Assembly: GCA_017406775.1 (NCBI GenBank)
Contig: JAFQXV010000001.1
Location: forward strand, 1-64,000
Length of the DNA stretch: 64,000 bases
Direction of reading: 5' to 3'
DNA from: Candidatus Saccharimonadota bacterium
GTDB lineage: Bacteria > Patescibacteriota > Saccharimonadia > Saccharimonadales > Saccharimonadaceae
Shown here: positions 1-64,000 of the stretch, piece after piece
How the letters are laid out: each line of letters opens with the position of its first letter
Numbering within the stretch: the stretch's first letter is position 1
Translations under genes and position numbers: made by a program
Notes under the pieces: model-generated
What the model was told of the DNA's origin: nothing
Database searches by the model: none
Seen by the model: the letters and a program-made list of their open reading frames with translations, nothing else

Positions 1-1508
1 CCAAGAGGTGAATTTTTGTATTCGTGTGGACTAACTTTAGCTACTATATTTTCCAATGACACTTGCTCCCCGGCATATACGATCTTTTCGCTATCATCAT
101 TATCAATAAATTCGACAGAATTCCTAAAGCTATACGGGACCATAATGGATGCCTCAGAGGATAATGCCGTAGTATCTACTTTACCCATAATATCTCCACC
201 ATTCGCCACAACCTGGACTCCTTTAGGCGTAGTCTTGATGCTATCATTTTTATTAGTTGACGCAACAGCCTTCAAAGTTTTTCCAACTTCTTCCGCACTA
301 ATTACGCGAGGATTGTTGCTTTCGGTCTTAGAGCTAGCATCCCCCAAACCATAATTATAGCTTTTAGCAATAGCGCCGCTCACCGCAAAAGCATTACTCC
401 AATTACCTAAATTACCCTTATTTTGGTTAAATACCGTTCCTAATATCGTATTCCCATCACTAGTCTTTATACCGCCAGAATCAATTTGGATTTTTTTCAA
501 TTTAAAACTATATGCGCCTTGTGCCGCAGGATTATAATCAATTTTAAAATTAGTTTTGTCTCCAGGCTTAGCATAGATTGTCTTTGCATATTCGCCATAA
601 GCGCTGACACTTTCATTCTTCACATTAATATTAAGGCTAGAAGTTGCACCAATACCCCGATATACTGCATAAACATTAGTATTAGCCGTTAAGCTATTAA
701 CTGTATAAGTATCCCCAGAAATTACCGCTCCATTAGCCTTATCCGATCGCCAACCAAGAAATGTAAAACCGCTTATGTCCGTCTTATTGACAAACGCACT
801 GGTTCCATGATTTACTTTTTTGCTCCCTATCGCTTTACCACTATTTAAATCATCTCCTGCCTCCGTTACGGCGTACGCGGTAAGAGTTTTTTCCGGCTGA
901 GCAATAGACGACATGCAAAATGCAGCTAAATTATCCTCGTTTGCTCCACTTTGTTTCATAGCCTCTAACATCAATTGCTCATAAGTAATACTCTTCCCGT
1001 TGTAATTACCAGCTATATCACCAAACCACCATCTAGACGGAGCTTTTCTATAATCAATGTTATACGTACCGTCTAGCGAATTTTCAATAACCCACTCCGT
1101 TTTATCCTCAACACTAGTACTCGAACTGGCCCTCCCCATATATATATGCCCTCGTTTATAAGGGAGCGGGATATCGCCACCAGTAATGTTTCTAATATAT
1201 AGTAATCCTACACTTTTCTTAATATATCCGCCTATCGCTACCCATTCATCGTTTTTACACGTATCAAGACCGCTATAAGTTCCATCCCACCTTCTGTTGT
1301 TCAAAATCTCCTGATAAACCTTCTTTGGTACCAAAATCCAACGTGGACAATTTCTCGCACTGTAACAATCATAATTAACTTCTCCAGCACTACCAGGGCC
1401 ACCGCCAGTTGCTGCTCCCAAAGCAAAAGCTTGATTTTCTATGAACAAGGTTGCAAACAAAGCGACAAACCCAATAACACAAAAGCACCAACTAATTCTC
1501 TTCATCAT
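1..1508 (-). CDS. Secreted surface protein, 3' end outside window
   Basis: An open frame runs without a stop from an ATG at 1508 to the left edge, giving about 502 visible residues. The start ATG overlaps the TGA of the upstream gene by four bases (ATGA), so translation is probably coupled. Residues 1-30 form a signal peptide (MMKRISW, a hydrophobic core, then NQAFA). The mature part contains an InlB-like motif (FLGWRSDKANG followed by TNVYAVY), as in Listeria-Bacteroides repeats, then a Ser/Thr/Asn-rich extracellular region. It is probably exported and exposed on the surface. The C-terminus, and so any anchor, is not visible. No enzymatic motif was recognised. Confidence 0.7.
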   Translation of the reverse strand, partial: MMKRISWCFCVIGFVALFATLFIENQAFALGAATGGGPGSAGEVNYDCYSARNCPRWILVPKKVYQEILNNRRWDGTYSGLDTCKNDEWVAIGGYIKKSVGLLYIRNITGGDIPLPYKRGHIYMGRASSSTSVEDKTEWVIENSLDGTYNIDYRKAPSRWWFGDIAGNYNGKSITYEQLMLEAMKQSGANEDNLAAFCMSSIAQPEKTLTAYAVTEAGDDLNSGKAIGSKKVNHGTSAFVNKTDISGFTFLGWRSDKANGAVISGDTYTVNSLTANTNVYAVYRGIGATSSLNINVKNESVSAYGEYAKTIYAKPGDKTNFKIDYNPAAQGAYSFKLKKIQIDSGGIKTSDGNTILGTVFNQNKGNLGNWSNAFAVSGAIAKSYNYGLGDASSKTESNNPRVISAEEVGKTLKAVASTNKNDSIKTTPKGVQVVANGGDIMGKVDTTALSSEASIMVPYSFRNSVEFIDNDDSEKIVYAGEQVSLENIVAKVSPHEYKNSPL

Positions 1509-1975
1509 CCTCTAACTCCTGTAATTGTTGAATAAATATCTTTTTTAGCTCGCTGCCAATCCTGATTTTCCAAAACCATATCATCGGGCAACGCAACAAT
1601 GTTACGTAAGACCTCAATCTGACCATCACGATTGCTCATTTCAGTATAAAAATTTAGCAACGTATTCAAAATAAAAAAGCGTTCTTGATTAGTAATATTT
1701 TGCTCTTTTTGCAATCCATCCCTTAATAAGGAAATAGCCTCGTCTTGCATGCCATTATAATATAACAAAATAGCCTTGTAGTATCTAGCGTCAACTCGTT
1801 CAGCTTGGACATCACTATTAGTTATTAGATTATTTAAATAGTCCAATAATTCATCATAATCCTGAGAATTGCCCTCGCCATACATATAACTGCTTATAGC
1901 ATCGTTTAGTTGCTCCGAATCAATCTTCCCAAATTTGCTTTCGTTACTTAGAGATTGCTGCCCATTGCTCGCCAC
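1505..1975 (-). CDS. Helical TPR-like protein, probably lost its membrane anchor by a frameshift
   Basis: This frame gives 156 residues, mostly helical, with TPR-like spacing (YYKAILLYYNGMQDEAISLLRDGL and a following helix pair). The only in-frame start near the 5' end is a GTG at 1975 with no ribosome-binding site. Directly before it lies a run of seven T (minus strand, 1976-1982), and a 46-residue transmembrane frame (1948-2088) ends just past it. One extra T would join the two into a protein of about 195 residues with an N-terminal anchor and an extracytoplasmic helical domain. The gene is followed by the secreted protein at 1-1508 through an ATGA overlap. Role unknown; perhaps a scaffold partner of its neighbour. 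Confidence 0.6.
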   Translation of the reverse strand: MASNGQQSLSNESKFGKIDSEQLNDAISSYMYGEGNSQDYDELLDYLNNLITNSDVQAERVDARYYKAILLYYNGMQDEAISLLRDGLQKEQNITNQERFFILNTLLNFYTEMSNRDGQIEVLRNIVALPDDMVLENQDWQRAKKDIYSTITGVRG

Positions 1976-2088
1976 AAAAAAATCAAAGATATCAACACGA
2001 TAATAGCAATAAGAAGGCCAATTAATACCGCAACCAAACTAGTCTTCGTCTTACCAGATTCTATTTTTTGCGAATCTTCAACTTCCAC
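1948..2088 (-). CDS. Short single-TM frame, likely the 5' part of the gene at 1505-1975
   Basis: From a GTG at 2088 this encodes 46 residues: a charged N-terminus (VEVEDSQKIESGKTKT), then one strongly hydrophobic helix rich in L, I and V, then WRAMGSNL and a TAA at 1948. A TATAAT box (2096-2101) sits seven bases upstream of the GTG, so the transcript would be nearly leaderless. It overlaps the next frame by 28 bases across the T7 tract. It could be a real microprotein, but a TM anchor ending exactly at a homopolymer before a soluble helical domain reads better as one gene split by one base. Confidence 0.4.
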   Translation of the reverse strand: MEVEDSQKIESGKTKTSLVAVLIGLLIAIIVLISLIFLWRAMGSNL

Positions 2089-2114
2089 GTTTACAATTAT
2101 ACCATAACCATTTA

Positions 2115-3329
2115 TTATTTACTAAATTTTTTTCTGAACCATTCATCTGCTGGTCCAGCTGTCATCATAATTACCAAATAATTGTTGTCAATGTATTTTT
2201 TTAGCTGATTGCTTAATTCATCACCAAGCTCCGCCGCTTCAGCAATTTCAGAGTTGACTAAATCTTCTATAAATTCCTCGGGTTTAATTACCTTTAGCCC
2301 TGGATTCTCTCGCGTTAAATAAGTCGGCAACCAAAAGATTTTATCTGCTTCCATAAAGGCGCTTTTGTATCCTGCCTTTACTTCGTGCTGCCTAGTATTT
2401 TGATGCGGCTGATAAACCACAACTACACCCTTTTTACCAGTTTTCTTTGCCTCGTCCTTGCAAACATTTATAGTTGCAGCAATCTCCTCCGGATGATGAG
2501 CATAATCTGTATAAACACCATCCGCAATCTTTTCAAATCTCCGACCTACGCCAGGAAAATTGTTTAATAAATGCACTACTTCAGCATGAGAAATCCTAGG
2601 CGCCATCTCCATAATCGCCACCGCTGCCAAACTCGCATCTTTCCGTCTTTCCGCTCCAGCTAATTTAAGCTTTTCTTCAAAAACCCCTCTTTCTATAACC
2701 TTTCTACTTTGGCTCTTAAACTGCTCAAAAGCCTCAATATATGATTCTCTAGTAGGATAGATATCCGGATGGTCATAAGAAATAGACGGAATTACTGCAA
2801 GCCATGGACGATATTTCAAAAAATTCCGATCGTACTCATCCGCCTCATAAACAAAAAACTTGTCACCTTTATGATACGCTCCACTCTGCGCAAACCCAAG
2901 CGTAGTCCCCACTATATAAGCCACCGGTAGCTTAGCCTTTAAGGCCGTCCACACAATCATTGCCGTAGTAGTAGTCTTACCGTGTGTGCCGGCCACTGCC
3001 ACCATTTTTAAGCCCAACTTATCTACTAAAAACGCCGTAAAATCGTCCCTTTTTGTACATTTTAATCCTGCTTCTTTCGCCATTAAAAGTTCTGGATGAT
3101 CTTCTGGCAAAGCAGAAGTATATACAAACCAATCAATATTTTGCAATTTGTTTTTCAAAAATTCGCCGTCTTGTTTACCAATCTTAATTTCTATTCCCGC
3201 TTTAATTAGCTCATCATAAACGGCACCTTTCGCTAAATCCGAACCCCAAACATTAAATCCAGCCGCCTTAGCCATCAACGCCAAAGGCCCCATGCCAGTC
3301 CCAGAGATGCCAGAAATATATATATTCAT
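2115..3329 (-). CDS. murC: Mur ligase, MurC/Mpl-type UDP-N-acetylmuramate ligase
   Basis: This 404-residue protein begins with the Rossmann-like motif GISGTGMGPLA, carries the ATP-binding loop GTHGKTTTT near residue 114, the central motif EADEYDRNF, and the C-terminal YAHHPEEI typical of MurC and Mpl. MurC adds L-alanine to UDP-MurNAc in the cytoplasm during peptidoglycan synthesis. It is shorter than most MurC proteins (about 450-490 residues), the central domain looking trimmed. The start faces the tsaE start across 18 bases holding overlapping TATAAT-like sequences on both strands. Mpl (murein tripeptide ligase) is the alternative; murB elsewhere in the window favours a biosynthetic role. 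Confidence 0.78.
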   Translation of the reverse strand: MNIYISGISGTGMGPLALMAKAAGFNVWGSDLAKGAVYDELIKAGIEIKIGKQDGEFLKNKLQNIDWFVYTSALPEDHPELLMAKEAGLKCTKRDDFTAFLVDKLGLKMVAVAGTHGKTTTTAMIVWTALKAKLPVAYIVGTTLGFAQSGAYHKGDKFFVYEADEYDRNFLKYRPWLAVIPSISYDHPDIYPTRESYIEAFEQFKSQSRKVIERGVFEEKLKLAGAERRKDASLAAVAIMEMAPRISHAEVVHLLNNFPGVGRRFEKIADGVYTDYAHHPEEIAATINVCKDEAKKTGKKGVVVVYQPHQNTRQHEVKAGYKSAFMEADKIFWLPTYLTRENPGLKVIKPEEFIEDLVNSEIAEAAELGDELSNQLKKYIDNNYLVIMMTAGPADEWFRKKFSK

Positions 3330-3347
3330 GATATAATATATTATACA
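3330..3347. promoter_or_regulatory. Divergent promoter between the Mur ligase and tsaE
   Basis: The 18 bases between the two start codons are almost palindromic (TATAATATATTATA) and give a -10 element for each direction. There is no room for a leader with a ribosome-binding site, so both transcripts should be leaderless or nearly so. Confidence 0.55.
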
Positions 3348-3764
3348 ATGAAAATTACCTCAGAACAAGAAATGATTAAATTTGGCGAAGAATTCGCAAC
3401 GTCCCTACTCAAGCCAAATTCGCCCTCCGTAATTGAGCTTATTGGTGATGTTGGTGCCGGCAAAACTACTTTTGTACGCGGCCTGGCCAAAGGTCTAGGT
3501 ATTAAAGAGCCCATTACTAGCCCTAGTTTTACCATTTCAAAATCTTACGCATTGCCAAATAACCGTTACTTGGTCCATTATGATTTTTATAGACTTGGCG
3601 ACCCCGGCCTCATGGTAGAAAACTTTTACGAAAATATCAGTAATTCAAGCAATATCGTTCTTATAGAATGGGGTGAATCAGTTAAAAACCTTTTACCCGA
3701 TAACCATATTACCATAACAATTAATTACAATGACGACAATACACGAAAGGTTAAAATAAAATGA
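3348..3764 (+). CDS. tsaE: tRNA threonylcarbamoyladenosine ATPase TsaE
   Basis: At 138 residues this matches the usual TsaE length. It has the Walker A motif GDVGAGKTTF near residue 34, the TSPSFTI segment (TsaE TSPTF), a HYDFYRL motif and LIEWGE near the end. TsaE is the small ATPase that works with TsaB and TsaD to transfer threonylcarbamoyl to A37 of ANN-reading tRNAs. The stop overlaps the start of the tsaB-like gene (ATGA), so the pair is translationally coupled. tsaD and tsaC are not in this window. Confidence 0.92.
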   Translation: MKITSEQEMIKFGEEFATSLLKPNSPSVIELIGDVGAGKTTFVRGLAKGLGIKEPITSPSFTISKSYALPNNRYLVHYDFYRLGDPGLMVENFYENISNSSNIVLIEWGESVKNLLPDNHITITINYNDDNTRKVKIK

Positions 3765-4093
3765 ATCTATACCTAGATACCTCAACTAGAGAGACTATTT
3801 TAAAATTAGACAACCAAGAATATCATTATATTTTTGACCGAGACTTAGCCGAAAAATTATTAAAATTCATCAACGATAAACTAGCCGAAAATGGCAAAAC
3901 TTGGCAGAATATTACCAAAATTACTTTTATGAGCGGCCCAGGTTCTTTTACTGGTCTACGTATCGGCGCTGCTATTATCAATACACTTGCCTCAGAATTG
4001 AATATTCCACTTTACGACCATCACGGCAAAAAACACCCGATTATCCTCCCCGAATACGGTCACCCAGCCAATATTTCTAAACCAGTAAAATAA
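3761..4093 (+). CDS. tsaB: Half-length TsaB-like protein
   Basis: The 110 residues match the N-terminal half of TsaB: an actin-like start (MNLYLDTSTRE) and the diagnostic MSGPGSFTGLRIG motif. TsaB normally has two ASKHA subdomains and about 220 residues; here the reading frame stops soon after the first. It overlaps tsaE by four bases, which supports the assignment. The N-terminal half carries the known TsaD-binding surface in the family, so a minimal partner is plausible, but decay is possible. The next gene is convergent and starts its stop codon at the following base. Confidence 0.75.
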   Translation: MNLYLDTSTRETILKLDNQEYHYIFDRDLAEKLLKFINDKLAENGKTWQNITKITFMSGPGSFTGLRIGAAIINTLASELNIPLYDHHGKKHPIILPEYGHPANISKPVK

Positions 4094-5224
4094 TTATTTC
4101 TTGTTGTTTAATAAACTTTTTGCCAGCACCACAGAAAATATCGCAACCACCACTATAACCATTCCCTCCACCATCGCCATAATTAAATATCCACGCGTAG
4201 TATCCGGATGTACTACTAAGCTTTCACCAAGTGGCGCCACATATGATGGATCTGAAGGATCATAGGCAATTTGCACCCCATCATCCGCATTGGCGAAATC
4301 CGTATTCACTACGTTTAAACTCATTTTGTTAAACTTTATATTAAATTCTGAACCGTCAGCATCGCGATCTGCATGAAAAATTCTTATCACCGCACCTTCA
4401 TCTTTTTTAACATTAATACCAGAATAGGCTGGCTCTTGATCTTGTATTCCCGAATAAACTTCGCCGTCTTGAGTAATCAACAACTCACCCTTAATTGCAT
4501 CATGGATTCCGCCTAAATCAATTGCAAGCTCGTCACCAACAAACACAAAGGTATCATCGTCAGCTTTTATTTCCAAGCTTTCCTCTCCGCTAGCTAAAAC
4601 CGTAAAAGGTACCGCAAAATTCATTGTAAATAAATGGTTGTGTCCATCCGTATTTACAAAATCACCTTCACTAAAGGCTACCTCATCTAATGGATAAAAC
4701 TTTTCGTCTTCAAAAACAAAGGCAGTGTCCTCCTGCCGATAAGTTAGCATCAAACTCCCAGAATAGCTCTGGCTCTTGCCATCCACGTTATTAAACCAAC
4801 GATTAATATCTTGTACTCCCTTGTTTGGTAGCAATTCGCCTCCACTCCCCACAAGCTCAAACTTGCTATTTAGTTTATAATCTACTAGTCCTTGTTCAAT
4901 ATTCTTATTATAATAACCACATTCAGACCATTCAAATTGTCTATCGTTAAGCGCCTCTGCATTTGCCTTATCGTATAAATTAACGCATGGGTCTGCTTTC
5001 TGGTCATAATAAGAAACTGCCAACTTTACGTTCTGCCCCTCAGTTACCCCTGCACTCGCCAAAATCGCATCCGGAGTTTTGGCTATTATATTTTCATGAA
5101 TTTTTTCAATCGAATTAGAAATCCCCACCACCGCAAGTATAGATCCAAAACAAAGCACCACTAGCATTATTACGCCAAAGCACTGCATTCTTCTATGTTG
5201 CCTCTGAATCTTCTTTGCGCTCAT
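4094..5224 (-). CDS. Membrane-anchored fibro-slime (PA14-like) surface protein
   Basis: The 376 residues have TM helices at about 16-36 and 345-370, with a large extracytoplasmic domain between. Residues about 135-295 show the fibro-slime signature: FTMNFAVPF, then IKADDDTFVFVGDELAIDLGG and a following H, matching the DDD-W/F-V-F-x-DLGGxH pattern. Such domains are found in extracellular matrix and cell-surface proteins. The start has a TATACT about ten bases upstream and no clear Shine-Dalgarno. It is followed head-to-tail by nothing on its strand: tsaB ends one base away on the other strand. Function beyond surface location is not known. Confidence 0.75.
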   Translation of the reverse strand: MSAKKIQRQHRRMQCFGVIMLVVLCFGSILAVVGISNSIEKIHENIIAKTPDAILASAGVTEGQNVKLAVSYYDQKADPCVNLYDKANAEALNDRQFEWSECGYYNKNIEQGLVDYKLNSKFELVGSGGELLPNKGVQDINRWFNNVDGKSQSYSGSLMLTYRQEDTAFVFEDEKFYPLDEVAFSEGDFVNTDGHNHLFTMNFAVPFTVLASGEESLEIKADDDTFVFVGDELAIDLGGIHDAIKGELLITQDGEVYSGIQDQEPAYSGINVKKDEGAVIRIFHADRDADGSEFNIKFNKMSLNVVNTDFANADDGVQIAYDPSDPSYVAPLGESLVVHPDTTRGYLIMAMVEGMVIVVVAIFSVVLAKSLLNNKK

Positions 5225-5264
5225 AGCTATTTTTAGTATAAGTCTTTTTTAATTTAAAATCAAG

Positions 5265-8200
5265 TTATTCCACTGTCCACGGATCCGTAGCGGTACCACT
5301 ACCACTCGTTACCAAAGTGTATGCATTAAACGATATTACTGGGCGGACACCCTTCTTATATGTAACGGGTTCTCCTCCAGCATTACCAGCCCTTGAGTCT
5401 AAGAAATAAGTCACAACATGTTGGCCTTGTCGCCAGCGTGGTGACATTGTCCAAAAATCGTTTCCAGAGTTTAAGAAGGACTTCAGACTAAACGCGGTTT
5501 GGCCAGCTGAGTTGCCATGCCCCGCAAAGACCAACTCATCCGCTGTTATTAAGGCAATTGGCGCAGTAAGCTGTTTATTGCCATTACTTGATCCACTTGT
5601 AGTATACAAATCTACCGTAGATCTCGGGCAACTTAATGTTGGTTCTTTATTAGTAGTATAAACTCTTACCTCTGGACCAAAGTTATAGCCAGTTACGCCA
5701 GTTTTATTATCATAAGGCACAATACTTGCAGATTGAGATACGGGACCATAAGAAGTGCTATACAAAGATCGATCATTGCAATATCCAGCACTACCCTCAA
5801 GCTTACTACCTATATTAGAGATGGTACTGGCAAAAGTACCTTCTATATATTTTTTGATGTTAGATTTAGTGCTGTTTACTGAGTAATTAGAGTCACTTCC
5901 AAAGATAGAGCTCACAACTGCCGCCGATGTTGCCGTTGTCTTAGCATAAGTAGCATTATAAGAGTATCCTACCGCGACTATACTATTCGCAACAGCATCG
6001 GATGTACTAGAATAAGTAATGCTAGTTGTCTGCGCATTGGTAGTCGATCTTGCGCACGTACCGTTAGAATACTTACCATTATAAATCATCTTTACGCCAC
6101 CAGAACCAGTAGTCCTAATAATTCTCCAGCATTGCCCATTACTAGTTTTAACATAGTTTGGATATGCATCTGCTAAACCATCCGATCCATAAGTGCCTAA
6201 TCCAGTATTAGTATCAAGAATACCACGATAGAAATAAATTGGGTCCGTATTCGCAGCGTCAGAAGAAGTTCCATAAATATCAGCATCGTATTTATACACG
6301 CCAGAATTTGCCTGCGTAATCCTATCCGATAGGTTAACATTATTTTCCGCCAAAGTTCCTTTGCTCTGACTTTCTACTCTATCATACAAGAAACCACCAT
6401 ATACACATCTTACGCTCTCGCCATAACTCTTGTCTGTCCAGCCATTACCAGGCCAAATACTATCCGCGCCAAATCCTACATGAAGAGCTTGCGATGCGTT
6501 ACCAACCGTAGAAGAGAAATAATTCCCCGTTTCACCAAGCTCCGTCATAGTATTACCGCTTAAATAGCCAGAATAAACAAAGTTATTCGGGAATTTTCGC
6601 CATCTATTAGATGCTGCCGCCGTCTCCTCGTTAGTGTTACTACCACCCAATGCCTTATTTAGATAAATAAATCCACCAGTAGTGTCACCACCCTTTATTG
6701 CGGTCAAAGCATTTCCGTATGGCACAAACCAACCCATTGGACAAACAGACGAATAGGAAATCACCCATTTTTCAGAATTACGCTCAGTAGTGTTTGCTAC
6801 AGTAGCTGGCCAGTTATAATAATTACCATAACTATATATATTTTGGCTATCAGCAGTCGCCACAGCAACCGGTGAAGTCGTATTAGTATTATTATAGCGC
6901 GGAATTCGGTATCCTTGGTTATTGCCAGTTACATTATCGGTACTATATAGGCTATTTGCTACTGTAGAATTTTCAAAATTCTCGCTTTCAGAGTTTGCCA
7001 AACCAATGAACGCACCACCAAAGCCCTGTGTTTTTGCCCTCAAGGTACTACCAACAGTGCTTAGTCTCAAGTTTTCAATCATCCAGCAATTGCCATCCGC
7101 CAATTTAGATACAGCATATACATTATTATCACGCGTATCGGTTAACCCAACGACCGCACCAGATGACAAGCTGCCACATCCATTCCAATTTTGCAAATTA
7201 CCACTAGATTTAACCCAAATCGCATACATAGTAATCTCGCCTTGAGAATTCGCCCTCATCATCATAGCATTGTTAACGGTAATAGTTTCATTTGGACCAT
7301 ATACAGTACCCAACCTTACCGCCTCCGCTAATTCATCCGCAAAATTATTAGAATTCGGGTCAAGCTGCGTAGCACTCCATCCCGCAAAACCATATCCTGC
7401 TTTTTTGTAGTTTGCTGCATGAAGTGTAACCGTATCGCCAATTTTTACACCCTCATGATCCATATCCATACTAATACCAGCATCAGAATTATTGCCATCA
7501 TAAGTAATGGAATATTCCCTACCCACCAAGCAGCGTAGCGTCATACCATATCCCTTATCATTAGATCCATTACCAGGATAAGCACTAGTATTATCTATAC
7601 TCATTCTCCACGAACCCCCTCCGCCATTTGATGTCGAAGACCACCATCTTCCATAAACCCCTCTATTTACAGCCGAAGAGTTTTCATAATCACCAGCATA
7701 GACAAAATTCCCTGGGAATTTTCGCATCATCTTAGAAGCGTCCGTACCCTCCGTACCTTCCGTGTTAAAATATCTAGTCCGTCCCTCGGTCCAATTATCG
7801 TTTGGTGGATACCCAACTACGCCTATCATCATAAATCGAATGGTATTATTGCTATTATTTGCATCAGTTCCACCCACTGGCAATCGCCAACCAGTTGGAC
7901 AAAGAGAAGAACTTTCCACAGACACTCCGACCGTAGAATGGTCATCAGTGTCAGCAATCGCTGCAGCCCACGTATAATAATTCCCGTACTCATATACATT
8001 CTGGTCAGCTGCAGTCATATCCGCAACAGAAGAAACAGTATTATTACTATTATATCGCGGGTAACGATACCCTGCATTTACCCCAGTTATATTACTTGAA
8101 CTATATATACTATTTGCCGCAGTAGAACTAGTAAAATGACTAGTTTCTGGATTCGCCAACCCTTCAAAGTTACCCCCAAACCCTTGTGCTTTAGTCTCAT

Positions 8201-10403
8201 CAGATGAGCCAGTAGTTCCAAGCCTCAAATTCTCAATCATCCAACAGTTGCCATCAGGATACTTAGTCACTGCATACACCATATTATCACGCGTGTCTCT
8301 TAACCCAATCACATCCCATACCTCTAGTTCACCACATCCATTTGTATCATCCCACCCCTGCATATTGCCAGAAGGTTTTACCCAAACCGCATACAAAGTT
8401 ATCTGATTATTAGCGTCGGCTTTCTCAGCTAAAGCGCGGTTTACGGTAATACTTTCATTCGGCCCGAACACTAGCCCTTGGCCAGCTGCACTCTTTAAGT
8501 CGGTCGAAAAACTGCTGGACTCTGGATTAAGCTGCTCAGTACTCCAACCAGCAAAACCATAACCCGCCCTACGATAATTAGATGCATACAGCATTTCTTC
8601 GTCACCAATTGAAACATCATTATGCGCTACCGACATCGTGTATCCACTATCTGCCGAATTACCGTTATACACAATATCGTATTTTACATTCAATATACAA
8701 CGAACAGAGAAACCATATCTCTTATAATAACCTGTGCTAACCGCCGGAAGAAAGCTCAACTCACTAATATACGAATTATACGAAGCATTTTGGCTACTGG
8801 CTGTAGCCGTCCAGTAACGCAAATTGGATCCTCGATTAGTAGCCGAATCTCCGTCCCATCTTCCCGAAAAAATATGATTATAAGGATACTCTCTAAGTTT
8901 CAAAGACATTGCTTCACCAGTTGGATCCGTCGAACTATCCATATCAACATCCAGCCCACCCAAAGATTTGCTCAGCCGTACAAAATCACCGTCACTTTTC
9001 CCTATTGGCAAATGCCAACCAGCAGGACAAATATCACCAGCAACACTCGCTGCGGATACACTATAAGTCCCCAACCCAGCTGTAGCTGCTCTCCAGCTAT
9101 AATAATTCCCATAACTATAAATGTTCGCATCTTGCGTCGAAGACATATCCGATATGAAGTTTCTTACATTATCTGTATTTATCCAAGATTGATCGTAGCA
9201 ACTTTGACTCATATCCGTACACCAATTCCGGCTAGATACCGGGAGCGCATATCCAGTTTCCGGATTATTAGTATCTGAGTTATCTAAAGCTACGGTGCTA
9301 TCCAAACGCAAATTTTCCATCATCCAACAATTACCATCTGCCAGTCTGCCCACAGCATATACATTACCATCTCTTATATCCGTCAGCGCCGTTACCTCGC
9401 CAAAATCCATACTGGCACATCCTGTCCAATTCTGCATGTTACCGCCCGATTTAATCCAAACCGCGTATAACTTAATATTATTTGACGCATCCGCATAACT
9501 TATTACATCATTATTAGCCACTATCGTAGCGTTGGGACCAAAAATCAATCCATTATTAACCAAATCATCCAAATCGCTGGAAAACGTCTGCGAATCTGGA
9601 TCTAACTGCTCCGTACTCCAGCCGGCGAATCCATATCCATCTCGCTTATAGTTAGGCGCATATAAAGATACCTCATCGTTCTCCCACACCTGCTCATTTT
9701 TTATGGACATCCCTATCCCAGAGTCGGACTCGTTTCCATCATACGAAATAGTGTATGGTTGACAAGCCATAGATACAGTCGCAAAATACACCAAAGATCC
9801 ATCTACCTGTTCACTATCCTTTACCATTTTATATGTACCAGCCTCAATATCAGTCGAGGTAGCCACACCATAATAAACCGGGAAAACATCATCCACGTCA
9901 GTCTCGCTCATCACTCCACTTTCCGTCTTAATCGATGCTGCAGTCATATTAGCAGCTGGCACGGCATTAAAAATACTACTAGTAGTAGGGGCTATACTAT
10001 TATTATAAAAATATCCCCACGTATTCGGCGCATTATTAAGGACTGTCATGCCATTCGAAGGAGAAAAGAAAGTCCCAGCTGCGTTCTTCTTGCTACTATC
10101 ACCATCTAAATACAGATTCGTATCATTGACTGATGTTTTTAATGACATATTATACCCTGCGCGACAATTCGTGATTACTTCTATTTCATCAGAACTAACA
10201 GTAGCCGTTACGCTATCACCAGTAAGCATATCAATGCTCTGTGCGCCACTTGTAGTAATCGATAGATCATAGTCGGCTGCAAAAACTAAATCATCACTCA
10301 AACAAATGCAATTTATTAAAACAAAGCCAAAAGCAAAAAGAACCGCACATGCTATGCTTGTACTTTTACTTATATTTTTTGTTTTCAATAACGCACCTGT
10401 CAT
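5265..10403 (-). CDS. Giant secreted protein with three InlB-like/FISUMP repeats
   Basis: This 1712-residue protein has a signal peptide (hydrophobic stretch 18-35, cleavage near VFAA). Three long repeats start near residues 215, 571 and 962. Each begins with an InlB-B-like module (YDGN..SDxG, then AGYGFAGWS, ending YAVWVK) and continues as a FISUMP-type module (DxRDxxVYAV..DGNCWMxENLRL, then CPxGWxLP, ending SVRC). The C-terminal 370 residues differ and contain a second type of module (NGQCWRIIRTT, then FWTMSPRW and KGVRPVISF). Cysteines sit at conserved places (NGCG, GNCW, CP.GW, RC), suggesting disulfides. No sorting motif or C-terminal TM is visible. Likely an adhesin or structural surface protein; FISUMP modules are known from bacterial secreted proteins. 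Confidence 0.8.
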   Translation of the reverse strand: MTGALLKTKNISKSTSIACAVLFAFGFVLINCICLSDDLVFAADYDLSITTSGAQSIDMLTGDSVTATVSSDEIEVITNCRAGYNMSLKTSVNDTNLYLDGDSSKKNAAGTFFSPSNGMTVLNNAPNTWGYFYNNSIAPTTSSIFNAVPAANMTAASIKTESGVMSETDVDDVFPVYYGVATSTDIEAGTYKMVKDSEQVDGSLVYFATVSMACQPYTISYDGNESDSGIGMSIKNEQVWENDEVSLYAPNYKRDGYGFAGWSTEQLDPDSQTFSSDLDDLVNNGLIFGPNATIVANNDVISYADASNNIKLYAVWIKSGGNMQNWTGCASMDFGEVTALTDIRDGNVYAVGRLADGNCWMMENLRLDSTVALDNSDTNNPETGYALPVSSRNWCTDMSQSCYDQSWINTDNVRNFISDMSSTQDANIYSYGNYYSWRAATAGLGTYSVSAASVAGDICPAGWHLPIGKSDGDFVRLSKSLGGLDVDMDSSTDPTGEAMSLKLREYPYNHIFSGRWDGDSATNRGSNLRYWTATASSQNASYNSYISELSFLPAVSTGYYKRYGFSVRCILNVKYDIVYNGNSADSGYTMSVAHNDVSIGDEEMLYASNYRRAGYGFAGWSTEQLNPESSSFSTDLKSAAGQGLVFGPNESITVNRALAEKADANNQITLYAVWVKPSGNMQGWDDTNGCGELEVWDVIGLRDTRDNMVYAVTKYPDGNCWMIENLRLGTTGSSDETKAQGFGGNFEGLANPETSHFTSSTAANSIYSSSNITGVNAGYRYPRYNSNNTVSSVADMTAADQNVYEYGNYYTWAAAIADTDDHSTVGVSVESSSLCPTGWRLPVGGTDANNSNNTIRFMMIGVVGYPPNDNWTEGRTRYFNTEGTEGTDASKMMRKFPGNFVYAGDYENSSAVNRGVYGRWWSSTSNGGGGSWRMSIDNTSAYPGNGSNDKGYGMTLRCLVGREYSITYDGNNSDAGISMDMDHEGVKIGDTVTLHAANYKKAGYGFAGWSATQLDPNSNNFADELAEAVRLGTVYGPNETITVNNAMMMRANSQGEITMYAIWVKSSGNLQNWNGCGSLSSGAVVGLTDTRDNNVYAVSKLADGNCWMIENLRLSTVGSTLRAKTQGFGGAFIGLANSESENFENSTVANSLYSTDNVTGNNQGYRIPRYNNTNTTSPVAVATADSQNIYSYGNYYNWPATVANTTERNSEKWVISYSSVCPMGWFVPYGNALTAIKGGDTTGGFIYLNKALGGSNTNEETAAASNRWRKFPNNFVYSGYLSGNTMTELGETGNYFSSTVGNASQALHVGFGADSIWPGNGWTDKSYGESVRCVYGGFLYDRVESQSKGTLAENNVNLSDRITQANSGVYKYDADIYGTSSDAANTDPIYFYRGILDTNTGLGTYGSDGLADAYPNYVKTSNGQCWRIIRTTGSGGVKMIYNGKYSNGTCARSTTNAQTTSITYSSTSDAVANSIVAVGYSYNATYAKTTATSAAVVSSIFGSDSNYSVNSTKSNIKKYIEGTFASTISNIGSKLEGSAGYCNDRSLYSTSYGPVSQSASIVPYDNKTGVTGYNFGPEVRVYTTNKEPTLSCPRSTVDLYTTSGSSNGNKQLTAPIALITADELVFAGHGNSAGQTAFSLKSFLNSGNDFWTMSPRWRQGQHVVTYFLDSRAGNAGGEPVTYKKGVRPVISFNAYTLVTSGSGTATDPWTVE

Positions 10404-10450
10404 AGCTGATACCAGTATAGCATAGACATTTTATTTGCGCTAGTGTTTTT

Positions 10451-10813
10451 TTATTCGCTGATTCCTAAATTCTCATCGGATAATACGCTAGCATCAAATG
10501 GTTTTTCATACATATCAATTGCCTTAACTTCAATATTAAGGTTTTTTAAATATTCTTCAATTGTGCCAGCATCAAGCTTTTCCACTTTACCAAAATCATA
10601 ATCTTCCTCCACTTCTTCCGCCTCGATTTCTTCTTCATCCGGCAAAAATCCTGGCCTAGAACGATCCAAATAGATATCGCCAGAATTATGATAAACAATT
10701 AAGGAAATACTCACCGTAATTATAGCTATTGCCACCGAAGCAATTCCCAAAAACACCAAATTCATTCCCCCTTTATTTTCGCCCCAATCAAATCTTTTTT
10801 TCTTTTCCGTCAT
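10451..10813 (-). CDS. Small bitopic membrane protein with acidic tail
   Basis: Of 120 residues, 1-16 are charged and cytoplasmic-like (MTEKKKRFDWGENKGG), 17-41 form one TM helix, and the rest is an acidic extracytoplasmic domain (DEEEIEAEEVEEDYDFG). The start overlaps the stop of the upstream secreted protein by four bases, so the two are co-translated. It precedes the giant surface protein on the same strand, suggesting an export or assembly accessory role, but no family was recognised. Confidence 0.6.
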   Translation of the reverse strand: MTEKKKRFDWGENKGGMNLVFLGIASVAIAIITVSISLIVYHNSGDIYLDRSRPGFLPDEEEIEAEEVEEDYDFGKVEKLDAGTIEEYLKNLNIEVKAIDMYEKPFDASVLSDENLGISE

Positions 10814-11304
10814 ATCTTTCCTCTTAATCCCTCTACTAATTTAGTTTGTTCAGAAATCAGTTGTCGCATTTTGAGCACATCCTGTTCCATAATCTTCCGC
10901 CGTTTTCGTACATCCACTAATTCATTATAAAATTTTTCTGGTTCGGTTTTACAATCTACTGCCACCAACTCCTCGAGCATTTGTTGATATTTAGTAAAAT
11001 CATTCGCAAATATGGTCTTACCGCTAGCAAAACCGTTTTGGTTTTCCACAAAACCAGCATTAGATAAATTTTTTTCCACCAACTTAATATTTAAAGGAGT
11101 AATATATCTTGTTAGAATCGTTTCGTAATATGCTCCCAAAAATACCCTCGCCCTAGAATCATTTCTTTGTACAGTTTTTAAATTAGTCTTAATATTATCA
11201 CATTTCTCTATGATGCTCTCTTTTTGCGTATCAGATATTGCGCTTACGGGAATCGATACAAAGCCAAGCACCAAAACCATCATAACCATCAAAAAACGTT
11301 TCAT
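10810..11304 (-). CDS. Secreted coiled-coil protein
   Basis: The 164 residues start with a clear signal peptide (MKRFLMVMMVLVLGF, then VSA at about residue 22). The mature protein is helical with two cysteines (KCDN and DCKT) that could pair, and ends in a coiled-coil-like segment (KRRKIMEQDVLKMRQLI). A TATAAT box lies exactly six bases before the ATG, so the transcript is predicted to be leaderless. It forms a two-gene unit with the bitopic protein downstream. Function unknown. Confidence 0.65.
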   Translation of the reverse strand: MKRFLMVMMVLVLGFVSIPVSAISDTQKESIIEKCDNIKTNLKTVQRNDSRARVFLGAYYETILTRYITPLNIKLVEKNLSNAGFVENQNGFASGKTIFANDFTKYQQMLEELVAVDCKTEPEKFYNELVDVRKRRKIMEQDVLKMRQLISEQTKLVEGLRGKI

Positions 11305-11310
11305 ATTATG

Positions 11311-11316
11311 ATTATA
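11311..11316 (-). promoter_or_regulatory. -10 box, leaderless spacing
   Basis: TATAAT followed by six bases (CATAAT) and the ATG of the 11304 gene. Confidence 0.7.
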
Positions 11317-11328
11317 TCATAGAGTTTA

Positions 11329-11350
11329 GTGCGAAATTTTGTTAACAAAA
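11329..11350. terminator. AT-rich palindrome after lepA
   Basis: AATTTTGTTAACAAAATT is a perfect 18-base palindrome a few bases past the lepA stop. It could form a weak hairpin ending in T and act as a terminator, though GC content in the stem is low. Confidence 0.35.
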
Positions 11351-11354
11351 TTGT

Positions 11355-13214
11355 TTAGTCGCGTTTTAACATTACCGTAAAAGCCTCAGACGGAATATCA
11401 ATCTTACCAAATCTCTTCATGCGCGCTTTTCCTCGTTTTTGTTTCTCTAGTAATTTTGCCTTGCGATCGCGATCGCCAGTATGAATTTTCACTGTAACAT
11501 CCTTCCGATAAGCACCAATAGTTTCCCGGGCAATTATTCTAGCACCAATTGCCGCCTGCAACGCCACTTCGTAGTTTTGGCGCGGAATCACCTCTTTTAA
11601 TTTTTTAGTTACTTCCCGACCAATCGCCTCAGCCTCAATTCGGTGCGCCATCACCGATAACGCATCAATCTTATGTCCACCCACCAAAAAATCTATCCTT
11701 ACTAAATCCTCTGTCTTGTAACCGCTCAGCTCATAGTTAAAAGAAGCATACCCAGAAGTAGCCGATTTAAGTTGATCGTAAAAATCAGTTAACAAATTTG
11801 CCATTGGCGCTTCAAAATCTATCACTGCTCTATCCTCTATATAAGAAACGTTAGTCTGGCGTCCACGTTTTTCATTAATCAAATTAAGCACACTACCAAT
11901 CATGCTTTTTGGAAGAATTATTTCACCTTTTACCCAAGGCTCCCGTATTTCTCTAATTTCCGAAGCATCCGGCAAATCCGCCGCCGATCTTATTTCCATA
12001 ATTTCGCCATTATTCATTACAATTTCGTAATTAGTGGAAGGGTTGGTTACAATTAAGTCTAATTTAAATTCCCGTTCCAAACGTTCCCTAATTATGTCCA
12101 TATGCAACAATCCCAAAAAACCAATTCTAAGGCCAAAACCTAAAACTGGAGAATTTTCTGGTTCAAATTTTAAAGCCGAATCGCTCAACGCTAATTTTTC
12201 TACTGCTTCCTTCAAATCCTTATATTGATCATTGGACACCGGGAAAAACCCCGCGTATACAAACGGCAAAACATTCTTATAGCCAGGCAAAGGCTCCGCA
12301 GCCGCATTCTTAGCCAAAGTTACAGTATCACCAACTTTTGCTTCACTCGTAGTTTTTAAATTCGTTACAATATAGCCAATCTCGCCAGTGGTTAACTTTT
12401 CTCTAGGACTCATTTTTGGCGTTAGCATGCCAACTTCAAGCGCCAAACCAGTAGTTTTTGCTGCCATCATTTTAATTTCAGCATTTTTTGGGATTTCACC
12501 ATCAAAAACTCGCACGTAAAGAACTACGCCGCGATAATCATCAAAATAACTGTCAAAAATCAACGCTCTAGTGTGGTCCTGACTCAACGTTGTTTCGGGG
12601 TAATCCGGAGGCTGCTGTCGAGGGTTAGCACCCGAGCCCCGTAAAGACGAACGCGAGGGGCGCGGCCCCGAAACAACTGTTGGGCAAGGACCTTTCGCGA
12701 TGATTTTATCAAGTATCTTATCAACGCCCAAACCCGTTTTTCCAGAAGCCTCAATAATATCCTCCCTTTTACACCCAAGCAAATTCATTATCTGTGCCGC
12801 TACACCCTCCACATCCGCCGCTGGTAAATCTACCTTGTTAATCACTGGAATAATTTCGAGATCTTGCTCCAATGCTAAATATACATTTGCTAAAGTCTGT
12901 GCTTGAATACCCTGAGTAGCATCTACTACCAACACTGCCGTCTCTACCGCCTGCAGACTCCTAGATACTTCGTACGAAAAATCCACATGCCCCGGCGTAT
13001 CAATCAGATTTAAAGTATACCCATTCCAATGCATTGTTACTGGTGCCAGTTTAATCGTAATACCTTTTTCACGTTCCAGTTCCATCGAATCCAAAAGTTG
13101 TGATTTCATTTCTCTTTTGGAAACCGTTCCAGTTAATTCCATCATCCTATCAGCGATAGTGGATTTACCATGATCGATATGCGCAATTATGCAGAAATTT
13201 CGTATTTTTTCCAA
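11355..13214 (-). CDS. lepA: Translation elongation factor 4 (LepA) with an in-frame palindromic insert
   Basis: The 619 residues cover the EF-4 GTPase: G1 AHIDHGKST, G3 DTPGH, G4 NKVD, then domains II-V and the EF-4-specific C-terminal region (HTGDRDRKAKLLEKQKRGKARMK). EF-4 is a ribosome-bound GTPase that back-translocates or remodels stalled ribosomes. The start is a TTG (13212-13214), one base after the pnp stop, so it is coupled to pnp. Residues about 178-210 (PTVVSGPRPSRSSLRGSGAN and onwards) have no counterpart in normal LepA; they lie in the linker between the G domain and domain II, just before the conserved ALIFDSYFD, and come from the palindromic element at 12585-12682. All catalytic motifs are intact, so the protein is probably functional. 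Confidence 0.93.
   Translation of the reverse strand: MEKIRNFCIIAHIDHGKSTIADRMMELTGTVSKREMKSQLLDSMELEREKGITIKLAPVTMHWNGYTLNLIDTPGHVDFSYEVSRSLQAVETAVLVVDATQGIQAQTLANVYLALEQDLEIIPVINKVDLPAADVEGVAAQIMNLLGCKREDIIEASGKTGLGVDKILDKIIAKGPCPTVVSGPRPSRSSLRGSGANPRQQPPDYPETTLSQDHTRALIFDSYFDDYRGVVLYVRVFDGEIPKNAEIKMMAAKTTGLALEVGMLTPKMSPREKLTTGEIGYIVTNLKTTSEAKVGDTVTLAKNAAAEPLPGYKNVLPFVYAGFFPVSNDQYKDLKEAVEKLALSDSALKFEPENSPVLGFGLRIGFLGLLHMDIIRERLEREFKLDLIVTNPSTNYEIVMNNGEIMEIRSAADLPDASEIREIREPWVKGEIILPKSMIGSVLNLINEKRGRQTNVSYIEDRAVIDFEAPMANLLTDFYDQLKSATSGYASFNYELSGYKTEDLVRIDFLVGGHKIDALSVMAHRIEAEAIGREVTKKLKEVIPRQNYEVALQAAIGARIIARETIGAYRKDVTVKIHTGDRDRKAKLLEKQKRGKARMKRFGKIDIPSEAFTVMLKRD
12585..12682 (+). repeat. 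In-frame palindromic element inside lepA
   Basis: Outer arms are GTTGTTTCGGGG and CCCCGAAACAAC, extended by CAAC/GTTG with one bulged base. The enclosed 75-base GC-rich core (12596-12670) aligns without gaps to the core in truB (16657-16731), 63 of 75 positions identical. It is open in the lepA frame, read from the opposite strand to the truB copy. The same idea is known from Rickettsia palindromic elements; the sequence here is different. Confidence 0.85.
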
Positions 13215-13215
13215 A

Positions 13216-15387
13216 TTAATCCAATCCCTTCATTGAAAGGCTTAATTTACCATGATCAATTGCAACCAACCTTACGCGAACTTTATCTCCCACATGTAAT
13301 ACTTCTTCTACAGATTTTAGACGCCTGTCTGCAATTTGCGAAATATGCAACATTCCATCCACTCCAGGCATAATATTAACAAATGCGCCAAAATCTTTAA
13401 TTGACACTACAGTTCCTTCGTAAATTTTACCAACTTCCGGCTCTTCAGTTAACGACTTTACCCAATCAAGCGCCTTTTTAATTTTTTCTGGATCTGTTCC
13501 AGAAATCGTAACTAGCCCAGAATCTTCAATATTTACCTCGGCGCCAGTTTCTGTGGTGATTTTATTAATCATTTCACCACCCTTACCAATCACCGCACCA
13601 ATTTTATCAGGGTTTATCATAATTTTTTCAATCTGTGGAGCATATTTGCTAATTTCAGCGCGCGGCGCAGCTAGTACATCCGTTAAATGCTTCAAGATAA
13701 ACATTCTACCCTCATGAGACTGCTTCAAAGCTTTTTCCATAATTTCTACTGGCAAACCATGTACCTTCATGTCCATCTGAAGGGCCGTAATACCCTCGGT
13801 AGTACCGGTTACTTTAAAGTCCATATCGCCAGCAAAATCTTCCGCATCCATCAAGTCCGTTAGTACATATGCCTTATCGATATCATCGGCCGTTATCTCC
13901 GTTCCTTTAGGTACATCTACCATTAGTCCCATCGCTACACCAGAAACTGGTCGTTTGATAGGCACGCCGGCATCCATCAACGCAAGGCATGAAGAACAAG
14001 TTGCCGCCATCGAAGTAGAACCATTCTGTGACATAATCTCAGTCACCGAGCGAATTGCGTAAGGAAAATCTTCCTCTGAAGGTAGTACCGGGATAAGAGC
14101 ACGTTCAGCTAAATACCCGTGGCCAATTTCACGACGTCCTGGCGAGCCAATCCGCCCAGGTTCCCCCACTGTATAAGAAGGCGCATTGTAATGATGCATA
14201 TATCTACGCTTGCCATCCGTCACCTCCATAGTATCCACATCCTGTGCATAGGAAAGCGGAGCCAAAGTTACAATATTCATAGCTTGCGTTACTCCACGCG
14301 TAAAGAGCGACGATCCATGCGTACGTGGCAAAATCCCAACTTGGGAGCTTAGCGGACGCACTTCGTCCAATTTACGACCATCTGGACGCACTCCTTCCTC
14401 AACAATACCACGACGAACTTCTTTATGAACAGCTAGTTCAAAAGCCTGATCATATACATCACGCAAATTCTCGTCATACCATGCCACTTTTTCGTTGTCG
14501 GTCTCACCCTCACCATGCTTTAAAGCCATTTCGTCATGCATCGCATATTTAATGTCATCCAAAATATGCGCTCGTTCCATCACATTTCCACGCACTTTAG
14601 AGCCAAACTTACCATCGGTCCACTCTGCCACCTCGCTCATTACGGCTTCATCCGGCAAAACCAATTCGTATTCTTGAGCCGGAGCAGCTACCTGTTTTGC
14701 CAAATCTCTTTGCAAATCTAGTACTGGCTGCACATTTTTTACCGCCCAATGCATTGCTTCAATTACGGTTTCTTCTGGTACTTCCTTCATACCAGCTTCT
14801 ACCATCATTATTTTGCCATCTTTACAAGCCACCACCAAATCAAGTGGGGAAATTTCACGTTCTTCTGGACTTAAGAAGCCTTTAAACTCGCCGCCAATTC
14901 GGCCAATTCTAATCCCAGCAACTGGGCCATCGAATGGCACACCAGCGTTCATCAATGCCGAAGATGCCGCAATCATTGCTACGCAATCCGGCCTAAAGCT
15001 TGGGTCCATCGACAATACCGTACACACCACTTGCACTTCCTGACGATAACCCTTAGGAAATAGCGGGCGAATCGGACGATCAATCAAGCGTCCTACTAGC
15101 ACTGCTTCATCCGCAGGTTTACCCTCACGCTTAATAAATCTAGAGCCACTAATTTTACCAGCCGCATACCACTTTTCTTCGTAATCAATTGAAAGCGGGA
15201 AAAAATCTTGTACTACCGGCTTAGTTCCCACCACCACAGAACCAAGTACCACCGTATCTCCATAAGTCACCAGCACAGAAGAAGTTGAACGAAAACCTAC
15301 TCTATTTACTTCAAGAGTTAATTTTCGCCCTAGCCATTCCGTAGACAACTGTACGGTCTTTTTACCGTTAGGGTTAATAATTTCCAT
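13216..15387 (-). CDS. pnp: Polyribonucleotide nucleotidyltransferase (PNPase)
   Basis: The 723 residues have two RNase PH-like domains (first RGVTQAMN-type core motifs, FFPLSIDYEEKWYAAGKI near residue 61; GYLAERAL and SEIMSQNGSTSMA in the second), then KH (IGAVIGKGGEMINKI) and S1 (GKIYEGTVVSIKDFGAFV) domains. PNPase degrades RNA 3' to 5' with phosphate in the degradosome. The start has a fair Shine-Dalgarno (AAAGGAA). The ~200-base leader is almost entirely the long inverted repeat 15404-15573. Normally rpsO directly precedes pnp; here a 108-residue gene on the other strand has come between them. lepA follows after one base. Confidence 0.95.
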   Translation of the reverse strand: MEIINPNGKKTVQLSTEWLGRKLTLEVNRVGFRSTSSVLVTYGDTVVLGSVVVGTKPVVQDFFPLSIDYEEKWYAAGKISGSRFIKREGKPADEAVLVGRLIDRPIRPLFPKGYRQEVQVVCTVLSMDPSFRPDCVAMIAASSALMNAGVPFDGPVAGIRIGRIGGEFKGFLSPEEREISPLDLVVACKDGKIMMVEAGMKEVPEETVIEAMHWAVKNVQPVLDLQRDLAKQVAAPAQEYELVLPDEAVMSEVAEWTDGKFGSKVRGNVMERAHILDDIKYAMHDEMALKHGEGETDNEKVAWYDENLRDVYDQAFELAVHKEVRRGIVEEGVRPDGRKLDEVRPLSSQVGILPRTHGSSLFTRGVTQAMNIVTLAPLSYAQDVDTMEVTDGKRRYMHHYNAPSYTVGEPGRIGSPGRREIGHGYLAERALIPVLPSEEDFPYAIRSVTEIMSQNGSTSMAATCSSCLALMDAGVPIKRPVSGVAMGLMVDVPKGTEITADDIDKAYVLTDLMDAEDFAGDMDFKVTGTTEGITALQMDMKVHGLPVEIMEKALKQSHEGRMFILKHLTDVLAAPRAEISKYAPQIEKIMINPDKIGAVIGKGGEMINKITTETGAEVNIEDSGLVTISGTDPEKIKKALDWVKSLTEEPEVGKIYEGTVVSIKDFGAFVNIMPGVDGMLHISQIADRRLKSVEEVLHVGDKVRVRLVAIDHGKLSLSMKGLD

Positions 15388-15403
15388 AAAAATTATTCCT
15401 TTC

Positions 15404-15573
15404 TTGGGAAAACTTCAGGTATCGAAATCTAAAGCGCAATAACATATCTTCGGGACACGGGTCGTTCCGGCCCGTCGTCACGGGCGGAACGCCCTAATTC
15501 TCGGTCGTAACCTCCGAAATGTCCCGAAGATAGTTATTTACGCTTCAGATAGCAATATCTGCCGTCTTCCCAA
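15404..15573. repeat. Long nested palindrome in the pnp leader
   Basis: Two arms of about 54 bases (starting TTGGGAA on the left, ending TTCCCAA on the right) pair imperfectly. The innermost 13 bases (TATCTTCGGGACA/TGTCCCGAAGATA) pair perfectly. The GC-rich centre forms another hairpin (GGGTCGTTCCGGCCCG against CGGGCGGAACGCCC). In the pnp mRNA this would be one very long stem-loop just before the ribosome-binding site. Confidence 0.8.
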
Positions 15574-15596
15574 ATGTTAAATTACTACAATTATTA

Positions 15597-15602
15597 TATC
15601 AT
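15597..15602 (-). promoter_or_regulatory. Candidate pnp -10 box
   Basis: TATAAT on the minus strand, placing the transcript start near 15590 and giving pnp a leader of about 200 bases that contains the whole palindrome. No good -35 was seen. Confidence 0.4.
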
Positions 15603-15628
15603 AATACCCAAAAATATAGTAGTAAGTA

Positions 15629-15657
15629 TTGACATGAGCATCATAGTGTGATATAAT
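15629..15657 (+). promoter_or_regulatory. Consensus promoter for the 108-residue gene
   Basis: TTGACA (15629-15634), 17 bases, TATAAT (15652-15657), with a TGTG preceding the -10. An AAAGGAGG Shine-Dalgarno follows at 15675-15682. Confidence 0.85.
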
Positions 15658-15686
15658 TATAGTGTTAGCTGCCGAAAGGAGGTGCT

Positions 15687-16013
15687 ATGATTAACATAGT
15701 ACACCTTGACGTCTATTACAGTGATCAAAAGGAGATTACTGCGATAGAAATGAAACTAAAGTCCTTTGATGACGAGAAGGGAGGGAAAGCACTTTCAGGG
15801 CACCCCCTGAACGCCACAGTCTCCGCAGCGTTCTTCAACACGACACTGCTCGACGACGCAGGCGCCAATTTCCGGCTCACGCCAGACCCCGAGCGTGGTC
15901 ATGTTATTGACCTTAAGGTAAACTTCTTCAAGAAGGACCTCACGCTCACCGACGTGAACCGTTTTATCGAGGCGTTCCAGAACGCTCTCGACAACACTTC
16001 ACTCGGCTTCTAG
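15687..16013 (+). CDS. Unknown 108-residue protein, GC-rich, strong promoter and Shine-Dalgarno
   Basis: Soluble and mixed alpha/beta in appearance (MINIVHLDVYYSDQKEITAIEMKL..., ending NALDNTSLGF). No family was recognised. It has a perfect TTGACA-N17-TATAAT promoter, a perfect Shine-Dalgarno five bases before ATG and its own rho-independent terminator, making a self-contained expression cassette. Codons are visibly richer in G and C than those of neighbouring pnp or truB. It is inserted in the rpsO-pnp gap, which is normally an operon junction. This set of features suggests acquisition as a unit; high expression is likely. Confidence 0.75.
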   Translation: MINIVHLDVYYSDQKEITAIEMKLKSFDDEKGGKALSGHPLNATVSAAFFNTTLLDDAGANFRLTPDPERGHVIDLKVNFFKKDLTLTDVNRFIEAFQNALDNTSLGF

Positions 16014-16019
16014 CACAAA

Positions 16020-16058
16020 AAGAACCCGCCATGAGTTTTCGGCGGGTTCTTCTCTTTT
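16020..16058 (+). terminator. Rho-independent terminator
   Basis: AAGAACCCGCC, an intervening loop, then GGCGGGTTCTT and a T-rich tail. It ends the 15687 transcript and, read the other way, lies just after rpsO, so it can serve both. Confidence 0.85.
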
Positions 16059-16064
16059 TCTTAA

Positions 16065-16331
16065 CTATTTCCTGAGACCAAGTTTCTTAACAGTTTTCTT
16101 GTACAGCTCAAAATCGGTCTCTTCTAGATAACGTAGCAAGCGTTTGCGCTTACCAACCATCTGCATTAAACCTCTTTTGGCCATAAAGTCATGTTTGTTA
16201 TTCTTAACGTGCTCAGTAACTTCTTTAATGCGCTCCGTCAAGATTGAAACTTGAACTTCAGGAGAACCAACGTCTGCCTTATTGCGGGCAACCTTGGCAA
16301 TAGCCTTGTCTTTATTCTCTTTTGTTATCAT
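16065..16331 (-). CDS. rpsO: Ribosomal protein uS15
   Basis: This 88-residue protein is full-length S15, with the 16S rRNA-binding motifs VGSPEVQVSILTERI and the conserved DFMAKRGLMQMVGKRKRLL segment. uS15 binds the central domain of 16S rRNA early in 30S assembly. A TATAAT box sits six bases before ATG, so its mRNA should be leaderless; the leader-based autoregulation known from E. coli rpsO is therefore not possible in that form. It faces truB across 34 bases. Confidence 0.97.
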   Translation of the reverse strand: MITKENKDKAIAKVARNKADVGSPEVQVSILTERIKEVTEHVKNNKHDFMAKRGLMQMVGKRKRLLRYLEETDFELYKKTVKKLGLRK

Positions 16332-16337
16332 TGCCCC

Positions 16338-16343
16338 ATTATA
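16338..16343 (-). promoter_or_regulatory. -10 box of rpsO, leaderless spacing
   Basis: TATAAT, then six bases (GGGGCA), then ATG. Confidence 0.7.
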
Positions 16344-16353
16344 TCATATCTGT

Positions 16354-16359
16354 TATAAT
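16354..16359 (+). promoter_or_regulatory. -10 box of truB, leaderless spacing
   Basis: TATAAT, then six bases (TTAGCA), then ATG at 16366. Confidence 0.75.
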
Positions 16360-16365
16360 TTAGCA

Positions 16366-17091
16366 ATGGATGAAAATCAGATAATTCTTGTTGACAAACC
16401 TGCCGGCATTTCATCTTTTGGCGTGGTCGCCAAAGTTCGCGCTAACCTCCGCGAAACTTTTGGCCACAAAATTAAAGTTGGGCACACCGGCACTTTGGAT
16501 CCTTTTGCTACTGGGCTACTCATTCTTTTAACTGGTAAAAAGACCAAAAAATCTAATGAATTTTTAAAACTTGATAAAGTCTACGAAGCCGAACTTAAGC
16601 TTGGCTACACCTCCACCACCGGCGATCCCGAAGGAGAGATTCAAGAGTATCCTTATCGGGGGCTTCCGGAGGCTGCTGCCGAGGATGAGCGCCCGAGCCC
16701 CGTGAAGACGGGCGCGAGGGACGCGACCCCGATAAGGCGTACTCTTGAATCTGTCATCAACTCGTTTATAGGCGAAATAGAGCAAACTCCACCCAAGTTT
16801 TCTGCTATTAAAATTAATGGGCAAAGAGCCTACAAATTAGCCCGTGCCGGCACAGATTTTGAAATACCGAGTCGCAAAGTAACGATTTATGATATTAACA
16901 TTCTAGAATATAATTATCCAACCCTTAAAATCCGCTGCCACGTATCAAGCGGTACTTATATCCGCACGCTCGCCGAAGATATCGGCAAAAAACTCGGCAC
17001 CGGCGCTTATCTTACAACCCTTCGCCGCACCAAAATCGGAGAATACGACGTCAAAGACGCCAAGCCATTAGAAGATTTTAGCCATAATTAA
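16366..17091 (+). CDS. truB: tRNA pseudouridine-55 synthase TruB with an in-frame palindromic insert
   Basis: The start at 16366 gives 241 residues beginning MDENQIILVDKPAG. TruB makes pseudouridine 55 in the T-loop of tRNA. The catalytic motif GHTGTLDPFATGLL, the substrate motif KVYEAELKLG and GTYIRTLAEDIG are present. Residues about 91-128 (YRGLPEAAAEDERPSPVKTG and onwards) are encoded by the element at 16638-16751 and have no counterpart in the family; the chain resumes at the conserved FIGEIEQTPPKFSAIKI. The C-terminal PUA-like extension is missing, giving a short TruB. An upstream in-frame ATG at 16282 is rejected because it lies inside rpsO and before the promoter. Confidence 0.95.
   Translation: MDENQIILVDKPAGISSFGVVAKVRANLRETFGHKIKVGHTGTLDPFATGLLILLTGKKTKKSNEFLKLDKVYEAELKLGYTSTTGDPEGEIQEYPYRGLPEAAAEDERPSPVKTGARDATPIRRTLESVINSFIGEIEQTPPKFSAIKINGQRAYKLARAGTDFEIPSRKVTIYDINILEYNYPTLKIRCHVSSGTYIRTLAEDIGKKLGTGAYLTTLRRTKIGEYDVKDAKPLEDFSHN
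16638..16751 (+). repeat. In-frame palindromic element inside truB
   Basis: Outer arms GATTCAAGAGTA/TACTCTTGAATC (12 bases) and inner arms CTTATCGGGG/CCCCGATAAG (10 bases) are perfect. The 75-base core at 16657-16731 is homologous to that in lepA (12 differences, no gaps). The arms share nothing with the lepA arms beyond the CGGGG edge. Confidence 0.88.
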
Positions 17092-17098
17092 AATATGC

Positions 17099-17104
17099 TA
17101 TAAT
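17099..17104 (+). promoter_or_regulatory. -10 box, leaderless spacing
   Basis: TATAAT, then TAAGTC, then ATG at 17111. Confidence 0.7.
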
Positions 17105-17110
17105 TAAGTC

Positions 17111-17713
17111 ATGTTAATCTATAGTTCCAAACTTATGGGCACTCCAGTTCTTAGCCTCCAAACCGGCGCACCAATTGGCTACGTCGCAAAAGCCATTATT
17201 AACCCAGAAGATCTTCAAATAATCGCATTAGAATTAAATGGCCCGATTATTTCCGAATCCAACCTCCTAGACACTTCCTCTATCCGCGAGTATTCCACCT
17301 ACGGCATCGTTGTCGATTCTATTGATGAGCTAATCTCCCCAGAGGATGTCATTAAAATCTCCGAAATTATGCAGCTCAATTTTAACCTCATTAATCTTAA
17401 AGTAGAAACCAAAAAAGGTTCTAAATTGGGCCACATCATAGATTACACAATAAGTAGTGACAACCTCCTCGTCCAGCAACTTATCGTAAAACGCCCTTTA
17501 ATCAAAAGCCTAGTTGATCCAGAATTAACTATTCCTCGTGCCGAAATCATAGAAATCTCTGATTACAAAATCATCATCAAAGACGAGGTCAAAACCATCA
17601 AAGAAAAATCCACCAAGGAAGAATTTGTTCCCAACTTTGTTAATCCTTTCCGTAATCAAGAACAAGGCTTTGTACCTGCTGATACGAAAACCCCTGACGC
17701 ACAAGATAATTAA
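17111..17713 (+). CDS. PRC-barrel domain protein
   Basis: The 200 residues hold two PRC-barrel-like beta domains, at about 1-85 (KLMGTPVLSLQTGAPIGYV) and 98-165 (VETKKGSKLGHIIDYTI), followed by a flexible tail. PRC barrels occur in RimM and in stress or photosynthetic proteins and usually mediate protein or RNA contacts. Two barrels without a RimM N-terminal domain gives no specific function. Its last 74 bases overlap the convergent recX 3' end. Confidence 0.72.
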   Translation: MLIYSSKLMGTPVLSLQTGAPIGYVAKAIINPEDLQIIALELNGPIISESNLLDTSSIREYSTYGIVVDSIDELISPEDVIKISEIMQLNFNLINLKVETKKGSKLGHIIDYTISSDNLLVQQLIVKRPLIKSLVDPELTIPRAEIIEISDYKIIIKDEVKTIKEKSTKEEFVPNFVNPFRNQEQGFVPADTKTPDAQDN

Positions 17714-18425
17714 TCAACTTTTCGTCATCGTATTTATTACGTTTTTTTGCAATCATTTTTAAGATTTCTTCTTCGTCATTCCTTCCATTTAGCACCTTTT
17801 CAATTATTTCATCAGAAACGCCCTTATTCATTAGTTCCAGCTTAAGCCTTTTTCTAGAAATCCCTTTTTTTACAAAACGATTTTCTACATAATATTTTGC
17901 AAATTTTTCATCGTCCACATATCCACGCTGGACCAGTCTCTCTACAATTAGGTCAGCAAAATCATATCTGGGCTTTTTTGCGTAATGCGCTTTACGTTTC
18001 TGCAGTCTACTCGGATCCTCCCCCTTAGCTACTAAGTCAGCTATTTCGCGTTCAATTTCCCATTCCTTCTTTTTGAGATTAGCTTCATCCTTAAAAGTGC
18101 GTCTTTTCAAATAATCTCTTAACTCCCGTTCAGAACGCGGCCGCATCAATACCCATTCCAAAGCTCTCTGATATGCCTTTCCAAATTCACCCGCTTTCTT
18201 ATATTCCGCTAATTGCTCCTCAGTAATTAAAAGACCTACCTTCAACTTAAAGTCTACCACCTGCGCAATATCCAAGGAAAACGCATATTTATCGTTAACA
18301 AAAATGTTTACTCTATTTTCATTCTTTATAGCCTGTTTAATGTCTGTAATCCGGAATCCCTCATGATTAGCATCATCAATATTGCTATCCAAAATATCCG
18401 TATCGGCCAAATTATATATTTTCAT
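17640..18425 (-). CDS. recX: RecX-family regulator of RecA
   Basis: The 261 residues show RecX tandem three-helix repeats: ALEWVLMRPRSERELRDYLKR, then a charged insert (about 125-165), then DFADLIVERLVQRGYVDDEKFA and ISRKRLKLELMNKGV. RecX binds RecA filaments and inhibits recombinase and coprotease activity. It lies in a recA-nudix-recX operon and overlaps the NUDIX gene by 14 bases. The N-terminal 60 residues form a small beta-like domain seen in longer RecX proteins. Confidence 0.88.
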   Translation of the reverse strand: MKIYNLADTDILDSNIDDANHEGFRITDIKQAIKNENRVNIFVNDKYAFSLDIAQVVDFKLKVGLLITEEQLAEYKKAGEFGKAYQRALEWVLMRPRSERELRDYLKRRTFKDEANLKKKEWEIEREIADLVAKGEDPSRLQKRKAHYAKKPRYDFADLIVERLVQRGYVDDEKFAKYYVENRFVKKGISRKRLKLELMNKGVSDEIIEKVLNGRNDEEEILKMIAKKRNKYDDEKLINYLVRQGFSYQQVQSLVLDYGKD

Positions 18426-18960
18426 ATTTTTGCAAAATCTTGCTATTCCATTCTTTTAAATAATAGAAAAATATTTTATCCTCAATTAATGTCCACTTAA
18501 AATTCTCCATAAAACCATCTATTTCCGAATATTTTAACCATTTCACCTCTTCTACTTCTTCATCATCAAATTTAAAATCATCTTCCTTTCCAGTCCAATC
18601 ATAAAAGAACAAATCTACAAACACCTTCCACCTAAGATAAATCGCCGCTAGCTCCAATTTATCTGCCTCTAAGGTTGCACCGATTTCTTCTTTTGTTTCC
18701 CTAATAATTGCGTCTACCCTGTCTTCGTCTAAATTAACATGGCCACCCGCCGAAACATCCCACTTACCCGGATTAGCTTTTAACTTTCTTGAACGTCGCT
18801 GAAACAAAAATTCAACGTCCGCTCCATTATAACGATAAAGCATTACCGCCGCTCCGTTAAAACGTCTAACCTTATCCTCATCCACCAAAGCCGGCTCTAT
18901 ACCACCAATCCTTCTACCATTATAATCACATTCTTGCCAAATTTCTCCTGGATGTTCCAT
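18412..18960 (-). CDS. NUDIX hydrolase
   Basis: The 182 residues carry a NUDIX box starting at the second G of GGHVNLDED and ending RETKEEIGA; the U position after RE is T rather than a hydrophobic residue. The FNGAAVMLYRYN strand and WDVSAGGH resemble isopentenyl-diphosphate isomerase-type NUDIX proteins. Substrate unknown: a nucleoside or isoprenoid diphosphate. It starts one base after the recA stop and overlaps recX, so it belongs to the recA operon; a damaged-nucleotide-cleaning role would fit that setting but is inference. Confidence 0.85.
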   Translation of the reverse strand: MEHPGEIWQECDYNGRRIGGIEPALVDEDKVRRFNGAAVMLYRYNGADVEFLFQRRSRKLKANPGKWDVSAGGHVNLDEDRVDAIIRETKEEIGATLEADKLELAAIYLRWKVFVDLFFYDWTGKEDDFKFDDEEVEEVKWLKYSEIDGFMENFKWTLIEDKIFFYYLKEWNSKILQKYENI

Positions 18961-18961
18961 T

Positions 18962-19996
18962 CTATTCTTCTGCTTCGGCTTTTTCTCGTACTTTAGTTTC
19001 TATTTCCGCCATTAGTTCTGGCTTCTCGCGAAATAACTTCTTAACCGCCTCTCGGCCCTGACCGATAGTTTCACCGTTATATTTAATAAATGCCCCTGCT
19101 TTTTCCAAAATTCCATACTGTATGCCTAGATCAAGTACATCGCCCGGTTTAGAAATCCCCTCGTTGTACATAATATCAAATTCCGCCGTTCTAAATGGTG
19201 CCGCAATCTTATTTTTTACTACTTTCACTTTGGTGCGATTTCCAGAAATACTATCACCGTCTTTAATCTGACCAATCCGCCGAATATCCACACGTACTGA
19301 CGCATAAAATTTAAGCGCATTACCACCAGTGGTTGTTTCCGGATTGCCAAACATTACACCAATCTTCATTCTAATTTGGTTAATGAAAATCACCGTAGCA
19401 CGAGACTTGGAAATAATTCCAGTTAGTTTACGCATAGCTTGACTCATCAAACGAGCTTGAAGCCCCATTTGCGCATCGCCCATATCGCCATCAATCTCTG
19501 CCTGCGGAACCAAGGCCGCTACAGAGTCTACCACAATTAAATCTACCGCATTAGAACGTACTAATGTTTCACAAATCTCTAATGCTTGCTCACCATTATC
19601 TGGCTGGGAAATAAGTAAGTTAGCCGTATCAACACCGATTTTTTTAGCATAAGCAGGATCCAAAGCATGCTCCGCATCAATAAATGCCGCCTGTCCACCT
19701 TGTTTTTGAATTTCGGCAATCGCATGAAGCGCCAAAGTTGTTTTACCAGAAGATTCTGGACCGTAAATTTCAATGATACGTCCCTTTGGCCAACCACCGC
19801 CCAGCGCCAAATCTAAACTTAAAGAACCAGAAGGCAATAACTCAACGTCCATCTTGGGCGTATCACCCAACTTCATGATCGAGCCATCACCAAACTGTTT
19901 GGTAATCTGCGCCATTGCTAATTTTAGTGCTTCGCTTTTTCCGTCCGAAGCTGGTTTATCGTTTTTCTTTTCTGCCACCGCATCCTTTTTTGCCAT
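18962..19996 (-). CDS. recA: Recombinase RecA
   Basis: This 344-residue RecA has Walker [10 protein letters not shown], Walker [11 protein letters not shown], loop L1/L2 segments ([35 protein letters not shown]) and the C-terminal helical domain. It forms filaments on single-stranded DNA for homologous recombination and repair and, with ComEC and the pilus genes here, could serve natural transformation. The start has a Shine-Dalgarno (AAAGGAAAGG) and TATAAT boxes about 20-30 bases upstream, unlike its leaderless neighbours. No LexA-type operator was seen. Confidence 0.98.
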
Positions 19997-20062
19997 AATA
20001 GTATTACCTTTCCTTTACATATTATATATTATATCTTAAAATAGAAACAGAGTTGATTTTTA

Positions 20063-20124
20063 CACTAGTGTATGGTAGAATCAAATTAGGTTTTGTTAAT
20101 TACCCTTCTTACGAGGGGTAATTT
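20063..20124 (+). ncRNA. Possible very short transcript with promoter and hairpin
   Basis: TTGATT, a 17-base spacer and TAGAAT lie at about 20053-20081, and an AATTACCC/GGGGTAATT hairpin ending in T-runs follows at about 20099-20125. If used, this gives an RNA of about 40 bases antisense to the microprotein frame. Weak evidence. The rest of the 20168-20306 gap shows no gene. Confidence 0.2.
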
Positions 20125-20167
20125 TCAGTTTAATAGTAACTTTGACATTTCCTATTTTAGCCTCCAT
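20096..20167 (-). CDS. Possible 23-residue basic microprotein
   Basis: An ATG at 20167 with a near-perfect Shine-Dalgarno (AGAAAGGAGGTTTT) opens a frame of 23 residues, MEAKIGNVKVTIKLKITPRK and three more, ending at TAA. The 3' end of the frame forms a hairpin (AATTACCC with GGGGTAATT). Basic and beta-prone. Coding is supported only by the start region; it could instead be a decayed gene end. Confidence 0.35.
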   Translation of the reverse strand: MEAKIGNVKVTIKLKITPRKKGN

Positions 20168-20306
20168 AAAACCTCCTTTCTCCTAACCATTGTTTTAAAC
20201 ATTACCAACCCTATTTCTGTTGCCCTTTTATCACAAAGCTAAAAAATCCACAACCCCCTCACTATGCTTACGCTAACTTAAAATCCACCTCTACTTCTAG
20301 CTATGC

Positions 20307-20312
20307 TATAAT
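20307..20312 (+). promoter_or_regulatory. -10 box of murB, leaderless spacing
   Basis: TATAAT, then ATCAAT, then ATG at 20319. Confidence 0.72.
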
Positions 20313-20318
20313 ATCAAT

Positions 20319-21440
20319 ATGAAAGTTAACGAAAATATTTTAATTTCTAGTTTAACTACCATGCGACTTGGCGGTCCTGCCCGTTTTGTCTTAGAAGTAG
20401 AAACCCCCGAAGAAGTCGCCGACGCTTATGGTTTTGCCGAGCAATACCATTTACCAACTTTTGTACTCGGCTATGGCGCCAATACCATTGGCCACGACGA
20501 AGGTTTTAACGGCGTTATCATCATCAACCGCATGAAAGGCATCAGCATTGAAACGCCCACAAACGCACCCGAAGAAAAGTCAGATTTAGCAAGTGGTCAA
20601 AGTTCCCTTTCTGAAGGGCATAAGACTTGGGCAAGCGCCCCGGAGCGGCCCGAAGAAAGGGAACTTGACCACTCTCCAATCAAACTCAAAATCATGGGCG
20701 GCGAATACTGGGACGATGTCGTTGAATACGCCTGCAATAAAGACCTTACCGGCATAGAAGCCTTAAGCAAAATCCCTGGCCTCGCCGGCGCCGCCCCCGT
20801 CCAAAATATCGGTGCTTATGGTCAAGAAATCGCTGATACCTTAGTAGAAATTGATGTATACGATACTTTAGATCGTACTTATAAAACCCTCTCCCGTGCT
20901 GACCTTAATTTTTCTTATCGCAAAAGCATTTTAAATACCACTAGCAAAAACCGCTATTTTGTTATTTCTATCACCCTAGAGCTAAAACCCGGCGAAATGC
21001 CACGTCCGCTCTATAATTCAATCGAGCAATACATTGCTACTTTTAATATTACTGATTACAGTCCTATGAGTATCCGCAATATCGTTAGCACCATCCGCGC
21101 CAACAAGTTACCGGATCCTTTAGTTCAAGCCAGTGCTGGTTCCTTCTTTAAAAATATTTACCTAGACGAATCGGCTGCCGATGCCGCCGAAGCCAAAGGC
21201 TACCCAGTTTATCGTGGCAAAGACGGTAACAAAATCAATTCCGGCTGGTTAATCGAACAGGCCGGCCTTAAGGGCAAACTCATTCATGGCTTCCGTGTCA
21301 GTGATAAAGCCGCACTAGTTTTGATTAATGAATCAGCCAAAAGCTATCAAGACTTAGCTAACGCCCGCAATGAAATCATCGGCAAAGTTTACGATAAATA
21401 CGGTTTTTGGCTAGAACAAGAACCAGTGGAGCTACAATGA
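20319..21440 (+). CDS. murB: UDP-N-acetylenolpyruvoylglucosamine reductase MurB with palindromic insert
   Basis: The 373 residues include the FAD-binding start (NTMRLGG-like TTMRLGGPARF, LGYGANT), the GIEALSKIPGLAGAAPVQNIGAYG motif, the catalytic-loop SAGSFFKNI and the C-terminal GWLIEQAGLKG. MurB reduces enolpyruvyl-UDP-GlcNAc to UDP-MurNAc with NADPH. Residues about 92-118 (SGQSSLSEGHKTWASAPERP and onwards) interrupt the usual GISIE-to-IMGGEYWDDVV transition and come from the palindromic element at 20593-20672. The stop overlaps the folD start (ATGA). Confidence 0.95.
   Translation: MKVNENILISSLTTMRLGGPARFVLEVETPEEVADAYGFAEQYHLPTFVLGYGANTIGHDEGFNGVIIINRMKGISIETPTNAPEEKSDLASGQSSLSEGHKTWASAPERPEERELDHSPIKLKIMGGEYWDDVVEYACNKDLTGIEALSKIPGLAGAAPVQNIGAYGQEIADTLVEIDVYDTLDRTYKTLSRADLNFSYRKSILNTTSKNRYFVISITLELKPGEMPRPLYNSIEQYIATFNITDYSPMSIRNIVSTIRANKLPDPLVQASAGSFFKNIYLDESAADAAEAKGYPVYRGKDGNKINSGWLIEQAGLKGKLIHGFRVSDKAALVLINESAKSYQDLANARNEIIGKVYDKYGFWLEQEPVELQ
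20593..20672 (+). repeat. In-frame palindromic element inside murB
   Basis: Arms GTGGTCAA(A)GTTCCCTTTCT and AGAAAGGGAACTTGACCAC pair over 19 bases with one bulged A. The GC-rich centre (GAAGGGCATAAGACTTGGGC and onwards) is not clearly homologous to the lepA/truB core, but the architecture is the same. Confidence 0.75.
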
Positions 21441-22216
21441 AAATCCTAGACGGCCGCGAGCTCGCTGGTTTTATCAAAGGGCGTCAATTTCACCAAATTT
21501 CTGCCATGTCCCCAAAACCCAAACTTGTTATTTTGCGTGATAGCGATAACCCTGTCATTCTTAAATACGTTAACCTCAAAATCAAATACGGCAAAGATAT
21601 CGGTGTAGAAGTAGAAGATATTTGCGCAAATGATAATAACAAGATTCAAGAAGAAATCATTCGTGCAAATAATGATTCATTCATAAACGGCATCATAATC
21701 CAATTACCAATCACTGATAAAGAAAGAACCGACGAGCTTTGTAATCTCATCGCACCAGAAAAAGACGTTGATGGTCTCGGTAAAAATGCAAAATTCGATT
21801 CCGCTACCGCCACAGCCATTAACTGGTTACTTACTGGTTACAACATAGATTTAAATAATAAAAAAATCGCTATCGTTGGACGCGGCAAATTAGTGGGCGC
21901 TCCACTGTTTAAAATGTTTACTGATTCTGGATATAATGTTGAATTATTCCACCGTGGCTCCGACTTGACAAAACTTAAGCTTTTTGATATAATAATCACT
22001 GCCACGGGCGTTCCGGGGTTGATTTCTAGTGATTATGTCAGTCCCGGCGCCATTCTTGTAGATGCTGGCACTGCCAGCGAAAAAGGCCGCCTTAAAGGCG
22101 ACCTCGCCGACGATATCCGTACTCGCACCGACCTCACCGCCATCACCCCCACCACCGGCGGCGTCGGCCCCCTCACTATCGCTGCACTATTTGAGCACGT
22201 AATCCAAAGACAATAA
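21437..22216 (+). CDS. folD: Bifunctional methylenetetrahydrofolate dehydrogenase/cyclohydrolase FolD
   Basis: The ATG at 21437 overlaps the murB TGA and gives 259 residues (MKILDGRELA). FolD interconverts 5,10-methylene-THF, methenyl-THF and 10-formyl-THF. Motifs present: YVNLKIKYGKDIGVEV (catalytic K in the Y-x3-K region), GIIIQLPIT, PEKDVDGL, the NADP-binding VGRGKLVGAPL and TPTTGGVGPLT. It is somewhat shorter than the usual ~285 residues. Co-translated with murB. Confidence 0.94.
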   Translation: MKILDGRELAGFIKGRQFHQISAMSPKPKLVILRDSDNPVILKYVNLKIKYGKDIGVEVEDICANDNNKIQEEIIRANNDSFINGIIIQLPITDKERTDELCNLIAPEKDVDGLGKNAKFDSATATAINWLLTGYNIDLNNKKIAIVGRGKLVGAPLFKMFTDSGYNVELFHRGSDLTKLKLFDIIITATGVPGLISSDYVSPGAILVDAGTASEKGRLKGDLADDIRTRTDLTAITPTTGGVGPLTIAALFEHVIQRQ

Positions 22217-25200
22217 TCAACGGTCACCCGGTCGTCGCTTGTTCGTATTAATAGATTGCTGTTGAGAACCGCCAGCAGCAAAATTTTGAACAATATTAAC
22301 ATCCCTTGGATTATTCGCAACCCAAGCATCAACCTGAGATCCATTAGATTGAATCGTCTGCAGACCCTCCCTAGAGTGATCAACCATAAGAGTAGTCGCA
22401 TCGCTCTTAAATTGATTAGAATTACCACCTATACTACCTTGATACTGTACATTTCCGTTTCCATCCAGTATAGCTTTTCCATTCGCATCCATCTCAATGC
22501 CACCAGTAGCATTCCCACTGGCTATTGCCGAAAGCATAATTTTTTTATCCTCAGAAATATTCGGATTATTGGCCAATACTCTCTGTGCCATACCCTGAGT
22601 AAGCCTTCCAGAAGCAGCTAGCCCAGCAATACTCTCGCCGGAGAGTTTCGGTATATCCTCTGGTTTTAAATCGTCGAACCCCATGGAACGAGCAGCGTAA
22701 TCGCCATAATTCATATTCATCCTGCCACCACCACCACGCGTCATCATATAGTGACTAAGTTCGGCATCGCTTGAAAGAAAACCATTTCCATACTGCCTAA
22801 ACATTTGCCCTCTCCAGTCGGCTGCTTTATCTGTGTCATTAATCCTTATAGCACCGCTACTCTCGGCAAAGCGAATAAGTTTAGAAATATCTTTTGGCTT
22901 CATATTAGAGTTATTCATTGCCTGTATTACAGAATTCATTCTAGCTATATCGCCAGCATTTGCAGCGTTAAGAAACTCTTTTCCATAATACGCACCCTCC
23001 GTGCCACCCTTAAAGCCATTCCCCAAGGCACCTCCATATTCGGCATCTAAATCCCCGGCACTAGATATCGCACTTTGAGCCAATGCTCCAGACAGTATTG
23101 CTCCGGCAGCCTCCTGCTCTGAAATATTTTTTCTAGCTTGATTAGCGCCACGAGCAAGCGCAGTCTCATATCCAAGAGCTCTACCTACTTTCGTATTGGC
23201 TATCCTAGCCTTCATCTTCCCCACATCAGTAAGATTGCCAGATTTATCCATACCAGCTTTTATACGTTGGGCTCTCTTTGCTCCCATTTCTTGTGCATTC
23301 TTATAGGCATCCGAATCTCGTGCAGCTCCAGTAAGTGACTTCCCGATACCTTGCCCTATTCCAGATAACTTTGCCCCCATATTGCCTAGCGCAGCAAATG
23401 AATTTTTTAGCACCATTGGAATAAAGAAAATCGGCACCACGCCTACAATCATTGCCGCAAAGGCTTGCACAAACCCATCAATCCCAAATCCAGACGAAAG
23501 CAATAACTTGGAAATATAAGATCCGGCGCCCACTAAAAGTCCACAAATTGGATAAAGTAGCAATAAACCTTCGAGTATTTTTATCCAACGATCAAAAAGT
23601 GATTTTGTATTTGGCAACATATAACATACAACCGCCAAAGGAGAAATCACCACCAGCACAACAATCACTGCCTCTCTAGATACCAACAAAATAAACAAGA
23701 AGAACAATGAGACGACAACCGAAATAGCCGAAACCAAAAGCGTCAAAATCATAGCTGGGTTTGCAAGAACAGCTGCAACCCCACCTACTATCGCAAGTAC
23801 CGAAACTGCAGGTATAACAGTGTCCGTTATCGGTCCACCCTGACCATCTATATCAACTGCGGGAGCCAACCCACTCCCCAGCCCATTAAACATACCTTGG
23901 AACCCATTTCCTAGAATATTCGACAAGTCCACAAATATTAAACAAATAATATAAGACAAATTAATCAAAATCGCTGCCACTATCATTTTAGGCAATATTT
24001 TTTTAATCCCATAATTATCAATACCTACGCCAGTTATTTGTGAAATAATAACCATCAATAGTAAAATAACAAACGCTACGTTAGCTATATCCCGGAAAGT
24101 ACCCCACGCCTGTTCAACATTGCTAGTCTCTCCACTAAATAATTGAGGAGAAACCTGCAACATCGGTTCTACAAACGAATATAAATCCTCAGCCGCAGTA
24201 CTTAACCACTCTATAACTGGACACACAAACCAACCGAGCGCCCCAGCCCCCGCACACCTACCTTCTCCATCCTCCTGACCTTCAACTCCAGAATTAACCA
24301 AAGATTCAACCTCACTTAGTTCACTATCGGTATAATTTGTCGGCATCTTTTTTATTTCATTCACCAAATCATTAAGACTTAACGATTCGTATACGAAATA
24401 TCCTTTACTATCCACCCCATTAACCTTCTTGGTCTTATTGCTAGCATTACTAATTGCGCCAGCGGCTATTTTACATTTTTTTACAGCGGGAGGACTAGCA
24501 GTTTTATCTAGCCAATTTATATCGTCTCCTAGAGCCCCGTCAGAACAGTCCACGTTTACTTTATAATATGATTCCAAATAGTCCTGATACAACATCCTTT
24601 TTTCTACTCTATCAAGCCCCAAAGAAGCATTACTAGTATATGCATCGTTCCCAGATAAAAAGCGAATAGCAGTCAGTGCCGCATTACTGGCGCTATTAAA
24701 ATTAGCAGAATAATTACTCAAAGAATTCTGCGAAAAAGTACTACTGATACTATTTGAAACTAAATGCCCGTTACATGAATATTTCTTCGCGTCATTATCG
24801 TATTCACATTTCGCTACAATTTTATCCATCAACCACTGTCCATTCAAATCAGAATTGCTATTCAAGTTTTCGCAGTATTGTTTGGTTGTGGTATTTGACC
24901 CCTTAGATGTATATGTGCTTCTACCCTTGGCTTCAAGACATATCTTAGAGCCATCAATACTAAAAGCCATATATCTATTTGCCGCACCAGAAGTATTTTC
25001 CGTGCCTGCCTGGACCGTCAATTTTTCTCCATCTACACACACAGAATTTGTATCGCCCTCAACAGTCGTACTGCCATTAATACGGCTATATCTTAATCCA
25101 TAGCAATTACCATTGCCACTTTTCGTAACCTTATAACCAAAATTCTCCGCTAGATCTACTACAGCATTTGTATCACCTTTCGCCGGCATCGTTTTCCCAC

Positions 25201-25609
25201 TTGCCTGCAATATATTTTGGTTACTCCCTCCAAATGCATAAGCTCCACCGTTTATGATCTGAGCGCAGCTCAAACCGTTATCTCTAACTTTATACCTAGA
25301 CGCTTGGAAAATTTTAGAGGAGCTAATTCCGGTCACTAAAGGAACATAATTTTCACCAGAAACTTTCTTACTTAACAAAAAGCCCAGATCTCCATCGTAA
25401 TTTGCCAAAGAATCAATCTGCGAACTAACAAACCCACCATTATAGCATTTATACACACCCTGATAAACAGCTTTGTCAACAATCAGCTTCTCTACCTCAG
25501 TAACGTCTTTTGCGAAAACAGTTTCAGAGCCAAATACGATACCAAACATAAAACAAGCACCAATGATAAAAGCAAAAGCCAATCCTGCAAACCTACGAAT
25601 TCTCATCAT
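22217..25609 (-). CDS. T4SS VirB6/TrbL-like membrane protein with large exported domain
   Basis: The 1130 residues read as: signal peptide 1-34; Cys-containing extracytoplasmic domain to about 450; several TM helices from about 505 to 735 (for example NVAFVILLLMVII and MIVAAILINLSYIICLIFV); then a Gly/Ala/Met-rich soluble tail of about 390 residues. The multi-TM core resembles VirB6/TrbL channel proteins of type IV secretion systems, which line the inner-membrane pore. No other T4SS gene occurs here except possibly the preceding proline-rich protein, whose frame overlaps its start by 17 bases. The assignment rests on topology and composition, not on a diagnostic motif. Confidence 0.6.
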   Translation of the reverse strand: MMRIRRFAGLAFAFIIGACFMFGIVFGSETVFAKDVTEVEKLIVDKAVYQGVYKCYNGGFVSSQIDSLANYDGDLGFLLSKKVSGENYVPLVTGISSSKIFQASRYKVRDNGLSCAQIINGGAYAFGGSNQNILQASGKTMPAKGDTNAVVDLAENFGYKVTKSGNGNCYGLRYSRINGSTTVEGDTNSVCVDGEKLTVQAGTENTSGAANRYMAFSIDGSKICLEAKGRSTYTSKGSNTTTKQYCENLNSNSDLNGQWLMDKIVAKCEYDNDAKKYSCNGHLVSNSISSTFSQNSLSNYSANFNSASNAALTAIRFLSGNDAYTSNASLGLDRVEKRMLYQDYLESYYKVNVDCSDGALGDDINWLDKTASPPAVKKCKIAAGAISNASNKTKKVNGVDSKGYFVYESLSLNDLVNEIKKMPTNYTDSELSEVESLVNSGVEGQEDGEGRCAGAGALGWFVCPVIEWLSTAAEDLYSFVEPMLQVSPQLFSGETSNVEQAWGTFRDIANVAFVILLLMVIISQITGVGIDNYGIKKILPKMIVAAILINLSYIICLIFVDLSNILGNGFQGMFNGLGSGLAPAVDIDGQGGPITDTVIPAVSVLAIVGGVAAVLANPAMILTLLVSAISVVVSLFFLFILLVSREAVIVVLVVISPLAVVCYMLPNTKSLFDRWIKILEGLLLLYPICGLLVGAGSYISKLLLSSGFGIDGFVQAFAAMIVGVVPIFFIPMVLKNSFAALGNMGAKLSGIGQGIGKSLTGAARDSDAYKNAQEMGAKRAQRIKAGMDKSGNLTDVGKMKARIANTKVGRALGYETALARGANQARKNISEQEAAGAILSGALAQSAISSAGDLDAEYGGALGNGFKGGTEGAYYGKEFLNAANAGDIARMNSVIQAMNNSNMKPKDISKLIRFAESSGAIRINDTDKAADWRGQMFRQYGNGFLSSDAELSHYMMTRGGGGRMNMNYGDYAARSMGFDDLKPEDIPKLSGESIAGLAASGRLTQGMAQRVLANNPNISEDKKIMLSAIASGNATGGIEMDANGKAILDGNGNVQYQGSIGGNSNQFKSDATTLMVDHSREGLQTIQSNGSQVDAWVANNPRDVNIVQNFAAGGSQQQSINTNKRRPGDR

Positions 25610-26777
25610 CCTCTCCTGTGGTTAAATTATCGTCATAAATAATACTTCTTATTTCGAAAATTCCAAAATATAAATCATCTATACTATTATTTATTATAAC
25701 TTTTCTGTCATAATAAATACTAGTATACTCTATTTCTTTTTCATTAATAACGCTACCAACCGCTGGACACTCATAGTTAATCCGTCCATCCGTTATGCAT
25801 CCGGCCGATTTATAGCTTGAAATAAGTTCTAAATCCAAACTAGCTTCTCGTGTACTCAAATCATAATAATTCATCGCGTACATGCCACCAATATTTTTAT
25901 AAACATCAAGAGTTTCACTAATTAATTGCCTTGCAGCCTCTTCTCCACCAGCCAAATAAGCATTTAAAATATCAGAACGATCCAATATATGTCCACCATA
26001 ATAATTCACTATTAAATATAATTTATCTTTATAATCCGAAAGAACTGAAGAATATTCATTATCTAAATCAACATCTGAATTTGTATATAAATTGTAAAAA
26101 CTATCGAAATACGCTTTGAGCTGCTGATAGTAATTTGTGTTATTTTCGTCGCTAGCCATATCACCGTCCAAAACTTGAATAAACGCAGTCTCCTCTAAAC
26201 TTTTTTCCTCAATTTCTGCAGAACTGTCATTTTGTTTTCCACTTATAAAATAGTTAGCATATTTATTAAAAGTATCCTGGATACTATTTCCGCCACTTTG
26301 CTCTCCTATATTTCCCACCATCTTCGCAATAGACACCCCAACCCCTACCAGCACCAGCAAAATCAACGCCACCACCAAAACAACAGCCCCAATTTTCGGT
26401 TTCTTTTTTTCTGCACTGGCCAAAATGATGTCCCCACTCGCCCCAAAACCAGCTGATTGTGACATTTCAAAGCCAGTTTGTTGCGGCATGCCAAAATTAG
26501 CTTGTTGTAGTATACCCATACCAGGCATAGCATTACTAGCCATCGGATTTGATGCCACTGGATTCATCGGCCTATGCGTAATCGGATTAATCTGCCGAGA
26601 TGGCTGCGAAACAACCGTCGACTGCGAAGGGGCAACAGATTGGGCAGGAACGCTCTGCACAGGAACCTCCGGCTGAACAGGAACGCTCTGCACAGGGACT
26701 GTCGGCTGTGTAACGTCACCCGGATTTATCCCACCCGAGCCATCGTCACCATTAGAATTATTGTATGACGGATCCAT
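25593..26777 (-). CDS. Proline-rich bitopic membrane protein
   Basis: The 394 residues have an N-terminal cytoplasmic region with short repeats of PVQSVP/PVQPEVP and MxQQxxF types (about 20-105), one TM helix (about 130-152) and a helical extracytoplasmic domain with two cysteines near residue 330 (AGCITDGRINYEC). Its 3' end overlaps the VirB6-like gene by 17 bases, so the two probably work together. A TATAAT lies nine bases before the ATG. No family recognised. Confidence 0.62.
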   Translation of the reverse strand: MDPSYNNSNGDDGSGGINPGDVTQPTVPVQSVPVQPEVPVQSVPAQSVAPSQSTVVSQPSRQINPITHRPMNPVASNPMASNAMPGMGILQQANFGMPQQTGFEMSQSAGFGASGDIILASAEKKKPKIGAVVLVVALILLVLVGVGVSIAKMVGNIGEQSGGNSIQDTFNKYANYFISGKQNDSSAEIEEKSLEETAFIQVLDGDMASDENNTNYYQQLKAYFDSFYNLYTNSDVDLDNEYSSVLSDYKDKLYLIVNYYGGHILDRSDILNAYLAGGEEAARQLISETLDVYKNIGGMYAMNYYDLSTREASLDLELISSYKSAGCITDGRINYECPAVGSVINEKEIEYTSIYYDRKVIINNSIDDLYFGIFEIRSIIYDDNLTTGEDDENS

Positions 26778-26853
26778 ATATACACCATTATACCATAAGC
26801 ATCATAAAACAACCAATAAAAAAGCAAAACTACATCCCAAACCCAAACAAACA

Positions 26854-26903
26854 AAAATGGGTTAGGCTGCAAAGTAAATTACCACGCAATCCTAACCCAT
26901 TTT
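26854..26903. terminator. Inverted repeat between two surface-protein genes
   Basis: Arms AAATGGGTTAGG and CCTAACCCATTT (12 bases, perfect) enclose a 24-base loop. It lies downstream of the 26936-28213 gene on the minus strand and ends in a T/A-rich stretch, so a terminator role is likely. Confidence 0.55.
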
Positions 26904-26935
26904 CTTAAGTTCCCACTCTAAATGAAGCGGTCACT

Positions 26936-28213
26936 TTATAACAATTTTTTACGGCTAGCAATATAGTAGCCAAGCGCAGTAACTACGCTACCGGCACCAA
27001 TCGCACCAGTCACGATAGTTTCAGGACCAGTACTTACAATCGTAGTTGGAGTACTACCTGGATTATCGGGGACTGGAGTTGGGGTTGGAGTTGGAGTTGG
27101 ATCATTTTCACAAATCTCACCGTCCTTCAAAACCATCACCGAAGCATCATCTTTATAAACTGCGTTCTCAACGCTAGAACCAGACACAGTTGCGCTCGCC
27201 CAGTTTACTAACTGGTTATTGCCACAAGCCATAGTCTTATCCACTACTTTACCAGTAAAGCGCACATAAGCGTTACCCTTAGCATTATAAGCACCAATGT
27301 TGATACCTGTAGTAGTAAGAGTATTCTCTTTTAGGAGTACACCATTTTGATAATTAGAGTTATAAAGATAAGTCGAATTTGGAACATACTCAACATTAGT
27401 TGGAAGTACATCGCGGATCATTACATCCTTAACTTGTTCAGAAAGCAAGTTAACATATTCGATCTGATATTCTACTTCGTCGCCAACTTTAGCATTTACA
27501 GATTCGCTCCAGGTCTTAGTACCCTTAATGCGAACTTGTTTAGAAACTTTAGCAGCCACCGAGCTATGTACCTTTACGTCAATAGTTACTACACCAGAAT
27601 ATTGATAACAACCAGGGATTTCACCATTCATGGAAGTATAACCCAAGGTTGCACCAGAGGTGATTACTTCATTAGGAAGTGAAAAAGTACCTTCATTGTT
27701 ATTATATTTAGCGGAACCTTCAACGTACTCAAGGTAAACATTTTCGCTAGCATTCAAAGTTACTTCGTCCCAATAGCGATTAGGAGTTGCATTGGAAGAA
27801 TCAATATAACCAATAATCGTATGAGATTTAGCCACTGTAGTAGGAAGTGAGAAAGTGGCTTTTACACCCTTTGCAATTGCTTCCATACCCTTTGGGCTGT
27901 TATTGTGGACAAACAAACGAATTGTATAAGTTTTGCCATCTTCCACATTTATAGAATTTGCATTCCAAGTGTCAACTGTGGCACCAGCCACCTTTGCACC
28001 TACGAAATTCTTTTCATCCCCGATTTTACCGTTAGAAATCGAGTTAAACGTAATGGTGTCTTTAAGATCACCGTTGTTAATCTGATCAAGTGTATAGCTA
28101 GGACGACCATTGCCAGAATCACCCCAAGCATGCACCATCACAGGAGCTAACGTACCAGCAAGCATTACTACCGCAGCGGATACGCCAATTATAGATTTAT
28201 AAATAGTTTTCAT
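26936..28213 (-). CDS. Cell-surface protein with DUF11-like domain and C-terminal anchor
   Basis: The 425 residues have a signal peptide (1-29, ending VMVHA), an N-terminal beta-rich domain, a DUF11/isopeptide-like domain (about 225-365: GDEVEYQIEYVNLLSEQVKD, then IRDVLPTNVEYVPNST), a short PTPTPTPTP linker and a C-terminal segment STGPETIVTGAIGAGSVVTA followed by a short hydrophobic run and RKKLL. The tail resembles degenerate Gram-positive wall-sorting signals of Saccharibacteria surface proteins, without a clear LPxTG. A Shine-Dalgarno (AAAGGA) is present and a nested palindrome lies in its upstream region. Confidence 0.78.
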   Translation of the reverse strand: MKTIYKSIIGVSAAVVMLAGTLAPVMVHAWGDSGNGRPSYTLDQINNGDLKDTITFNSISNGKIGDEKNFVGAKVAGATVDTWNANSINVEDGKTYTIRLFVHNNSPKGMEAIAKGVKATFSLPTTVAKSHTIIGYIDSSNATPNRYWDEVTLNASENVYLEYVEGSAKYNNNEGTFSLPNEVITSGATLGYTSMNGEIPGCYQYSGVVTIDVKVHSSVAAKVSKQVRIKGTKTWSESVNAKVGDEVEYQIEYVNLLSEQVKDVMIRDVLPTNVEYVPNSTYLYNSNYQNGVLLKENTLTTTGINIGAYNAKGNAYVRFTGKVVDKTMACGNNQLVNWASATVSGSSVENAVYKDDASVMVLKDGEICENDPTPTPTPTPVPDNPGSTPTTIVSTGPETIVTGAIGAGSVVTALGYYIASRKKLL

Positions 28214-28242
28214 AATATCCTTTCATTAAAAATTCTTACGAT

Positions 28243-28372
28243 GCTATTAAACCTGTATTTTGGTCGTATTAAAATGTTAGATTTAAAATCCAAAAATGTA
28301 TATTCCTGACGTTTACCAGTGTATGACATTTTTGGATTTTAAGTCATACGGCAAAAATACAGGTTTAATAGC
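28243..28372. repeat. AT-rich nested palindrome
   Basis: Outer arms of 19 bases (GCTATTAAACCTGTATTTT and its exact complement at 28354-28372) enclose inner arms AAAATCCAAAAATGT/ACATTTTTGGATTTT (28285-28299 and 28326-28340). The left side has about ten extra bases between the two arm pairs. It lies in the leader or promoter region of the 28213 gene. Confidence 0.8.
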
Positions 28373-28460
28373 CTTAAATTATTGCTAGCCGAATTGTTAA
28401 TTTTCGTCTTCGCAACCAAATCATCTCAAACTTCAATTTACGTGAATCCATGGGGTGAAG
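28373..28460. other. Intergenic stretch without a recognised gene
   Basis: Between the nested palindrome and the hairpin array no reading frame or promoter was recognised. Confidence 0.4.
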
Positions 28461-28587
28461 CCCGGCAGTATGCACAATGCACGCCGCCGGACTTTTCTAA
28501 AGTGCGTGGCCGTCCCGGCCATTGGGCTCCACCCATGGGCATCACGCCCATTTAGTCCCTCACGGGACCAGGGCCCCTAAGGGCCAA
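28461..28587 (-). ncRNA. Row of six short GC-rich hairpins
   Basis: On the plus strand in order: CCGGC...GCCGG (28462-28490), TGGCC-GTCCC-GGCCA (28507-28521), TGGG-CTCCA-CCCA (28523-28535), ATGGGC-ATCAC-GCCCAT (28535-28551), GTCCC-TCAC-GGGAC (28555-28568), GGCCC-CTAA-GGGCC (28572-28585). It lies just 3' of the 624-residue gene and would form the 3' untranslated part of its mRNA or a separate structured RNA. No known RNA family matched. Confidence 0.5.
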
Positions 28588-28596
28588 GCTATCCAA

Positions 28597-30471
28597 CTAA
28601 TCCGTAGGGCCTCCCCAGGCTTCCCCCGGATTAGTAGATATCGTTTCACCTGTGTTCGCATCCGTTGCCGGAGGCGTCACGGGTGTGGGGGTATTAATGG
28701 GAGCCGAAGTCGACGTCCCAGCATCACCGTTGTTGTCAACGGCGGCACCACCCGAAGGGGTGCTGGGGGTGCTCGGATCCGAACCAGTCTTCTGAGTCTG
28801 GTTCGTATTATTCAGCTCGTCAATGCTCTCACGGTACTCAGTATAAGTGCCGTGATCAGAGTTTGTCGGCTGATCCGCCGTTGAGGTCGTACCACCAGGA
28901 CCATTATTGGTCGAGGTGCCAGGACCTTTGTCGTCGTTCGGCTCCGTATTCTCTTTCGGCGCCAGATTCGGATCCTTGTTGTAAGGAGGATCCGGCGTAG
29001 GCGTAGGAGTAGGAGTAGGAGTCGGGGTCGGCTCCGGTGTCGGAGTGGGTGTAGGAGTCGGAGTCGGCTCCGGTTCGCCATAGAACTCCGGACGCTTGTC
29101 ATGGATGTTAAACCCAATCACAAAGAGTCCGTCCGTCTGACTTGCGCCAGACCCGGCAGTTCCATTACCAGCGGAACCAGTACCAGCGCCCTCATTCTTA
29201 CCAACGTACGCAAGGATAAAAGCATCCTTCGTATACTGGTAATCCGCGGGCTCACCCTTACGGTCGTTATTTGCGGCCGCCGAGTTGAGGCACCAATTCT
29301 CGACCGTCGGTCGAGACTGGATACCTTGAGGAATCAGGCGTTCCAGCCACGTACAGAGTGTCGCCGCATAGCAACGATACTCCTCAGTGACATAGAAATC
29401 ACCTTCGGCATCCTTCTCCAACCAATAGGAAACTCCGTACTGGTCGTTCAGGGCGATCATCTCCCCCATCCAAGGATTGAAGGAACCGATAGTAGAACCA
29501 CCGATCGTCTTATCCTTAATGGCGTTCACCACGGTCACCCCGTAAACGGGGTTACACAGAATCTCCTCCTGGAGCTCTGCGAACATGGTGTCATCCTCCT
29601 TCGCGCCAAACCCAAAGGTTAGCGCGTCGGAAAACCCGGTCTTCTCCGTACGAGCCTTGTCGTTCGGAGAGAGCGACGAGTCGAGCAGGAGCCAACTAAT
29701 TCCGCTATACTTGTTAACGGTCAGCTGTTCCAGCTCTGCCGGAGTCACCTTCTCTACCGTGAGGTTCTCAATCGCCTCAAGCTCCTCAGCAGTAGGACCA
29801 GCCGGCTCTTCCGTCTGCTCCTGAGCCACCGACTGCGATGCCAGGGCCGAAGCCCAAGCAAAGCAACCAGTTGCCGCCATCACTACAGAGGCAACGAGCA
29901 GTACCAGAAAAAAGCCAAACGCAATGCGACCAAGCAGTCGCCAACGCTTTACTACCTTTTCCTCAGCTCCGTTCTCCTCATTTACCTCCTTCCGGAAGTA
30001 ATAGAAGTTGCAGATGATTCGCCCCAGCGCCACAATCAGCACCCAGAACGGAATCATGATGACAACAGTAGAGACAAAGGCGCTCTCGAAGAAAGACGCC
30101 AGAGCAAAACTGCACGCCATCATTGGGAAAAACAGCAAGGCTATGAGCAGCATGAAAATCACCAGCTCGCTCACCTCGCTGCCTTCCCTTTCCCACCATA
30201 CCACGGTAAGAGCATAGAGCCCCACCATCACAAGGAGAAAAATTACCACAAAAGGCATTGCTGCCCTTGTGGCAAAGTAGTTCACGACACCGGCCGTTGC
30301 TGCAACACAAAGCGCCATCAACCATTCCGGCATCGCCCTCTTTCCGGTCTCGTTAACAGAAAGAAAAATCTCACCATCAACGAGCTTACCTTCCCTGCTA
30401 TGAGACAGGGACCAACTAGCGGCAATGACTGTCGCAAAAACAGCCACCGCATAAATGATACTCATCAACAT
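28597..30471 (-). CDS. GC-rich multi-TM protein with PTPTP-rich tail
   Basis: I place the start at the ATG at 30471, eight bases after a perfect AGGAGG, giving 624 residues (MLMSIIYAVAVFATVIAASW). An N-terminal block of about 200 residues has some six hydrophobic segments, followed by an extracytoplasmic domain (about 245-455) with two CxxW/C-type sites (AATLCTWLERLIPQG, ENWCLNSAAANNDRKG), then a PTPTPTP/EPTPTP stalk (about 465-510) and a low-complexity Thr/Pro/Gly/Asn tail without a final anchor. Its composition is clearly more GC-rich than its neighbours. No family recognised. Preceded by a consensus promoter and a leader of about 135 bases with a hairpin; followed by the six-hairpin row. 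Confidence 0.72.
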   Translation of the reverse strand: MLMSIIYAVAVFATVIAASWSLSHSREGKLVDGEIFLSVNETGKRAMPEWLMALCVAATAGVVNYFATRAAMPFVVIFLLVMVGLYALTVVWWEREGSEVSELVIFMLLIALLFFPMMACSFALASFFESAFVSTVVIMIPFWVLIVALGRIICNFYYFRKEVNEENGAEEKVVKRWRLLGRIAFGFFLVLLVASVVMAATGCFAWASALASQSVAQEQTEEPAGPTAEELEAIENLTVEKVTPAELEQLTVNKYSGISWLLLDSSLSPNDKARTEKTGFSDALTFGFGAKEDDTMFAELQEEILCNPVYGVTVVNAIKDKTIGGSTIGSFNPWMGEMIALNDQYGVSYWLEKDAEGDFYVTEEYRCYAATLCTWLERLIPQGIQSRPTVENWCLNSAAANNDRKGEPADYQYTKDAFILAYVGKNEGAGTGSAGNGTAGSGASQTDGLFVIGFNIHDKRPEFYGEPEPTPTPTPTPTPEPTPTPTPTPTPTPDPPYNKDPNLAPKENTEPNDDKGPGTSTNNGPGGTTSTADQPTNSDHGTYTEYRESIDELNNTNQTQKTGSDPSTPSTPSGGAAVDNNGDAGTSTSAPINTPTPVTPPATDANTGETISTNPGEAWGGPTD

Positions 30472-30535
30472 GAGTATCACCTCCTTTTCTGTCTCCTGGG
30501 GAGGGGGACAATTGTTGGATAGCTTCAGATTTCTC

Positions 30536-30555
30536 TTGAAATCTGAGATGATTTG
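30536..30555 (-). promoter_or_regulatory. Hairpin in the leader of the 624-residue gene
   Basis: CAGATTTC and GAAATCTG pair around a short loop within the leader, about 65 bases before ATG. Could affect leader stability or attenuation. Confidence 0.4.
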
Positions 30556-30610
30556 GTTGTTAATGGTCTTCTTGCTTTTGACAAAACACACCAAAACCTA
30601 GACTACCTAC

Positions 30611-30639
30611 ATTGTATCACACTTTAGCTTTTTTGTCAA
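30611..30639 (-). promoter_or_regulatory. Consensus promoter for the 624-residue gene
   Basis: TTGACA, a 17-base spacer ending AAGTGTGA, then TACAAT. The end of the spacer matches that of the 15687 promoter (TAGTGTGA). Confidence 0.8.
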
Positions 30640-30708
30640 TATATATACAATCCATTTGTTATAAAATCTAGTTTATGCTTATGTTTATAAAATACCTAGA
30701 ATTGGAAA

Positions 30709-30733
30709 GAGCCCGATCTTACGATCGAGCTCC
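30709..30733 (-). terminator. Terminator of the 30776 gene
   Basis: GAGCTCGATC-GTAA-GATCGGGCTC followed by TTTCC on the minus strand. Confidence 0.65.
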
Positions 30734-30775
30734 TCCAAAGTGCTGCAAGCCAGGGAGCACTGCCCCTTCGTGCGC

Positions 30776-31285
30776 CTACTCGAGGTGCATATTGCCACCG
30801 TTAATGTTAACGGTGCCACCGTTGGCGTTGTTGATGGTGATGTTACCACCATCAATCTGGCGGGTGGGCTGAGGAGCAGGACGCTCCTCCTCCAAGGTCG
30901 TCAAACGACCTTCTACCGCGCCAATGCGGTCGTGCACGACGCCAAACTGGCGATCGTGCTCATCTAGGCGCTCCTCATGGGCATTCAGACGACCAAACAC
31001 ATCGTCAACGGCATCTACGATGCCATTGACGGCGTTGAGCAAAACGACCCTCAGCGCGTCAGAGCGCAAAGGGGTCGCATCCTCACGCGGCGTCCCCTTA
31101 CGGGGAGGCCGCTGACCACCGTTACCAGCCAGCTCAGCCTTAGTAGGCTGAGTGGGCTTCTTGGCAGGCGCACCCGTCGACTTCTTGGAAGTCTTGGGAG
31201 TCTCCTTGGTCGGGGCCTCAGCCTCAACGGGCTGAGGAATGGTCTGCTGCGCATTCGAATTTTTCCTGTACTCTCGCTTGGCCAT
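30776..31285 (-). CDS. GC-rich protein with basic tail, coiled coil and beta-repeat end
   Basis: The 169 residues start with a disordered Lys/Pro/Thr-rich region (KKSTGAPAKKPTQPTKAEL), then a helical segment and a coiled coil (about 90-135, heptads such as LNAHEERLDEHDRQFGVVHD), ending in a short Gly/Asn repeat (GGNITINNANGGTVNINGGN). Cytoplasmic by appearance; the basic arm could bind nucleic acid and the coiled coil oligomerise. It has a TTGACA-N17-TATAAT promoter, an AAAGGAG Shine-Dalgarno and its own terminator, like the 15687 and 28597 genes, and is GC-richer than its surroundings. Function unknown. Confidence 0.7.
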   Translation of the reverse strand: MAKREYRKNSNAQQTIPQPVEAEAPTKETPKTSKKSTGAPAKKPTQPTKAELAGNGGQRPPRKGTPREDATPLRSDALRVVLLNAVNGIVDAVDDVFGRLNAHEERLDEHDRQFGVVHDRIGAVEGRLTTLEEERPAPQPTRQIDGGNITINNANGGTVNINGGNMHLE

Positions 31286-31326
31286 GATAATCTCCTTTGG
31301 TCGTGGCCGATGCTTGCATGATTCTC

Positions 31327-31355
31327 ATTATAGCACAAGAAGTAATTTTTGTCAA
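31327..31355 (-). promoter_or_regulatory. Consensus promoter for the 30776 gene
   Basis: TTGACA (31350-31355 on the minus strand), 17 bases, TATAAT (31327-31332). The leader is about 35 bases. Confidence 0.85.
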
Positions 31356-31380
31356 TAGTTACAACATAATCAAACAAAAA

Positions 31381-31420
31381 TGGTGCGGGTAGAGAGAAAT
31401 TCTTCTCTCGGCCCCACCCC
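31381..31420 (-). repeat. 3'-end copy of tRNA-Gly rebuilt as a hairpin
   Basis: The 3' 18 bases (TTCTCTCTACCCGCACCA) equal the tRNA-Gly 3' end. The T-arm is replaced by GAGAGAA-GAAT-TTCTCTC, and an upstream GGTGGGG pairs with CCCGCACC (one bulge). A TTTTTGTTT run follows. The result resembles an acceptor/T-arm minihelix used as a terminator. Confidence 0.75.
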
Positions 31421-31464
31421 AAAGAACAAAAAAATAAGAGCAAGCTCTCATTTTTTCGTTCTTA
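31421..31464 (-). terminator. Palindromic terminator after tRNA-Gly
   Basis: AAGAACGAAAAAATGAGAGC pairs with GCTCTTATTTTTTTGTTCTT almost perfectly and ends with a T-run. Confidence 0.6.
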
Positions 31465-31539
31465 TGGTGCGGGTAGAGAGAATCGAACTCTCATCTCAAG
31501 TTTGGAAAACTTGCATACTAACCACTGTACTATACCCGC
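31465..31539 (-). tRNA. tRNA-Gly (TCC)
   Basis: Acceptor GCGGGTA/TACCCGC, anticodon stem CAAGT/ACTTG with loop TTTCCAA, T-arm GAGAG-TTCGATT-CTCTC, discriminator A and encoded CCA. It follows tRNA-His on the same transcript. Confidence 0.95.
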
Positions 31540-31548
31540 AGTTTAGCA

Positions 31549-31626
31549 TGGGGTGGGATACAGGAATCGAACCTGCGACCTTCTGGACCACAATCAGACG
31601 CTCTAACCATCTGAGCTAATCCCACC
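31549..31626 (-). tRNA. tRNA-His (GTG)
   Basis: Acceptor GTGGGAT/ATCCCAC with G-1 opposite C73, the His identity pair. Loop TTGTGGT gives anticodon GTG; T-arm GCAGG-TTCGATT-CCTGT; CCA encoded. The lowest anticodon-stem pair is A-C. A TATAAT lies about 10 bases upstream of the 5' end. Confidence 0.94.
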
Positions 31627-31653
31627 ATGCACTATAAATTATATCACATCCCC

Positions 31654-32256
31654 CTATTTTGGCAACAGCAGAAACGCTACCGTACCAGCCGCCGCCCCCA
31701 AAATGATCGTTAGGATAATCGTTACCACAATACCAATGCGAGCGTCTTTCTCCGGCTTGGTAATAATAGTTACCGGTCCTTTAGGAATCTCCTCTGGAAC
31801 CTTAATCTCCTTCCGATAAACATTTTTAGAAAGCGGACGCTTTACCACCTTATCTAAATTAATAAATGGAGACTTGGGAGCTTTATACTCTCCCCCCTGT
31901 TTTTTTGTCTTTTCCACAGGTTTTTCCACCGCCGGAGCAGCCACCTTTTTAGCTCGCATTCCGACTTTTTTGGCCTTCACTTGCCCTAAATCGTTAGTTG
32001 TTTTTACCTTATTTTCTACGCCGGCATTAGCATTTACTTGCTCAACTTTAGGAGATAAATCCTCAATTACCCCAAGTTGCACCTCCGGCGTTACTCTTGT
32101 ATCAAAATGAACATTCCTAGAGATTCTCTCATTAGTCCTTACCTCACGATGTGTAGTACCGACCTCCTTTTTGGCAGCCGGAACAACCTTTCTTTGATGT
32201 GGAACCACTCTTCTTGCCGATTTTGCCGGCACAAAATCCATATACTGTCTACTCAT
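31654..32256 (-). CDS. Tail-anchored basic protein
   Basis: The 200 residues have a long basic, probably disordered cytoplasmic part rich in K, R, V and A and one C-terminal TM helix (about 174-198, VVTIILTIILGAAAGTVAFLLL). The start overlaps the tpiA stop by four bases, giving a coupled pair. No family was recognised; the link to tpiA may be only transcriptional. Confidence 0.6.
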   Translation of the reverse strand: MSRQYMDFVPAKSARRVVPHQRKVVPAAKKEVGTTHREVRTNERISRNVHFDTRVTPEVQLGVIEDLSPKVEQVNANAGVENKVKTTNDLGQVKAKKVGMRAKKVAAPAVEKPVEKTKKQGGEYKAPKSPFINLDKVVKRPLSKNVYRKEIKVPEEIPKGPVTIITKPEKDARIGIVVTIILTIILGAAAGTVAFLLLPK

Positions 32257-33023
32257 GCTTGCACTCTCTTTGCTATATCAATTATATCAATAAACTCACG
32301 TAAAATCAAACTGGCGCCGCCCACCAACACTCCATTAACCCCTGGAATCGTTAAGTATGCCCCTGCGTTAGCCGGCGTTACACTTCCGCCAAACAAAACT
32401 GCCACCTTTTTAGCACTTTCTTTACCATACGTCTCCGTCAAAATTTTCCGAATTAAACTTACTACCCCAGCAATTTCATCTGGTGCCGCCATTTTAGCGC
32501 CTTTCGTGCTAGAAATCGCCCAAACTGGCTCATAGGCAATTATTACCTTTTCCAAATCATCATCAGAAACCTCTCCTAGTCCACCCAAAAGTTGATCCCT
32601 AATCGCATCAGCCGTTTCGCCAAAAGCTCTCTCCGACTCTGTTTCTCCAATGCACAAAATTGGCTTAATTTTATTCCTTAATGCCGCCGCCACCTTTTTC
32701 TGAATCATCTTATCATCTTCTTTTAATACATACCGTCGTTCCGAATGACCAATCAACGCATAGTCCACCAATCCCTTTAATTGCGAAAAAGACACTTCCC
32801 CAGTAAATGCCCCATAATCACGATAAAAGCCGTTTTGTGCAGCCAATTTCATTTTATGGCGATCAATTTGTAAAGATAATGGCTGTAATGCTAAAGTTGA
32901 AGGTGCTACCACTATCTCAACATCTCTATAATTTGGTAACGATTTTAATAGCTTATGAAGATAGATAGAAGCTTCTCCGACATTAAAATTAAGCTTCCAG
33001 TTGCCCACGACGTATGTTTTCAT
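32253..33023 (-). CDS. tpiA: Triosephosphate isomerase
   Basis: The 256 residues contain GNWKLN (Lys of the active site), ALIGHSERR (catalytic His), IAYEPVWAI (catalytic Glu) and the phosphate-gripping VLFGGSV. TpiA interconverts DHAP and glyceraldehyde 3-phosphate and is cytoplasmic. A TATAAT box six bases before ATG predicts a leaderless mRNA. The aldolase fusion gene lies nearby on the other strand, making a small glycolytic neighbourhood. Confidence 0.97.
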   Translation of the reverse strand: MKTYVVGNWKLNFNVGEASIYLHKLLKSLPNYRDVEIVVAPSTLALQPLSLQIDRHKMKLAAQNGFYRDYGAFTGEVSFSQLKGLVDYALIGHSERRYVLKEDDKMIQKKVAAALRNKIKPILCIGETESERAFGETADAIRDQLLGGLGEVSDDDLEKVIIAYEPVWAISSTKGAKMAAPDEIAGVVSLIRKILTETYGKESAKKVAVLFGGSVTPANAGAYLTIPGVNGVLVGGASLILREFIDIIDIAKRVQA

Positions 33024-33029
33024 ATTTTT

Positions 33030-33035
33030 ATTATA
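33030..33035 (-). promoter_or_regulatory. -10 box of tpiA, leaderless spacing
   Basis: TATAAT, then AAAAAT, then ATG at 33023. Confidence 0.72.
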
Positions 33036-33053
33036 ACATGCTAAAATTAATAT

Positions 33054-33818
33054 ATGAAAAAAGTTCTATCATTCGACGTCGACCAAACTTTAAACGTCGC
33101 CAAAACCCCAATCACTAACGAAGTAGCAGATCTCTTACTAGAATGTTTGAATCATTTTGAGGTTTGCCCAATTTCTGGTCAAAAATTCGATCAATTTATG
33201 ATTCAGATCGTTAATCGCTTACCAAATCCCACCCCAGAGCAACTGTCTCACTTGCATCTGTTTGTGGCTCAAGGTACTCAGTATTATCGTTTTAATACCA
33301 CCACCAATGAGTGGGAGCAAGTCTATAACTACCCATTAACAGAAGATCAAGTTGCTAAAATTACTGCCACTATCGAGCAATCCGCCCGTGAATTAGGCTT
33401 TTGGGAGGAAGACAAATTAGCCCCTGGCGACGAAATCATCGAAAATCGTGAATCTCAGGTTACTTTTTCTGCCCTTGGTCAAAAAGCTGGCACCGAAGCC
33501 AAATACGCTTGGGACCCAGACCATCAAAAACGCGATCAAATCGCCGCTCGTTGTAAAGAGCTCGCCCCCGAATTTGAATTCGAAGTTGCCGGCACTACCT
33601 CTATTAACGCCGTCACTCCGGGCATGAATAAATCCTTCGGCATGACCCATCTGCTAGAAGAACTACATGTGGAAAAACCCGATATTTTATACTTTGGCGA
33701 TATGACGCAACCCGGTGGCAATGATTACCCCGTAGTTAACATGGGGATAGAAACTATTACCGTCAGAAATCACGAAGACACCGCTTTTGCACTTAAGGGT
33801 ATTCTAGGCATTCTTTAA
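33054..33818 (+). CDS. HAD-superfamily (IIB) phosphatase, phosphomannomutase-like
   Basis: The 254 residues have the HAD nucleophile motif FDVDQTL, PISGQKFDQF (motif II-like), a C2B-type cap and the C-terminal FGDMTQPGGNDYPV, which matches eukaryotic-type phosphomannomutases (GDKTxPGGND). The expected Thr-Gly after DVD is replaced by Q-T, still fitting DxDxT. Such enzymes interconvert hexose 1- and 6-phosphates or dephosphorylate sugars. It starts ATG 33054 with a weak TAAAAT box. Neighbouring tpiA and aldolase genes suit a sugar-phosphate role. Confidence 0.78.
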   Translation: MKKVLSFDVDQTLNVAKTPITNEVADLLLECLNHFEVCPISGQKFDQFMIQIVNRLPNPTPEQLSHLHLFVAQGTQYYRFNTTTNEWEQVYNYPLTEDQVAKITATIEQSARELGFWEEDKLAPGDEIIENRESQVTFSALGQKAGTEAKYAWDPDHQKRDQIAARCKELAPEFEFEVAGTTSINAVTPGMNKSFGMTHLLEELHVEKPDILYFGDMTQPGGNDYPVVNMGIETITVRNHEDTAFALKGILGIL

Positions 33819-33828
33819 ACCCTTATGT

Positions 33829-33834
33829 TATAAT
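33829..33834 (+). promoter_or_regulatory. -10 box, leaderless spacing
   Basis: TATAAT, then ATTCTT, then ATG at 33841. Confidence 0.72.
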
Positions 33835-33840
33835 ATTCTT

Positions 33841-35682
33841 ATGAATATTCTGATAGTGGGCAACGTCACGAAAGACATTTATCTGAATCTTGATAAACTC
33901 AGTAACGCTTTTGAAACCGACAAAAACGGCACCAAGTGGCTTGATTTTAGCTTTGACGCCAGCGAACACCACTTTTTTAACCGCAATTGCAGCCTAGGTG
34001 GCGCCGCAATTTCCCTTGAAGTGTTTCAAAAAATGGGGCTGGAATCAAAAATTTCAGATCAATCAGCTTTTTCATTTGACAACGATTCCTCTCTAGCCAA
34101 CGTCTCTGCAAATACCTACCGTTATATTCTAATTGCAGAAAACGGCGTAAGCTACCTCGCCCCAAGTAATTTCAAATTCACCACTTTTGATCCACCTTCA
34201 GAATCCTACGATTATCTATATATAGACCGTTCCGCCAACCTCAACCAAGAAGCAGTCAACCAAATTCAAGCATATTTAGACATTTCGCCTAATACTAAAT
34301 TAGTTATTTACTTAAAAGACAACAATAACCTCCACCTTAATCAACTTAAAACCCGCGCCAGCCTAATTTTTGTAGAAAAACCTACCTCCATTTCGGAAAA
34401 ACCCTACGCGCCGGAATCCGCACCAATAGACCCCGCCAAAATCATTTATTTATCTGAAAAAAATCTTTCTTATTTAGATCTTAACGAGCCTATTTTTATT
34501 CACCGCATCAATATGCTAACACACCTCTCAATCTATTCAATTGCGGCCGCCACCATCCTTAGCAGTTTCATCTTGGGTTTTCCCGTAGAAGAGAGCCTTA
34601 AGCTTGCTCGTGCTAATCTAGAAAACTGCAAATTAAATTCCACTCTAACCCTAACTAAATTACAAGAATTATCCAGTTCTTTTAAACCAGATAACGAGCT
34701 AGAATTAATCGCCGCCAATCTCGTATTACCCGGCAAAGGTATTTTAGCAGCAGATGAATCCGGCGGCTCCATCGCCAAAAAATTTGCTAAATTAAATATC
34801 CCCGACACTTATGAAAATCGCCGTGCCTATCGAGATATTTTCTTAAGTTTGCCCAGTCTTTCGCAATATGTAAATGGTGTTATCCTATTTGACGAAACTA
34901 CCCAACAATCCTCCAGTAACGGTACAAACTTTATTAATCTACTAATCTCCAAACGTATTATTCCCGGTATCAAAGTAGATCAAGGCTTAGAATGTTTCCC
35001 AAATTCTAGCGAAACCTATACCAAAGGCCTAGATGATTTATCTAGTAGGCTTCAAAAATATTATGCCAAAGGTCTTCGTTTTGCCAAATGGCGCGCAGCC
35101 TTTGAAATCAACCTAGATCAAGACACCGTTATTACCCCCAGCGCCACCGCAATCGATGAAAATTGTCGCATTCTCACAGAGTACGCCCAAAAATGCCAGC
35201 AAGCTGGATTGGTACCAATTGTAGAGCCGGAAGTTGTTTTTGCTGGTAACTACTCAATTGAAACCTGCGCCGATGTTACTGGTCAAATCCTCGATACGCT
35301 CTTTAAATTTTTATCCGACGCAGGTGTCAACCTTAAAGCAACCATTCTAAAAACCAATATGATTCTAGCAGGCCAAGATTACCTCACCCCTTCGTCACCA
35401 GAAGAAGTCGGCGCCCGCACTGCCTCCGTACTAAAAAACCATGTTCCAGAGAACCTTGCAGGCGTAGTCTTTCTTTCCGGTGGCCAAACCCCAGAACAAG
35501 CTACTGCCAATTTAGCTGCCATTGTCAAAAACGGCCCCTTCCCCTGGCCAGTTGCCTTCTCCTTCGCCCGCGCTTTGCAGGATCCAGCTCTTTATGCTTG
35601 GCAAGGAAACACTCAAAATATAAAAACCGCCCAAACCGCCTTTTTAGACCGATTAATCAAAAATCAAGCCGCCATTAAATAA
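33841..35682 (+). CDS. Degenerate PfkB-like kinase domain fused to class I fructose-bisphosphate aldolase
   Basis: Residues 1-280 look like a ribokinase/PfkB fold: MNILIVGNVTKDI, the GGAAISLEVFQKMGL motif, and near 225-262 a segment (RINMLTHLSIYSIAAATILS) where PfkB proteins have GAGD and the catalytic Asp. Both GAGD and that Asp are missing. Residues about 285-613 are a complete class I aldolase: LVLPGKGILAADESGGSIAK, ILFDETTQ, GIKVDQGLE, KWRAAFEI, VEPEVVF, ILKTNMI (Schiff-base Lys) and LSGGQTPEQAT. The aldolase cleaves fructose 1,6-bisphosphate. The N-terminal part is probably a substrate-sensing or structural remnant rather than an active phosphofructokinase. Confidence 0.85.
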   Translation: MNILIVGNVTKDIYLNLDKLSNAFETDKNGTKWLDFSFDASEHHFFNRNCSLGGAAISLEVFQKMGLESKISDQSAFSFDNDSSLANVSANTYRYILIAENGVSYLAPSNFKFTTFDPPSESYDYLYIDRSANLNQEAVNQIQAYLDISPNTKLVIYLKDNNNLHLNQLKTRASLIFVEKPTSISEKPYAPESAPIDPAKIIYLSEKNLSYLDLNEPIFIHRINMLTHLSIYSIAAATILSSFILGFPVEESLKLARANLENCKLNSTLTLTKLQELSSSFKPDNELELIAANLVLPGKGILAADESGGSIAKKFAKLNIPDTYENRRAYRDIFLSLPSLSQYVNGVILFDETTQQSSSNGTNFINLLISKRIIPGIKVDQGLECFPNSSETYTKGLDDLSSRLQKYYAKGLRFAKWRAAFEINLDQDTVITPSATAIDENCRILTEYAQKCQQAGLVPIVEPEVVFAGNYSIETCADVTGQILDTLFKFLSDAGVNLKATILKTNMILAGQDYLTPSSPEEVGARTASVLKNHVPENLAGVVFLSGGQTPEQATANLAAIVKNGPFPWPVAFSFARALQDPALYAWQGNTQNIKTAQTAFLDRLIKNQAAIK

Positions 35683-35709
35683 AGCGTAACCTAGGTTACG
35701 CTTTATTAA
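35681..35709. terminator. Bidirectional terminator
   Basis: AAAGCGTAACC-TAGG-TTACGCTTT type perfect palindrome between the convergent aldolase fusion and rplY genes. Confidence 0.85.
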
Positions 35710-35725
35710 CTAATTAAATCTGATT

Positions 35726-36382
35726 CTATTCTTCAGCTTTAGTTTCTTCTGTGGCTGCCGCCTCAGCTTCTTCTACTGGCTCAACCTGCGACTCAGCCTC
35801 ACGCTTCTCTGCCTCTTCTGCTGGATCGTAAAGTGACGCTACTACCTGTTCAGCATCCAACTCTTTATCCGCAAACTCAACTCCTTTAGGAAGTTTGATG
35901 TCCGAAATAGTCAATTTTTCATCTACATCTTTTAACTCACTAGCGTCAATTTCTAATTCTTTTGGCAAATCGGCAGGTTTTGCTTTTACCTCAAGCTCTT
36001 CAATTGATTGAGTCAAAGCAAAATGATATGTTTTAGCCGCTTCCGAAGCTTCAAAGTTTACAATTACCACTGGCGTGGTGGCCTCAACTACTTCTTTAGC
36101 CGAAACTGCCTGGAACTCTACATTTACAACCATCCTAGAAACTGGGTCCACTGCTACATTTTTTACAATTGCCATTTGTTTTTTGCCTGCAACATCTAAA
36201 TCAATAGGAGAATGATAGCCAGCTCCATTCAAAACTTTTTCAGTTGCAACATAATCAGATGCCGTCATTACTGGTTCTTTACCACCGTACACCACAGATG
36301 GCACCATCCCTTTGGCTCTAATTAATTTAGATTTTTTACCAATTAACTCTCGTTTTTCTAATTTTAACTTATATTCAGCCAT
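35726..36382 (-). CDS. rplY: Ribosomal protein bL25 (CTC-type)
   Basis: The 218 residues comprise the N-terminal 5S rRNA-binding domain (KLEKRELIGKKSKLIRAKGM, VPSVVYGG) and the CTC/TL5 beta C-terminal domain (about 95-185), then an acidic Glu/Ala tail. bL25 binds 5S rRNA in the central protuberance of the 50S subunit. It lies 51 bases downstream of grpE on the same strand and could be co-transcribed with hrcA-grpE. The start shows a weak AAAGGG Shine-Dalgarno. Confidence 0.93.
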   Translation of the reverse strand: MAEYKLKLEKRELIGKKSKLIRAKGMVPSVVYGGKEPVMTASDYVATEKVLNGAGYHSPIDLDVAGKKQMAIVKNVAVDPVSRMVVNVEFQAVSAKEVVEATTPVVIVNFEASEAAKTYHFALTQSIEELEVKAKPADLPKELEIDASELKDVDEKLTISDIKLPKGVEFADKELDAEQVVASLYDPAEEAEKREAESQVEPVEEAEAAATEETKAEE

Positions 36383-36433
36383 TATTTTTTCCCTTTAAAT
36401 TTCCTATTATTTTATCACTTTCTCTTAAAATCT

Positions 36434-36880
36434 TCAAGCTTCCCGCTTCACTCTCACCATTGCTGGTCGCAAAACCTCATTTCCGTAATAATAACCAGCT
36501 CTTAATGTTTCAGAAATTATTTCCTTGTCTCCATCCCCCTCTGCCATTACCGCCTCGCAGACATCCGGATTAAATTCTGTACCAGCCTTAGTGTCTATTT
36601 TAGTTAGACCTAGTTCTTCCATAGTTTTTGACAAAGATTTTTCTAGCGGCTTTAACTCAGAATAGGTTGCGATTGCCCGGTCTAAGTCATCAAGCAGTGG
36701 CAAAATCTTATAAACTGTTGCTAATCTTTCTGATTTTCTATCGTTACTCTTTTGTACCTCAATTTGTTTACGATAATTCTCAAAGTCTGCTCTGGTTCTC
36801 TGCAAATCAGCAACTAATTCGGCAATTTTTTCCTCTTGATTATTATCTACTATTGGTGCATCTTTTTTTTCTTTTTTCAT
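36434..36880 (-). CDS. grpE: Nucleotide exchange factor GrpE
   Basis: The 148 residues give a short GrpE with the long N-terminal coiled coil ([20 protein letters not shown]), the four-helix section ([12 protein letters not shown]) and the C-terminal beta domain ([12 protein letters not shown], ending RPAMVRVKR). It releases ADP from DnaK and acts as a thermosensor. The start overlaps the hrcA stop by four bases. Controlled with hrcA by the CIRCE site at 37608. dnaK is 25 kb away, with its own CIRCE sites. Confidence 0.95.
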
Positions 36881-37590
36881 AATATTTCCTCCAACATATT
36901 ACCAGCGTGGCGCACTAACGCCATTACTTTTGAATAATTTTGTCGCGTTGGCCCCAAAACTCCAATGTAACTCCGATCCGAAAATGGCGATCTAAATTTT
37001 GAAATAATTAACGACACTTCCGAATTTTTGCCAATCGGATTTTCGTGACCAATAAAAATATTTAACGCCTCACCCGGCGCAGCCTCCCTTAACCATGGCT
37101 CCAAATTATCTAACAACTTCGCCACCGCTTGTACCCTCCTAGTGTCCATAAACTCCGGTTGATTAAATAACCTAGAAATACCAGCAAGATATAATTGATC
37201 GCCAATCGTAGCAAGACCAAGATTACCAGTTAGTTCTACCAGCGCATCCACCGCTCCCCGAATCGTAGCATCTGCGCGCGAGCCAGAACTAGCCCTTACA
37301 TCAAGTACATGCGTACTGCGTTGCAAAGCAGGATAATTTGCATCCTCATTATTACCATCTAAGTTATTTACGTAATAACGATACCCTGCATCTGTCGGCA
37401 CTCTCCCTGCCGAAGTATGCGGCTGCGCTATTAGACCCAGAGCCTCTAGCCTTGCCATCTCTGCTCTAATAGTTGCCGAAGACACCCCAAAAAGCTTAGC
37501 CATGGTGACGCTACCAACCGGCGAAGCCGTCTCCGCATATTCCTCTATAATTTGGCATAAAATTTGCCTTTGACGCTCAGTTATTTCCAT
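36877..37590 (-). CDS. hrcA: Heat-shock repressor HrcA
   Basis: The start at 37590 gives 237 residues ([15 protein letters not shown]). The winged-helix domain has the HrcA signature ([15 protein letters not shown]-like [38 protein letters not shown]). It lacks much of the usual C-terminal length (families run to about 340 residues), so the dimer/insert domain is reduced. HrcA binds CIRCE and represses chaperone genes. A TATAAT six bases before ATG predicts a leaderless mRNA, and the CIRCE next to it allows self-repression. The longer frame from 37614 is not used since it begins upstream of the -10. Confidence 0.94.
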
Positions 37591-37596
37591 ATCTAT

Positions 37597-37602
37597 ATTA
37601 TA
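37597..37602 (-). promoter_or_regulatory. -10 box of hrcA, leaderless spacing
   Basis: TATAAT, then ATAGAT, then ATG at 37590. Confidence 0.75.
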
Positions 37603-37607
37603 TAAAA

Positions 37608-37634
37608 TTAGCACTAAAAACGCAAGAGTGCTAA
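37608..37634. promoter_or_regulatory. CIRCE operator shared by hrcA and the adenylate-kinase-like gene
   Basis: TTAGCACTA-N9-GAGTGCTAA matches the CIRCE consensus with one change. It lies between the two divergent -10 boxes, so HrcA bound here would block both directions. Confidence 0.9.
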
Positions 37635-37640
37635 TTATGC

Positions 37641-37646
37641 TATAAT
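37641..37646 (+). promoter_or_regulatory. -10 box, leaderless spacing
   Basis: TATAAT, then CAAAAT, then ATG at 37653; immediately after the CIRCE site. Confidence 0.75.
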
Positions 37647-37652
37647 CAAAAT

Positions 37653-38276
37653 ATGGAAGAAAAATTCTCTACAATCAAAAACTGGCTTGGTACTGGCTCA
37701 ATTAATATCTTTGGCCTACCCATGGCCGGAAAAGACACTCAAGGCATTAAACTAGCCGAAGCCCTAAACGCTAAATTTTTATCCTCAGGCATGATAGTGC
37801 GCGCCATGGAAAAAGAAACCAAACAAAACCTCACCAACAAAGGCAATCTCATCCCCACAAATATCTTTTATGAATGGGTTCTGCCATATTTTGAACGTCG
37901 TGATTTGTTTGAGTATCCCCTTATATTATCATCTATCGGACGTTGGTTTGGCGAGGAAGATCAAGTCATGTCTGTTGCAGAAGGTGCTGGCCACAAAATT
38001 AAAGCCGCAATTCTATTAAATTTATCCGAAACAGAAGCCTTAAAACGTTTTGATGAAGCCAAAACCCTAGGTGATCGCGGTGATCGTGCCGACGACAAAG
38101 AGCTAACTGTTTTTAAAAATCGCCTCCAAGAATTTCATCAAAAAACCATCCCCGTACTCAAACACTATCAATCACTAGGATTACTTATTACGATAGATGG
38201 CAACCAAACAAGAGATGCCGTATTTAGCGAGATCGTCGAAAAACTTTACCAAAAAGCTTCCCAATCTCATGTCTAA
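37653..38276 (+). CDS. Adenylate-kinase-like nucleoside monophosphate kinase
   Basis: The 207 residues have the P-loop [22 protein letters not shown] (NMP-binding helix), a [10 protein letters not shown] segment and the LID-side motif GDRGDRADD with R and D contacts. It most resembles adenylate kinase (ATP + AMP = 2 ADP), but the LID is short and PGAGKGT is changed to PMAGKDT, so substrate may differ (dAMP, CMP or another). Its promoter shares the CIRCE operator of hrcA, which would make it heat-shock controlled. The 3' end overlaps the convergent surface-protein gene by 53 bases. Confidence 0.8.
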
Positions 38277-39585
38277 ATTCAAAAATCAGATATATTATCC
38301 CAATTCCTACCACTCCCAATACCGCATATAGTGCGACAAAGTTAAAACTCTCTTCATATTCTTCAGGTTTTAAATTATAATCTGCGCCAGTATTTTCTAC
38401 AATTTTTCTACACCTATTAGTTTCTGGATTTAAATAATAGCCTTCTTTACAGACTTTTTCCGTAGTAGTTTGTTTTTTTCTACACCTACCAGTTAGAATA
38501 TTTAAATATTGCCCTTCCGGACAAACCTTTTCACTCACAGTAGTAACCTTTACACAGTTCCCAGTTGCCTCGTTTATCACCTTTCCAGCTTCACAAGTTT
38601 TAAATTCTTGAAAATTATTAGACGCACCTGGTGTAGGATCATATGTTACGCGCCAAAATTTTTTACCACTTTCATCATACCCAATCCACGCATAGGCAGT
38701 ACCTTTCCGCTGTCCGTTTCCATAAATAAGTGTGTCAATAACTTCCCCATTAGTATCAATTAATTCCAATACATTACGATTGGTTGGATTTTTAGTTAAA
38801 CTAAATAGCTGTGGATAGTATACCGTATATTCATCTGCCAAAATTACGCCACTTAAATTATAAGTTTTATTTTTATAGCGGATCTTACATCCATCCAAAA
38901 GCACTTGTTCCGCCGTGTTATTATGAAACTCGATAAATTGCTCAGCTTTTGTAGTCTCAAAATAACTCAATATTTCAGAAAATTCTACCCCTTTACACTG
39001 GCTAGTCACCTCGTTTTCCTTTTCTTCGCTGTTTCGCTCTTCATAGTTTTTCTCATTAAAATCAGGCGCATATTCATTTTTATGCTCAAACAAACCCGTT
39101 TCCAAATTTCTTACCAAAGTAGTCGGATTACTAGATTTAAATTCCGTATAACACTCAGTTTTTCCCGTCCAGCAAACCCTATCGATTGTTTTATCCTCTC
39201 GCTTTAGTTCAATCCCGGCCTTAAAGGCCAACGTCTTAGTATAATTCACGGCGGCTAGCTCGGACCCTGGCGAGCTAGCCAAACGAAGGAGGATGGTCTC
39301 GCCAGTCATCCAACTGTTCTCGGGAAACCGGAATAACTCCGAGTAATTCCCGCTTGAATTTGTATAGCCTACAGTGGTTCCAGCGAGCAAAACAGGTTCG
39401 TCGGATTCTTTTCTGCCAATCTCAATCATTTCTCCGACATTACTTTTTCCATCAATTGTATAGCCAGGATTAACCGCCTTTATGAATAATTCTGGCAAAG
39501 CACTTTCATTCGTAGCATAAACTTTACCGCCCAATCCAAAAATTACATTCAGTAAAACTCCACAAATTAATATCATTTTTTTCAT
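38224..39585 (-). CDS. Anchored surface protein with lamin-tail-like domain and CxxG..LN..TGRC repeats
   Basis: I start at the ATG at 39585 (MKKMILICGVLLNVIFG, a signal peptide), giving 453 residues. An N-terminal beta domain (with a palindrome-encoded loop LASSPGSEL) is followed by a lamin-tail-like domain (about 195-320: VEFSEILSYF, EQFIEFHNNTAEQVLLDGCK), two or three short Cys repeats (CPEGQYLNILTGRCRK, CKEGYYLNPETNRCRK) and a C-terminal TM helix (about 418-440) with a basic end. The protein is tail-anchored with its bulk outside. A GTG or TTG start seven codons earlier is possible. Confidence 0.75.
   Translation of the reverse strand: MKKMILICGVLLNVIFGLGGKVYATNESALPELFIKAVNPGYTIDGKSNVGEMIEIGRKESDEPVLLAGTTVGYTNSSGNYSELFRFPENSWMTGETILLRLASSPGSELAAVNYTKTLAFKAGIELKREDKTIDRVCWTGKTECYTEFKSSNPTTLVRNLETGLFEHKNEYAPDFNEKNYEERNSEEKENEVTSQCKGVEFSEILSYFETTKAEQFIEFHNNTAEQVLLDGCKIRYKNKTYNLSGVILADEYTVYYPQLFSLTKNPTNRNVLELIDTNGEVIDTLIYGNGQRKGTAYAWIGYDESGKKFWRVTYDPTPGASNNFQEFKTCEAGKVINEATGNCVKVTTVSEKVCPEGQYLNILTGRCRKKQTTTEKVCKEGYYLNPETNRCRKIVENTGADYNLKPEEYEESFNFVALYAVLGVVGIGIIYLIFEFRHEIGKLFGKVFRRSR
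39253..39280. repeat. Short perfect palindrome inside the surface-protein gene
   Basis: GGCTAGCTCG and CGAGCTAGCC are exact complements around eight bases. The surrounding 80 bases are more GC-rich than the rest of the gene. Encodes LASSPGSELA in frame. Confidence 0.5.
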
Positions 39586-39633
39586 ACCCAAAAACCTAGC
39601 ACTCACAAACTAGAAATGCAACCCCCTTTGTGC

Positions 39634-39639
39634 TATAAT
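39634..39639 (+). promoter_or_regulatory. -10 box, leaderless spacing
   Basis: TATAAT, then TTAAAC, then ATG at 39646. Confidence 0.72.
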
Positions 39640-39645
39640 TTAAAC

Positions 39646-40353
39646 ATGAACGTTTTCACCTCTGTCGGAATCTTAATATTGACTATGCTTATTATGGCAT
39701 TTTTGCAATTGTCAACTGGCATTTTCCTACTTTTTTTTCATTATTGTCATGGTAAATATTCTCGTCGCAAATGTTCAGACATGGGCCTCTTTTATATTAT
39801 TGGCGTGGAATTATGTGTTGCACTAATTTTTCTCTCCACATATTTCTCACTAAATGCTTTGTATTTTGCTACCAGTAATTTTGATGACACGTTTCTAATT
39901 TGGTTTATAGCTGGCATACTAGCAGCATTAGCAATCGTTATCTTTTTTTGCTACTACCATAAAGGCAAAAACACCAAACTTTTTATCTCACGTCGCTTAG
40001 CCTCATTATTAAACGAAAAAGCCAAAAACGCTAAAACTCGCTCAGACGCATTTACTCTTGGTTTTATTTCAACCATCCCAGAATTATTCTTTACTATCCC
40101 AATTTACATAGTTGCCGCTATTGAAACCATGCAAATTGGCGATACGCCAATTGTTAGAAGCCTACTTGTTATTTTGTTCATTCTATCTGCCGTTACACCA
40201 ATAATTGCTGCTCATATGTCAATGGACTTTGGCTACAACCTCGCCAACATAGAAAAAACCCGCATTCGCAACAAAAATTTTACTCGTGCTTTCGTTAGTC
40301 TCCTTTATCTAATTATCGCAATTTTAATCATAACGTTTAAGGTTATTAAATGA
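39646..40353 (+). CDS. Polytopic membrane protein of unknown function
   Basis: The 235 residues hold about six TM helices (for example ILILTMLIMAFLQLSTGIFLLFF and LIWFIAGILAALAIVIFF). An N-terminal HYCHGKYSRRKCSD segment has two Cys and His that could bind metal. A TATAAT six bases before ATG sets the start; an upstream ATG at 39616 is excluded. It overlaps the next gene by four bases (ATGA) and forms an operon with it and the flavoprotein. No family recognised. Confidence 0.68.
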   Translation: MNVFTSVGILILTMLIMAFLQLSTGIFLLFFHYCHGKYSRRKCSDMGLFYIIGVELCVALIFLSTYFSLNALYFATSNFDDTFLIWFIAGILAALAIVIFFCYYHKGKNTKLFISRRLASLLNEKAKNAKTRSDAFTLGFISTIPELFFTIPIYIVAAIETMQIGDTPIVRSLLVILFILSAVTPIIAAHMSMDFGYNLANIEKTRIRNKNFTRAFVSLLYLIIAILIITFKVIK

Positions 40354-40589
40354 GCACACTAGATACCAAAAAATTAACCAAAGAATTAAAAATTGACGCC
40401 AAAGCCGTCGGTATCCCCTCTGGAGCATCAAATATCTTTATTGAAAAATCGATCAGCGATGCACTTTCTAACTTGGCAGACAAAACTATTATTACAGACG
40501 ACGATCTAAAACGCGCCATTTATAAAGAACTCAAAAAATACCATCCAGATTTAGCTTACGTTTACAAAAATCGTGATACAATAATATAA
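40350..40589 (+). CDS. Small soluble protein in flavoprotein operon
   Basis: The 79 residues are mostly helical (MSTLDTKKLTKELKIDAKAV, DDDLKRAIYKELKKYHPDLA). It resembles the small regulatory ATP-cone type only weakly, so I assign no function. The start overlaps the previous stop, and the next gene begins two bases after its own stop. Confidence 0.6.
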   Translation: MSTLDTKKLTKELKIDAKAVGIPSGASNIFIEKSISDALSNLADKTIITDDDLKRAIYKELKKYHPDLAYVYKNRDTII

Positions 40590-40591
40590 AC

Positions 40592-41962
40592 ATGGGAAAA
40601 AAATATGATTACGACTATATTATTATTGGCAGTGGTCCGGCCGGTACCGCAGCTGCCATTAATTTAGCCGATCACAAAAAACAAGTCGCCATCATTGAAA
40701 AATCTTTTTTGGGCGGTTCCAATCTAAACACACGCGATCTTCCATACGCAGTAGCGTTAGATTTTTCTCATAATTATCACAAAATGTTATCATACCCAGA
40801 ATTAAAAAACCAAAATCTACATTTTAATTTTCCTACCATTTCCGCCCGCCAGCTCAAAACCGTCATCGAATCCGGTGGCAACAACAAAAAATATTACGAA
40901 GACCATAAAATTACCTGCATCAAAGGTAATGCTAATTTTCTAGACAAACACACTATTGCAGTCGGCGAGAAAAAATACACTAGTAATTATTTTATTATTG
41001 CCACCGGCGCAGGACTTAAGATTCTTGAAATTTCCGGCACCGATACAATTGATTATTTAACACCTGAATCAGCCATCAAGCTCCGTCACCTACCAAAAGT
41101 AGTGGCAGTAGTTGGTGGTGGCTCCACTGGCTGTGAAATCGCAAACTATTTTGCAGAATTAGGCGTTAAAACTATCATCTTTGAAACTGCCGAACACCTC
41201 CTTCCTCGTGAAGATAAAGATGTAGGAACTACCATCGCGGATTATTTTTCTGAAAAATTAGCCGTCACAGTTTTACCCAACTGTAAAGTTGTAGCCATCG
41301 AACAAGACGACATCAGTAAAAGAGTAATCTTCCGCAATCAAGATTCAGAAAAAATGGTCCGAGTAGATTGCGTCGTCCTTGCTACCGGCAGCCAACCCAA
41401 TGTGTCGTTAGGTCTAGAAAACGCAGGCGTTAAATATAAAAATTCCGGCATTATCGTTGATAAATATTTCCTGACTTCCGCCAAAAATATCTACGCCATT
41501 GGCGACTGCCTCGGCAAAGATTCCTCAACAGAACGCGCCCACCAAGAAGGCACTACTTTAGCCAATAATATCATTACCAAATCAAAAAATGTTTTAAATT
41601 ACGCTGGTTTTGCTCGCATCACTAACACCAACCCAGAAATAGCTACCGTTGGCCTTAACGAGTACGACTTAATTAAGCGTGACCGTAAGTATAAATCCAT
41701 CGTCACTAAATTAAGCGATTTACCAATTAGCCATATAAATAATTTTGAACATGGTTTTGTAAAACTAATTTCTGACAAAAACAACCATCTCCTAGGCGCC
41801 ACGATTGTAGCCCCAAACGCCAGTTTGCTCATACCAGAACTCGCCATGGCTATCCGTCATAATCTGACTTTGCTAGAATTAGCTAGCACGCCACACATAA
41901 TCAATAGCTACGGCTATGCAATTAAATTAGCCGCTAAAGAATTATTAAACAAGAAAAAATAA
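40592..41962 (+). CDS. Pyridine nucleotide-disulfide oxidoreductase homologue without the redox cysteines
   Basis: The 456 residues have the FAD motif IIGSGPAGTAAAINL, the second ATGAGLK site, NAD-binding VVGGGSTGCEIANYF, the FAD-contacting YAIGDC and a C-terminal dimerisation domain, as in dihydrolipoamide dehydrogenase, mercuric reductase and SthA. Where the family has GGTCLNVGCIPSK this protein has GGSNLNTRDLPYA, so both active cysteines are absent. The C-terminal His-Glu dyad is also changed (TPHIINSYGYA). It should bind FAD and NAD(P)H but cannot perform disulfide exchange; an NADH oxidase-like or electron-transfer role is possible. Operon partners are a membrane protein and a 79-residue protein. 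Confidence 0.85.
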   Translation: MGKKYDYDYIIIGSGPAGTAAAINLADHKKQVAIIEKSFLGGSNLNTRDLPYAVALDFSHNYHKMLSYPELKNQNLHFNFPTISARQLKTVIESGGNNKKYYEDHKITCIKGNANFLDKHTIAVGEKKYTSNYFIIATGAGLKILEISGTDTIDYLTPESAIKLRHLPKVVAVVGGGSTGCEIANYFAELGVKTIIFETAEHLLPREDKDVGTTIADYFSEKLAVTVLPNCKVVAIEQDDISKRVIFRNQDSEKMVRVDCVVLATGSQPNVSLGLENAGVKYKNSGIIVDKYFLTSAKNIYAIGDCLGKDSSTERAHQEGTTLANNIITKSKNVLNYAGFARITNTNPEIATVGLNEYDLIKRDRKYKSIVTKLSDLPISHINNFEHGFVKLISDKNNHLLGATIVAPNASLLIPELAMAIRHNLTLLELASTPHIINSYGYAIKLAAKELLNKKK

Positions 41963-41969
41963 TCAACCC

Positions 41970-42011
41970 CATATTCAGCCTGAGTTAGGGGGGTAACTCA
42001 AGCTGAATATG
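41970..42011. terminator. Palindromic terminator
   Basis: CATATTCAGC-C-TGAGTTA, a GGGGGG loop, then TAACTCA-A-GCTGAATATG: two stacked perfect stems. It lies between the flavoprotein gene and the convergent tRNA-fMet. Confidence 0.7.
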
Positions 42012-42036
42012 AACCTGATTATTAATGTTATGAACT

Positions 42037-42113
42037 TGGTTGTGGGGGCTGGATTTGAACCAGCGACCTTTTGGTTATGAGCCAAACGAGCTACCAGGCT
42101 GCTCTACCCCACG
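42037..42113 (-). tRNA. Initiator tRNA-fMet (CAT)
   Basis: Acceptor CGTGGGG/CCCCACA with a C1-A72 mismatch, the hallmark of bacterial initiator tRNA. Loop CTCATAA (anticodon CAT), T-arm GCTGG-TTCAAAT-CCAGC, A73 and CCA encoded. The anticodon stem ends TTTGG/CCAAA rather than the usual three G-C pairs. Confidence 0.95.
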
Positions 42114-42153
42114 TCATACCAATAATTATACCGCAAAGTATTTTTTTGTCAAG

Positions 42154-43440
42154 CTAAGGCTTAGTTGAATACATTACCTTTTCCAAAACATCTTCATCAG
42201 AATCATCCCCATCGCCATTACCTCCAGTAAGCTGTAACGGTCCCATAATAGAGAGTGCCGTATCAGATTTCGCCTCCAAACGCGCCTCAACCCGTCTGTA
42301 TAGATCATTTGCTCTACCAGTAGAATCAATTAATACCTGCGTATCAACTAATAATACTTTGTCCGATGCTTCGTTATTTCCCTCTATTGAGCTACCGCAA
42401 CCGCCTTCTTCACCACAGAAAAATTCCATCCGGAAGTCCGTAGCGGGCCCACCATAAGGCAAACTAATTACAAACATAAAAGTATCACCAAGACGACTGC
42501 CCCCTACCGGATCTGGCAACTCAATCGTAGCAGAACACAAGAAGCCTTCATTCCCTCCGCATTCAATCAAATAAGGCTTATTGTTTTTTAACTTATCGTT
42601 GGATTTTACAAAAGCACTACTTTTAATATTATTATTTGAGGTAATTTCATAATTTTTCTCGCCGTCCGTCTCTAACTCTGTACCCTCCTCAAGCGGTACC
42701 AGATACAGCATCCCACGATCTGTTATACCTTCCCCACTACGTTCAAAATCATCTATTATAAAATCACCCTTCGTCTGCACTAACGCCAATGAGATAACTG
42801 GAGGCTTAGGAACACCATCACCAGAAGAGTTAAAAATACCCTCCGAATCTGGATTCAAATACCCAAGACGTTCGCTATTAACATTAGAATACCAACTTAT
42901 TTTTACACTTTTAATATTTTGTGCCACACCATCCTCAAATCTTGGCCTCACCACCTTAATAGGCTCACTTTCAGACACGGCCGAAAGATAATCGCTTAAA
43001 TTCGTTTTAAACTTTACACACGTATACGCTTGCTGCATATTATTATTACTACCTTCAACTTCCCTAATAACCACAGATCCGTCATTTTCGTCAATAGCGC
43101 GCCCTAAAATCTTCGCTACCATATCACATCCATCTTGACTTGCATAATACAATATCTCACCACACGAAATTTCCCCATCATCATTCGGTTCTACTGCTGT
43201 TGTCGTACCATTCCCCAAACAGTTCTGATAGCTATAAAAGGCCAATTTCGCATCTTCAACCCCAGCTAAGGCCGAATCATATGCAGACTGCGAAAGGTCA
43301 TCATTTGCAGTCCGCGTAATTTCAGACATAATAACCGTAGCAAAACTTATCACCACAATCAGCAAAATCAAAGTAGAAAATGCCACCATATAAAACGAAG
43401 CTGCGCCATGTTTGTTATTGTGATTAATCTTTTTACTCAT
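42154..43440 (-). CDS. PilX-like pilus-associated membrane protein
   Basis: The start at 43440 gives 428 residues (MSKKINHNNKHGAASFYMVA). A TM helix at about 14-42 is preceded by a polar segment with GAASFYMVAFSTLILLIVVI, the arrangement of PilX/PilV-type minor pilus proteins, followed by an extracytoplasmic domain with several cysteines (CLG, SCGE, CGGNEGFLC, CGEEGGCGS). It begins one base after the prepilin stop, with an AGGGAAATAGG ribosome-binding site, and closes the minor-pilin cluster. The longer frame starting at 43560 is rejected as it lies inside the previous gene. Confidence 0.7.
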   Translation of the reverse strand: MSKKINHNNKHGAASFYMVAFSTLILLIVVISFATVIMSEITRTANDDLSQSAYDSALAGVEDAKLAFYSYQNCLGNGTTTAVEPNDDGEISCGEILYYASQDGCDMVAKILGRAIDENDGSVVIREVEGSNNNMQQAYTCVKFKTNLSDYLSAVSESEPIKVVRPRFEDGVAQNIKSVKISWYSNVNSERLGYLNPDSEGIFNSSGDGVPKPPVISLALVQTKGDFIIDDFERSGEGITDRGMLYLVPLEEGTELETDGEKNYEITSNNNIKSSAFVKSNDKLKNNKPYLIECGGNEGFLCSATIELPDPVGGSRLGDTFMFVISLPYGGPATDFRMEFFCGEEGGCGSSIEGNNEASDKVLLVDTQVLIDSTGRANDLYRRVEARLEAKSDTALSIMGPLQLTGGNGDGDDSDEDVLEKVMYSTKP

Positions 43441-43441
43441 C

Positions 43442-44257
43442 CTATTTCCCTGCAGATTGTACTGCAAAATTAAATTCGTTAATGGCGCAATAGTCAAAGT
43501 TTTCAATGTTATGGCCAAACCCTTCCGGAGTAGCGCAGGACCCGCCACTGGACTGCACATTTATTCCACCATTTATAGTTCCCAGGATAAAAGAAACATC
43601 ATAAAATAGATTTTTTCCGTTGCTGGCTACGGTAGAATCCAAATCGTACAAAGCTAGTCCTCCTTCCACGTTCTCCAAAATATCAATCGGATCCTCTTCC
43701 GTTTTAGCAATACTGAAAATATGCTTTTCATCTTCTTTTTCTGCATAGTTTTTACAAATGCTACGATCTTCATCTCTAACTTTTAATAGCTTAAAATCCG
43801 TAGCTGTATTACTATCATTTTTTTCGCCGACTTTATGGTACTCCAATTCTGCCTTTTCGACCCCCTCAACCTTGTAGTCACCCGAAAATAGATATCCCGA
43901 ATTCCAAATATAAGAATATCTCCCGGTACAAAACGCCCCGTATACCGGTACCGACACCGTCTCAGGATTTTCACCTCTGCCGATTGTCACTTCTGCCTTT
44001 TCAGACCGCACTACACTACTATTTTTTAGTTCTTCTTCCGACTCAGAAATAGTGGACACATTCTTTATCGCACTCGTTATATCATCGACTATATCCATCC
44101 CAGTAGTATTGATGCTATTTAATGTTAAACCTCTATGATAAGCGGAAACTGCATTAGTGATCAACAATACAATCGTAATCGAAAGAATAGCAATAAAAAC
44201 AATCGAAAGCGACAGCTCCACCATCGTGAATCCACCCTTATTACTTTTTTTATTCAT
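43442..44257 (-). CDS. Type IV prepilin-like protein
   Basis: From the ATG at 44257 this has 271 residues. The prepilin signal MNKKSNKGG|FTMVELSLSIVFIAILS has Gly before Phe and Glu at mature position 5, as cleaved by PilD. The mature domain has several cysteines (AFCTGR, DRSICK, GGSCATP, FDYCAINEF). A TATAAT six bases upstream shows a leaderless start just after the preceding gene. Probably a minor pilin of a type IV pilus used in attachment or DNA uptake. Confidence 0.82.
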   Translation of the reverse strand: MNKKSNKGGFTMVELSLSIVFIAILSITIVLLITNAVSAYHRGLTLNSINTTGMDIVDDITSAIKNVSTISESEEELKNSSVVRSEKAEVTIGRGENPETVSVPVYGAFCTGRYSYIWNSGYLFSGDYKVEGVEKAELEYHKVGEKNDSNTATDFKLLKVRDEDRSICKNYAEKEDEKHIFSIAKTEEDPIDILENVEGGLALYDLDSTVASNGKNLFYDVSFILGTINGGINVQSSGGSCATPEGFGHNIENFDYCAINEFNFAVQSAGK

Positions 44258-44263
44258 AAGCTT

Positions 44264-44269
44264 ATTATA
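44264..44269 (-). promoter_or_regulatory. -10 box, leaderless spacing
   Basis: TATAAT, then AAGCTT, then ATG at 44257. Confidence 0.72.
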
Positions 44270-44275
44270 ACACAT

Positions 44276-45022
44276 TTAGTCCTTCTTTATGCAATTATTA
44301 TCTTCTGCTTCTTCCGGAATTATTAACACGCCGGATCCGTTAGTAGCACCCCCAGCAATCTTCACGTCTCTACGATTATTTCTGATCTCACCTGCTATTG
44401 GATTAATGCAAAAATCAACTTCAACTTTGTCTTCGTCCGTATTAAAATATCTAAAATCAATTAACGCTATTTTTGAATCCTCACTCGTATTCAATTTATT
44501 TACGTCTATTTCGTTCCCAACTTCCACAAAAGTACGTAAAACTCCAGTGGTTGGATGCCTCACAATCAGTACAGCCCCCACAAATGGCTCATACTCATCA
44601 GTTTTTTCAATAGAAGCACCCCATCGTGGTGAATATCGCTCAGTTAAGCCTTCCTTAGCAACCCCAGCGCCTAAATTTTGAAGCGCGTCCAAAGTGGTGC
44701 CTCCATCGTCATTGTCCGCAACCTTTCCTATCACATCATAAGAATAAATTAAATTTCTATCACCGTTCCCCTTTTCTATCCCAAAAGTAATTAATTTTCC
44801 ATAAATTGCATAGTCACTCACGCCACCATGCGTATTTTGCACGTTGGTTACTCCAGAATAGGCGGTCCGCAAAAATTCAGCAAAATTTTGCACCGAATCA
44901 TTAAATCTCTGTTGAAAAATCGAGTTTTGCACCCCCACCATCACTCCAGCAAACAAGAGTCCAGTAATTGCCAAAAAAAGCGCAACTTCTATCATTGTAA
45001 AACCACGCTTTTTGTTTATCAT
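44276..45022 (-). CDS. Type IV prepilin-like protein
   Basis: The 248 residues begin MINKKRG|FTMIEVALFLAITGLLFAG, a class III prepilin signal with Glu at +5. The mature part has a Gly-rich region and two cysteines near the end (VDFCINP, EDNNCIKKD). Leaderless start (TATAAT-TAGGAC-ATG). It stands first in a three-gene pilin group, each gene with its own tight promoter except the last. Likely a minor or pseudo-pilin. Confidence 0.82.
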   Translation of the reverse strand: MINKKRGFTMIEVALFLAITGLLFAGVMVGVQNSIFQQRFNDSVQNFAEFLRTAYSGVTNVQNTHGGVSDYAIYGKLITFGIEKGNGDRNLIYSYDVIGKVADNDDGGTTLDALQNLGAGVAKEGLTERYSPRWGASIEKTDEYEPFVGAVLIVRHPTTGVLRTFVEVGNEIDVNKLNTSEDSKIALIDFRYFNTDEDKVEVDFCINPIAGEIRNNRRDVKIAGGATNGSGVLIIPEEAEDNNCIKKD

Positions 45023-45028
45023 GTCCTA

Positions 45029-45034
45029 ATTATA
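45029..45034 (-). promoter_or_regulatory. -10 box, leaderless spacing
   Basis: TATAAT, then TAGGAC, then ATG at 45022. Confidence 0.72.
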
Positions 45035-45044
45035 ACATAAGTTT

Positions 45045-45473
45045 TTAATAACTAGGAAAAAGAAACATCCACCATTTTTCTATATTCGAATACTGTTTTT
45101 CAACCTCAGGCACCGTTTTCTGTTGATGCTTATTTTTAGCAGCTTCTGAATTTTCCGGCAACACTACCATATTTTCCCCCGCCAGCTTTTTATCTAAATT
45201 TCGCCTCGCCATCAGTTCTTGATATTCATTAGAAGAATAATATTCGTTTTCAAGCTCCGCCGCTTCAACTTCAATGCTGATTAGCTCCAACTCTTTTCGC
45301 TCGGCTGATAACCTTTCTGATAATTCCCAGTTTCTAGACATTGCCAAAATCGATTGATATGTCCAGGTCAAACACAAAATCACCGCAATTAAAAGTGCCA
45401 CATTTTCCACAGAAAAAAAATCATGTCGCATCTTATAATTAAAACGTCGCAGCTTTAAGTTGATTTTGCTCAT
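45045..45473 (-). CDS. FtsB/DivIC-like septum protein
   Basis: Starting at the ATG at 45473 (MSKINLKLRRFNYKMRHDFF), the 142 residues form a short cytoplasmic tail, a TM helix (about 25-44), a coiled coil (about 50-95, LSAERKELELISIEVEAAEL) and a short tail with a YSNIEKWWMFLFP end. This is the arrangement of FtsB/DivIC divisome proteins, which join FtsL and FtsQ at the septum. Leaderless TATAAT-ATTAGT-ATG. The open frame continues upstream through the tRNA-copy repeats but is not translated from there. Confidence 0.7.
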   Translation of the reverse strand: MSKINLKLRRFNYKMRHDFFSVENVALLIAVILCLTWTYQSILAMSRNWELSERLSAERKELELISIEVEAAELENEYYSSNEYQELMARRNLDKKLAGENMVVLPENSEAAKNKHQQKTVPEVEKQYSNIEKWWMFLFPSY

Positions 45474-45479
45474 ACTAAT

Positions 45480-45485
45480 ATTATA
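45480..45485 (-). promoter_or_regulatory. -10 box, leaderless spacing
   Basis: TATAAT, then ATTAGT, then ATG at 45473. Confidence 0.72.
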
Positions 45486-45511
45486 ACAAAAAACCGCCAG
45501 AATGGCGATTG

Positions 45512-45631
45512 TGGTAGGGGTGCCTGGATTCGATTCGTAGAACGAATCCAGTATTTTAGGCATCTGGAGCCTGGTAGGGGTGCCTGGATTCGATTCGTAG
45601 AACGAATCCAGTATTTTAGGCATCTGGAGCC
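45512..45631 (-). repeat. Two 60-base tandem units holding the 3' end of tRNA-Ile
   Basis: Units 45512-45571 and 45572-45631 are identical over 60 bases. Each ends, on the minus strand, with 22 bases identical to the tRNA-Ile 3' end including CCA. In front is a palindromic CTGGATTC...GAATCCAG arm with an inner GATTCG-TTCTA-CGAATC hairpin, in place of the normal T-arm. Confidence 0.9.
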
Positions 45632-45708
45632 TGGTAGGGGTGCCTGGATTCGAACCAGGGACACTGCGTGTATAAGACGCATGCTCTAACCAACTGAGCT
45701 ACACCCCC
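45632..45708 (-). tRNA. tRNA-Ile (TAT)
   Basis: Acceptor GGGGGTG/CACCCCT, D-arm GCTC/GAGC, anticodon stem TGCGT/ACGCA with loop CTTATAC (anticodon TAT), variable loop GTGTC, T-arm CCTGG-TTCGAAT-CCAGG, A73, CCA encoded. Reads AUA directly instead of through the lysidine-modified CAU tRNA. Confidence 0.88.
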
Positions 45709-45735
45709 GCCCCTACATTATATCATAAACCAAGA

Positions 45736-45764
45736 AAAACCCACCATCAAGTGGCGGGCTTTTC
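45736..45764 (-). terminator. Terminator of the 67-residue gene
   Basis: CCCGCC-acttgat-GGTGGG stem (one G-T pair) followed by TTTTTC on the minus strand, located between the 45778 gene and tRNA-Ile. Confidence 0.65.
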
Positions 45765-45777
45765 TACTATTCAATTA

Positions 45778-45981
45778 TTATTTTTTCTTAAGAGTCAAGA
45801 AACCGTTGCGTGGATTTTCACAAACAACACGATCTGCTGGTAAATCACAAGGAGTGCCCTTGCCACCATTTTCATCTTTAGTAAAGAAATAAATTGTCTG
45901 AGGTTTGCCACCGCGCAAAGTTACTTCAGATTTGTGTAGGTAATACTTCACACCTTTTCCGTTGGTATGTTCGTAAGCCAT
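45778..45981 (-). CDS. Small conserved-looking protein with strong Shine-Dalgarno
   Basis: The 67 residues (MAYEHTNGKGVKYYLHKSEV..., ending NPRNGFLTLKKK) form a small beta-type soluble domain. I have no firm family for it; the ENPRNGFLTLKKK end suggests a conserved CPR small protein. An AAGGAGG sits ten bases before ATG, and a TTGACA-N17-TAAGAT promoter lies upstream (about 46011-46039). Probably well expressed; basic C-terminus could bind RNA or ribosomes. Confidence 0.7.
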   Translation of the reverse strand: MAYEHTNGKGVKYYLHKSEVTLRGGKPQTIYFFTKDENGGKGTPCDLPADRVVCENPRNGFLTLKKK

Positions 45982-46010
45982 TTTAGCTTTCCTCCTTAAG
46001 TTAATATAAT

Positions 46011-46039
46011 CTTATCTTAAATTCTGAAGAATTAATTGT
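46011..46039 (-). promoter_or_regulatory. Promoter of the 67-residue gene
   Basis: TTGACA, a 17-base spacer and TAAGAT on the minus strand; followed by a leader with the AAGGAGG site. Confidence 0.6.
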
Positions 46040-46068
46040 CAAGAGGTTTTTCAACAAATAGTACCCTT

Positions 46069-46743
46069 TTAAAAAAATAACAGATAAATTCTTAAAACAA
46101 TCCATATAATTAATCTAATCAAAATTACAACAACTACTAAAATTGTAATTAAAATCATAAATCCAGTTAGAGTAGGAGCCCAAAGTGGCGAAGAATATTC
46201 TTTCCTATATAACTCAGTAGATGGTAAACTCGCTAAAATATCAGTTTGCAGTTCATTTGCCGCCGGATATTTATTGATTTCCGTCATCATACAATTAATA
46301 AAGTTCGCGTTATTCCAAGTCCAACCATTTTGAATAGCTAAAGGCTGGCATACCGCCGAAGCCGCCGCATATACATTTCCATTAGGATTATTATCCGCTG
46401 CAAAATTCTTCTCCGCTTCTGCAAGCGCAGCATTCGCTGCTCTAATATACTGATGCTCCAAATAAAATGGCCCCGTCCCAAACGTAATCTTTTGCGCCCC
46501 ATTATCATCTACCACATTTATTACAATATTAGAGAAAACAAACTTTTTTAGTTCTTCAAGTTTATTTAAAACCTCCTCATCATTCTCTGCTTCATCTGCA
46601 CTTAACACAGCGCCCCTAAGCTCAGTCATTCTAATATGGTCGATCCGAAGCAAAGTTGCGTCAATCGCAATTAGCGGTATCAAAATTAACACCAATTGCC
46701 AGGTCTTAATTTTTTTTATCTTCGTCCGCCCACGCTTTTTCAT
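46069..46743 (-). CDS. Membrane protein with two TM ends
   Basis: The 224 residues have a basic N-terminus (MKKRGRTKIKKIKTWQ), TM helix about 16-33, an extracytoplasmic helical domain with two cysteines (SAVCQPL, NFINCMM) and a C-terminal TM helix (about 193-222). A TATAAT lies nine bases upstream of the ATG. The layout resembles assembly or pilus accessory proteins, but no family was recognised. Confidence 0.62.
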   Translation of the reverse strand: MKKRGRTKIKKIKTWQLVLILIPLIAIDATLLRIDHIRMTELRGAVLSADEAENDEEVLNKLEELKKFVFSNIVINVVDDNGAQKITFGTGPFYLEHQYIRAANAALAEAEKNFAADNNPNGNVYAAASAVCQPLAIQNGWTWNNANFINCMMTEINKYPAANELQTDILASLPSTELYRKEYSSPLWAPTLTGFMILITILVVVVILIRLIIWIVLRIYLLFF

Positions 46744-46770
46744 ATCATACCTATTATATCATTTTTATGC

Positions 46771-46799
46771 TTGCACGTTTTAAAATCCTTTGCTAGAAT
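46771..46799 (+). promoter_or_regulatory. Promoter of the structured-leader transcript
   Basis: TTGCAC, a 17-base spacer and TAGAAT. Confidence 0.6.
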
Positions 46800-46804
46800 A
46801 ATCA

Positions 46805-46902
46805 CTATCGCTCGTAATTTCCCAAGACTCAGACTAAAAGTCTTTTGCGAGGTGGGCAGCAAGGTCGTAAGAGCGAAAAACATTAAGGAGAAAATTAGAT
46901 AC
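46805..46902 (+). ncRNA. Structured leader before a 28-residue gene
   Basis: About 98 bases with a closing stem CGCTC/GAGCG, an inner hairpin AAGACT...AGTCTT and further pairing CCCA/TGGG; an AAGGAG follows. The fold could control the downstream small gene or be an RNA on its own. It does not match SRP, 6S or known riboswitch motifs that I can recognise. Confidence 0.45.
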
Positions 46903-46989
46903 ATGCGTATCAAACGACTAAAACGATCCGGTGGTCGCCAAAAGTCAAAAATTGCTCCTGCCGCTTGGCAAGAGTTTATCGAAATCTAA
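46903..46989 (+). CDS. 28-residue basic microprotein
   Basis: MRIKRLKRSGGRQKSKIAPA followed by eight residues ending EFIEI. Basic N-terminus suggests rRNA or ribosome binding. It has a promoter, a structured leader with AAGGAG twelve bases before ATG, and a terminator directly after the stop, so a dedicated transcription unit of about 220 bases exists. Not recognised as any known small ribosomal protein. Confidence 0.6.
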   Translation: MRIKRLKRSGGRQKSKIAPAAWQEFIEI

Positions 46990-47001
46990 TTTCGAACCAT
47001 T

Positions 47002-47035
47002 AAAAATCCCTCTAACTGGAGGGATTTTTAATTAA
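47002..47035 (+). terminator. Rho-independent terminator
   Basis: AAAAATCCCTC-taactg-GAGGGATTTTTAATT. Serves the microprotein transcript and, from the other strand, the DsbA-like gene ending at 47039. Confidence 0.85.
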
Positions 47036-47038
47036 ATA

Positions 47039-47797
47039 TTACTCGCCTAATTTTGCCGCTACGATATCTTTTATAAGTTTTATAAATTCATCTCCAGATC
47101 TAGCCGAATCCCAAGAAATAGTTTTTCCGTTTATTACTATACTACCTTCTCCGCCCCAATTAATCAATTGTCCGTCTATATAAAATGCTGGTGTGCCCCC
47201 CACGTCGATTCTTTTTCCGATACCCATATCAAAACTAATCTTTTTAGATACAGCCTCACTAGCCATGTCTTCATTAAACTTATCTACGTCACCCTTTCCA
47301 TCCGTTACTTCTGTAAAATATTTATCAAATAAGGCAGTGCGATCCGAAGCCGAAGCGTATTCCCATTCAGACTGCTCTGCAAATAATTTGTCGGCATACG
47401 CCTTCCAATAGCCCTGAAGTCCAGCTGCCTCTGCCGCCGATGCCGCTGCAGTACCATTCTGGTGATAAGAAAGCAAAAAACTCCTATATACAACTGCCAA
47501 TTTCCCATCCAATTGTTCAATTACTTTATTGACTCTTGGATTGATCGAGGCACAACCGGGACATTGATAATCAGCGTATTCAAAAATCAAAACTGGCGCA
47601 TCCACCTTACCTTTAACGTGATCACCGATATTACCATTATCGCTATTAGCTTCTATTACGGTGTTAAAATCGTAATTTTCAAATTTAACAGCTTTGTTAT
47701 TGCCATCAATAATAGCAAACGTTGCAACACCTAATAACGCAACCGTCACCACACCAATTGCAACAGCCAGCGCAGAAAAACCCTTATATTTTTTCAT
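47039..47797 (-). CDS. DsbA-family thiol oxidoreductase, membrane-anchored
   Basis: The 252 residues start with a signal anchor (about 8-28), then a thioredoxin fold with YADYQCPGCASINPRV (CPGC active site) and the cis-Pro loop VGGTPAFYIDG. It fits the DsbA/BdbD-like group (PF13462), which oxidises or isomerises exported cysteine proteins. Many surface and pilus proteins here contain paired cysteines and could be its substrates. AAGGAG Shine-Dalgarno before ATG; divergent from the CBS protein gene. Confidence 0.9.
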   Translation of the reverse strand: MKKYKGFSALAVAIGVVTVALLGVATFAIIDGNNKAVKFENYDFNTVIEANSDNGNIGDHVKGKVDAPVLIFEYADYQCPGCASINPRVNKVIEQLDGKLAVVYRSFLLSYHQNGTAAASAAEAAGLQGYWKAYADKLFAEQSEWEYASASDRTALFDKYFTEVTDGKGDVDKFNEDMASEAVSKKISFDMGIGKRIDVGGTPAFYIDGQLINWGGEGSIVINGKTISWDSARSGDEFIKLIKDIVAAKLGE

Positions 47798-47828
47798 GTT
47801 AACTCCTTTATGTTATAATTATTATACC

Positions 47829-48401
47829 ATGTGGTTTAGGTTTTTGCAGAAGATTGTGCGTTTTCTTGATCCAAAGCTCGAAAAGTATCGCGAGCATGCG
47901 CCCAAAAAAGAACTAAAATATACGCCCAAGGATCTTAAAGATTTTATCGACGTTCTCAAACGTACACCTAAAGAAATCCTGAGCAGCCAAGATCGTTCAC
48001 GTATTGCTGCCATCATGAATTTCGACAACCGCACCGTTAAAGATCTAATGATAGATAAATCTAAAATGGTTTTTGTAAACGCTAAAGATATCCTTGGTCC
48101 ACTCACTCTAGATAAACTTTACAAATCTGGTTTTACTAATTTTCCAGTTGTAGATAATCAAGAAAAAGTTAAAGGCATCATTCATACCGAAGCTCTAAAT
48201 ACTCTTGAGATCAAAAAAACCGACCGCGCCGAAAAGTATATGTCTCGTGACATTAATTATTTACACACAAACGATTCTCTTAACTTTGTCGTTTCCGAAA
48301 TCGAACGCACCAATAGTTATTATTTTCTTGTCGTGGATCAAAACGAAGCTCTCGCTGGATTCTTTACCATCGAAACACTCTTAGATTATTTATTGGGATA
48401 A
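47829..48401 (+). CDS. CBS-domain pair protein
   Basis: The start at 47829 gives 190 residues (MWFRFLQKIVRFLDP). A helical N-terminus of about 60 residues is followed by two CBS motifs (VKDLMIDKSKMVFVNAKDIL, and AEKYMSRDINYLHTNDSLNF). CBS pairs bind adenosine nucleotides; the arrangement resembles the cytosolic half of CorC/CNNM-type proteins without the TM DUF21 domain or the CorC_HlyC end. Regulatory role likely; partner unknown. Confidence 0.8.
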   Translation: MWFRFLQKIVRFLDPKLEKYREHAPKKELKYTPKDLKDFIDVLKRTPKEILSSQDRSRIAAIMNFDNRTVKDLMIDKSKMVFVNAKDILGPLTLDKLYKSGFTNFPVVDNQEKVKGIIHTEALNTLEIKKTDRAEKYMSRDINYLHTNDSLNFVVSEIERTNSYYFLVVDQNEALAGFFTIETLLDYLLG

Positions 48402-48420
48402 ATATGATATAATATAATCT

Positions 48421-50181
48421 ATGAGAATTTTAGCAAACGATTTAGAAAATCATCTAGGTAAAACCGTTACCGTAGAAGGCTGGGTCAACTCCCGCCGTGA
48501 TCATGGTGGGTTGATTTTTATAGACCTCCGCGATCACACCGGAATTATCCAATTAGTCGTCACCCCAGAAAACGCCGACTCTTTCAAGCTTGCCGAAACT
48601 ATCCGTGATGAATATGTCCTAAAAGCTACCGGCAAAATGCGCGAGCGCGAGCCAGATTTAATTAATCCAAATATCCCAACAGGCAAAATAGAACTAGTGG
48701 TAGACCAGCTAGAATTGCTCAATAAATCGGAACCTTTACCAGTCAATACTCATGATGATGGCGAAAAATCCAGTGAAGAAATACGTCTTAAATATCGTTA
48801 TCTAGATTTGCGCCGTCCATCAATGCAAAAACTTCTTTCCGATCGTGCTAAATACTATAGTTTTATGCGTCACTATATGGAAGAACACAATTTCGTAGAA
48901 ATCACTACACCAATTCTAGCCAACTCTTCTCCAGAAGGTGCCCGCGATTTTCTCGTTCCATCGCGCCTGCATCCAGGTCAATTCTACGCCTTACCACAAG
49001 CACCTCAACAATTTAAGCAACTACTCATGGTGGGTGGGGTACCTCGCTACTACCAAATTGCACCCTGCTTCCGCGATGAAGACCCTCGTGCCGACAGATT
49101 ATATGGCGATTTTTATCAATTAGATCTAGAAATGGCCTTCGTAAACGATGGCGAAACTGTTCGCACCGAAATGGAGCCATTAATGAAATCTCTTGTTACT
49201 GATTTTGGCCACAAGAAATTACTAAATGACAAAATCCCACGCTTAACCTATACAGAAGCCATGGAAAGATATGGTACGGACAAACCAGACCTTCGCTACA
49301 AAATGGAGCTAATAGATCTTACCGAAGATTTTAAGAATACCGATTTTAAAGTTTTCCAAACTGAATGCGTCAAAGCACTTTGCGTTAAAGATGGAGCTTC
49401 TCTTACCCGTCGCGAAATTGATGAATTTACTGAACAAGCTCGCAAATTAGGGGCTGGTGGCTTAGCATATATATTATATAGTAACGGCGAGGCCAAATCT
49501 CCAATTGCTAAATTCCTCACCAAAAAAGAGCTCTCCGCCATCAAAGAAAAAACAAACGCCAAAGATGGCGACGCCGTGTTCTTTGGCGCTGATTCTCGCA
49601 AAAAAGTCAACAAAGTTCTTGGCGAACTTCGTATCTCTTTCGCCGATCGTTTTGGCCTTAAAGACCCAGACACCGTAGCTATCTGCTGGATTGTAGATTT
49701 TCCATTTTATGAATGGGATGAATTGCGAGGCAAACTAGATTTTGGCCACAACCCATTCAGTATGCCAAAAGGCGGCCTAAAAGCACTCGAAGAGGCCAAA
49801 ACTGATGCCGATAAATTAGCCATTCTTGCCGACCAATTCGATATGGTCATGAACGGTTACGAAGTGTGCTCTGGTGCAGTCCGTAATTATAATCCAGAAA
49901 TCATGTACAAGGTATTCAATATTCTTGGCTATAACAATGAATATGTAGAAGCCCGTTTTGGCGGCATGCTAAATGCATTCAAGTTTGGTGCTCCTCCGCA
50001 CGCTGGTTGCGCTTTTGGTATCGATCGTATTTTCATGATCCTAGAAAATACCGAAAACATTCGAGATATTGTAGCTTTTCCAAAGAACGGCTCCGGCGTA
50101 GACCTCATGATGAACTCCCCATCAAAAGTAGATCAATCTCAATTAGACGAATCTCATCTCGCTATCCTAGAAGACGACTAG
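48421..50181 (+). CDS. aspS: Aspartyl-tRNA synthetase
   Basis: The 586 residues are a bacterial-type AspRS: OB-fold anticodon-binding domain (VEGWVNSRRDHGGLIFIDLRDHTG), class II motif 1-2 (QLLMVGGVPRYYQIAPCFRDEDPRADR), the bacterial GAD insertion (about 300-420) and motif 3 (GIDRIFMIL). Ligates Asp to tRNA-Asp (or also tRNA-Asn if non-discriminating). The -10 box (TATAAT) lies seven bases before ATG, so a near-leaderless mRNA. A long palindrome follows its stop. Confidence 0.96.
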   Translation: MRILANDLENHLGKTVTVEGWVNSRRDHGGLIFIDLRDHTGIIQLVVTPENADSFKLAETIRDEYVLKATGKMREREPDLINPNIPTGKIELVVDQLELLNKSEPLPVNTHDDGEKSSEEIRLKYRYLDLRRPSMQKLLSDRAKYYSFMRHYMEEHNFVEITTPILANSSPEGARDFLVPSRLHPGQFYALPQAPQQFKQLLMVGGVPRYYQIAPCFRDEDPRADRLYGDFYQLDLEMAFVNDGETVRTEMEPLMKSLVTDFGHKKLLNDKIPRLTYTEAMERYGTDKPDLRYKMELIDLTEDFKNTDFKVFQTECVKALCVKDGASLTRREIDEFTEQARKLGAGGLAYILYSNGEAKSPIAKFLTKKELSAIKEKTNAKDGDAVFFGADSRKKVNKVLGELRISFADRFGLKDPDTVAICWIVDFPFYEWDELRGKLDFGHNPFSMPKGGLKALEEAKTDADKLAILADQFDMVMNGYEVCSGAVRNYNPEIMYKVFNILGYNNEYVEARFGGMLNAFKFGAPPHAGCAFGIDRIFMILENTENIRDIVAFPKNGSGVDLMMNSPSKVDQSQLDESHLAILEDD

Positions 50182-50319
50182 ATGATTAATTAAGTAATTT
50201 TAAGAACATAATGAGATTTAGACCAGATTTTTCAGTGTTAAAAACACAACATCCATGAAAAGATGTTGTGTTTTTAACAAGCTGAAAAGTCCAGTTCTTA
50301 AAATTACTTAATTATCATC
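50181..50319. repeat. Nested palindrome after aspS
   Basis: Outer arms of 21 bases (50187-50207 and 50294-50314, TAATTAAGTAATTTTAAGAA plus C) are perfect and extend with one bulge to GATGAT/ATCATC. Inner 17-base arms GTTAAAAACACAACATC/GATGTTGTGTTTTTAAC (50237-50253, 50262-50278) are perfect too. It separates aspS from the convergent tRNA-Arg and can end both transcripts. Confidence 0.85.
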
Positions 50320-50328
50320 AATGTTATT

Positions 50329-50403
50329 TGGTAGGGCCGGATGGAATCGAACCATCATTGTATCCTTAGAGGGGATATGTCCTATCCGTTGAACGACGAC
50401 CCC
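50329..50403 (-). tRNA. tRNA-Arg (TCT)
   Basis: Acceptor GGGGTCG/CGGCCCT, anticodon stem TATCC/GGATA with loop CCTCTAA (anticodon TCT), T-arm GATGG-TTCGATT-CCATC, A73 and CCA. Confidence 0.93.
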
Positions 50404-50462
50404 AAACACAGAGTATTAACCATTCCAGTTAACAACCCCGCATCTCTAATAATTATACACTA

Positions 50463-51209
50463 TTACTCTGGTTTTCGCAATTTATAATAAATCGATGGAG
50501 CAAACCTAATTGGCGCAAGTACTTTTTGTGCAGTATCTTCCATCTTAACAAGATTCTTTGTTCCAAATACTTTCTTTAATCCCTTACTTCTAAAATTAGA
50601 AACCGAAAGTACCTTTTCTTGCTTAAAGCCAACTTTTTCAAAAATCTCTTCCACATATTTTGGATGATAATTGTAAAATCCATCCTTACTTATTTCTTTA
50701 TAATTAGCGACTTTCTTATCAAACGGATTTACTTTACTTCGTCCAGTAGCAAACCTCACCATCTTTGGCAAGGTCCTTTTATTAGCAACCTCGATTACCG
50801 CTACACCTCCTGGCTTCAATACTCTATATAGCTCCGCCATCGCCTTATTCATGTGCTTTAAGTGATGTGTTACTCTAATCATCATTAATCCGTCAAGCTC
50901 ATTGTCCTTAAAAGGAAGTTCGTATATATCTCCAGCCTTAGTCTCAATCTTATCACCGTAAATTTCCTTAGCTTGCTCAAGCTCTGTTTTAGAATAATCA
51001 AAAAGATAGACTTTATGCGCCCGTTTTAAATATTCACCAGCCAACCTACCATATCCGCCACCAATATCCGCAAACTTGTCCATACGTTTTGGCAATAGTT
51101 TACGAATCGCCATCCGGTCTGCCTGATCTTCGTACTCACGATCCGTATCTTCCCAGAATTCTTTTTTGTAATCATAACCGTTATAATCAGAAACAACTTT
51201 TTCGCTCAT
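50463..51209 (-). CDS. SAM-dependent methyltransferase
   Basis: The 248 residues are a class I methyltransferase: motif I FADIGGGYGRLAG, acidic loop LFDYSK, motif IV region LDGLMMIRVTHHLKHMNKAM and post-motif VLKPGGVAVIEV. Closest in style to UbiE/methyltransf_11 proteins; substrate unknown. TATAAT seven bases before ATG. Its start is 9 bases from the pilB stop, so it may be transcribed with pilB as well. Confidence 0.88.
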   Translation of the reverse strand: MSEKVVSDYNGYDYKKEFWEDTDREYEDQADRMAIRKLLPKRMDKFADIGGGYGRLAGEYLKRAHKVYLFDYSKTELEQAKEIYGDKIETKAGDIYELPFKDNELDGLMMIRVTHHLKHMNKAMAELYRVLKPGGVAVIEVANKRTLPKMVRFATGRSKVNPFDKKVANYKEISKDGFYNYHPKYVEEIFEKVGFKQEKVLSVSNFRSKGLKKVFGTKNLVKMEDTAQKVLAPIRFAPSIYYKLRKPE

Positions 51210-51217
51210 ATGTCTAA

Positions 51218-52840
51218 TTATATCACACGCGATACTTCTTCTAAAGTAGTTTCACCTCGTAACGCCGCTAATACACCCTTTTGTTCTAACGTCAACATAC
51301 CATTTTTACGTGCAGTTTTTTCAATGGCGTCAGTATTGATGTCGGCCACATCTCCCCTAATATACGCTTGTATATCATTAGAGACCACCAATTGTTCTAC
51401 AATTACCGTTCTACCATTATAACCAAACGGATTTGTTTCCGTAGTTACTGCATCATATAATGTTATATTATTTAAATTAACCCCATTAAGTTTTTCCGCT
51501 GGAACTCCATTTAATACTGTCCTGATATAATCTGATTCCGCCTCAGTTGCTGGACGTGCTTTTTTAGAGTCGGCTAGCTTTCTTACCAGCCTCTGTGCCA
51601 TAATCAGTCTAATAGAGCTTGCAAAAATTGGATTCGTGCCAATTAAATCAATCATTCTAGAAAAAGCCGCGCTAGAAGAATTAGCATGAAATGTCGATAA
51701 CACTAAATGCCCCGTTATGGAAGCCTGAATCGCCGTCTTAGCTGTATCCGCATCACGAATCTCGCCTACCATCACTACATCTGGATCCAAACGTAATACC
51801 GACCTTAGCCCATCCGCAAAAGACCCGCCTTCATTAGTATTAATTGGAATCTGTGAAATTCCCGTAATCCCATATTCAATCGGGTCCTCTAAAGTAATTA
51901 TTTTTCGATCGCTAGTATTGAGTGCATTTAGCATCGAATAAAGTGTGGTAGACTTACCAGAACCAGTCGGCCCCGCTATCAAAACTAATCCACGTGGATG
52001 CGAGATTACTTCTTCTAATTCGACTAGCTCTTCTTTAGACAAACCTAGTAAGTCCAAATTCAGCAAAGCTTCGTCAAAATTAAATAGCCTAAGTACTGCA
52101 TCTTGACCATACATAGTTGGAATTGTCTCTACGCGAATATTTAAAATATGTGTTTGCCCATTCTTCACCACTTCTTTTTGCATATGCCCAGATTGCGGTT
52201 CATTAGAAGCTGTAGAAACATTTGCCCTTGATGATAATTCCCCCATTAAAATCCTATACCTATCTTTATCAATATTAGCTACTGGATGCAAAATACCATC
52301 CACCCGCATTCTAATCCTGATATTATCCCGCATATTTTCAATGTGAATATCTGAAGCCCCAAGTTTATCTGCTTGATCGATCAAAAAATCGAACACTTTT
52401 TCCGTAGAAACCGTCGCCAGGGTCTGTGACACACTCGCAATAGTTTCAGAATCTCCTTCGCCGGCGATTCTAATGTCATTATAGCGTACCTCAACTGGCG
52501 GATCGTATCTTAACATAAACACTTGATATGCCGAATTTGAAATCAAAAAGAAATCCGCCTTTTCACCCTCATTAGTATATTCCTGTCTAATCCTTTCTAT
52601 CACCGAACGAGGAGTCTGACTTGTCACCATAAATTGATAGTGTTCTTCTCCGCCACCTTTTTGCAGGGGAATTACAAAATATTGATGCATCTCTTGCTTA
52701 CTTAGCAGTCCATCCACTAAAGCAATCTCGTTCTCAAATTCTCGCGTATCCAGATATGGCAAGCCCAATATCCTGGCCCGCTCTGCAGTAGTCCTTTCTT
52801 CGTTCTCACGACGTTTAAGCTGGATCTCATTTTCATCCAT
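51218..52840 (-). CDS. pilB: Type IV pilus assembly ATPase (PilB/GspE)
   Basis: The 540 residues have an N-terminal MshEN/GspE-N region, an N2 domain with GASDIHIENMRDNIRIRMRVDG, Walker A GPTGSGKSTTL, the Asp box, Walker B LDPDVVMVGEIRD, and His box ATGHLVLSTFHAN-like ITGHLVLSTFHAN. It powers pilus extension from the cytoplasm. The usual C-terminal zinc tetracysteine (CxxC...CxxC after QRLVRKL) is absent: no cysteine occurs there. Leaderless start (TATAAT-AATAAT-ATG). Works with the prepilins at 42-45 kb and 59.6 kb. Confidence 0.93.
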   Translation of the reverse strand: MDENEIQLKRRENEERTTAERARILGLPYLDTREFENEIALVDGLLSKQEMHQYFVIPLQKGGGEEHYQFMVTSQTPRSVIERIRQEYTNEGEKADFFLISNSAYQVFMLRYDPPVEVRYNDIRIAGEGDSETIASVSQTLATVSTEKVFDFLIDQADKLGASDIHIENMRDNIRIRMRVDGILHPVANIDKDRYRILMGELSSRANVSTASNEPQSGHMQKEVVKNGQTHILNIRVETIPTMYGQDAVLRLFNFDEALLNLDLLGLSKEELVELEEVISHPRGLVLIAGPTGSGKSTTLYSMLNALNTSDRKIITLEDPIEYGITGISQIPINTNEGGSFADGLRSVLRLDPDVVMVGEIRDADTAKTAIQASITGHLVLSTFHANSSSAAFSRMIDLIGTNPIFASSIRLIMAQRLVRKLADSKKARPATEAESDYIRTVLNGVPAEKLNGVNLNNITLYDAVTTETNPFGYNGRTVIVEQLVVSNDIQAYIRGDVADINTDAIEKTARKNGMLTLEQKGVLAALRGETTLEEVSRVI

Positions 52841-52846
52841 ATTATT

Positions 52847-52852
52847 ATTATA
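52847..52852 (-). promoter_or_regulatory. -10 box of pilB, leaderless spacing
   Basis: TATAAT, then AATAAT, then ATG at 52840. Confidence 0.75.
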
Positions 52853-52878
52853 GCATAAACGTTTTTAAGAATGACGTT

Positions 52879-54531
52879 TTAGCTTATGCAAGATTTAATG
52901 AATTCCATAAATAATGGATGCGTATTAAGCGGTCTGGATTTAAATTCAGGGTGTGCCTGCGTTGCAATAAAAAATCTTTTTCCAGGTGCTTCCACAAATT
53001 CTACTAATTTTCCATCGAGCGACGTTCCAGATACTTTCACTCCACCCTTTTCCATTTCCTCTGAATATTTTTGATTTACTTCGTAGCGATGACGATGGCG
53101 TTCTACCACCTCATAATTATCTCCCTGTACGCCATATCCATGTTTCCGATAAATCTTTTCGGTTTTAGTTTTTGGCAAAAGTTTTGCACGATAATCGCCT
53201 AACCGCATTGTTCCGCCAGTAGATTCTTTCCCCTTTTGTCCTTCCATAATATATATAATGTTGTTACCATCTTTTTCTGTTGCACCAAATTCCTCCGAAT
53301 TGGCATTTTTTATTCCGCCCATGCGAGCCGCCGCAATGCAAGCTACCTGCATCCCAAGACAAAGCCCAAGATATGGTACATTTTTTTGCAAGGCGTACGT
53401 CGCTGCCTTGATTTTACCCTCTACGCCGCGCGCGCCAAACCCTCCTGGCACCACAATTCCATCACATTTAATCAAATCAAGCATCGCTTTGTTGTTGGCT
53501 GCCCTCACCGAGTTGTCCCCCAATTCCTCGGCATTAATCCATCTTAAGTCCAGATTTACACCATTCCATGCTGCCGCCGATTTCAAAGCTTCCGTTACGC
53601 AAATATAAGTATCGTCATTTCCTACATATTTAGCTACCAAACCAATTTTAACCGTTCTAGAATATTTATATGCCCGCCTCCTCGAAAATTCTTTCCAACG
53701 GGACATATCCGGCTCAATCTCGTCCCCCATAAAATTATTCAATATCTCTAGCACGCCAGATTTTAAAACATTAAACGGCACATCATACACAGATTGAATA
53801 TCAGGCAGATTAAGTACTGCTTCGCCTGGAATACCAGAAAACGCCGCAATCTTTTCACAAATTGCCCGTGGGCACGGTTCTTCGGTTCTTACACATACAA
53901 TATCCGGGATAATTCCAAAACCTCTCAAATCCTTTAATGCATTCTGCGCTGGTTTTGTCTTTAGCTCATTCGAAGTATGAATAAACGGTACATATACTAC
54001 CGACACGTATAAACAATTTCTTCTACCAACCCTATTCGCAAATAATCTAATCGCCTCTACAAAAGGCAAACCCTCGTAGTCTCCAATTGTGCCACCAATT
54101 TCTACTATATGTATATCCGAATCCGCCGATGCTTTCTCAATTTTTTCACAAACTAAATTTGTAAAATGTGGCACCAGCTGTACTGTCTTACCATGAAATC
54201 CACCTGCCCTTTCTTTTTCAATTAATTCTTTATATATAGATCCAGAAAGCGTAATCGAGTATTTGTTAGTTTCAAAATCCAAAAATCTTTCGTAATGCCC
54301 TAAATCAAGATCGGTTTCTACTCCGTCGTGAGTCACATAGCATTCACCATGTTCCACCGGATTCAAAAGACCCGCATCTACATTTAGATACGGGTCGCAT
54401 TTTTGCATAGTTACTTTGTATCCTTTAGCCTTAAGAATCGCCCCCATAGAAGCCGCCGTAATGCCTTTTCCAACTCCAGACAGTACACCACCCGTTACAA
54501 AGATATATTTACAATTTTTATTTTTATTCAC
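52879..54531 (-). CDS. pyrG: CTP synthase
   Basis: I start at the GTG at 54531, after a GGAGGAGG site, giving 550 residues (VNKNKNCKYIFVTGG). The N-terminal synthetase domain has VTGGVLSGVGKGI, DPYLNVDAG and VEIGGTIGDYE; the C-terminal glutamine amidotransferase has GGFGARG, LGLCLGMQ (nucleophile Cys) and the HPEF triad end. Makes CTP from UTP, ATP and glutamine. Contains many more Cys than usual in the linker. A fragment resembling its N-terminal domain occurs at 58409-58561. Confidence 0.96.
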   Translation of the reverse strand: MNKNKNCKYIFVTGGVLSGVGKGITAASMGAILKAKGYKVTMQKCDPYLNVDAGLLNPVEHGECYVTHDGVETDLDLGHYERFLDFETNKYSITLSGSIYKELIEKERAGGFHGKTVQLVPHFTNLVCEKIEKASADSDIHIVEIGGTIGDYEGLPFVEAIRLFANRVGRRNCLYVSVVYVPFIHTSNELKTKPAQNALKDLRGFGIIPDIVCVRTEEPCPRAICEKIAAFSGIPGEAVLNLPDIQSVYDVPFNVLKSGVLEILNNFMGDEIEPDMSRWKEFSRRRAYKYSRTVKIGLVAKYVGNDDTYICVTEALKSAAAWNGVNLDLRWINAEELGDNSVRAANNKAMLDLIKCDGIVVPGGFGARGVEGKIKAATYALQKNVPYLGLCLGMQVACIAAARMGGIKNANSEEFGATEKDGNNIIYIMEGQKGKESTGGTMRLGDYRAKLLPKTKTEKIYRKHGYGVQGDNYEVVERHRHRYEVNQKYSEEMEKGGVKVSGTSLDGKLVEFVEAPGKRFFIATQAHPEFKSRPLNTHPLFMEFIKSCIS

Positions 54532-54607
54532 GAAACCTCCTCCCCCACCCAATTATTATTATTGACCTTCTTTTACTCTATTTTAACATAAACGTCTATT
54601 TAAGGAA

Positions 54608-54635
54608 CAAAAAATAAGACCTTTTTAGTCTTATT
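54608..54635 (-). terminator. Terminator after the tRNA-Ser copy
   Basis: AATAAGAC-taaaaag-GTCTTATT followed by TTTTTG on the minus strand. Confidence 0.75.
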
Positions 54636-54636
54636 C

Positions 54637-54678
54637 TGGCGGAAGGGACAGGATTCAATTCGAAGAACGAATCCTATC
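54637..54678 (-). repeat. 3'-end copy of tRNA-Ser
   Basis: Its last 20 bases (GAATCCTGTCCCTTCCGCCA) equal the tRNA-Ser 3' end. In front, AGGATTCGTTCTTCGAATT completes a palindromic arm (AGGATTC/GAATCCT). The arm sequence is nearly the same as in the tRNA-Ile copies (GGATTCGTTCTACGAATC). Confidence 0.85.
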
Positions 54679-54702
54679 TTTAAAAACACCTCGATAGAGG
54701 TG
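54679..54702 (-). terminator. Terminator of tRNA-Ser
   Basis: CACCTC-TATC-GAGGTG followed by TTTTTA immediately after the tRNA CCA. Confidence 0.8.
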
Positions 54703-54788
54703 TGGCGGAAGGGACAGGATTCGAACCTGCGATACTTTCGTATGCTGGTTTTCAAGACCAGTGCCATCAACCACTCGGCCACCCTTCC
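54703..54788 (-). tRNA. tRNA-Ser (TGA)
   Basis: Type II tRNA with long variable arm (CATACGAAAGTATCG), acceptor GGAAGGG/CCCTTCC, loop with anticodon TGA, discriminator G73 as in Ser tRNAs, and CCA. Confidence 0.95.
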
Positions 54789-54824
54789 GTATAGCTAATT
54801 ATAACATAATCTATAAAAATATGT

Positions 54825-54830
54825 TATAAT
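54825..54830 (+). promoter_or_regulatory. -10 box, leaderless spacing
   Basis: TATAAT, then TATCCT, then ATG at 54837. Confidence 0.72.
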
Positions 54831-54836
54831 TATCCT

Positions 54837-54941
54837 ATGGCAAGAAAAATCAAACTGCGACCAATCTCTAAGCAGAATCGCAACAATAATCACAAACATA
54901 GCGACAAGCGCCAACACCCGCGCCTCAAAGATGGTCGCTAA
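54837..54941 (+). CDS. 34-residue basic microprotein
   Basis: MARKIKLRPISKQNRNNNHK plus HSDKRQHPRLKDGR: highly basic with many Arg, Lys, His and Asn. It has the same six-base leaderless promoter as larger genes and a strong terminator one base after the stop, so the unit is self-contained. Composition suggests an RNA- or ribosome-associated protein; no family was recognised. Confidence 0.65.
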   Translation: MARKIKLRPISKQNRNNNHKHSDKRQHPRLKDGR

Positions 54942-54969
54942 AATAAGCCCATTTCAGGGCTTATTTTTT
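54942..54969. terminator. Bidirectional terminator
   Basis: AATAAGCCC-atttca-GGGCTTATT followed by TTTT; shared by the microprotein gene and convergent yebC. Confidence 0.85.
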
Positions 54970-55669
54970 ACTCTGCATTCGTATAAACGTTTGTTACATC
55001 ATCTAGATCGTCAATCGCAGAAAGCAACCTCTCTAATTTTTCTTCACTTTCCCCTTCTACTGGGATATAAGAAGTTGGCACATATTGTAATTCTGCCGAA
55101 GTAATAGTCATCCCTGCATCAGCCAAAGCATTCCTCACCTTCATTAAATCTGCAGAATCAGTATAAATTACAATTCCCTCATCTTCTTCACTCGCATCTT
55201 CTGCCCCTGCATCCAAAGCAATCATCAAGGCGTCTTCGCCTTTTTCCGAAATTTCAATTACACCCTTACGTTTAAACTGAAACATCACCGATCCAGATTC
55301 GGCCATCCTACCGCCATTTTTATCTAAAGTGTGGCGCACTTCTGGCAAAGTGCGATTTTTATTATCCGTTGCGACCTCAATTATAATCCCAACCCCACCA
55401 GGCCCATAAGCCTCATATACTTCCTCTATTAATGTCGCCGCTGATTTATCCGCCACCCGCGCAATCGCTCTTTCAATATTAGCCTTTGGCATATTAGCAA
55501 GTCTAGCTTTTTCTAATACCATCGCAAGAGACGGATTCATTGCTGGATCCGTACCGGCCCTAGCCGCAATCGCAATCTGATTACCAATTTTAGTAAACAA
55601 CGCGCCCCGTTTTGCATCTACCACTGCTTTCTGTCTTTTTGTCGTTGCCCATTTACTATGCCCAGACAT
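54968..55669 (-). CDS. yebC: YebC/PmpR-family protein
   Basis: The 233 residues begin with the family signature MSGHSKWATTKRQKAVVDAKRG (cut here to its start, KWATTKRQKAVVDAKRG) and contain YEAYGPGGVGIIIEVATDN and TSAELQYVPT. YebC proteins act as transcription regulators or, as shown recently for some, ribosome factors easing polyproline stalls. A GGGAGAAAG site precedes ATG. Note many poly-Pro/Thr stalks in the surface proteins of this genome. Confidence 0.93.
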   Translation of the reverse strand: MSGHSKWATTKRQKAVVDAKRGALFTKIGNQIAIAARAGTDPAMNPSLAMVLEKARLANMPKANIERAIARVADKSAATLIEEVYEAYGPGGVGIIIEVATDNKNRTLPEVRHTLDKNGGRMAESGSVMFQFKRKGVIEISEKGEDALMIALDAGAEDASEEDEGIVIYTDSADLMKVRNALADAGMTITSAELQYVPTSYIPVEGESEEKLERLLSAIDDLDDVTNVYTNAE

Positions 55670-55742
55670 ATCTTTCTCCCATCAAAATTTAATATCAATT
55701 TTCTATATTATATCATTTTTAAGAATAGATTTCAAAACAAAA

Positions 55743-55925
55743 TTAGTTTTGTGGCTTGTCGGTTTTCTCGGGATTATTTTTACCTCCACCGTCCATCTTT
55801 TTAATTGCAAAAGAAAACAGCCAAATCAAAAATGCTGCAACCAAAATCCACAATATGGTATTTAGATGACCTTTTCTTATCTTTTTTATTACTTGTATAG
55901 TTTTTTCATCAAATATTTCACTCAT
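55743..55925 (-). CDS. Small single-TM protein
   Basis: The 60 residues have an N-terminal charged helix, one TM (about 23-43, ILWILVAAFLIWLFSFAI) and a Lys/Gly/Asn tail. It lies six bases downstream of comEC on the same strand, so it is probably co-transcribed; a TATAAC also stands five bases before ATG. Function unknown; may belong to DNA uptake. Confidence 0.6.
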   Translation of the reverse strand: MSEIFDEKTIQVIKKIRKGHLNTILWILVAAFLIWLFSFAIKKMDGGGKNNPEKTDKPQN

Positions 55926-55931
55926 GTTTTG

Positions 55932-57383
55932 TTATAACATATTGGATTTTTTAGCATAAAAATGCTTTCTCCATGCTATAAACACCAAAAATATCGCAAT
56001 CACCGCATAAAACCAAAAGACCTCCACACGATACTGTGGAATTTTAACCAAGAATTGTATCATTTCACCCAGCCAACTAACCACTAATATATGAAAATCC
56101 AAAAGTTTCGTCGCAAAAAATGAGACAATCGTTTCAATACCAAACACCCCATACACTGCACCAGACAAAAACACCAAACCCATTGCATATGGTAATGTTG
56201 GTAGTATTAACAAATTAGCCAAAACCGAAATCGTTGACATTGCCCCATAATAATATAAAGTTATCGGTAATGTCATTAATGTTGCCGCAATAGTAGTAAT
56301 CACGGTACTACTCAAAAATCCAACTTTCTTTTTTCCGTAAAAAAACTCACGAATTAAAGGCCCCAAAATCATAATTCCACCATAGCTTGCAAAAGATAAT
56401 AACCAGCCTAAATTAATCAAGTTCATCGGATTTAATATTAACGTAAAAGCAGCAACTAAAATAATCGTCCGCCATGGCATAAGTTTTCTTCCAGAATACC
56501 ACATCAAAGTAGCAAGAATACTCATTGTCCCCGCCCGCACAATCGATGGCGTCCATCCCACCATTGCCATAAAAATTAGTGTAAATAGAATCGAAAAAAT
56601 CACGCATGCCATTCTAGATACCCTACCAAAACATTTTTTAACTATCTCCACTAAAATTGATAAATGTGCTCCACTCGCCACCACAATATGGGTTAAGCCT
56701 ATCGTTTTAAGATTATCAGAAAACTCGTCCGAAAGCCCCGTTTTCATACCGAGCAAATAAGAAAGACCCAAATTAAGTTGTGGGGCAGAAATTAGCTTAG
56801 CAATCCGCCGTGCAAACCAATTCCTAATCTTAATTGCTAAATTTCCTGGCATCGCTCTCGCCCATCCAGTAATTTTTGGTTTATACATGTATCCGACATA
56901 CGTCCCAAAGCCTTCTGATAGTTTCCCTCTAACTATAACTTCATCGCCCCAAGTTAAATCTTCGTTTTTGTTTACAGACATATATACTACTCCACCAAAA
57001 ACCTCCTCTATATTGCCAAATTTCAAATTAATAATCTTGAGTTTTGTTTCCTTTTCGTCGGTCTCTGGATCTCCATCAATTTGCCCACTTATAGTTACAG
57101 TTTTTCCATACAATTGTTGAATGTATTTTTCGTCCGCTAACCCATCAGACACTCTAAAAAACACCATAACCATTCCAGCTATAAGTGCAAATATGACAAA
57201 AACCAATGTAGGCTTCAGGTATGCAATAATCAACAAGCTAATCGCAAACAAAATCCAAATTGGAGAATTAAAATAATTAATTCTAAAAATTAACGCAAGT
57301 ATCGCACCGGCCAAGACTCCAATTGCCCACATCACTAAAAAATACGACTGATGTATATTCTTAACTAAAAAATTCTTTAGCAT
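55932..57383 (-). CDS. comEC: ComEC/Rec2-type DNA-uptake channel, short form
   Basis: The 483 residues carry the N-terminal OB-like DUF4131 region (VTISGQIDGDPETDEKETKL) and the multi-TM Competence domain (GLTHIVVASGAHLSILVEIV, then GWTPSIVRAGTMSIL). The C-terminal metallo-beta-lactamase domain found in longer ComEC is absent: the protein ends after the last helices (RKHFYAKKSNML). ComEC transports single-stranded DNA across the membrane during natural transformation. With pilB, prepilins and recA this supports a competence pathway. Confidence 0.92.
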   Translation of the reverse strand: MLKNFLVKNIHQSYFLVMWAIGVLAGAILALIFRINYFNSPIWILFAISLLIIAYLKPTLVFVIFALIAGMVMVFFRVSDGLADEKYIQQLYGKTVTISGQIDGDPETDEKETKLKIINLKFGNIEEVFGGVVYMSVNKNEDLTWGDEVIVRGKLSEGFGTYVGYMYKPKITGWARAMPGNLAIKIRNWFARRIAKLISAPQLNLGLSYLLGMKTGLSDEFSDNLKTIGLTHIVVASGAHLSILVEIVKKCFGRVSRMACVIFSILFTLIFMAMVGWTPSIVRAGTMSILATLMWYSGRKLMPWRTIILVAAFTLILNPMNLINLGWLLSFASYGGIMILGPLIREFFYGKKKVGFLSSTVITTIAATLMTLPITLYYYGAMSTISVLANLLILPTLPYAMGLVFLSGAVYGVFGIETIVSFFATKLLDFHILVVSWLGEMIQFLVKIPQYRVEVFWFYAVIAIFLVFIAWRKHFYAKKSNML

Positions 57384-57476
57384 AGCTTATCGCTACCATA
57401 AAAATGAAACAATCACAACCCCCGTATATCCCTAATGGTTTTAAAATTACCTAAAAAATGATATAATTGCCCCTAA

Positions 57477-57553
57477 GCACCCGTAGCTCAGTGGATTAGA
57501 GCACTTGTCTTCGGAACAAGGTGTCGTAGGTTCGAATCCTATCGGGTGTACCA
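57477..57553 (+). tRNA. tRNA-Arg (TCG)
   Basis: Acceptor GCACCCG/CGGGTGT, anticodon stem CTTGT/ACAAG with loop CTTCGGA (anticodon TCG), T-arm GTAGG-TTCGAAT-CCTAT, A73 and CCA. A TATAAT lies about 10 bases upstream. Shares its acceptor with tRNA-Arg(CCG) at 58860. Confidence 0.95.
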
Positions 57554-57561
57554 AATAACGG

Positions 57562-57590
57562 AAAAATAAGAGTTTACTCTTATTTTTTTG
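57562..57590 (+). terminator. Terminator of tRNA-Arg(TCG)
   Basis: AAAAATAAGAG-ttta-CTCTTATTTTTTT. Confidence 0.85.
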
Positions 57591-57707
57591 CTATTTGAAA
57601 TACCGGGCGGGGATTATCAATCCCTCCCGGTATACCAATAATTGGTTAGTTCAAGTGAAATTGTGACAATCAATAAAAACTCTCCTTTTAAAAAGAGGGT
57701 ATTTTGA

Positions 57708-58382
57708 TTATTCCGCTTGAGACTGTGGCGTATTGGGTGCTTCGGGAGTTTGTTGTTGATGTGATTCTGGTTGTGTTGCTTCGGGCTGCTGCGATACGTT
57801 TGACTGCTCGGTCTCAACTGATATTTCTATAGCCGGCTCTTTAGCTTCTGGTTGTGCCTCATCTATAGATTCCTTCGTTTCTGGTAGTTTATCATCTTCA
57901 CCTTTAAGCAGTTCATCCCTTTTCACTAATAATAATCTAATATCAGAAGTATTTTCCCAGACCACAATTAGAGCCATGGTTAGCTCCAACATTACCCTTA
58001 ATAAAATATTGCCAAAAATCAACGAGGCTAGTCCAGTCAAAACCATCGGCAATACCTCATCGCCTTTTCCCTGAAACATCAGTATGATGCTCATTATTGT
58101 TAGGAAAACAGCAAGAAACACATATAGGATCTTAATAATTCCTGCGACTAAAATTGAACGAAAATTTAAAAATTCTTTTATCCAATTGGCAAATCTTCCC
58201 TTGAAACTTTTTTTTCTTTGAATCACAAAAATGAATACCAAAATAGCCGTAATTAAGGCAATAATCCCTACGGCTATTAATACTCCTGGCTGAATACCAC
58301 CTCCAGAACCAGCTACCCCCTCAGAAAAACTTGTGTCAAAGCCCCTACCGTTGCTGACATTTTCTTTTTGTAATAAATACAT
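57708..58382 (-). CDS. DUF4282-like membrane protein
   Basis: The 224 residues have a TM near 32-52 (GVLIAVGIIALITAILVFIFV), a DUF4282-type domain (about 65-150: FLNFRSILVAGIIKILYVFL, later LLRVMLELTMALIVVWENT) and an acidic Pro/Gln/Glu-rich C-terminal tail (EAKEPAIEISVETEQSNVSQ). DUF4282 proteins are small membrane proteins of unknown role. GAGAGGAAAG ribosome-binding site. A pyrG-like fragment lies just upstream. Confidence 0.7.
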   Translation of the reverse strand: MYLLQKENVSNGRGFDTSFSEGVAGSGGGIQPGVLIAVGIIALITAILVFIFVIQRKKSFKGRFANWIKEFLNFRSILVAGIIKILYVFLAVFLTIMSIILMFQGKGDEVLPMVLTGLASLIFGNILLRVMLELTMALIVVWENTSDIRLLLVKRDELLKGEDDKLPETKESIDEAQPEAKEPAIEISVETEQSNVSQQPEATQPESHQQQTPEAPNTPQSQAE

Positions 58383-58408
58383 ACTTTCCTCTCAAATAAT
58401 CATTAGTA

Positions 58409-58561
58409 TTATATCATTATTGTACCATACTTTTCATAAATCTTTTTCGTCTTCGATTTGTTGTCCAATATCGCCTCGTAATCGCCAACAGTTCCACCAA
58501 TTTCCACGATATGTATATTACTTCCAGTACATACCTCAATCTGCAAAGCATTAATACACAC
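58409..58561 (-). pseudogene. Fragment of a CTP synthase gene
   Basis: This strand encodes SNIHIVEIGGTVGDYEAI, nearly the same as DIHIVEIGGTIGDYEGL in the pyrG of this window, with GTG 58561 as the first possible start and TAA at 58411-58409 (50 codons). After GDYEA the sequence departs from CTP synthase (ILDNKSKTKKIYEKYGTIMI). A remnant of a second pyrG, captured and decayed, is the simplest reading. Confidence 0.65.
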
Positions 58562-58848
58562 TTATTATACCTTCAATTACCTCTAGCTTCGCAGGGGTTT
58601 ACAATCGGAGTTCCTGGGAAACTGACTCCGTCAAAACTAAATCAAAAAATATAGTGGGAATGACCCTCTACTACTTTTGCTAAAAAGTTTTTCGTTTCTG
58701 AGCATATATATTTATAGTTTTACAGATATAGATTTTTCTCTACAGATTTAGTATAATGTAGTTATACCTTAATGAGAGAATAACAGATAAGATGGACAAA
58801 TTCCGTTCATCAAATCCCCCTTTAGCATAGTTGCAACCTCTTTCACTA
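58562..58848. other. Intergenic stretch before tRNA-Arg(CCG)
   Basis: No gene was recognised. A TATAAT at 58752-58757 with a weak -35 may start the tRNA-Arg transcript. GGAGT and ACTCC-type pairs near 58606-58630 may form a small hairpin. Confidence 0.4.
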
Positions 58849-58858
58849 GGGTGTACCA
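58849..58858 (+). repeat. Short 3'-end fragment directly before tRNA-Arg(CCG)
   Basis: GGGTGTACCA, the last ten bases of the tRNA-Arg 3' end, stands one base upstream of the tRNA 5' end. Could be the right end of an earlier insertion or chance. Confidence 0.5.
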
Positions 58859-58859
58859 C

Positions 58860-58934
58860 GCACCCGTAGTTCAACGGATAGAACGTTGGTTTCCGGAACC
58901 AATGATATCGGTTCGATTCCGGTCGGGTGTACCA
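58860..58934 (+). tRNA. tRNA-Arg (CCG)
   Basis: Acceptor GCACCCG/CGGGTGT, anticodon stem TTGGT/ACCAA with loop TTCCGGA (anticodon CCG), T-arm ATCGG-TTCGATT-CCGGT, A73 and CCA. Confidence 0.94.
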
Positions 58935-58973
58935 AACAAACAAAAGTAAAATTTATTTTAGTTTTGCTTGTTT
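58935..58973 (+). terminator. AT-rich palindrome after tRNA-Arg(CCG)
   Basis: AAACAAACAAAAGTAAAAT pairs with ATTTTAGTTTTGCTTGTTT with two mismatches around a TT loop. Confidence 0.5.
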
Positions 58974-59012
58974 GCAACCCGAAACGGAACTGTTTTCCGG
59001 TCGGGTGTACCA
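58974..59012 (+). repeat. 3'-end copy of tRNA-Arg(CCG) rebuilt as a minihelix
   Basis: The last 18 bases (TTCCGGTCGGGTGTACCA) equal the tRNA 3' end. In front, GCAACCCG and CGGAA supply new 5' strands that pair with CGGGT and TTCCG. A T7 run follows. Confidence 0.85.
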
Positions 59013-59049
59013 TTTTTTTCTGGCGTACAAACACACTAAGGAGGTAGCC

Positions 59050-59331
59050 ATGTACGTTATCGGAAAAGTCAAAGCAGATTCGGCCCGTCGCATCAATGTA
59101 AAAATGCTTTTTGACCAACTTCCCCATCGGCTCTATGCAGTAGCCGATTACAAAGCTGGCAAAATCTTCTTTTACAAGGAGTCCGAGATTCCCAACAGTT
59201 TGTCTCGAACTGTTGACGATAAAGGGCGCTTCACGCTTCCTAAATGGATTATCGAGGAGTTTGGTGACGAATTTTTCATCACGGATGAAAGCCTTGCCAA
59301 ACACTACCTCCTCGCTAAGCGACTTTTCTAA
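59050..59331 (+). CDS. AbrB/MraZ-like DNA-binding protein
   Basis: From the ATG at 59050 (AAGGAGG eight bases ahead) this has 93 residues. Residues about 53-90 (SRTVDDKGRFTLPKWIIEEF then GDEFFITDE) show the swapped-hairpin AbrB/SpoVT motif VDxKGRxTLP. Members bind DNA as dimers, as transition-state regulators or antitoxins. No toxin gene is adjacent. The coding sequence is richer in G/C than its surroundings and it sits between two tRNA-copy arrays, with a GC-rich terminator after it. No clear promoter of its own; it may be read from the tRNA promoter. Confidence 0.72.
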   Translation: MYVIGKVKADSARRINVKMLFDQLPHRLYAVADYKAGKIFFYKESEIPNSLSRTVDDKGRFTLPKWIIEEFGDEFFITDESLAKHYLLAKRLF

Positions 59332-59333
59332 AC

Positions 59334-59360
59334 AAGTGCCGGGCCCGCCCCGGCACTTTG
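59334..59360 (+). terminator. GC-rich terminator
   Basis: AGTGCCGG-gcccgc-CCGGCACT with a T-containing tail after the AbrB-like gene. Confidence 0.8.
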
Positions 59361-59369
59361 TATTTCTCT

Positions 59370-59400
59370 TCTTGTCATTTAGTCAAAAATAAGATATAAT
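59370..59400 (+). promoter_or_regulatory. Promoter of tRNA-Met
   Basis: TTGTCA, 17 bases, TATAAT shortly upstream of the tRNA 5' end. Confidence 0.65.
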
Positions 59401-59410
59401 TATCGCACGT

Positions 59411-59487
59411 GGTACTGTAGCTCAGCTGGTTAGAGCGTGGGACTCATAAGCCCAAGGTCGGTGGTTCAAGACCACCCAGTACCACCA
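59411..59487 (+). tRNA. tRNA-Met elongator (CAT)
   Basis: Acceptor GGTACTG/CAGTACC, anticodon loop CTCATAA (CAT), T-arm GTGG-TTCAAGA-CCAC, A73 and CCA. No C1-A72 mismatch, so not the initiator. A CAU-Ile tRNA is the alternative, less likely because a TAT-Ile tRNA is present. Confidence 0.9.
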
Positions 59488-59532
59488 TTTTTTTTATTCC
59501 AGAAAACCAAGTTAGCCCGGAACCACGCGAAC

Positions 59533-59576
59533 CTTCGGTGCGGTGGTTCAAGACCACCCAGTACCACCATTTTTTA
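59533..59576 (+). repeat. 3'-end copy of tRNA-Met
   Basis: 29 bases up to the CCA (from CGGTGG to CACCA) plus the T-run equal the tRNA-Met 3' end, so this copy keeps the natural T-arm. The preceding GAACCACGC...GCGGTGGTTC segment, with a CCTTCGG loop, closes a new hairpin. A T6 run follows. Confidence 0.85.
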
Positions 59577-59592
59577 TGTTATAATAATAAGT

Positions 59593-59976
59593 ATGAAAAA
59601 AGGCTTTACAATTCTCGAAATTTCAATCGTTGCAGTTTTCGCAAGTTTACTTTTAATTCTCTTTTTTGTCCAAAAAACCAACATTGATGCCATGGAGCGT
59701 GATGAAGATCGTAAAATTGCCATCAACGCTATGTACTACGCTCTAGAAGAAAGTTTTTATAAAGAAAACGGCTATTATCCAGAATCAATCTCCGAATCCA
59801 ATATCAAAGTAATCGATCCGGCCCTTTGGACCGATCCACTAGGCTATAACCTAGGCGATCCACAAAGTTCCTATTCCTACGAAGCTATGGATTGTAATAA
59901 TGGTAAATGTAAAGAATACATCCTCAAATCCCAGCTAGAAAAAGAAGATACTTATATTAAATATAACCGCAATTAA
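59593..59976 (+). CDS. Type IV prepilin
   Basis: The start at 59593 gives 127 residues: MKKG|FTILEISIVAVFASLLLI, a classic prepilin signal with Glu at +5, then a short globular domain with one disulfide candidate (DCNNGKCK). Length suits a major pilin or pseudopilin (GspG/PilE-like: DPLGYNLGDPQSSYSYEAM). TATAAT seven bases before ATG. It ends one base from the convergent PH-domain gene. Confidence 0.85.
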   Translation: MKKGFTILEISIVAVFASLLLILFFVQKTNIDAMERDEDRKIAINAMYYALEESFYKENGYYPESISESNIKVIDPALWTDPLGYNLGDPQSSYSYEAMDCNNGKCKEYILKSQLEKEDTYIKYNRN

Positions 59977-60552
59977 TTATTTATCTTTTCGCATTGTCTT
60001 TTTTGCTACCGAAATCAATTTAGATACGGCCTTTAATTGTTCTGAAGTAATATCAGAGTATTTAAAAGTATATGTTGTTTCGTCACCAACCGTAGCTAAC
60101 CTCAAAGTTCCATAGCTAAAAATTCTTTGTAAGATTGTATCCTGTCTAAAGCTTGCATCTTCTATGGAAGATAAATCTATTACGTTCACCGAGCTAGATA
60201 CCAAAGTATTAACAACGAGCTGTATGGCTCTTTTATTAGTAATAAATAATTTATTTCCATTATAAATTTTAAGGGCGATAATACCAATCACGACTGCGGC
60301 CGCCAGCAATGCAAACAAAATAACAAACAAAAAATGTCTGCCCATTTCATCTAGTCTATTTTGCCCCAAAAGCACCAACAAAAATGCCAACAAAATCAAA
60401 ATCAATCCACCAAAAGTTGCACCTAGAATCGCCCAAAGACACACCTTTGCTCTAGAAAAAGCAAATTCCACATACTCGTCTTCTTGGAAATTAACGTGCG
60501 GAAAATCCCTCTTGCTTCTTTCGTGACGGATTTTTGCCAAATTTTCGTCCAT
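59977..60552 (-). CDS. Bacterial PH-domain membrane protein
   Basis: The 191 residues have two TM helices (about 37-61 and 74-97) and a YdbS-like bPH_2 domain (about 100-165: NKLFITNKRAIQLV, ILQRIFSYGTLRLATVGD). Such proteins sit in the membrane with the PH-like fold in the cytoplasm; roles are poorly known. AAAGGAG before ATG. Lies downstream of ruvB's opposite end, 18 bases from the ruvB stop, same strand. Confidence 0.78.
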   Translation of the reverse strand: MDENLAKIRHERSKRDFPHVNFQEDEYVEFAFSRAKVCLWAILGATFGGLILILLAFLLVLLGQNRLDEMGRHFLFVILFALLAAAVVIGIIALKIYNGNKLFITNKRAIQLVVNTLVSSSVNVIDLSSIEDASFRQDTILQRIFSYGTLRLATVGDETTYTFKYSDITSEQLKAVSKLISVAKKTMRKDK

Positions 60553-60570
60553 ACATGCTCCTTTTTATTA

Positions 60571-61590
60571 TTATAACTTATTTTTGTAGTTTTGTAAATG
60601 GAGCCTTCCCTTTTCCGTCACCATCCGCCCCCGTGGAGTCCTAGCTATCAAACCGAGCTGCAAAAGATATGGTTCATAGTAATCTTCTATCGTCGACGCC
60701 TCGTCACCAGTTAATGCCGCAATCGTAGTTAGTCCCACTGGCCTATCGCCATAGTTTTCATACATCAATTTAAGCATGTTCCTATCTGCCGGGTCCAACC
60801 CAAGCTGATCAATTTCCATCAATTTAAGTGAACTTCTTGCCGTCTCCTCATCTACAATTCCATCGCCATTTACATCCGCATAATCTCGCACTCGTTTAAA
60901 TAACCTGTTAGCGATTCTTGGCGTTAAACGTGATCTAGTCGCTAATAGGCTCACTGCCTCAGGCTGAATCTTAGTATTCAAAATCCCAGCCGTACGGTTA
61001 ATGATTTGCTCAATCTCAGGTTCCTTATAGTATTCTAACCGATGAATAATACCGAACCTATCACGCAGAGGCCCCGCGAGAGACCCTGTCCGCGTGGTTG
61101 CACCAATCACCGTAAATCTAGGCAAATCTAGTCGCACACTACGCGCCGCTGGCCCTTTCCCAATTACAATATCTAGCTTATAATCCTCCATCGCTGAGTA
61201 TAGTATTTCTTCCACTGCCCTACGCAAACGATGAATTTCATCAATAAATAACACATCGCCATCTTTCAGGTTAGTCAAAATCGAAGCCAAATCTCCCGCT
61301 CGCTCAATTGCTGGCCCACTGGTTACTCTAAGAGATGTGCCAAGCTCATGCGCAATCACACCTGCCATAGTAGTTTTGCCCAGGCCAGGTGGTCCATACA
61401 ACAATACATGGTCCAAAGTAGACCCATCATTACGCTTCTTAACCGCCTCAATCGCAAGTTTAATATTGTTCTTAAGATGCTCCTGTCCGATATATTCTTT
61501 AAAGGAAGTTGGACGTAAAGATATCTCAATCTTTTCCTCTTCCGAATCATTTTCCGCCGCCGTGGGCTCTACTAACCTCTCAATTGCCAT
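60571..61590 (-). CDS. ruvB: Holliday junction branch migration ATPase RuvB
   Basis: The 339 residues have the RuvB N-terminus ([20 protein letters not shown]), Walker [10 protein letters not shown], Walker [10 protein letters not shown], sensor 1 [18 protein letters not shown] and the winged-helix end ([14 protein letters not shown]). RuvB hexamers drive branch migration with RuvA. Leaderless start: TATAAT-TTAGAT-ATG. ruvA and ruvC are not in the window. Confidence 0.97.
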
Positions 61591-61596
61591 ATCTAA

Positions 61597-61602
61597 ATTA
61601 TA
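61597..61602 (-). promoter_or_regulatory. -10 box of ruvB, leaderless spacing
   Basis: TATAAT, then TTAGAT, then ATG at 61590. Confidence 0.75.
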
Positions 61603-61644
61603 CTACAAACAGAGACAATAATAAAATCATATATCTAACTTATA

Positions 61645-61895
61645 TATAATAATCTTTTACTTTTGTAATTTAAAGGCTAAAAACTTAAAAAAATAGTGAT
61701 GGAAAGCCGGTACTAAAATACCGGAAGGCTTCCATCTGATTATTTTTTTAAATTATATAATAATCTTTTACTTTTGTGATTTAAAGGCTAAAAACTTAAA
61801 AAAATAGTGATGGAAAGCCGGTACTAAAATACCGGAAGGCTTCCATCAAATTATTTTTTTAAGTTTTTACCTATACAAAAGTAAAAGATTATTAT
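61645..61895. repeat. Duplicated hairpin unit inside an outer palindrome upstream of dnaK
   Basis: Two 111-base units (61645-61755, 61756-61866) differ at only a few positions. Each contains the hairpin GATGGAAAGCCGGTA...TACCGGAAGGCTTCCATC and outer arms CTTAAAAAAATA/TATTTTTTTAAG. AATAATCTTTTACTTTTG at each unit start is complementary to CAAAAGTAAAAGATTATT at 61876-61893, closing the whole. Confidence 0.88.
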
Positions 61896-61908
61896 TATTA
61901 TTATTAAA

Positions 61909-61935
61909 TTAGCACTATTGACAAACGAGTGCTAG
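61909..61935. promoter_or_regulatory. CIRCE operator 1 of dnaK
   Basis: TTAGCACTA-N9-GAGTGCTAG. It covers the -35 box. Confidence 0.9.
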
Positions 61936-61946
61936 TGATATACAAT
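61918..61946 (+). promoter_or_regulatory. dnaK promoter
   Basis: TTGACA (61918-61923), 17-base spacer, TACAAT (61941-61946). Confidence 0.85.
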
Positions 61947-61955
61947 CAATATTAA

Positions 61956-61982
61956 TTAGCACTCAATACCACCGAGTGCCAG
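61956..61982. promoter_or_regulatory. CIRCE operator 2 of dnaK
   Basis: TTAGCACTC-N9-GAGTGCCAG, at the start of the transcript. Two operators bracket the -10, so repression should be tighter than at hrcA. Confidence 0.88.
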
Positions 61983-62007
61983 AATAATTAAACGAAAGTG
62001 AGGAAAT

Positions 62008-63903
62008 ATGTCAAAAATGATCGGAATTGACCTCGGCACCACTAACAGCGCCTTTGCTTATATGGTTGCCGGCAAGCCAGAAATCATCACTAACGCCGAA
62101 GGTGATCGTACCACTCCATCCGTAGTGGCCGTCACCAAAAAAGGCGAGAGACTAGTCGGCAAAGTTGCCCAACGTCAACGCGTTACAAATCCTAAAAACA
62201 CCATTTACGGCATCAAACGTCTTATTGGCCGCAAATTTACCGACAAAGAAGTTCAAAACGATGTCAAAATCAGCCCCTACAAAATCGTTAAAAAAGGCCA
62301 AAGTGTAGCCGTAGAGATGGATGGCAAAGAATACACCGCCGAAGAAATCTCTGCCATGATTCTTTCCAAGATTAAAGCCGATGCAGAAGCCTTCCTAGGC
62401 GAACCAGTTACCGAAGCCATCATCACCGTACCTGCCTATTTCGACGATTCCCAGCGCCAAGCTACTAAAGATGCTGGCAAAATCGCCGGCCTAGAAGTCA
62501 AGCGCATCATCAATGAGCCTACCGCAGCTGCCCTTGCTTACGGTATCGATTCCAATAAAGACGAAAAAATCGCTGTATTCGATCTCGGTGGCGGTACTTT
62601 CGATATTTCCATCCTTGATATCGGAGATGGCGTTTTCGAAGTACTTTCCACCAATGGCGATACTCACCTAGGTGGTGAAGATTTTGACAACGCTATCGTT
62701 AATTTCCTTGTTGACGAATTTAAGAAAGAATCTGGCATCGATATTAAAGGCGACGCCGCTGCCATGCAACGGGTGAAAGATGAAGCCGAAAAAGCTAAGA
62801 AAGAATTAAGCTCCAGCACCTCCACAGACATCAACCTTCCCTTCCTTTCTGCCGATGCGGATGGTCCAAAGCACTTTGAATACACTTTAACCCGCGCCAA
62901 ACTAGAAGAATTGGTCAGCGATCTTATCGATCGTCTAGCCGAACCTGTCAATAAGGCCCTTAAAGACGCCAAACTCACCACTAAAGACATTGACGAAGTT
63001 GTTATGGTAGGTGGCATGACTCGTATGCCAGCGGTTGTAGAAAAAGTTAAATCCATCTTTGGTAAAGACCCAATGCAAGGTGTTAACCCAGATGAAGTCG
63101 TAGCTTTAGGTGCCGCCGTGCAAATCGGTTCCATGCAGGGCGACTTTAAAGACATCGTCCTTCTAGATGTTACCCCACTTACTCTCGGCATAGAAACCGA
63201 GGGTGGCGTACGCACTCCTTTGATTGATCGTAATACCACCATCCCAGTAACTAAATCTCAGGTTTTCTCTACCGCCGCCGATAACCAACCTCAGGTAGAA
63301 ATCCATGTCCTCCAGGGCGAGCGTGAATTTGCCGCCGACAATAAATCTCTCGGACGCTTTATCTTAGATGGTATTGCACCAGCGCCTCGTGGTATTCCAC
63401 AAATCGAGGTCACCTTTACTATCGACGCTAATGGTATCATGCACATTTCCGCCAAAGACAAAGGTACTGGCAAAGAGCAGTCTATCACCATCCAAAAACC
63501 AAGCAGCATGAGTAAAGAGGAAATCGAAAAAGCCAAAGAAGAAGCCGAGCTTCATGCCGAGGAAGATAAAAAGAAACGCGAGCAAATTGACGCTAAAAAC
63601 CACCTAGAAAACTCCATTTACCATGCCGAAAAAATGCCTACTGAATACAAGGATAAAATCAGCGACGACGATAAAGAAACTATCAAAAAGGCCGTTGAAA
63701 CTGCTAAAAAAGTCTTAAACGACGAAAAATCCGACAAAGATCAACTCGAATCTGCCGAAAAAAAGCTAAACGAAACCATCATGCCTATTGGCGCTAAGCT
63801 CTACCAAGCTGCCGCCGAAGCGGAAAAGTCCGATGACAAAAAAGACAAAAAGGATAAAGAAGACAAAGACGAACCTATAGAAGGCGAAATCGTAGATAAA
63901 TAA
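62008..63903 (+). CDS. dnaK: Chaperone DnaK (Hsp70)
   Basis: The 631 residues show [15 protein letters not shown], the phosphate motifs [17 protein letters not shown] and [24 protein letters not shown], the substrate-binding domain ([13 protein letters not shown]) and a charged Lys/Asp tail ending EGEIVDK. DnaK folds and protects proteins with GrpE and DnaJ. Regulated by two CIRCE sites and a TTGACA promoter; GTGAGG ribosome-binding site. grpE and hrcA are 25 kb away, and no dnaJ follows within the window. Confidence 0.98.
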
Positions 63904-63913
63904 TTGAAAATAG

Positions 63914-63945
63914 AATGGGGCTAGCAATGCTAGCCCCATTTTTTA
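63914..63945 (+). terminator. Terminator of dnaK
   Basis: AATGGGGCTAGC-aa-TGCTAGCCCCATT followed by a T6 run. Confidence 0.9.
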
Positions 63946-64000
63946 AATAAAAAAATTACACCTCCTCACACTTCAAGCGAGCTACTTCGTTAGCCCCCTG

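Follow-up and report, generated by a model that had tools for sequence, protein, structure and literature searches.

Introduction

Repeats lying downstream of the tyrT tRNA gene of Escherichia coli have been known since 1978 and, to our knowledge, their purpose and origin are still unsettled. In E. coli K-12, the RtT units (RF00391) found after tyrT and tyrV are 175–178 nt long and share a suffix of 19 nt with the tRNA gene that they follow, and in the tyrT unit a left arm, GGGGAAGGAT, pairs with the tail, ATCCTTCCCC, over a 10 nt complement. A scan for tail copies found units also behind argV/Y/Z/Q, lysT/W/Y/Z/Q and lysV, in all behind 12 of the 39 tRNA genes scanned, although the argY match in this count really belongs to argZ, whose copy falls within the range scanned from argY, so that the number of independent loci is slightly smaller. 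In PMC4986893, with citation of Bosl and Kersten 1991, RtT RNA is described as freed during tRNA processing and as linked to the stringent response, of which it is a proposed modulator. The rtT repeat has also been described as BIME-like (PMC2965389), and the RtT copy number differs between Salmonella strains, where it forms a 175 bp VNTR (PMC2658671).

Here, we describe an array of much shorter units that ends a tRNA-Ile locus in a tiny gut-dwelling member of the Candidatus Saccharibacteria. We think it probable, short of firmly established, that the array consists of minimal, Saccharibacteria-specific tRNA-tail repeats of the RtT type, which spread between tRNA genes and expand by slippage. 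Our searches, which covered open-licence papers, turned up no account of such units from Saccharibacteria or Patescibacteria.

Results and Discussion

Anatomy of the tRNA-Ile array

In the window, by which we mean the whole stretch of 64,000 nt that was analysed, the locus is made up as follows.

45632–45708, minus strand: tRNA-Ile(UAU) gene with encoded CCA (ARAGORN, anticodon TAT)
45572–45631, minus strand: unit 1, 60 nt (sequence, TRF)
45512–45571, minus strand: unit 2, identical to unit 1 (sequence, TRF)
45631–45619, minus strand: hairpin 1 of unit 1, GGCTCCAGATGCC (sequence)
45618–45612, minus strand: A-rich linker of unit 1, TAAAATA (sequence)
45611–45603, minus strand: left arm of hairpin 2 of unit 1, CTGGATTCG (sequence)
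45602–45593, minus strand: loop of hairpin 2 of unit 1, TTCTACGAAT (sequence)
45593–45572, minus strand: tail copy of unit 1, with the 9 nt that follow T55 as the right arm of hairpin 2 (sequence)
45488–45507, minus strand: hairpin resembling an intrinsic terminator, CGCCATTCTGGCG followed by T6, after the last unit (sequence)

The repeated tail, TCGAATCCAGGCACCCCTACCA, is the last 22 nt of the tRNA-Ile gene (T55 to A76, including the CCA), and unit 1 begins at the base right after the CCA of the tRNA. Read 5′ to 3′, each 60 nt unit consists of GGCTCCAGATGCC, the linker TAAAATA, CTGGATTCG-TTCTACGAAT-CGAATCCAG and then GCACCCCTACCA, with the G preceding the latter shared. The second hairpin has the tRNA tail as its 3′ arm, and its 5′ arm is a complement of that tail. 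Over positions 45512–45653, TRF reported a period of 60 with 100 % matches. The whole array sits between the tRNA and the terminator-like hairpin. A mechanically called ORF (45045–45623, minus strand) has its ATG start within unit 1; the true start is probably the ATGAGC near 45474, past the terminator and a TATAAT box.

The locus had been singled out in a sequence-only reading, and its central description, a tRNA-Ile with two exact and identical units of 60 bases, each ending in 22 bases identical to the 3′ end of the tRNA with CCA, was reproduced by ARAGORN, TRF and direct comparison of the sequences. That the tRNA is "followed by" the units is right as to their order, and with the tRNA on the minus strand they lie at lower coordinates. 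The same reading saw a palindromic replacement of the T-arm, which has to be modified. There is no simple replacement; rather, the unit retains the 3′ strand of the T-stem together with the 3′ half of the T-loop, imitates the 5′ strand of the T-stem and has a larger loop (CTGGATTCG-TTCTACGAAT-CGAATCCAG).

Tail units behind other tRNA genes

The genome from which the window comes (G000, a draft of 720 kb that is 99.6 % complete) was scanned using tRNA-centred stretches. Within 260 nt downstream, tail copies were found behind 17 of the 47 tRNA genes, with 22 units in total, and in every case the tail is that of the unit's own tRNA. Because no upstream or inverted tail copies were ever seen, reversed-tail controls gave no match at any of the 47 genes, and as many as 17 of these genes have copies, chance is excluded as an explanation. 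The units belong to a short class of 58–69 nt (the type seen at the tRNA-Ile locus), a short class with a larger loop, a class of 75–87 nt in which a perfect AT-rich terminator hairpin precedes a minihelix with the tail at its end, and a class of longer units. Five further units lie in the window.

54637–54702, minus strand: unit of 66 nt, of the tRNA-Ile kind, after tRNA-Ser(UGA) (54703–54788), with core GGATTCGTTCTTCGAATTGAATCC and exact tail (scan)
31381–31464, minus strand: unit of 84 nt after tRNA-Gly(UCC) (31465–31539), longer type with terminator hairpin, minihelix and exact tail (scan)
58935–59012, plus strand: unit of 78 nt after tRNA-Arg(CCG) (58860–58934), with exact tail (scan)
59488–59569, plus strand: unit of 82 nt after tRNA-Met (59411–59487), with exact 29 nt tail (scan)
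57554–57637, plus strand: minihelix unit of 84 nt after tRNA-Arg(UCG) (57477–57553) (sequence)

The tail of the tRNA-Arg(UCG) unit has drifted yet is self-consistent (TACCGGG...CCCGGTA followed by CCA). Tandem units of this kind had been judged unusual for bacterial tRNA genes, a view that is only partly right, as the RtT repeats of E. coli tyrT are of this kind and such units are common in this genome.

Two other observations were made in the same genome. A run of T residues stands right after the CCA in many tRNA genes (tRNA-Thr, -Trp, -Gln, -Met and -Asp), as if these tRNAs used their own acceptor/T-arm as a terminator hairpin. An intergenic part of the window (61643–61862) holds two tandem repeats of 111 nt that are 97 % identical and contain an internal palindrome, GGAAGCCGGTA...TACCGGAAGGCTTCC.

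Tail length and pairing of the arms

The identity between a unit and its tRNA begins in the T-loop and extends to the end of the tRNA, and in 35 of 40 units that carry the core defined below the length of this common suffix is exactly 22 nt. Pairing of the left arm with positions 59–62 of the tRNA is seen in 41–43 of 52 units, and the pairs at these positions include A-T, G-C and C-G combinations; pairing is weak at position 63 and near chance at position 64. At orthologous tRNA-Ile loci, both sides of the stem have changed, with ACTCG...CGAGT in one genome (G009) and ATTCG...CGAAT in the window genome. The loop of hairpin 2 ranges from 10 to 20 nt among units, and hairpin 1 often includes the CA of the CCA, paired with TG. 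Selection for a function might explain why hairpin 1 and the left arm are perfectly paired. In a few units (L086 and L114), the left arm fits another tRNA better than it fits the unit's own tail, and the sequences of these misfit arms are suggestive of transfer between tRNA genes.

Gain, loss and turnover of units

Within one genus, the presence of units varies between species, which indicates gain or loss. A tRNA-Ser(TGA) gene with conserved downstream DNA is followed by one unit at one locus (L096) and by none at another (L118), and for tRNA-Ala(GGC), again with conserved downstream DNA, one unit (L141) is matched by an empty site (L113). Ser(GGA) loci have two units versus one, and Gln(CTG) loci differ in their sets of units, the tails of which match their own tRNA. 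The same tRNA-Ile is followed by three different units in L093 versus two identical units of 79 nt in L058, and in L112 five units have a common diverged tail. Independent assemblies of other species contain arrays of 2, 2, 2 and 5 units in the form of identical or near-identical tandems.

The identity of the two units had been put down to a recent duplication or to strong conversion, and this reading is supported by the comparison: identical tandem units of differing types occur in several species, and from one species to another (Gln, Tyr and Ser) each tail changes in concert with the tRNA that it follows, matching it even where the orthologous tRNAs differ.

The genomes in question are drafts, and two contigs (L110 and L111) end within arrays, as might be expected if the array were an artefact of assembly. 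An artefact is very improbable, given that dozens of species share the pattern. Many species, each assembled independently, have single or multiple units that differ in sequence, and units of this kind are also present in the finished genome of E. coli.

Distribution of the core and of longer units

A search of 84,980 genomes with the 21 nt core AYTCGTTCTWCGAATCGARTC found it in 36 contigs, 35 of them from Candidatus Saccharibacteria, mostly ruminant-gut MAGs, and one unrelated. After 38 of the 43 copies of the core, CCA stands at the exact tRNA distance. When up to two mismatches were allowed, the core was present in 11 of 48 genomes of the window's genus and in none of 32 genomes from other families of the order; hence, within the sampled order, it is confined to the window's genus. 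In these other families, longer units with an exact tail (104–193 nt, often behind tRNA-Lys) were found at 7 of 68 tRNAs, and in the rest of the phylum none of 79 tRNAs had a tail-bearing unit. Rfam searches of the units at permissive thresholds gave no credible match to a known RNA family other than tRNA.

Behind tRNA-Lys genes of several families (L082/L247, L083, L215, L248, L259 and L261) we observed units of 178–193 nt with multiple hairpins, in which a closing stem is formed with the tRNA tail and which are stable mainly on the tRNA strand; they are a possible ncRNA family. A conserved structured motif, UAGGAGnYGAG-hairpin-GRnnCGACGCC, enclosed within compensating stems, was also seen in and beside tail units. 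It lies downstream of tRNAs in L093, L120, L003, L059, L033 and L043, and none of the loci that were scanned gave an Rfam match for it.

Strand preference and the question of an RNA function

Units that lie between a tRNA and its terminator, as those of the window do, might be functional RNAs. Cleavage of the pre-tRNA at each CCA would then free RNAs of 60 nt ending in a tRNA tail, which could act in the manner of RtT RNA or as decoys of the tRNA tail. We regard this as rather unlikely for the window array, though it has a precedent in the RtT RNAs, which PMC4986893 reports as freed from the transcripts of tyrT and other tRNA genes and ties to the stringent response. The stability of the units bears on the question differently in the two size classes. 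Among units of at least 95 nt, the tRNA strand gives the more stable fold in 13 of 15 cases. In the short class, wobble analysis of hairpin 1 counted 21 G-T against 15 A-C, indicating no preference for the RNA strand, folding of the parts of short units in sense and antisense revealed no strand bias, and whole short units are slightly more stable on the strand opposite the tRNA. The coming and going of units between species of one genus also speaks against such a function. An RNA function deduced from strand bias is thus supported for the long units and unsupported for the short class. The missing RNA-strand bias of the short form is best fitted by a passive repeat with side effects as a terminator or trailer.

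Proposed mechanism

A unit is a hairpin module that follows a tRNA gene at once and has a copy of the 3′ end of that tRNA as its own end. If the array is indeed an RtT-type tail repeat that expands by slippage, each insertion would leave the tRNA with a restored tail, in most cases beside a terminator, and would be harmless for that reason. Slippage or unequal recombination between the 22 bp tail copies, aided by the hairpins, would make arrays longer or shorter and keep them uniform. Modules would spread to further tRNA genes through template switching or recombination at two landmarks, the T-loop, TTCGANTCC, and the CCA and, as these are common to all tRNAs, the new copy would gain the tail of its target. 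Template switching is suggested by the junctions, and an enzyme may insert the units in its place. Units that precede the terminator would be transcribed with the tRNA and, by analogy with E. coli RtT RNA, cut at the CCA. The benefit of the 60 nt form would be at most a trailer or terminator role, and it would be mainly a harmless repeat at the level of DNA. A bolder version, in which a dedicated single-strand or RNA-templated insertion system copies the tail of its target, making these units mobile tRNA-tail cassettes and the RtT units of E. coli remnants of the same ancient system, seems to us quite improbable.

Recombinases, cargo and attachment sites

Of the two PF00589 genes in the genome, the universal Xer has nothing out of the ordinary. 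The other encodes a second Xer-like recombinase, which co-occurs with the core among the 48 genomes of the genus (6/9 versus 2/39; Fisher p = 1.7e-4, uncorrected for phylogeny); of 26 genomes with the core, 14 lack it. We observed that the Xer-like gene adjoins paired surface-protein genes of the MKKxxIAGA... type (L156, L159, L161, L163, L164, and L128, at C3:28500–33500 of the window genome), the 5′ ends of which are perfect inverted repeats of 79–149 bp with no core-like site. From this sequence context, it looks like a phase-variation invertase for surface proteins. As it adjoins an inversion system that lacks core sites and is missing from 14 of the 26 genomes, it was dropped as a candidate for the mover of the units.

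This candidate belonged to an explanation under which the units are hairpin cassettes without cargo, inserted at the T-arm of tRNA genes by a tyrosine recombinase in the manner of integrons. Inverted arms do flank a variable loop, as in the imperfect hairpins with variable terminal loops that end the units of attC arrays, at one locus (L126, positions 1740–8760, in G040 C43) 7 kb of cargo separate tRNA-Leu(GAG) from a core hairpin with a tRNA-Leu tail, and the recombinase and core co-occur as described. The cargo encodes a zinc-finger protein with 12 copies of DUF4379 and several uncharacterised genes, but no integrase was found in it. The loop, at 10 to 20 nt, is also unlike a duplex core site, the tail is tRNA-specific, no integron integrase was seen with the units, and the attC boxes GTTRRRY / RYYYAAC are missing from the 60 nt unit when both strands are read. 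With the recombinase resembling an invertase, we consider integron-like insertion doubtful.

Phages frequently use tRNA 3′ ends, and the units might be the attachment-site remnants of phages or plasmids that repeatedly integrated there and were lost. At T-loop att sites, too, the duplicated part of the tRNA starts in the T-loop and runs to the 3′ terminus. The units differ from such sites in being compact hairpins in tandem with a constant 22 nt tail, in having the same core behind many tRNAs, and in having cargo in only one case; no integrase was seen beside any short unit, and the core found no match in 2.9 million viral contigs. A phage origin was rejected as the core is missing from the viral contigs, and we hold att remnants in general to be highly improbable. 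For annotators, it follows that copies of tRNA tails are not necessarily attachment sites.

Comparison with REP/BIME and RtT repeats

Like REP and BIME elements, the units are short intergenic palindromes able to act as terminators. They differ in being strictly tied to tRNA tails, and a search of this genome for the Y1 (RAYT-type) transposase (PF01797) gave no match.

The RtT repeats are closer. Neither RF00391 nor any other Rfam model matched the window unit, and the claim of kinship consequently rests on architecture and on the relatives of the unit. In 80 Saccharibacteria genomes, RF00391 had no match above its gathering cut-off, and among the weak matches 4 of the best 5, and 5 of all 8, fell on tail units, where the downstream stretches bearing tail units made up approximately 0.75 % of the sequence searched. 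A tandem-GA hairpin (NNNGAGC-loop-GCGANNN, with covarying ends) occurs in 15 of 113 units (11.7 kb) versus 5 occurrences in 645 kb of background, and several units of both groups have it. It is on the tRNA strand in E. coli and in the long Saccharibacteria units, on the other strand in four short units (the Trp, Gln and Tyr units of this genome and the Gln unit of L086), and absent from the window unit. Since removal of GAGC/GCGA from the Tyr unit leaves a loop of the window kind, the 60 nt form may, to judge from its sequence, be a shortened and inverted derivative. The kinship could also be a matter of convergence.

Both kinds of unit stand directly behind a tRNA gene and occur in tandem, both end in a tail copy of their own tRNA with CCA (a shared suffix of 18–19 nt in E. 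coli and of 18–22 nt here), and both have a 5′ arm that is complementary to the tail and closes off the domain with it (CTGGATTCG/CGAATCCAG here and GGGGAAGGAT/ATCCTTCCCC at tyrT). They differ in length (60 nt here versus 98–178 nt), in the strand of the GA hairpin where this is present in short Saccharibacteria units, and in distribution, as here 17 of 47 tRNA genes and many isoacceptors are involved and the core is limited to one genus. Units of the RtT kind are found in a distant phylum with reduced members, in many species and, in one genome, at a third of all tRNA genes. Because dozens of related species offer empty sites, length variants and co-changing arms as comparative material for the old puzzle of the tyrT repeats, both the origin of such units (slippage or mobility) and their function (RNA or passive repeat) become testable. 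The feature is real and widespread; tail repeats of the RtT type were already known, and what is new is their short form in a distant phylum.
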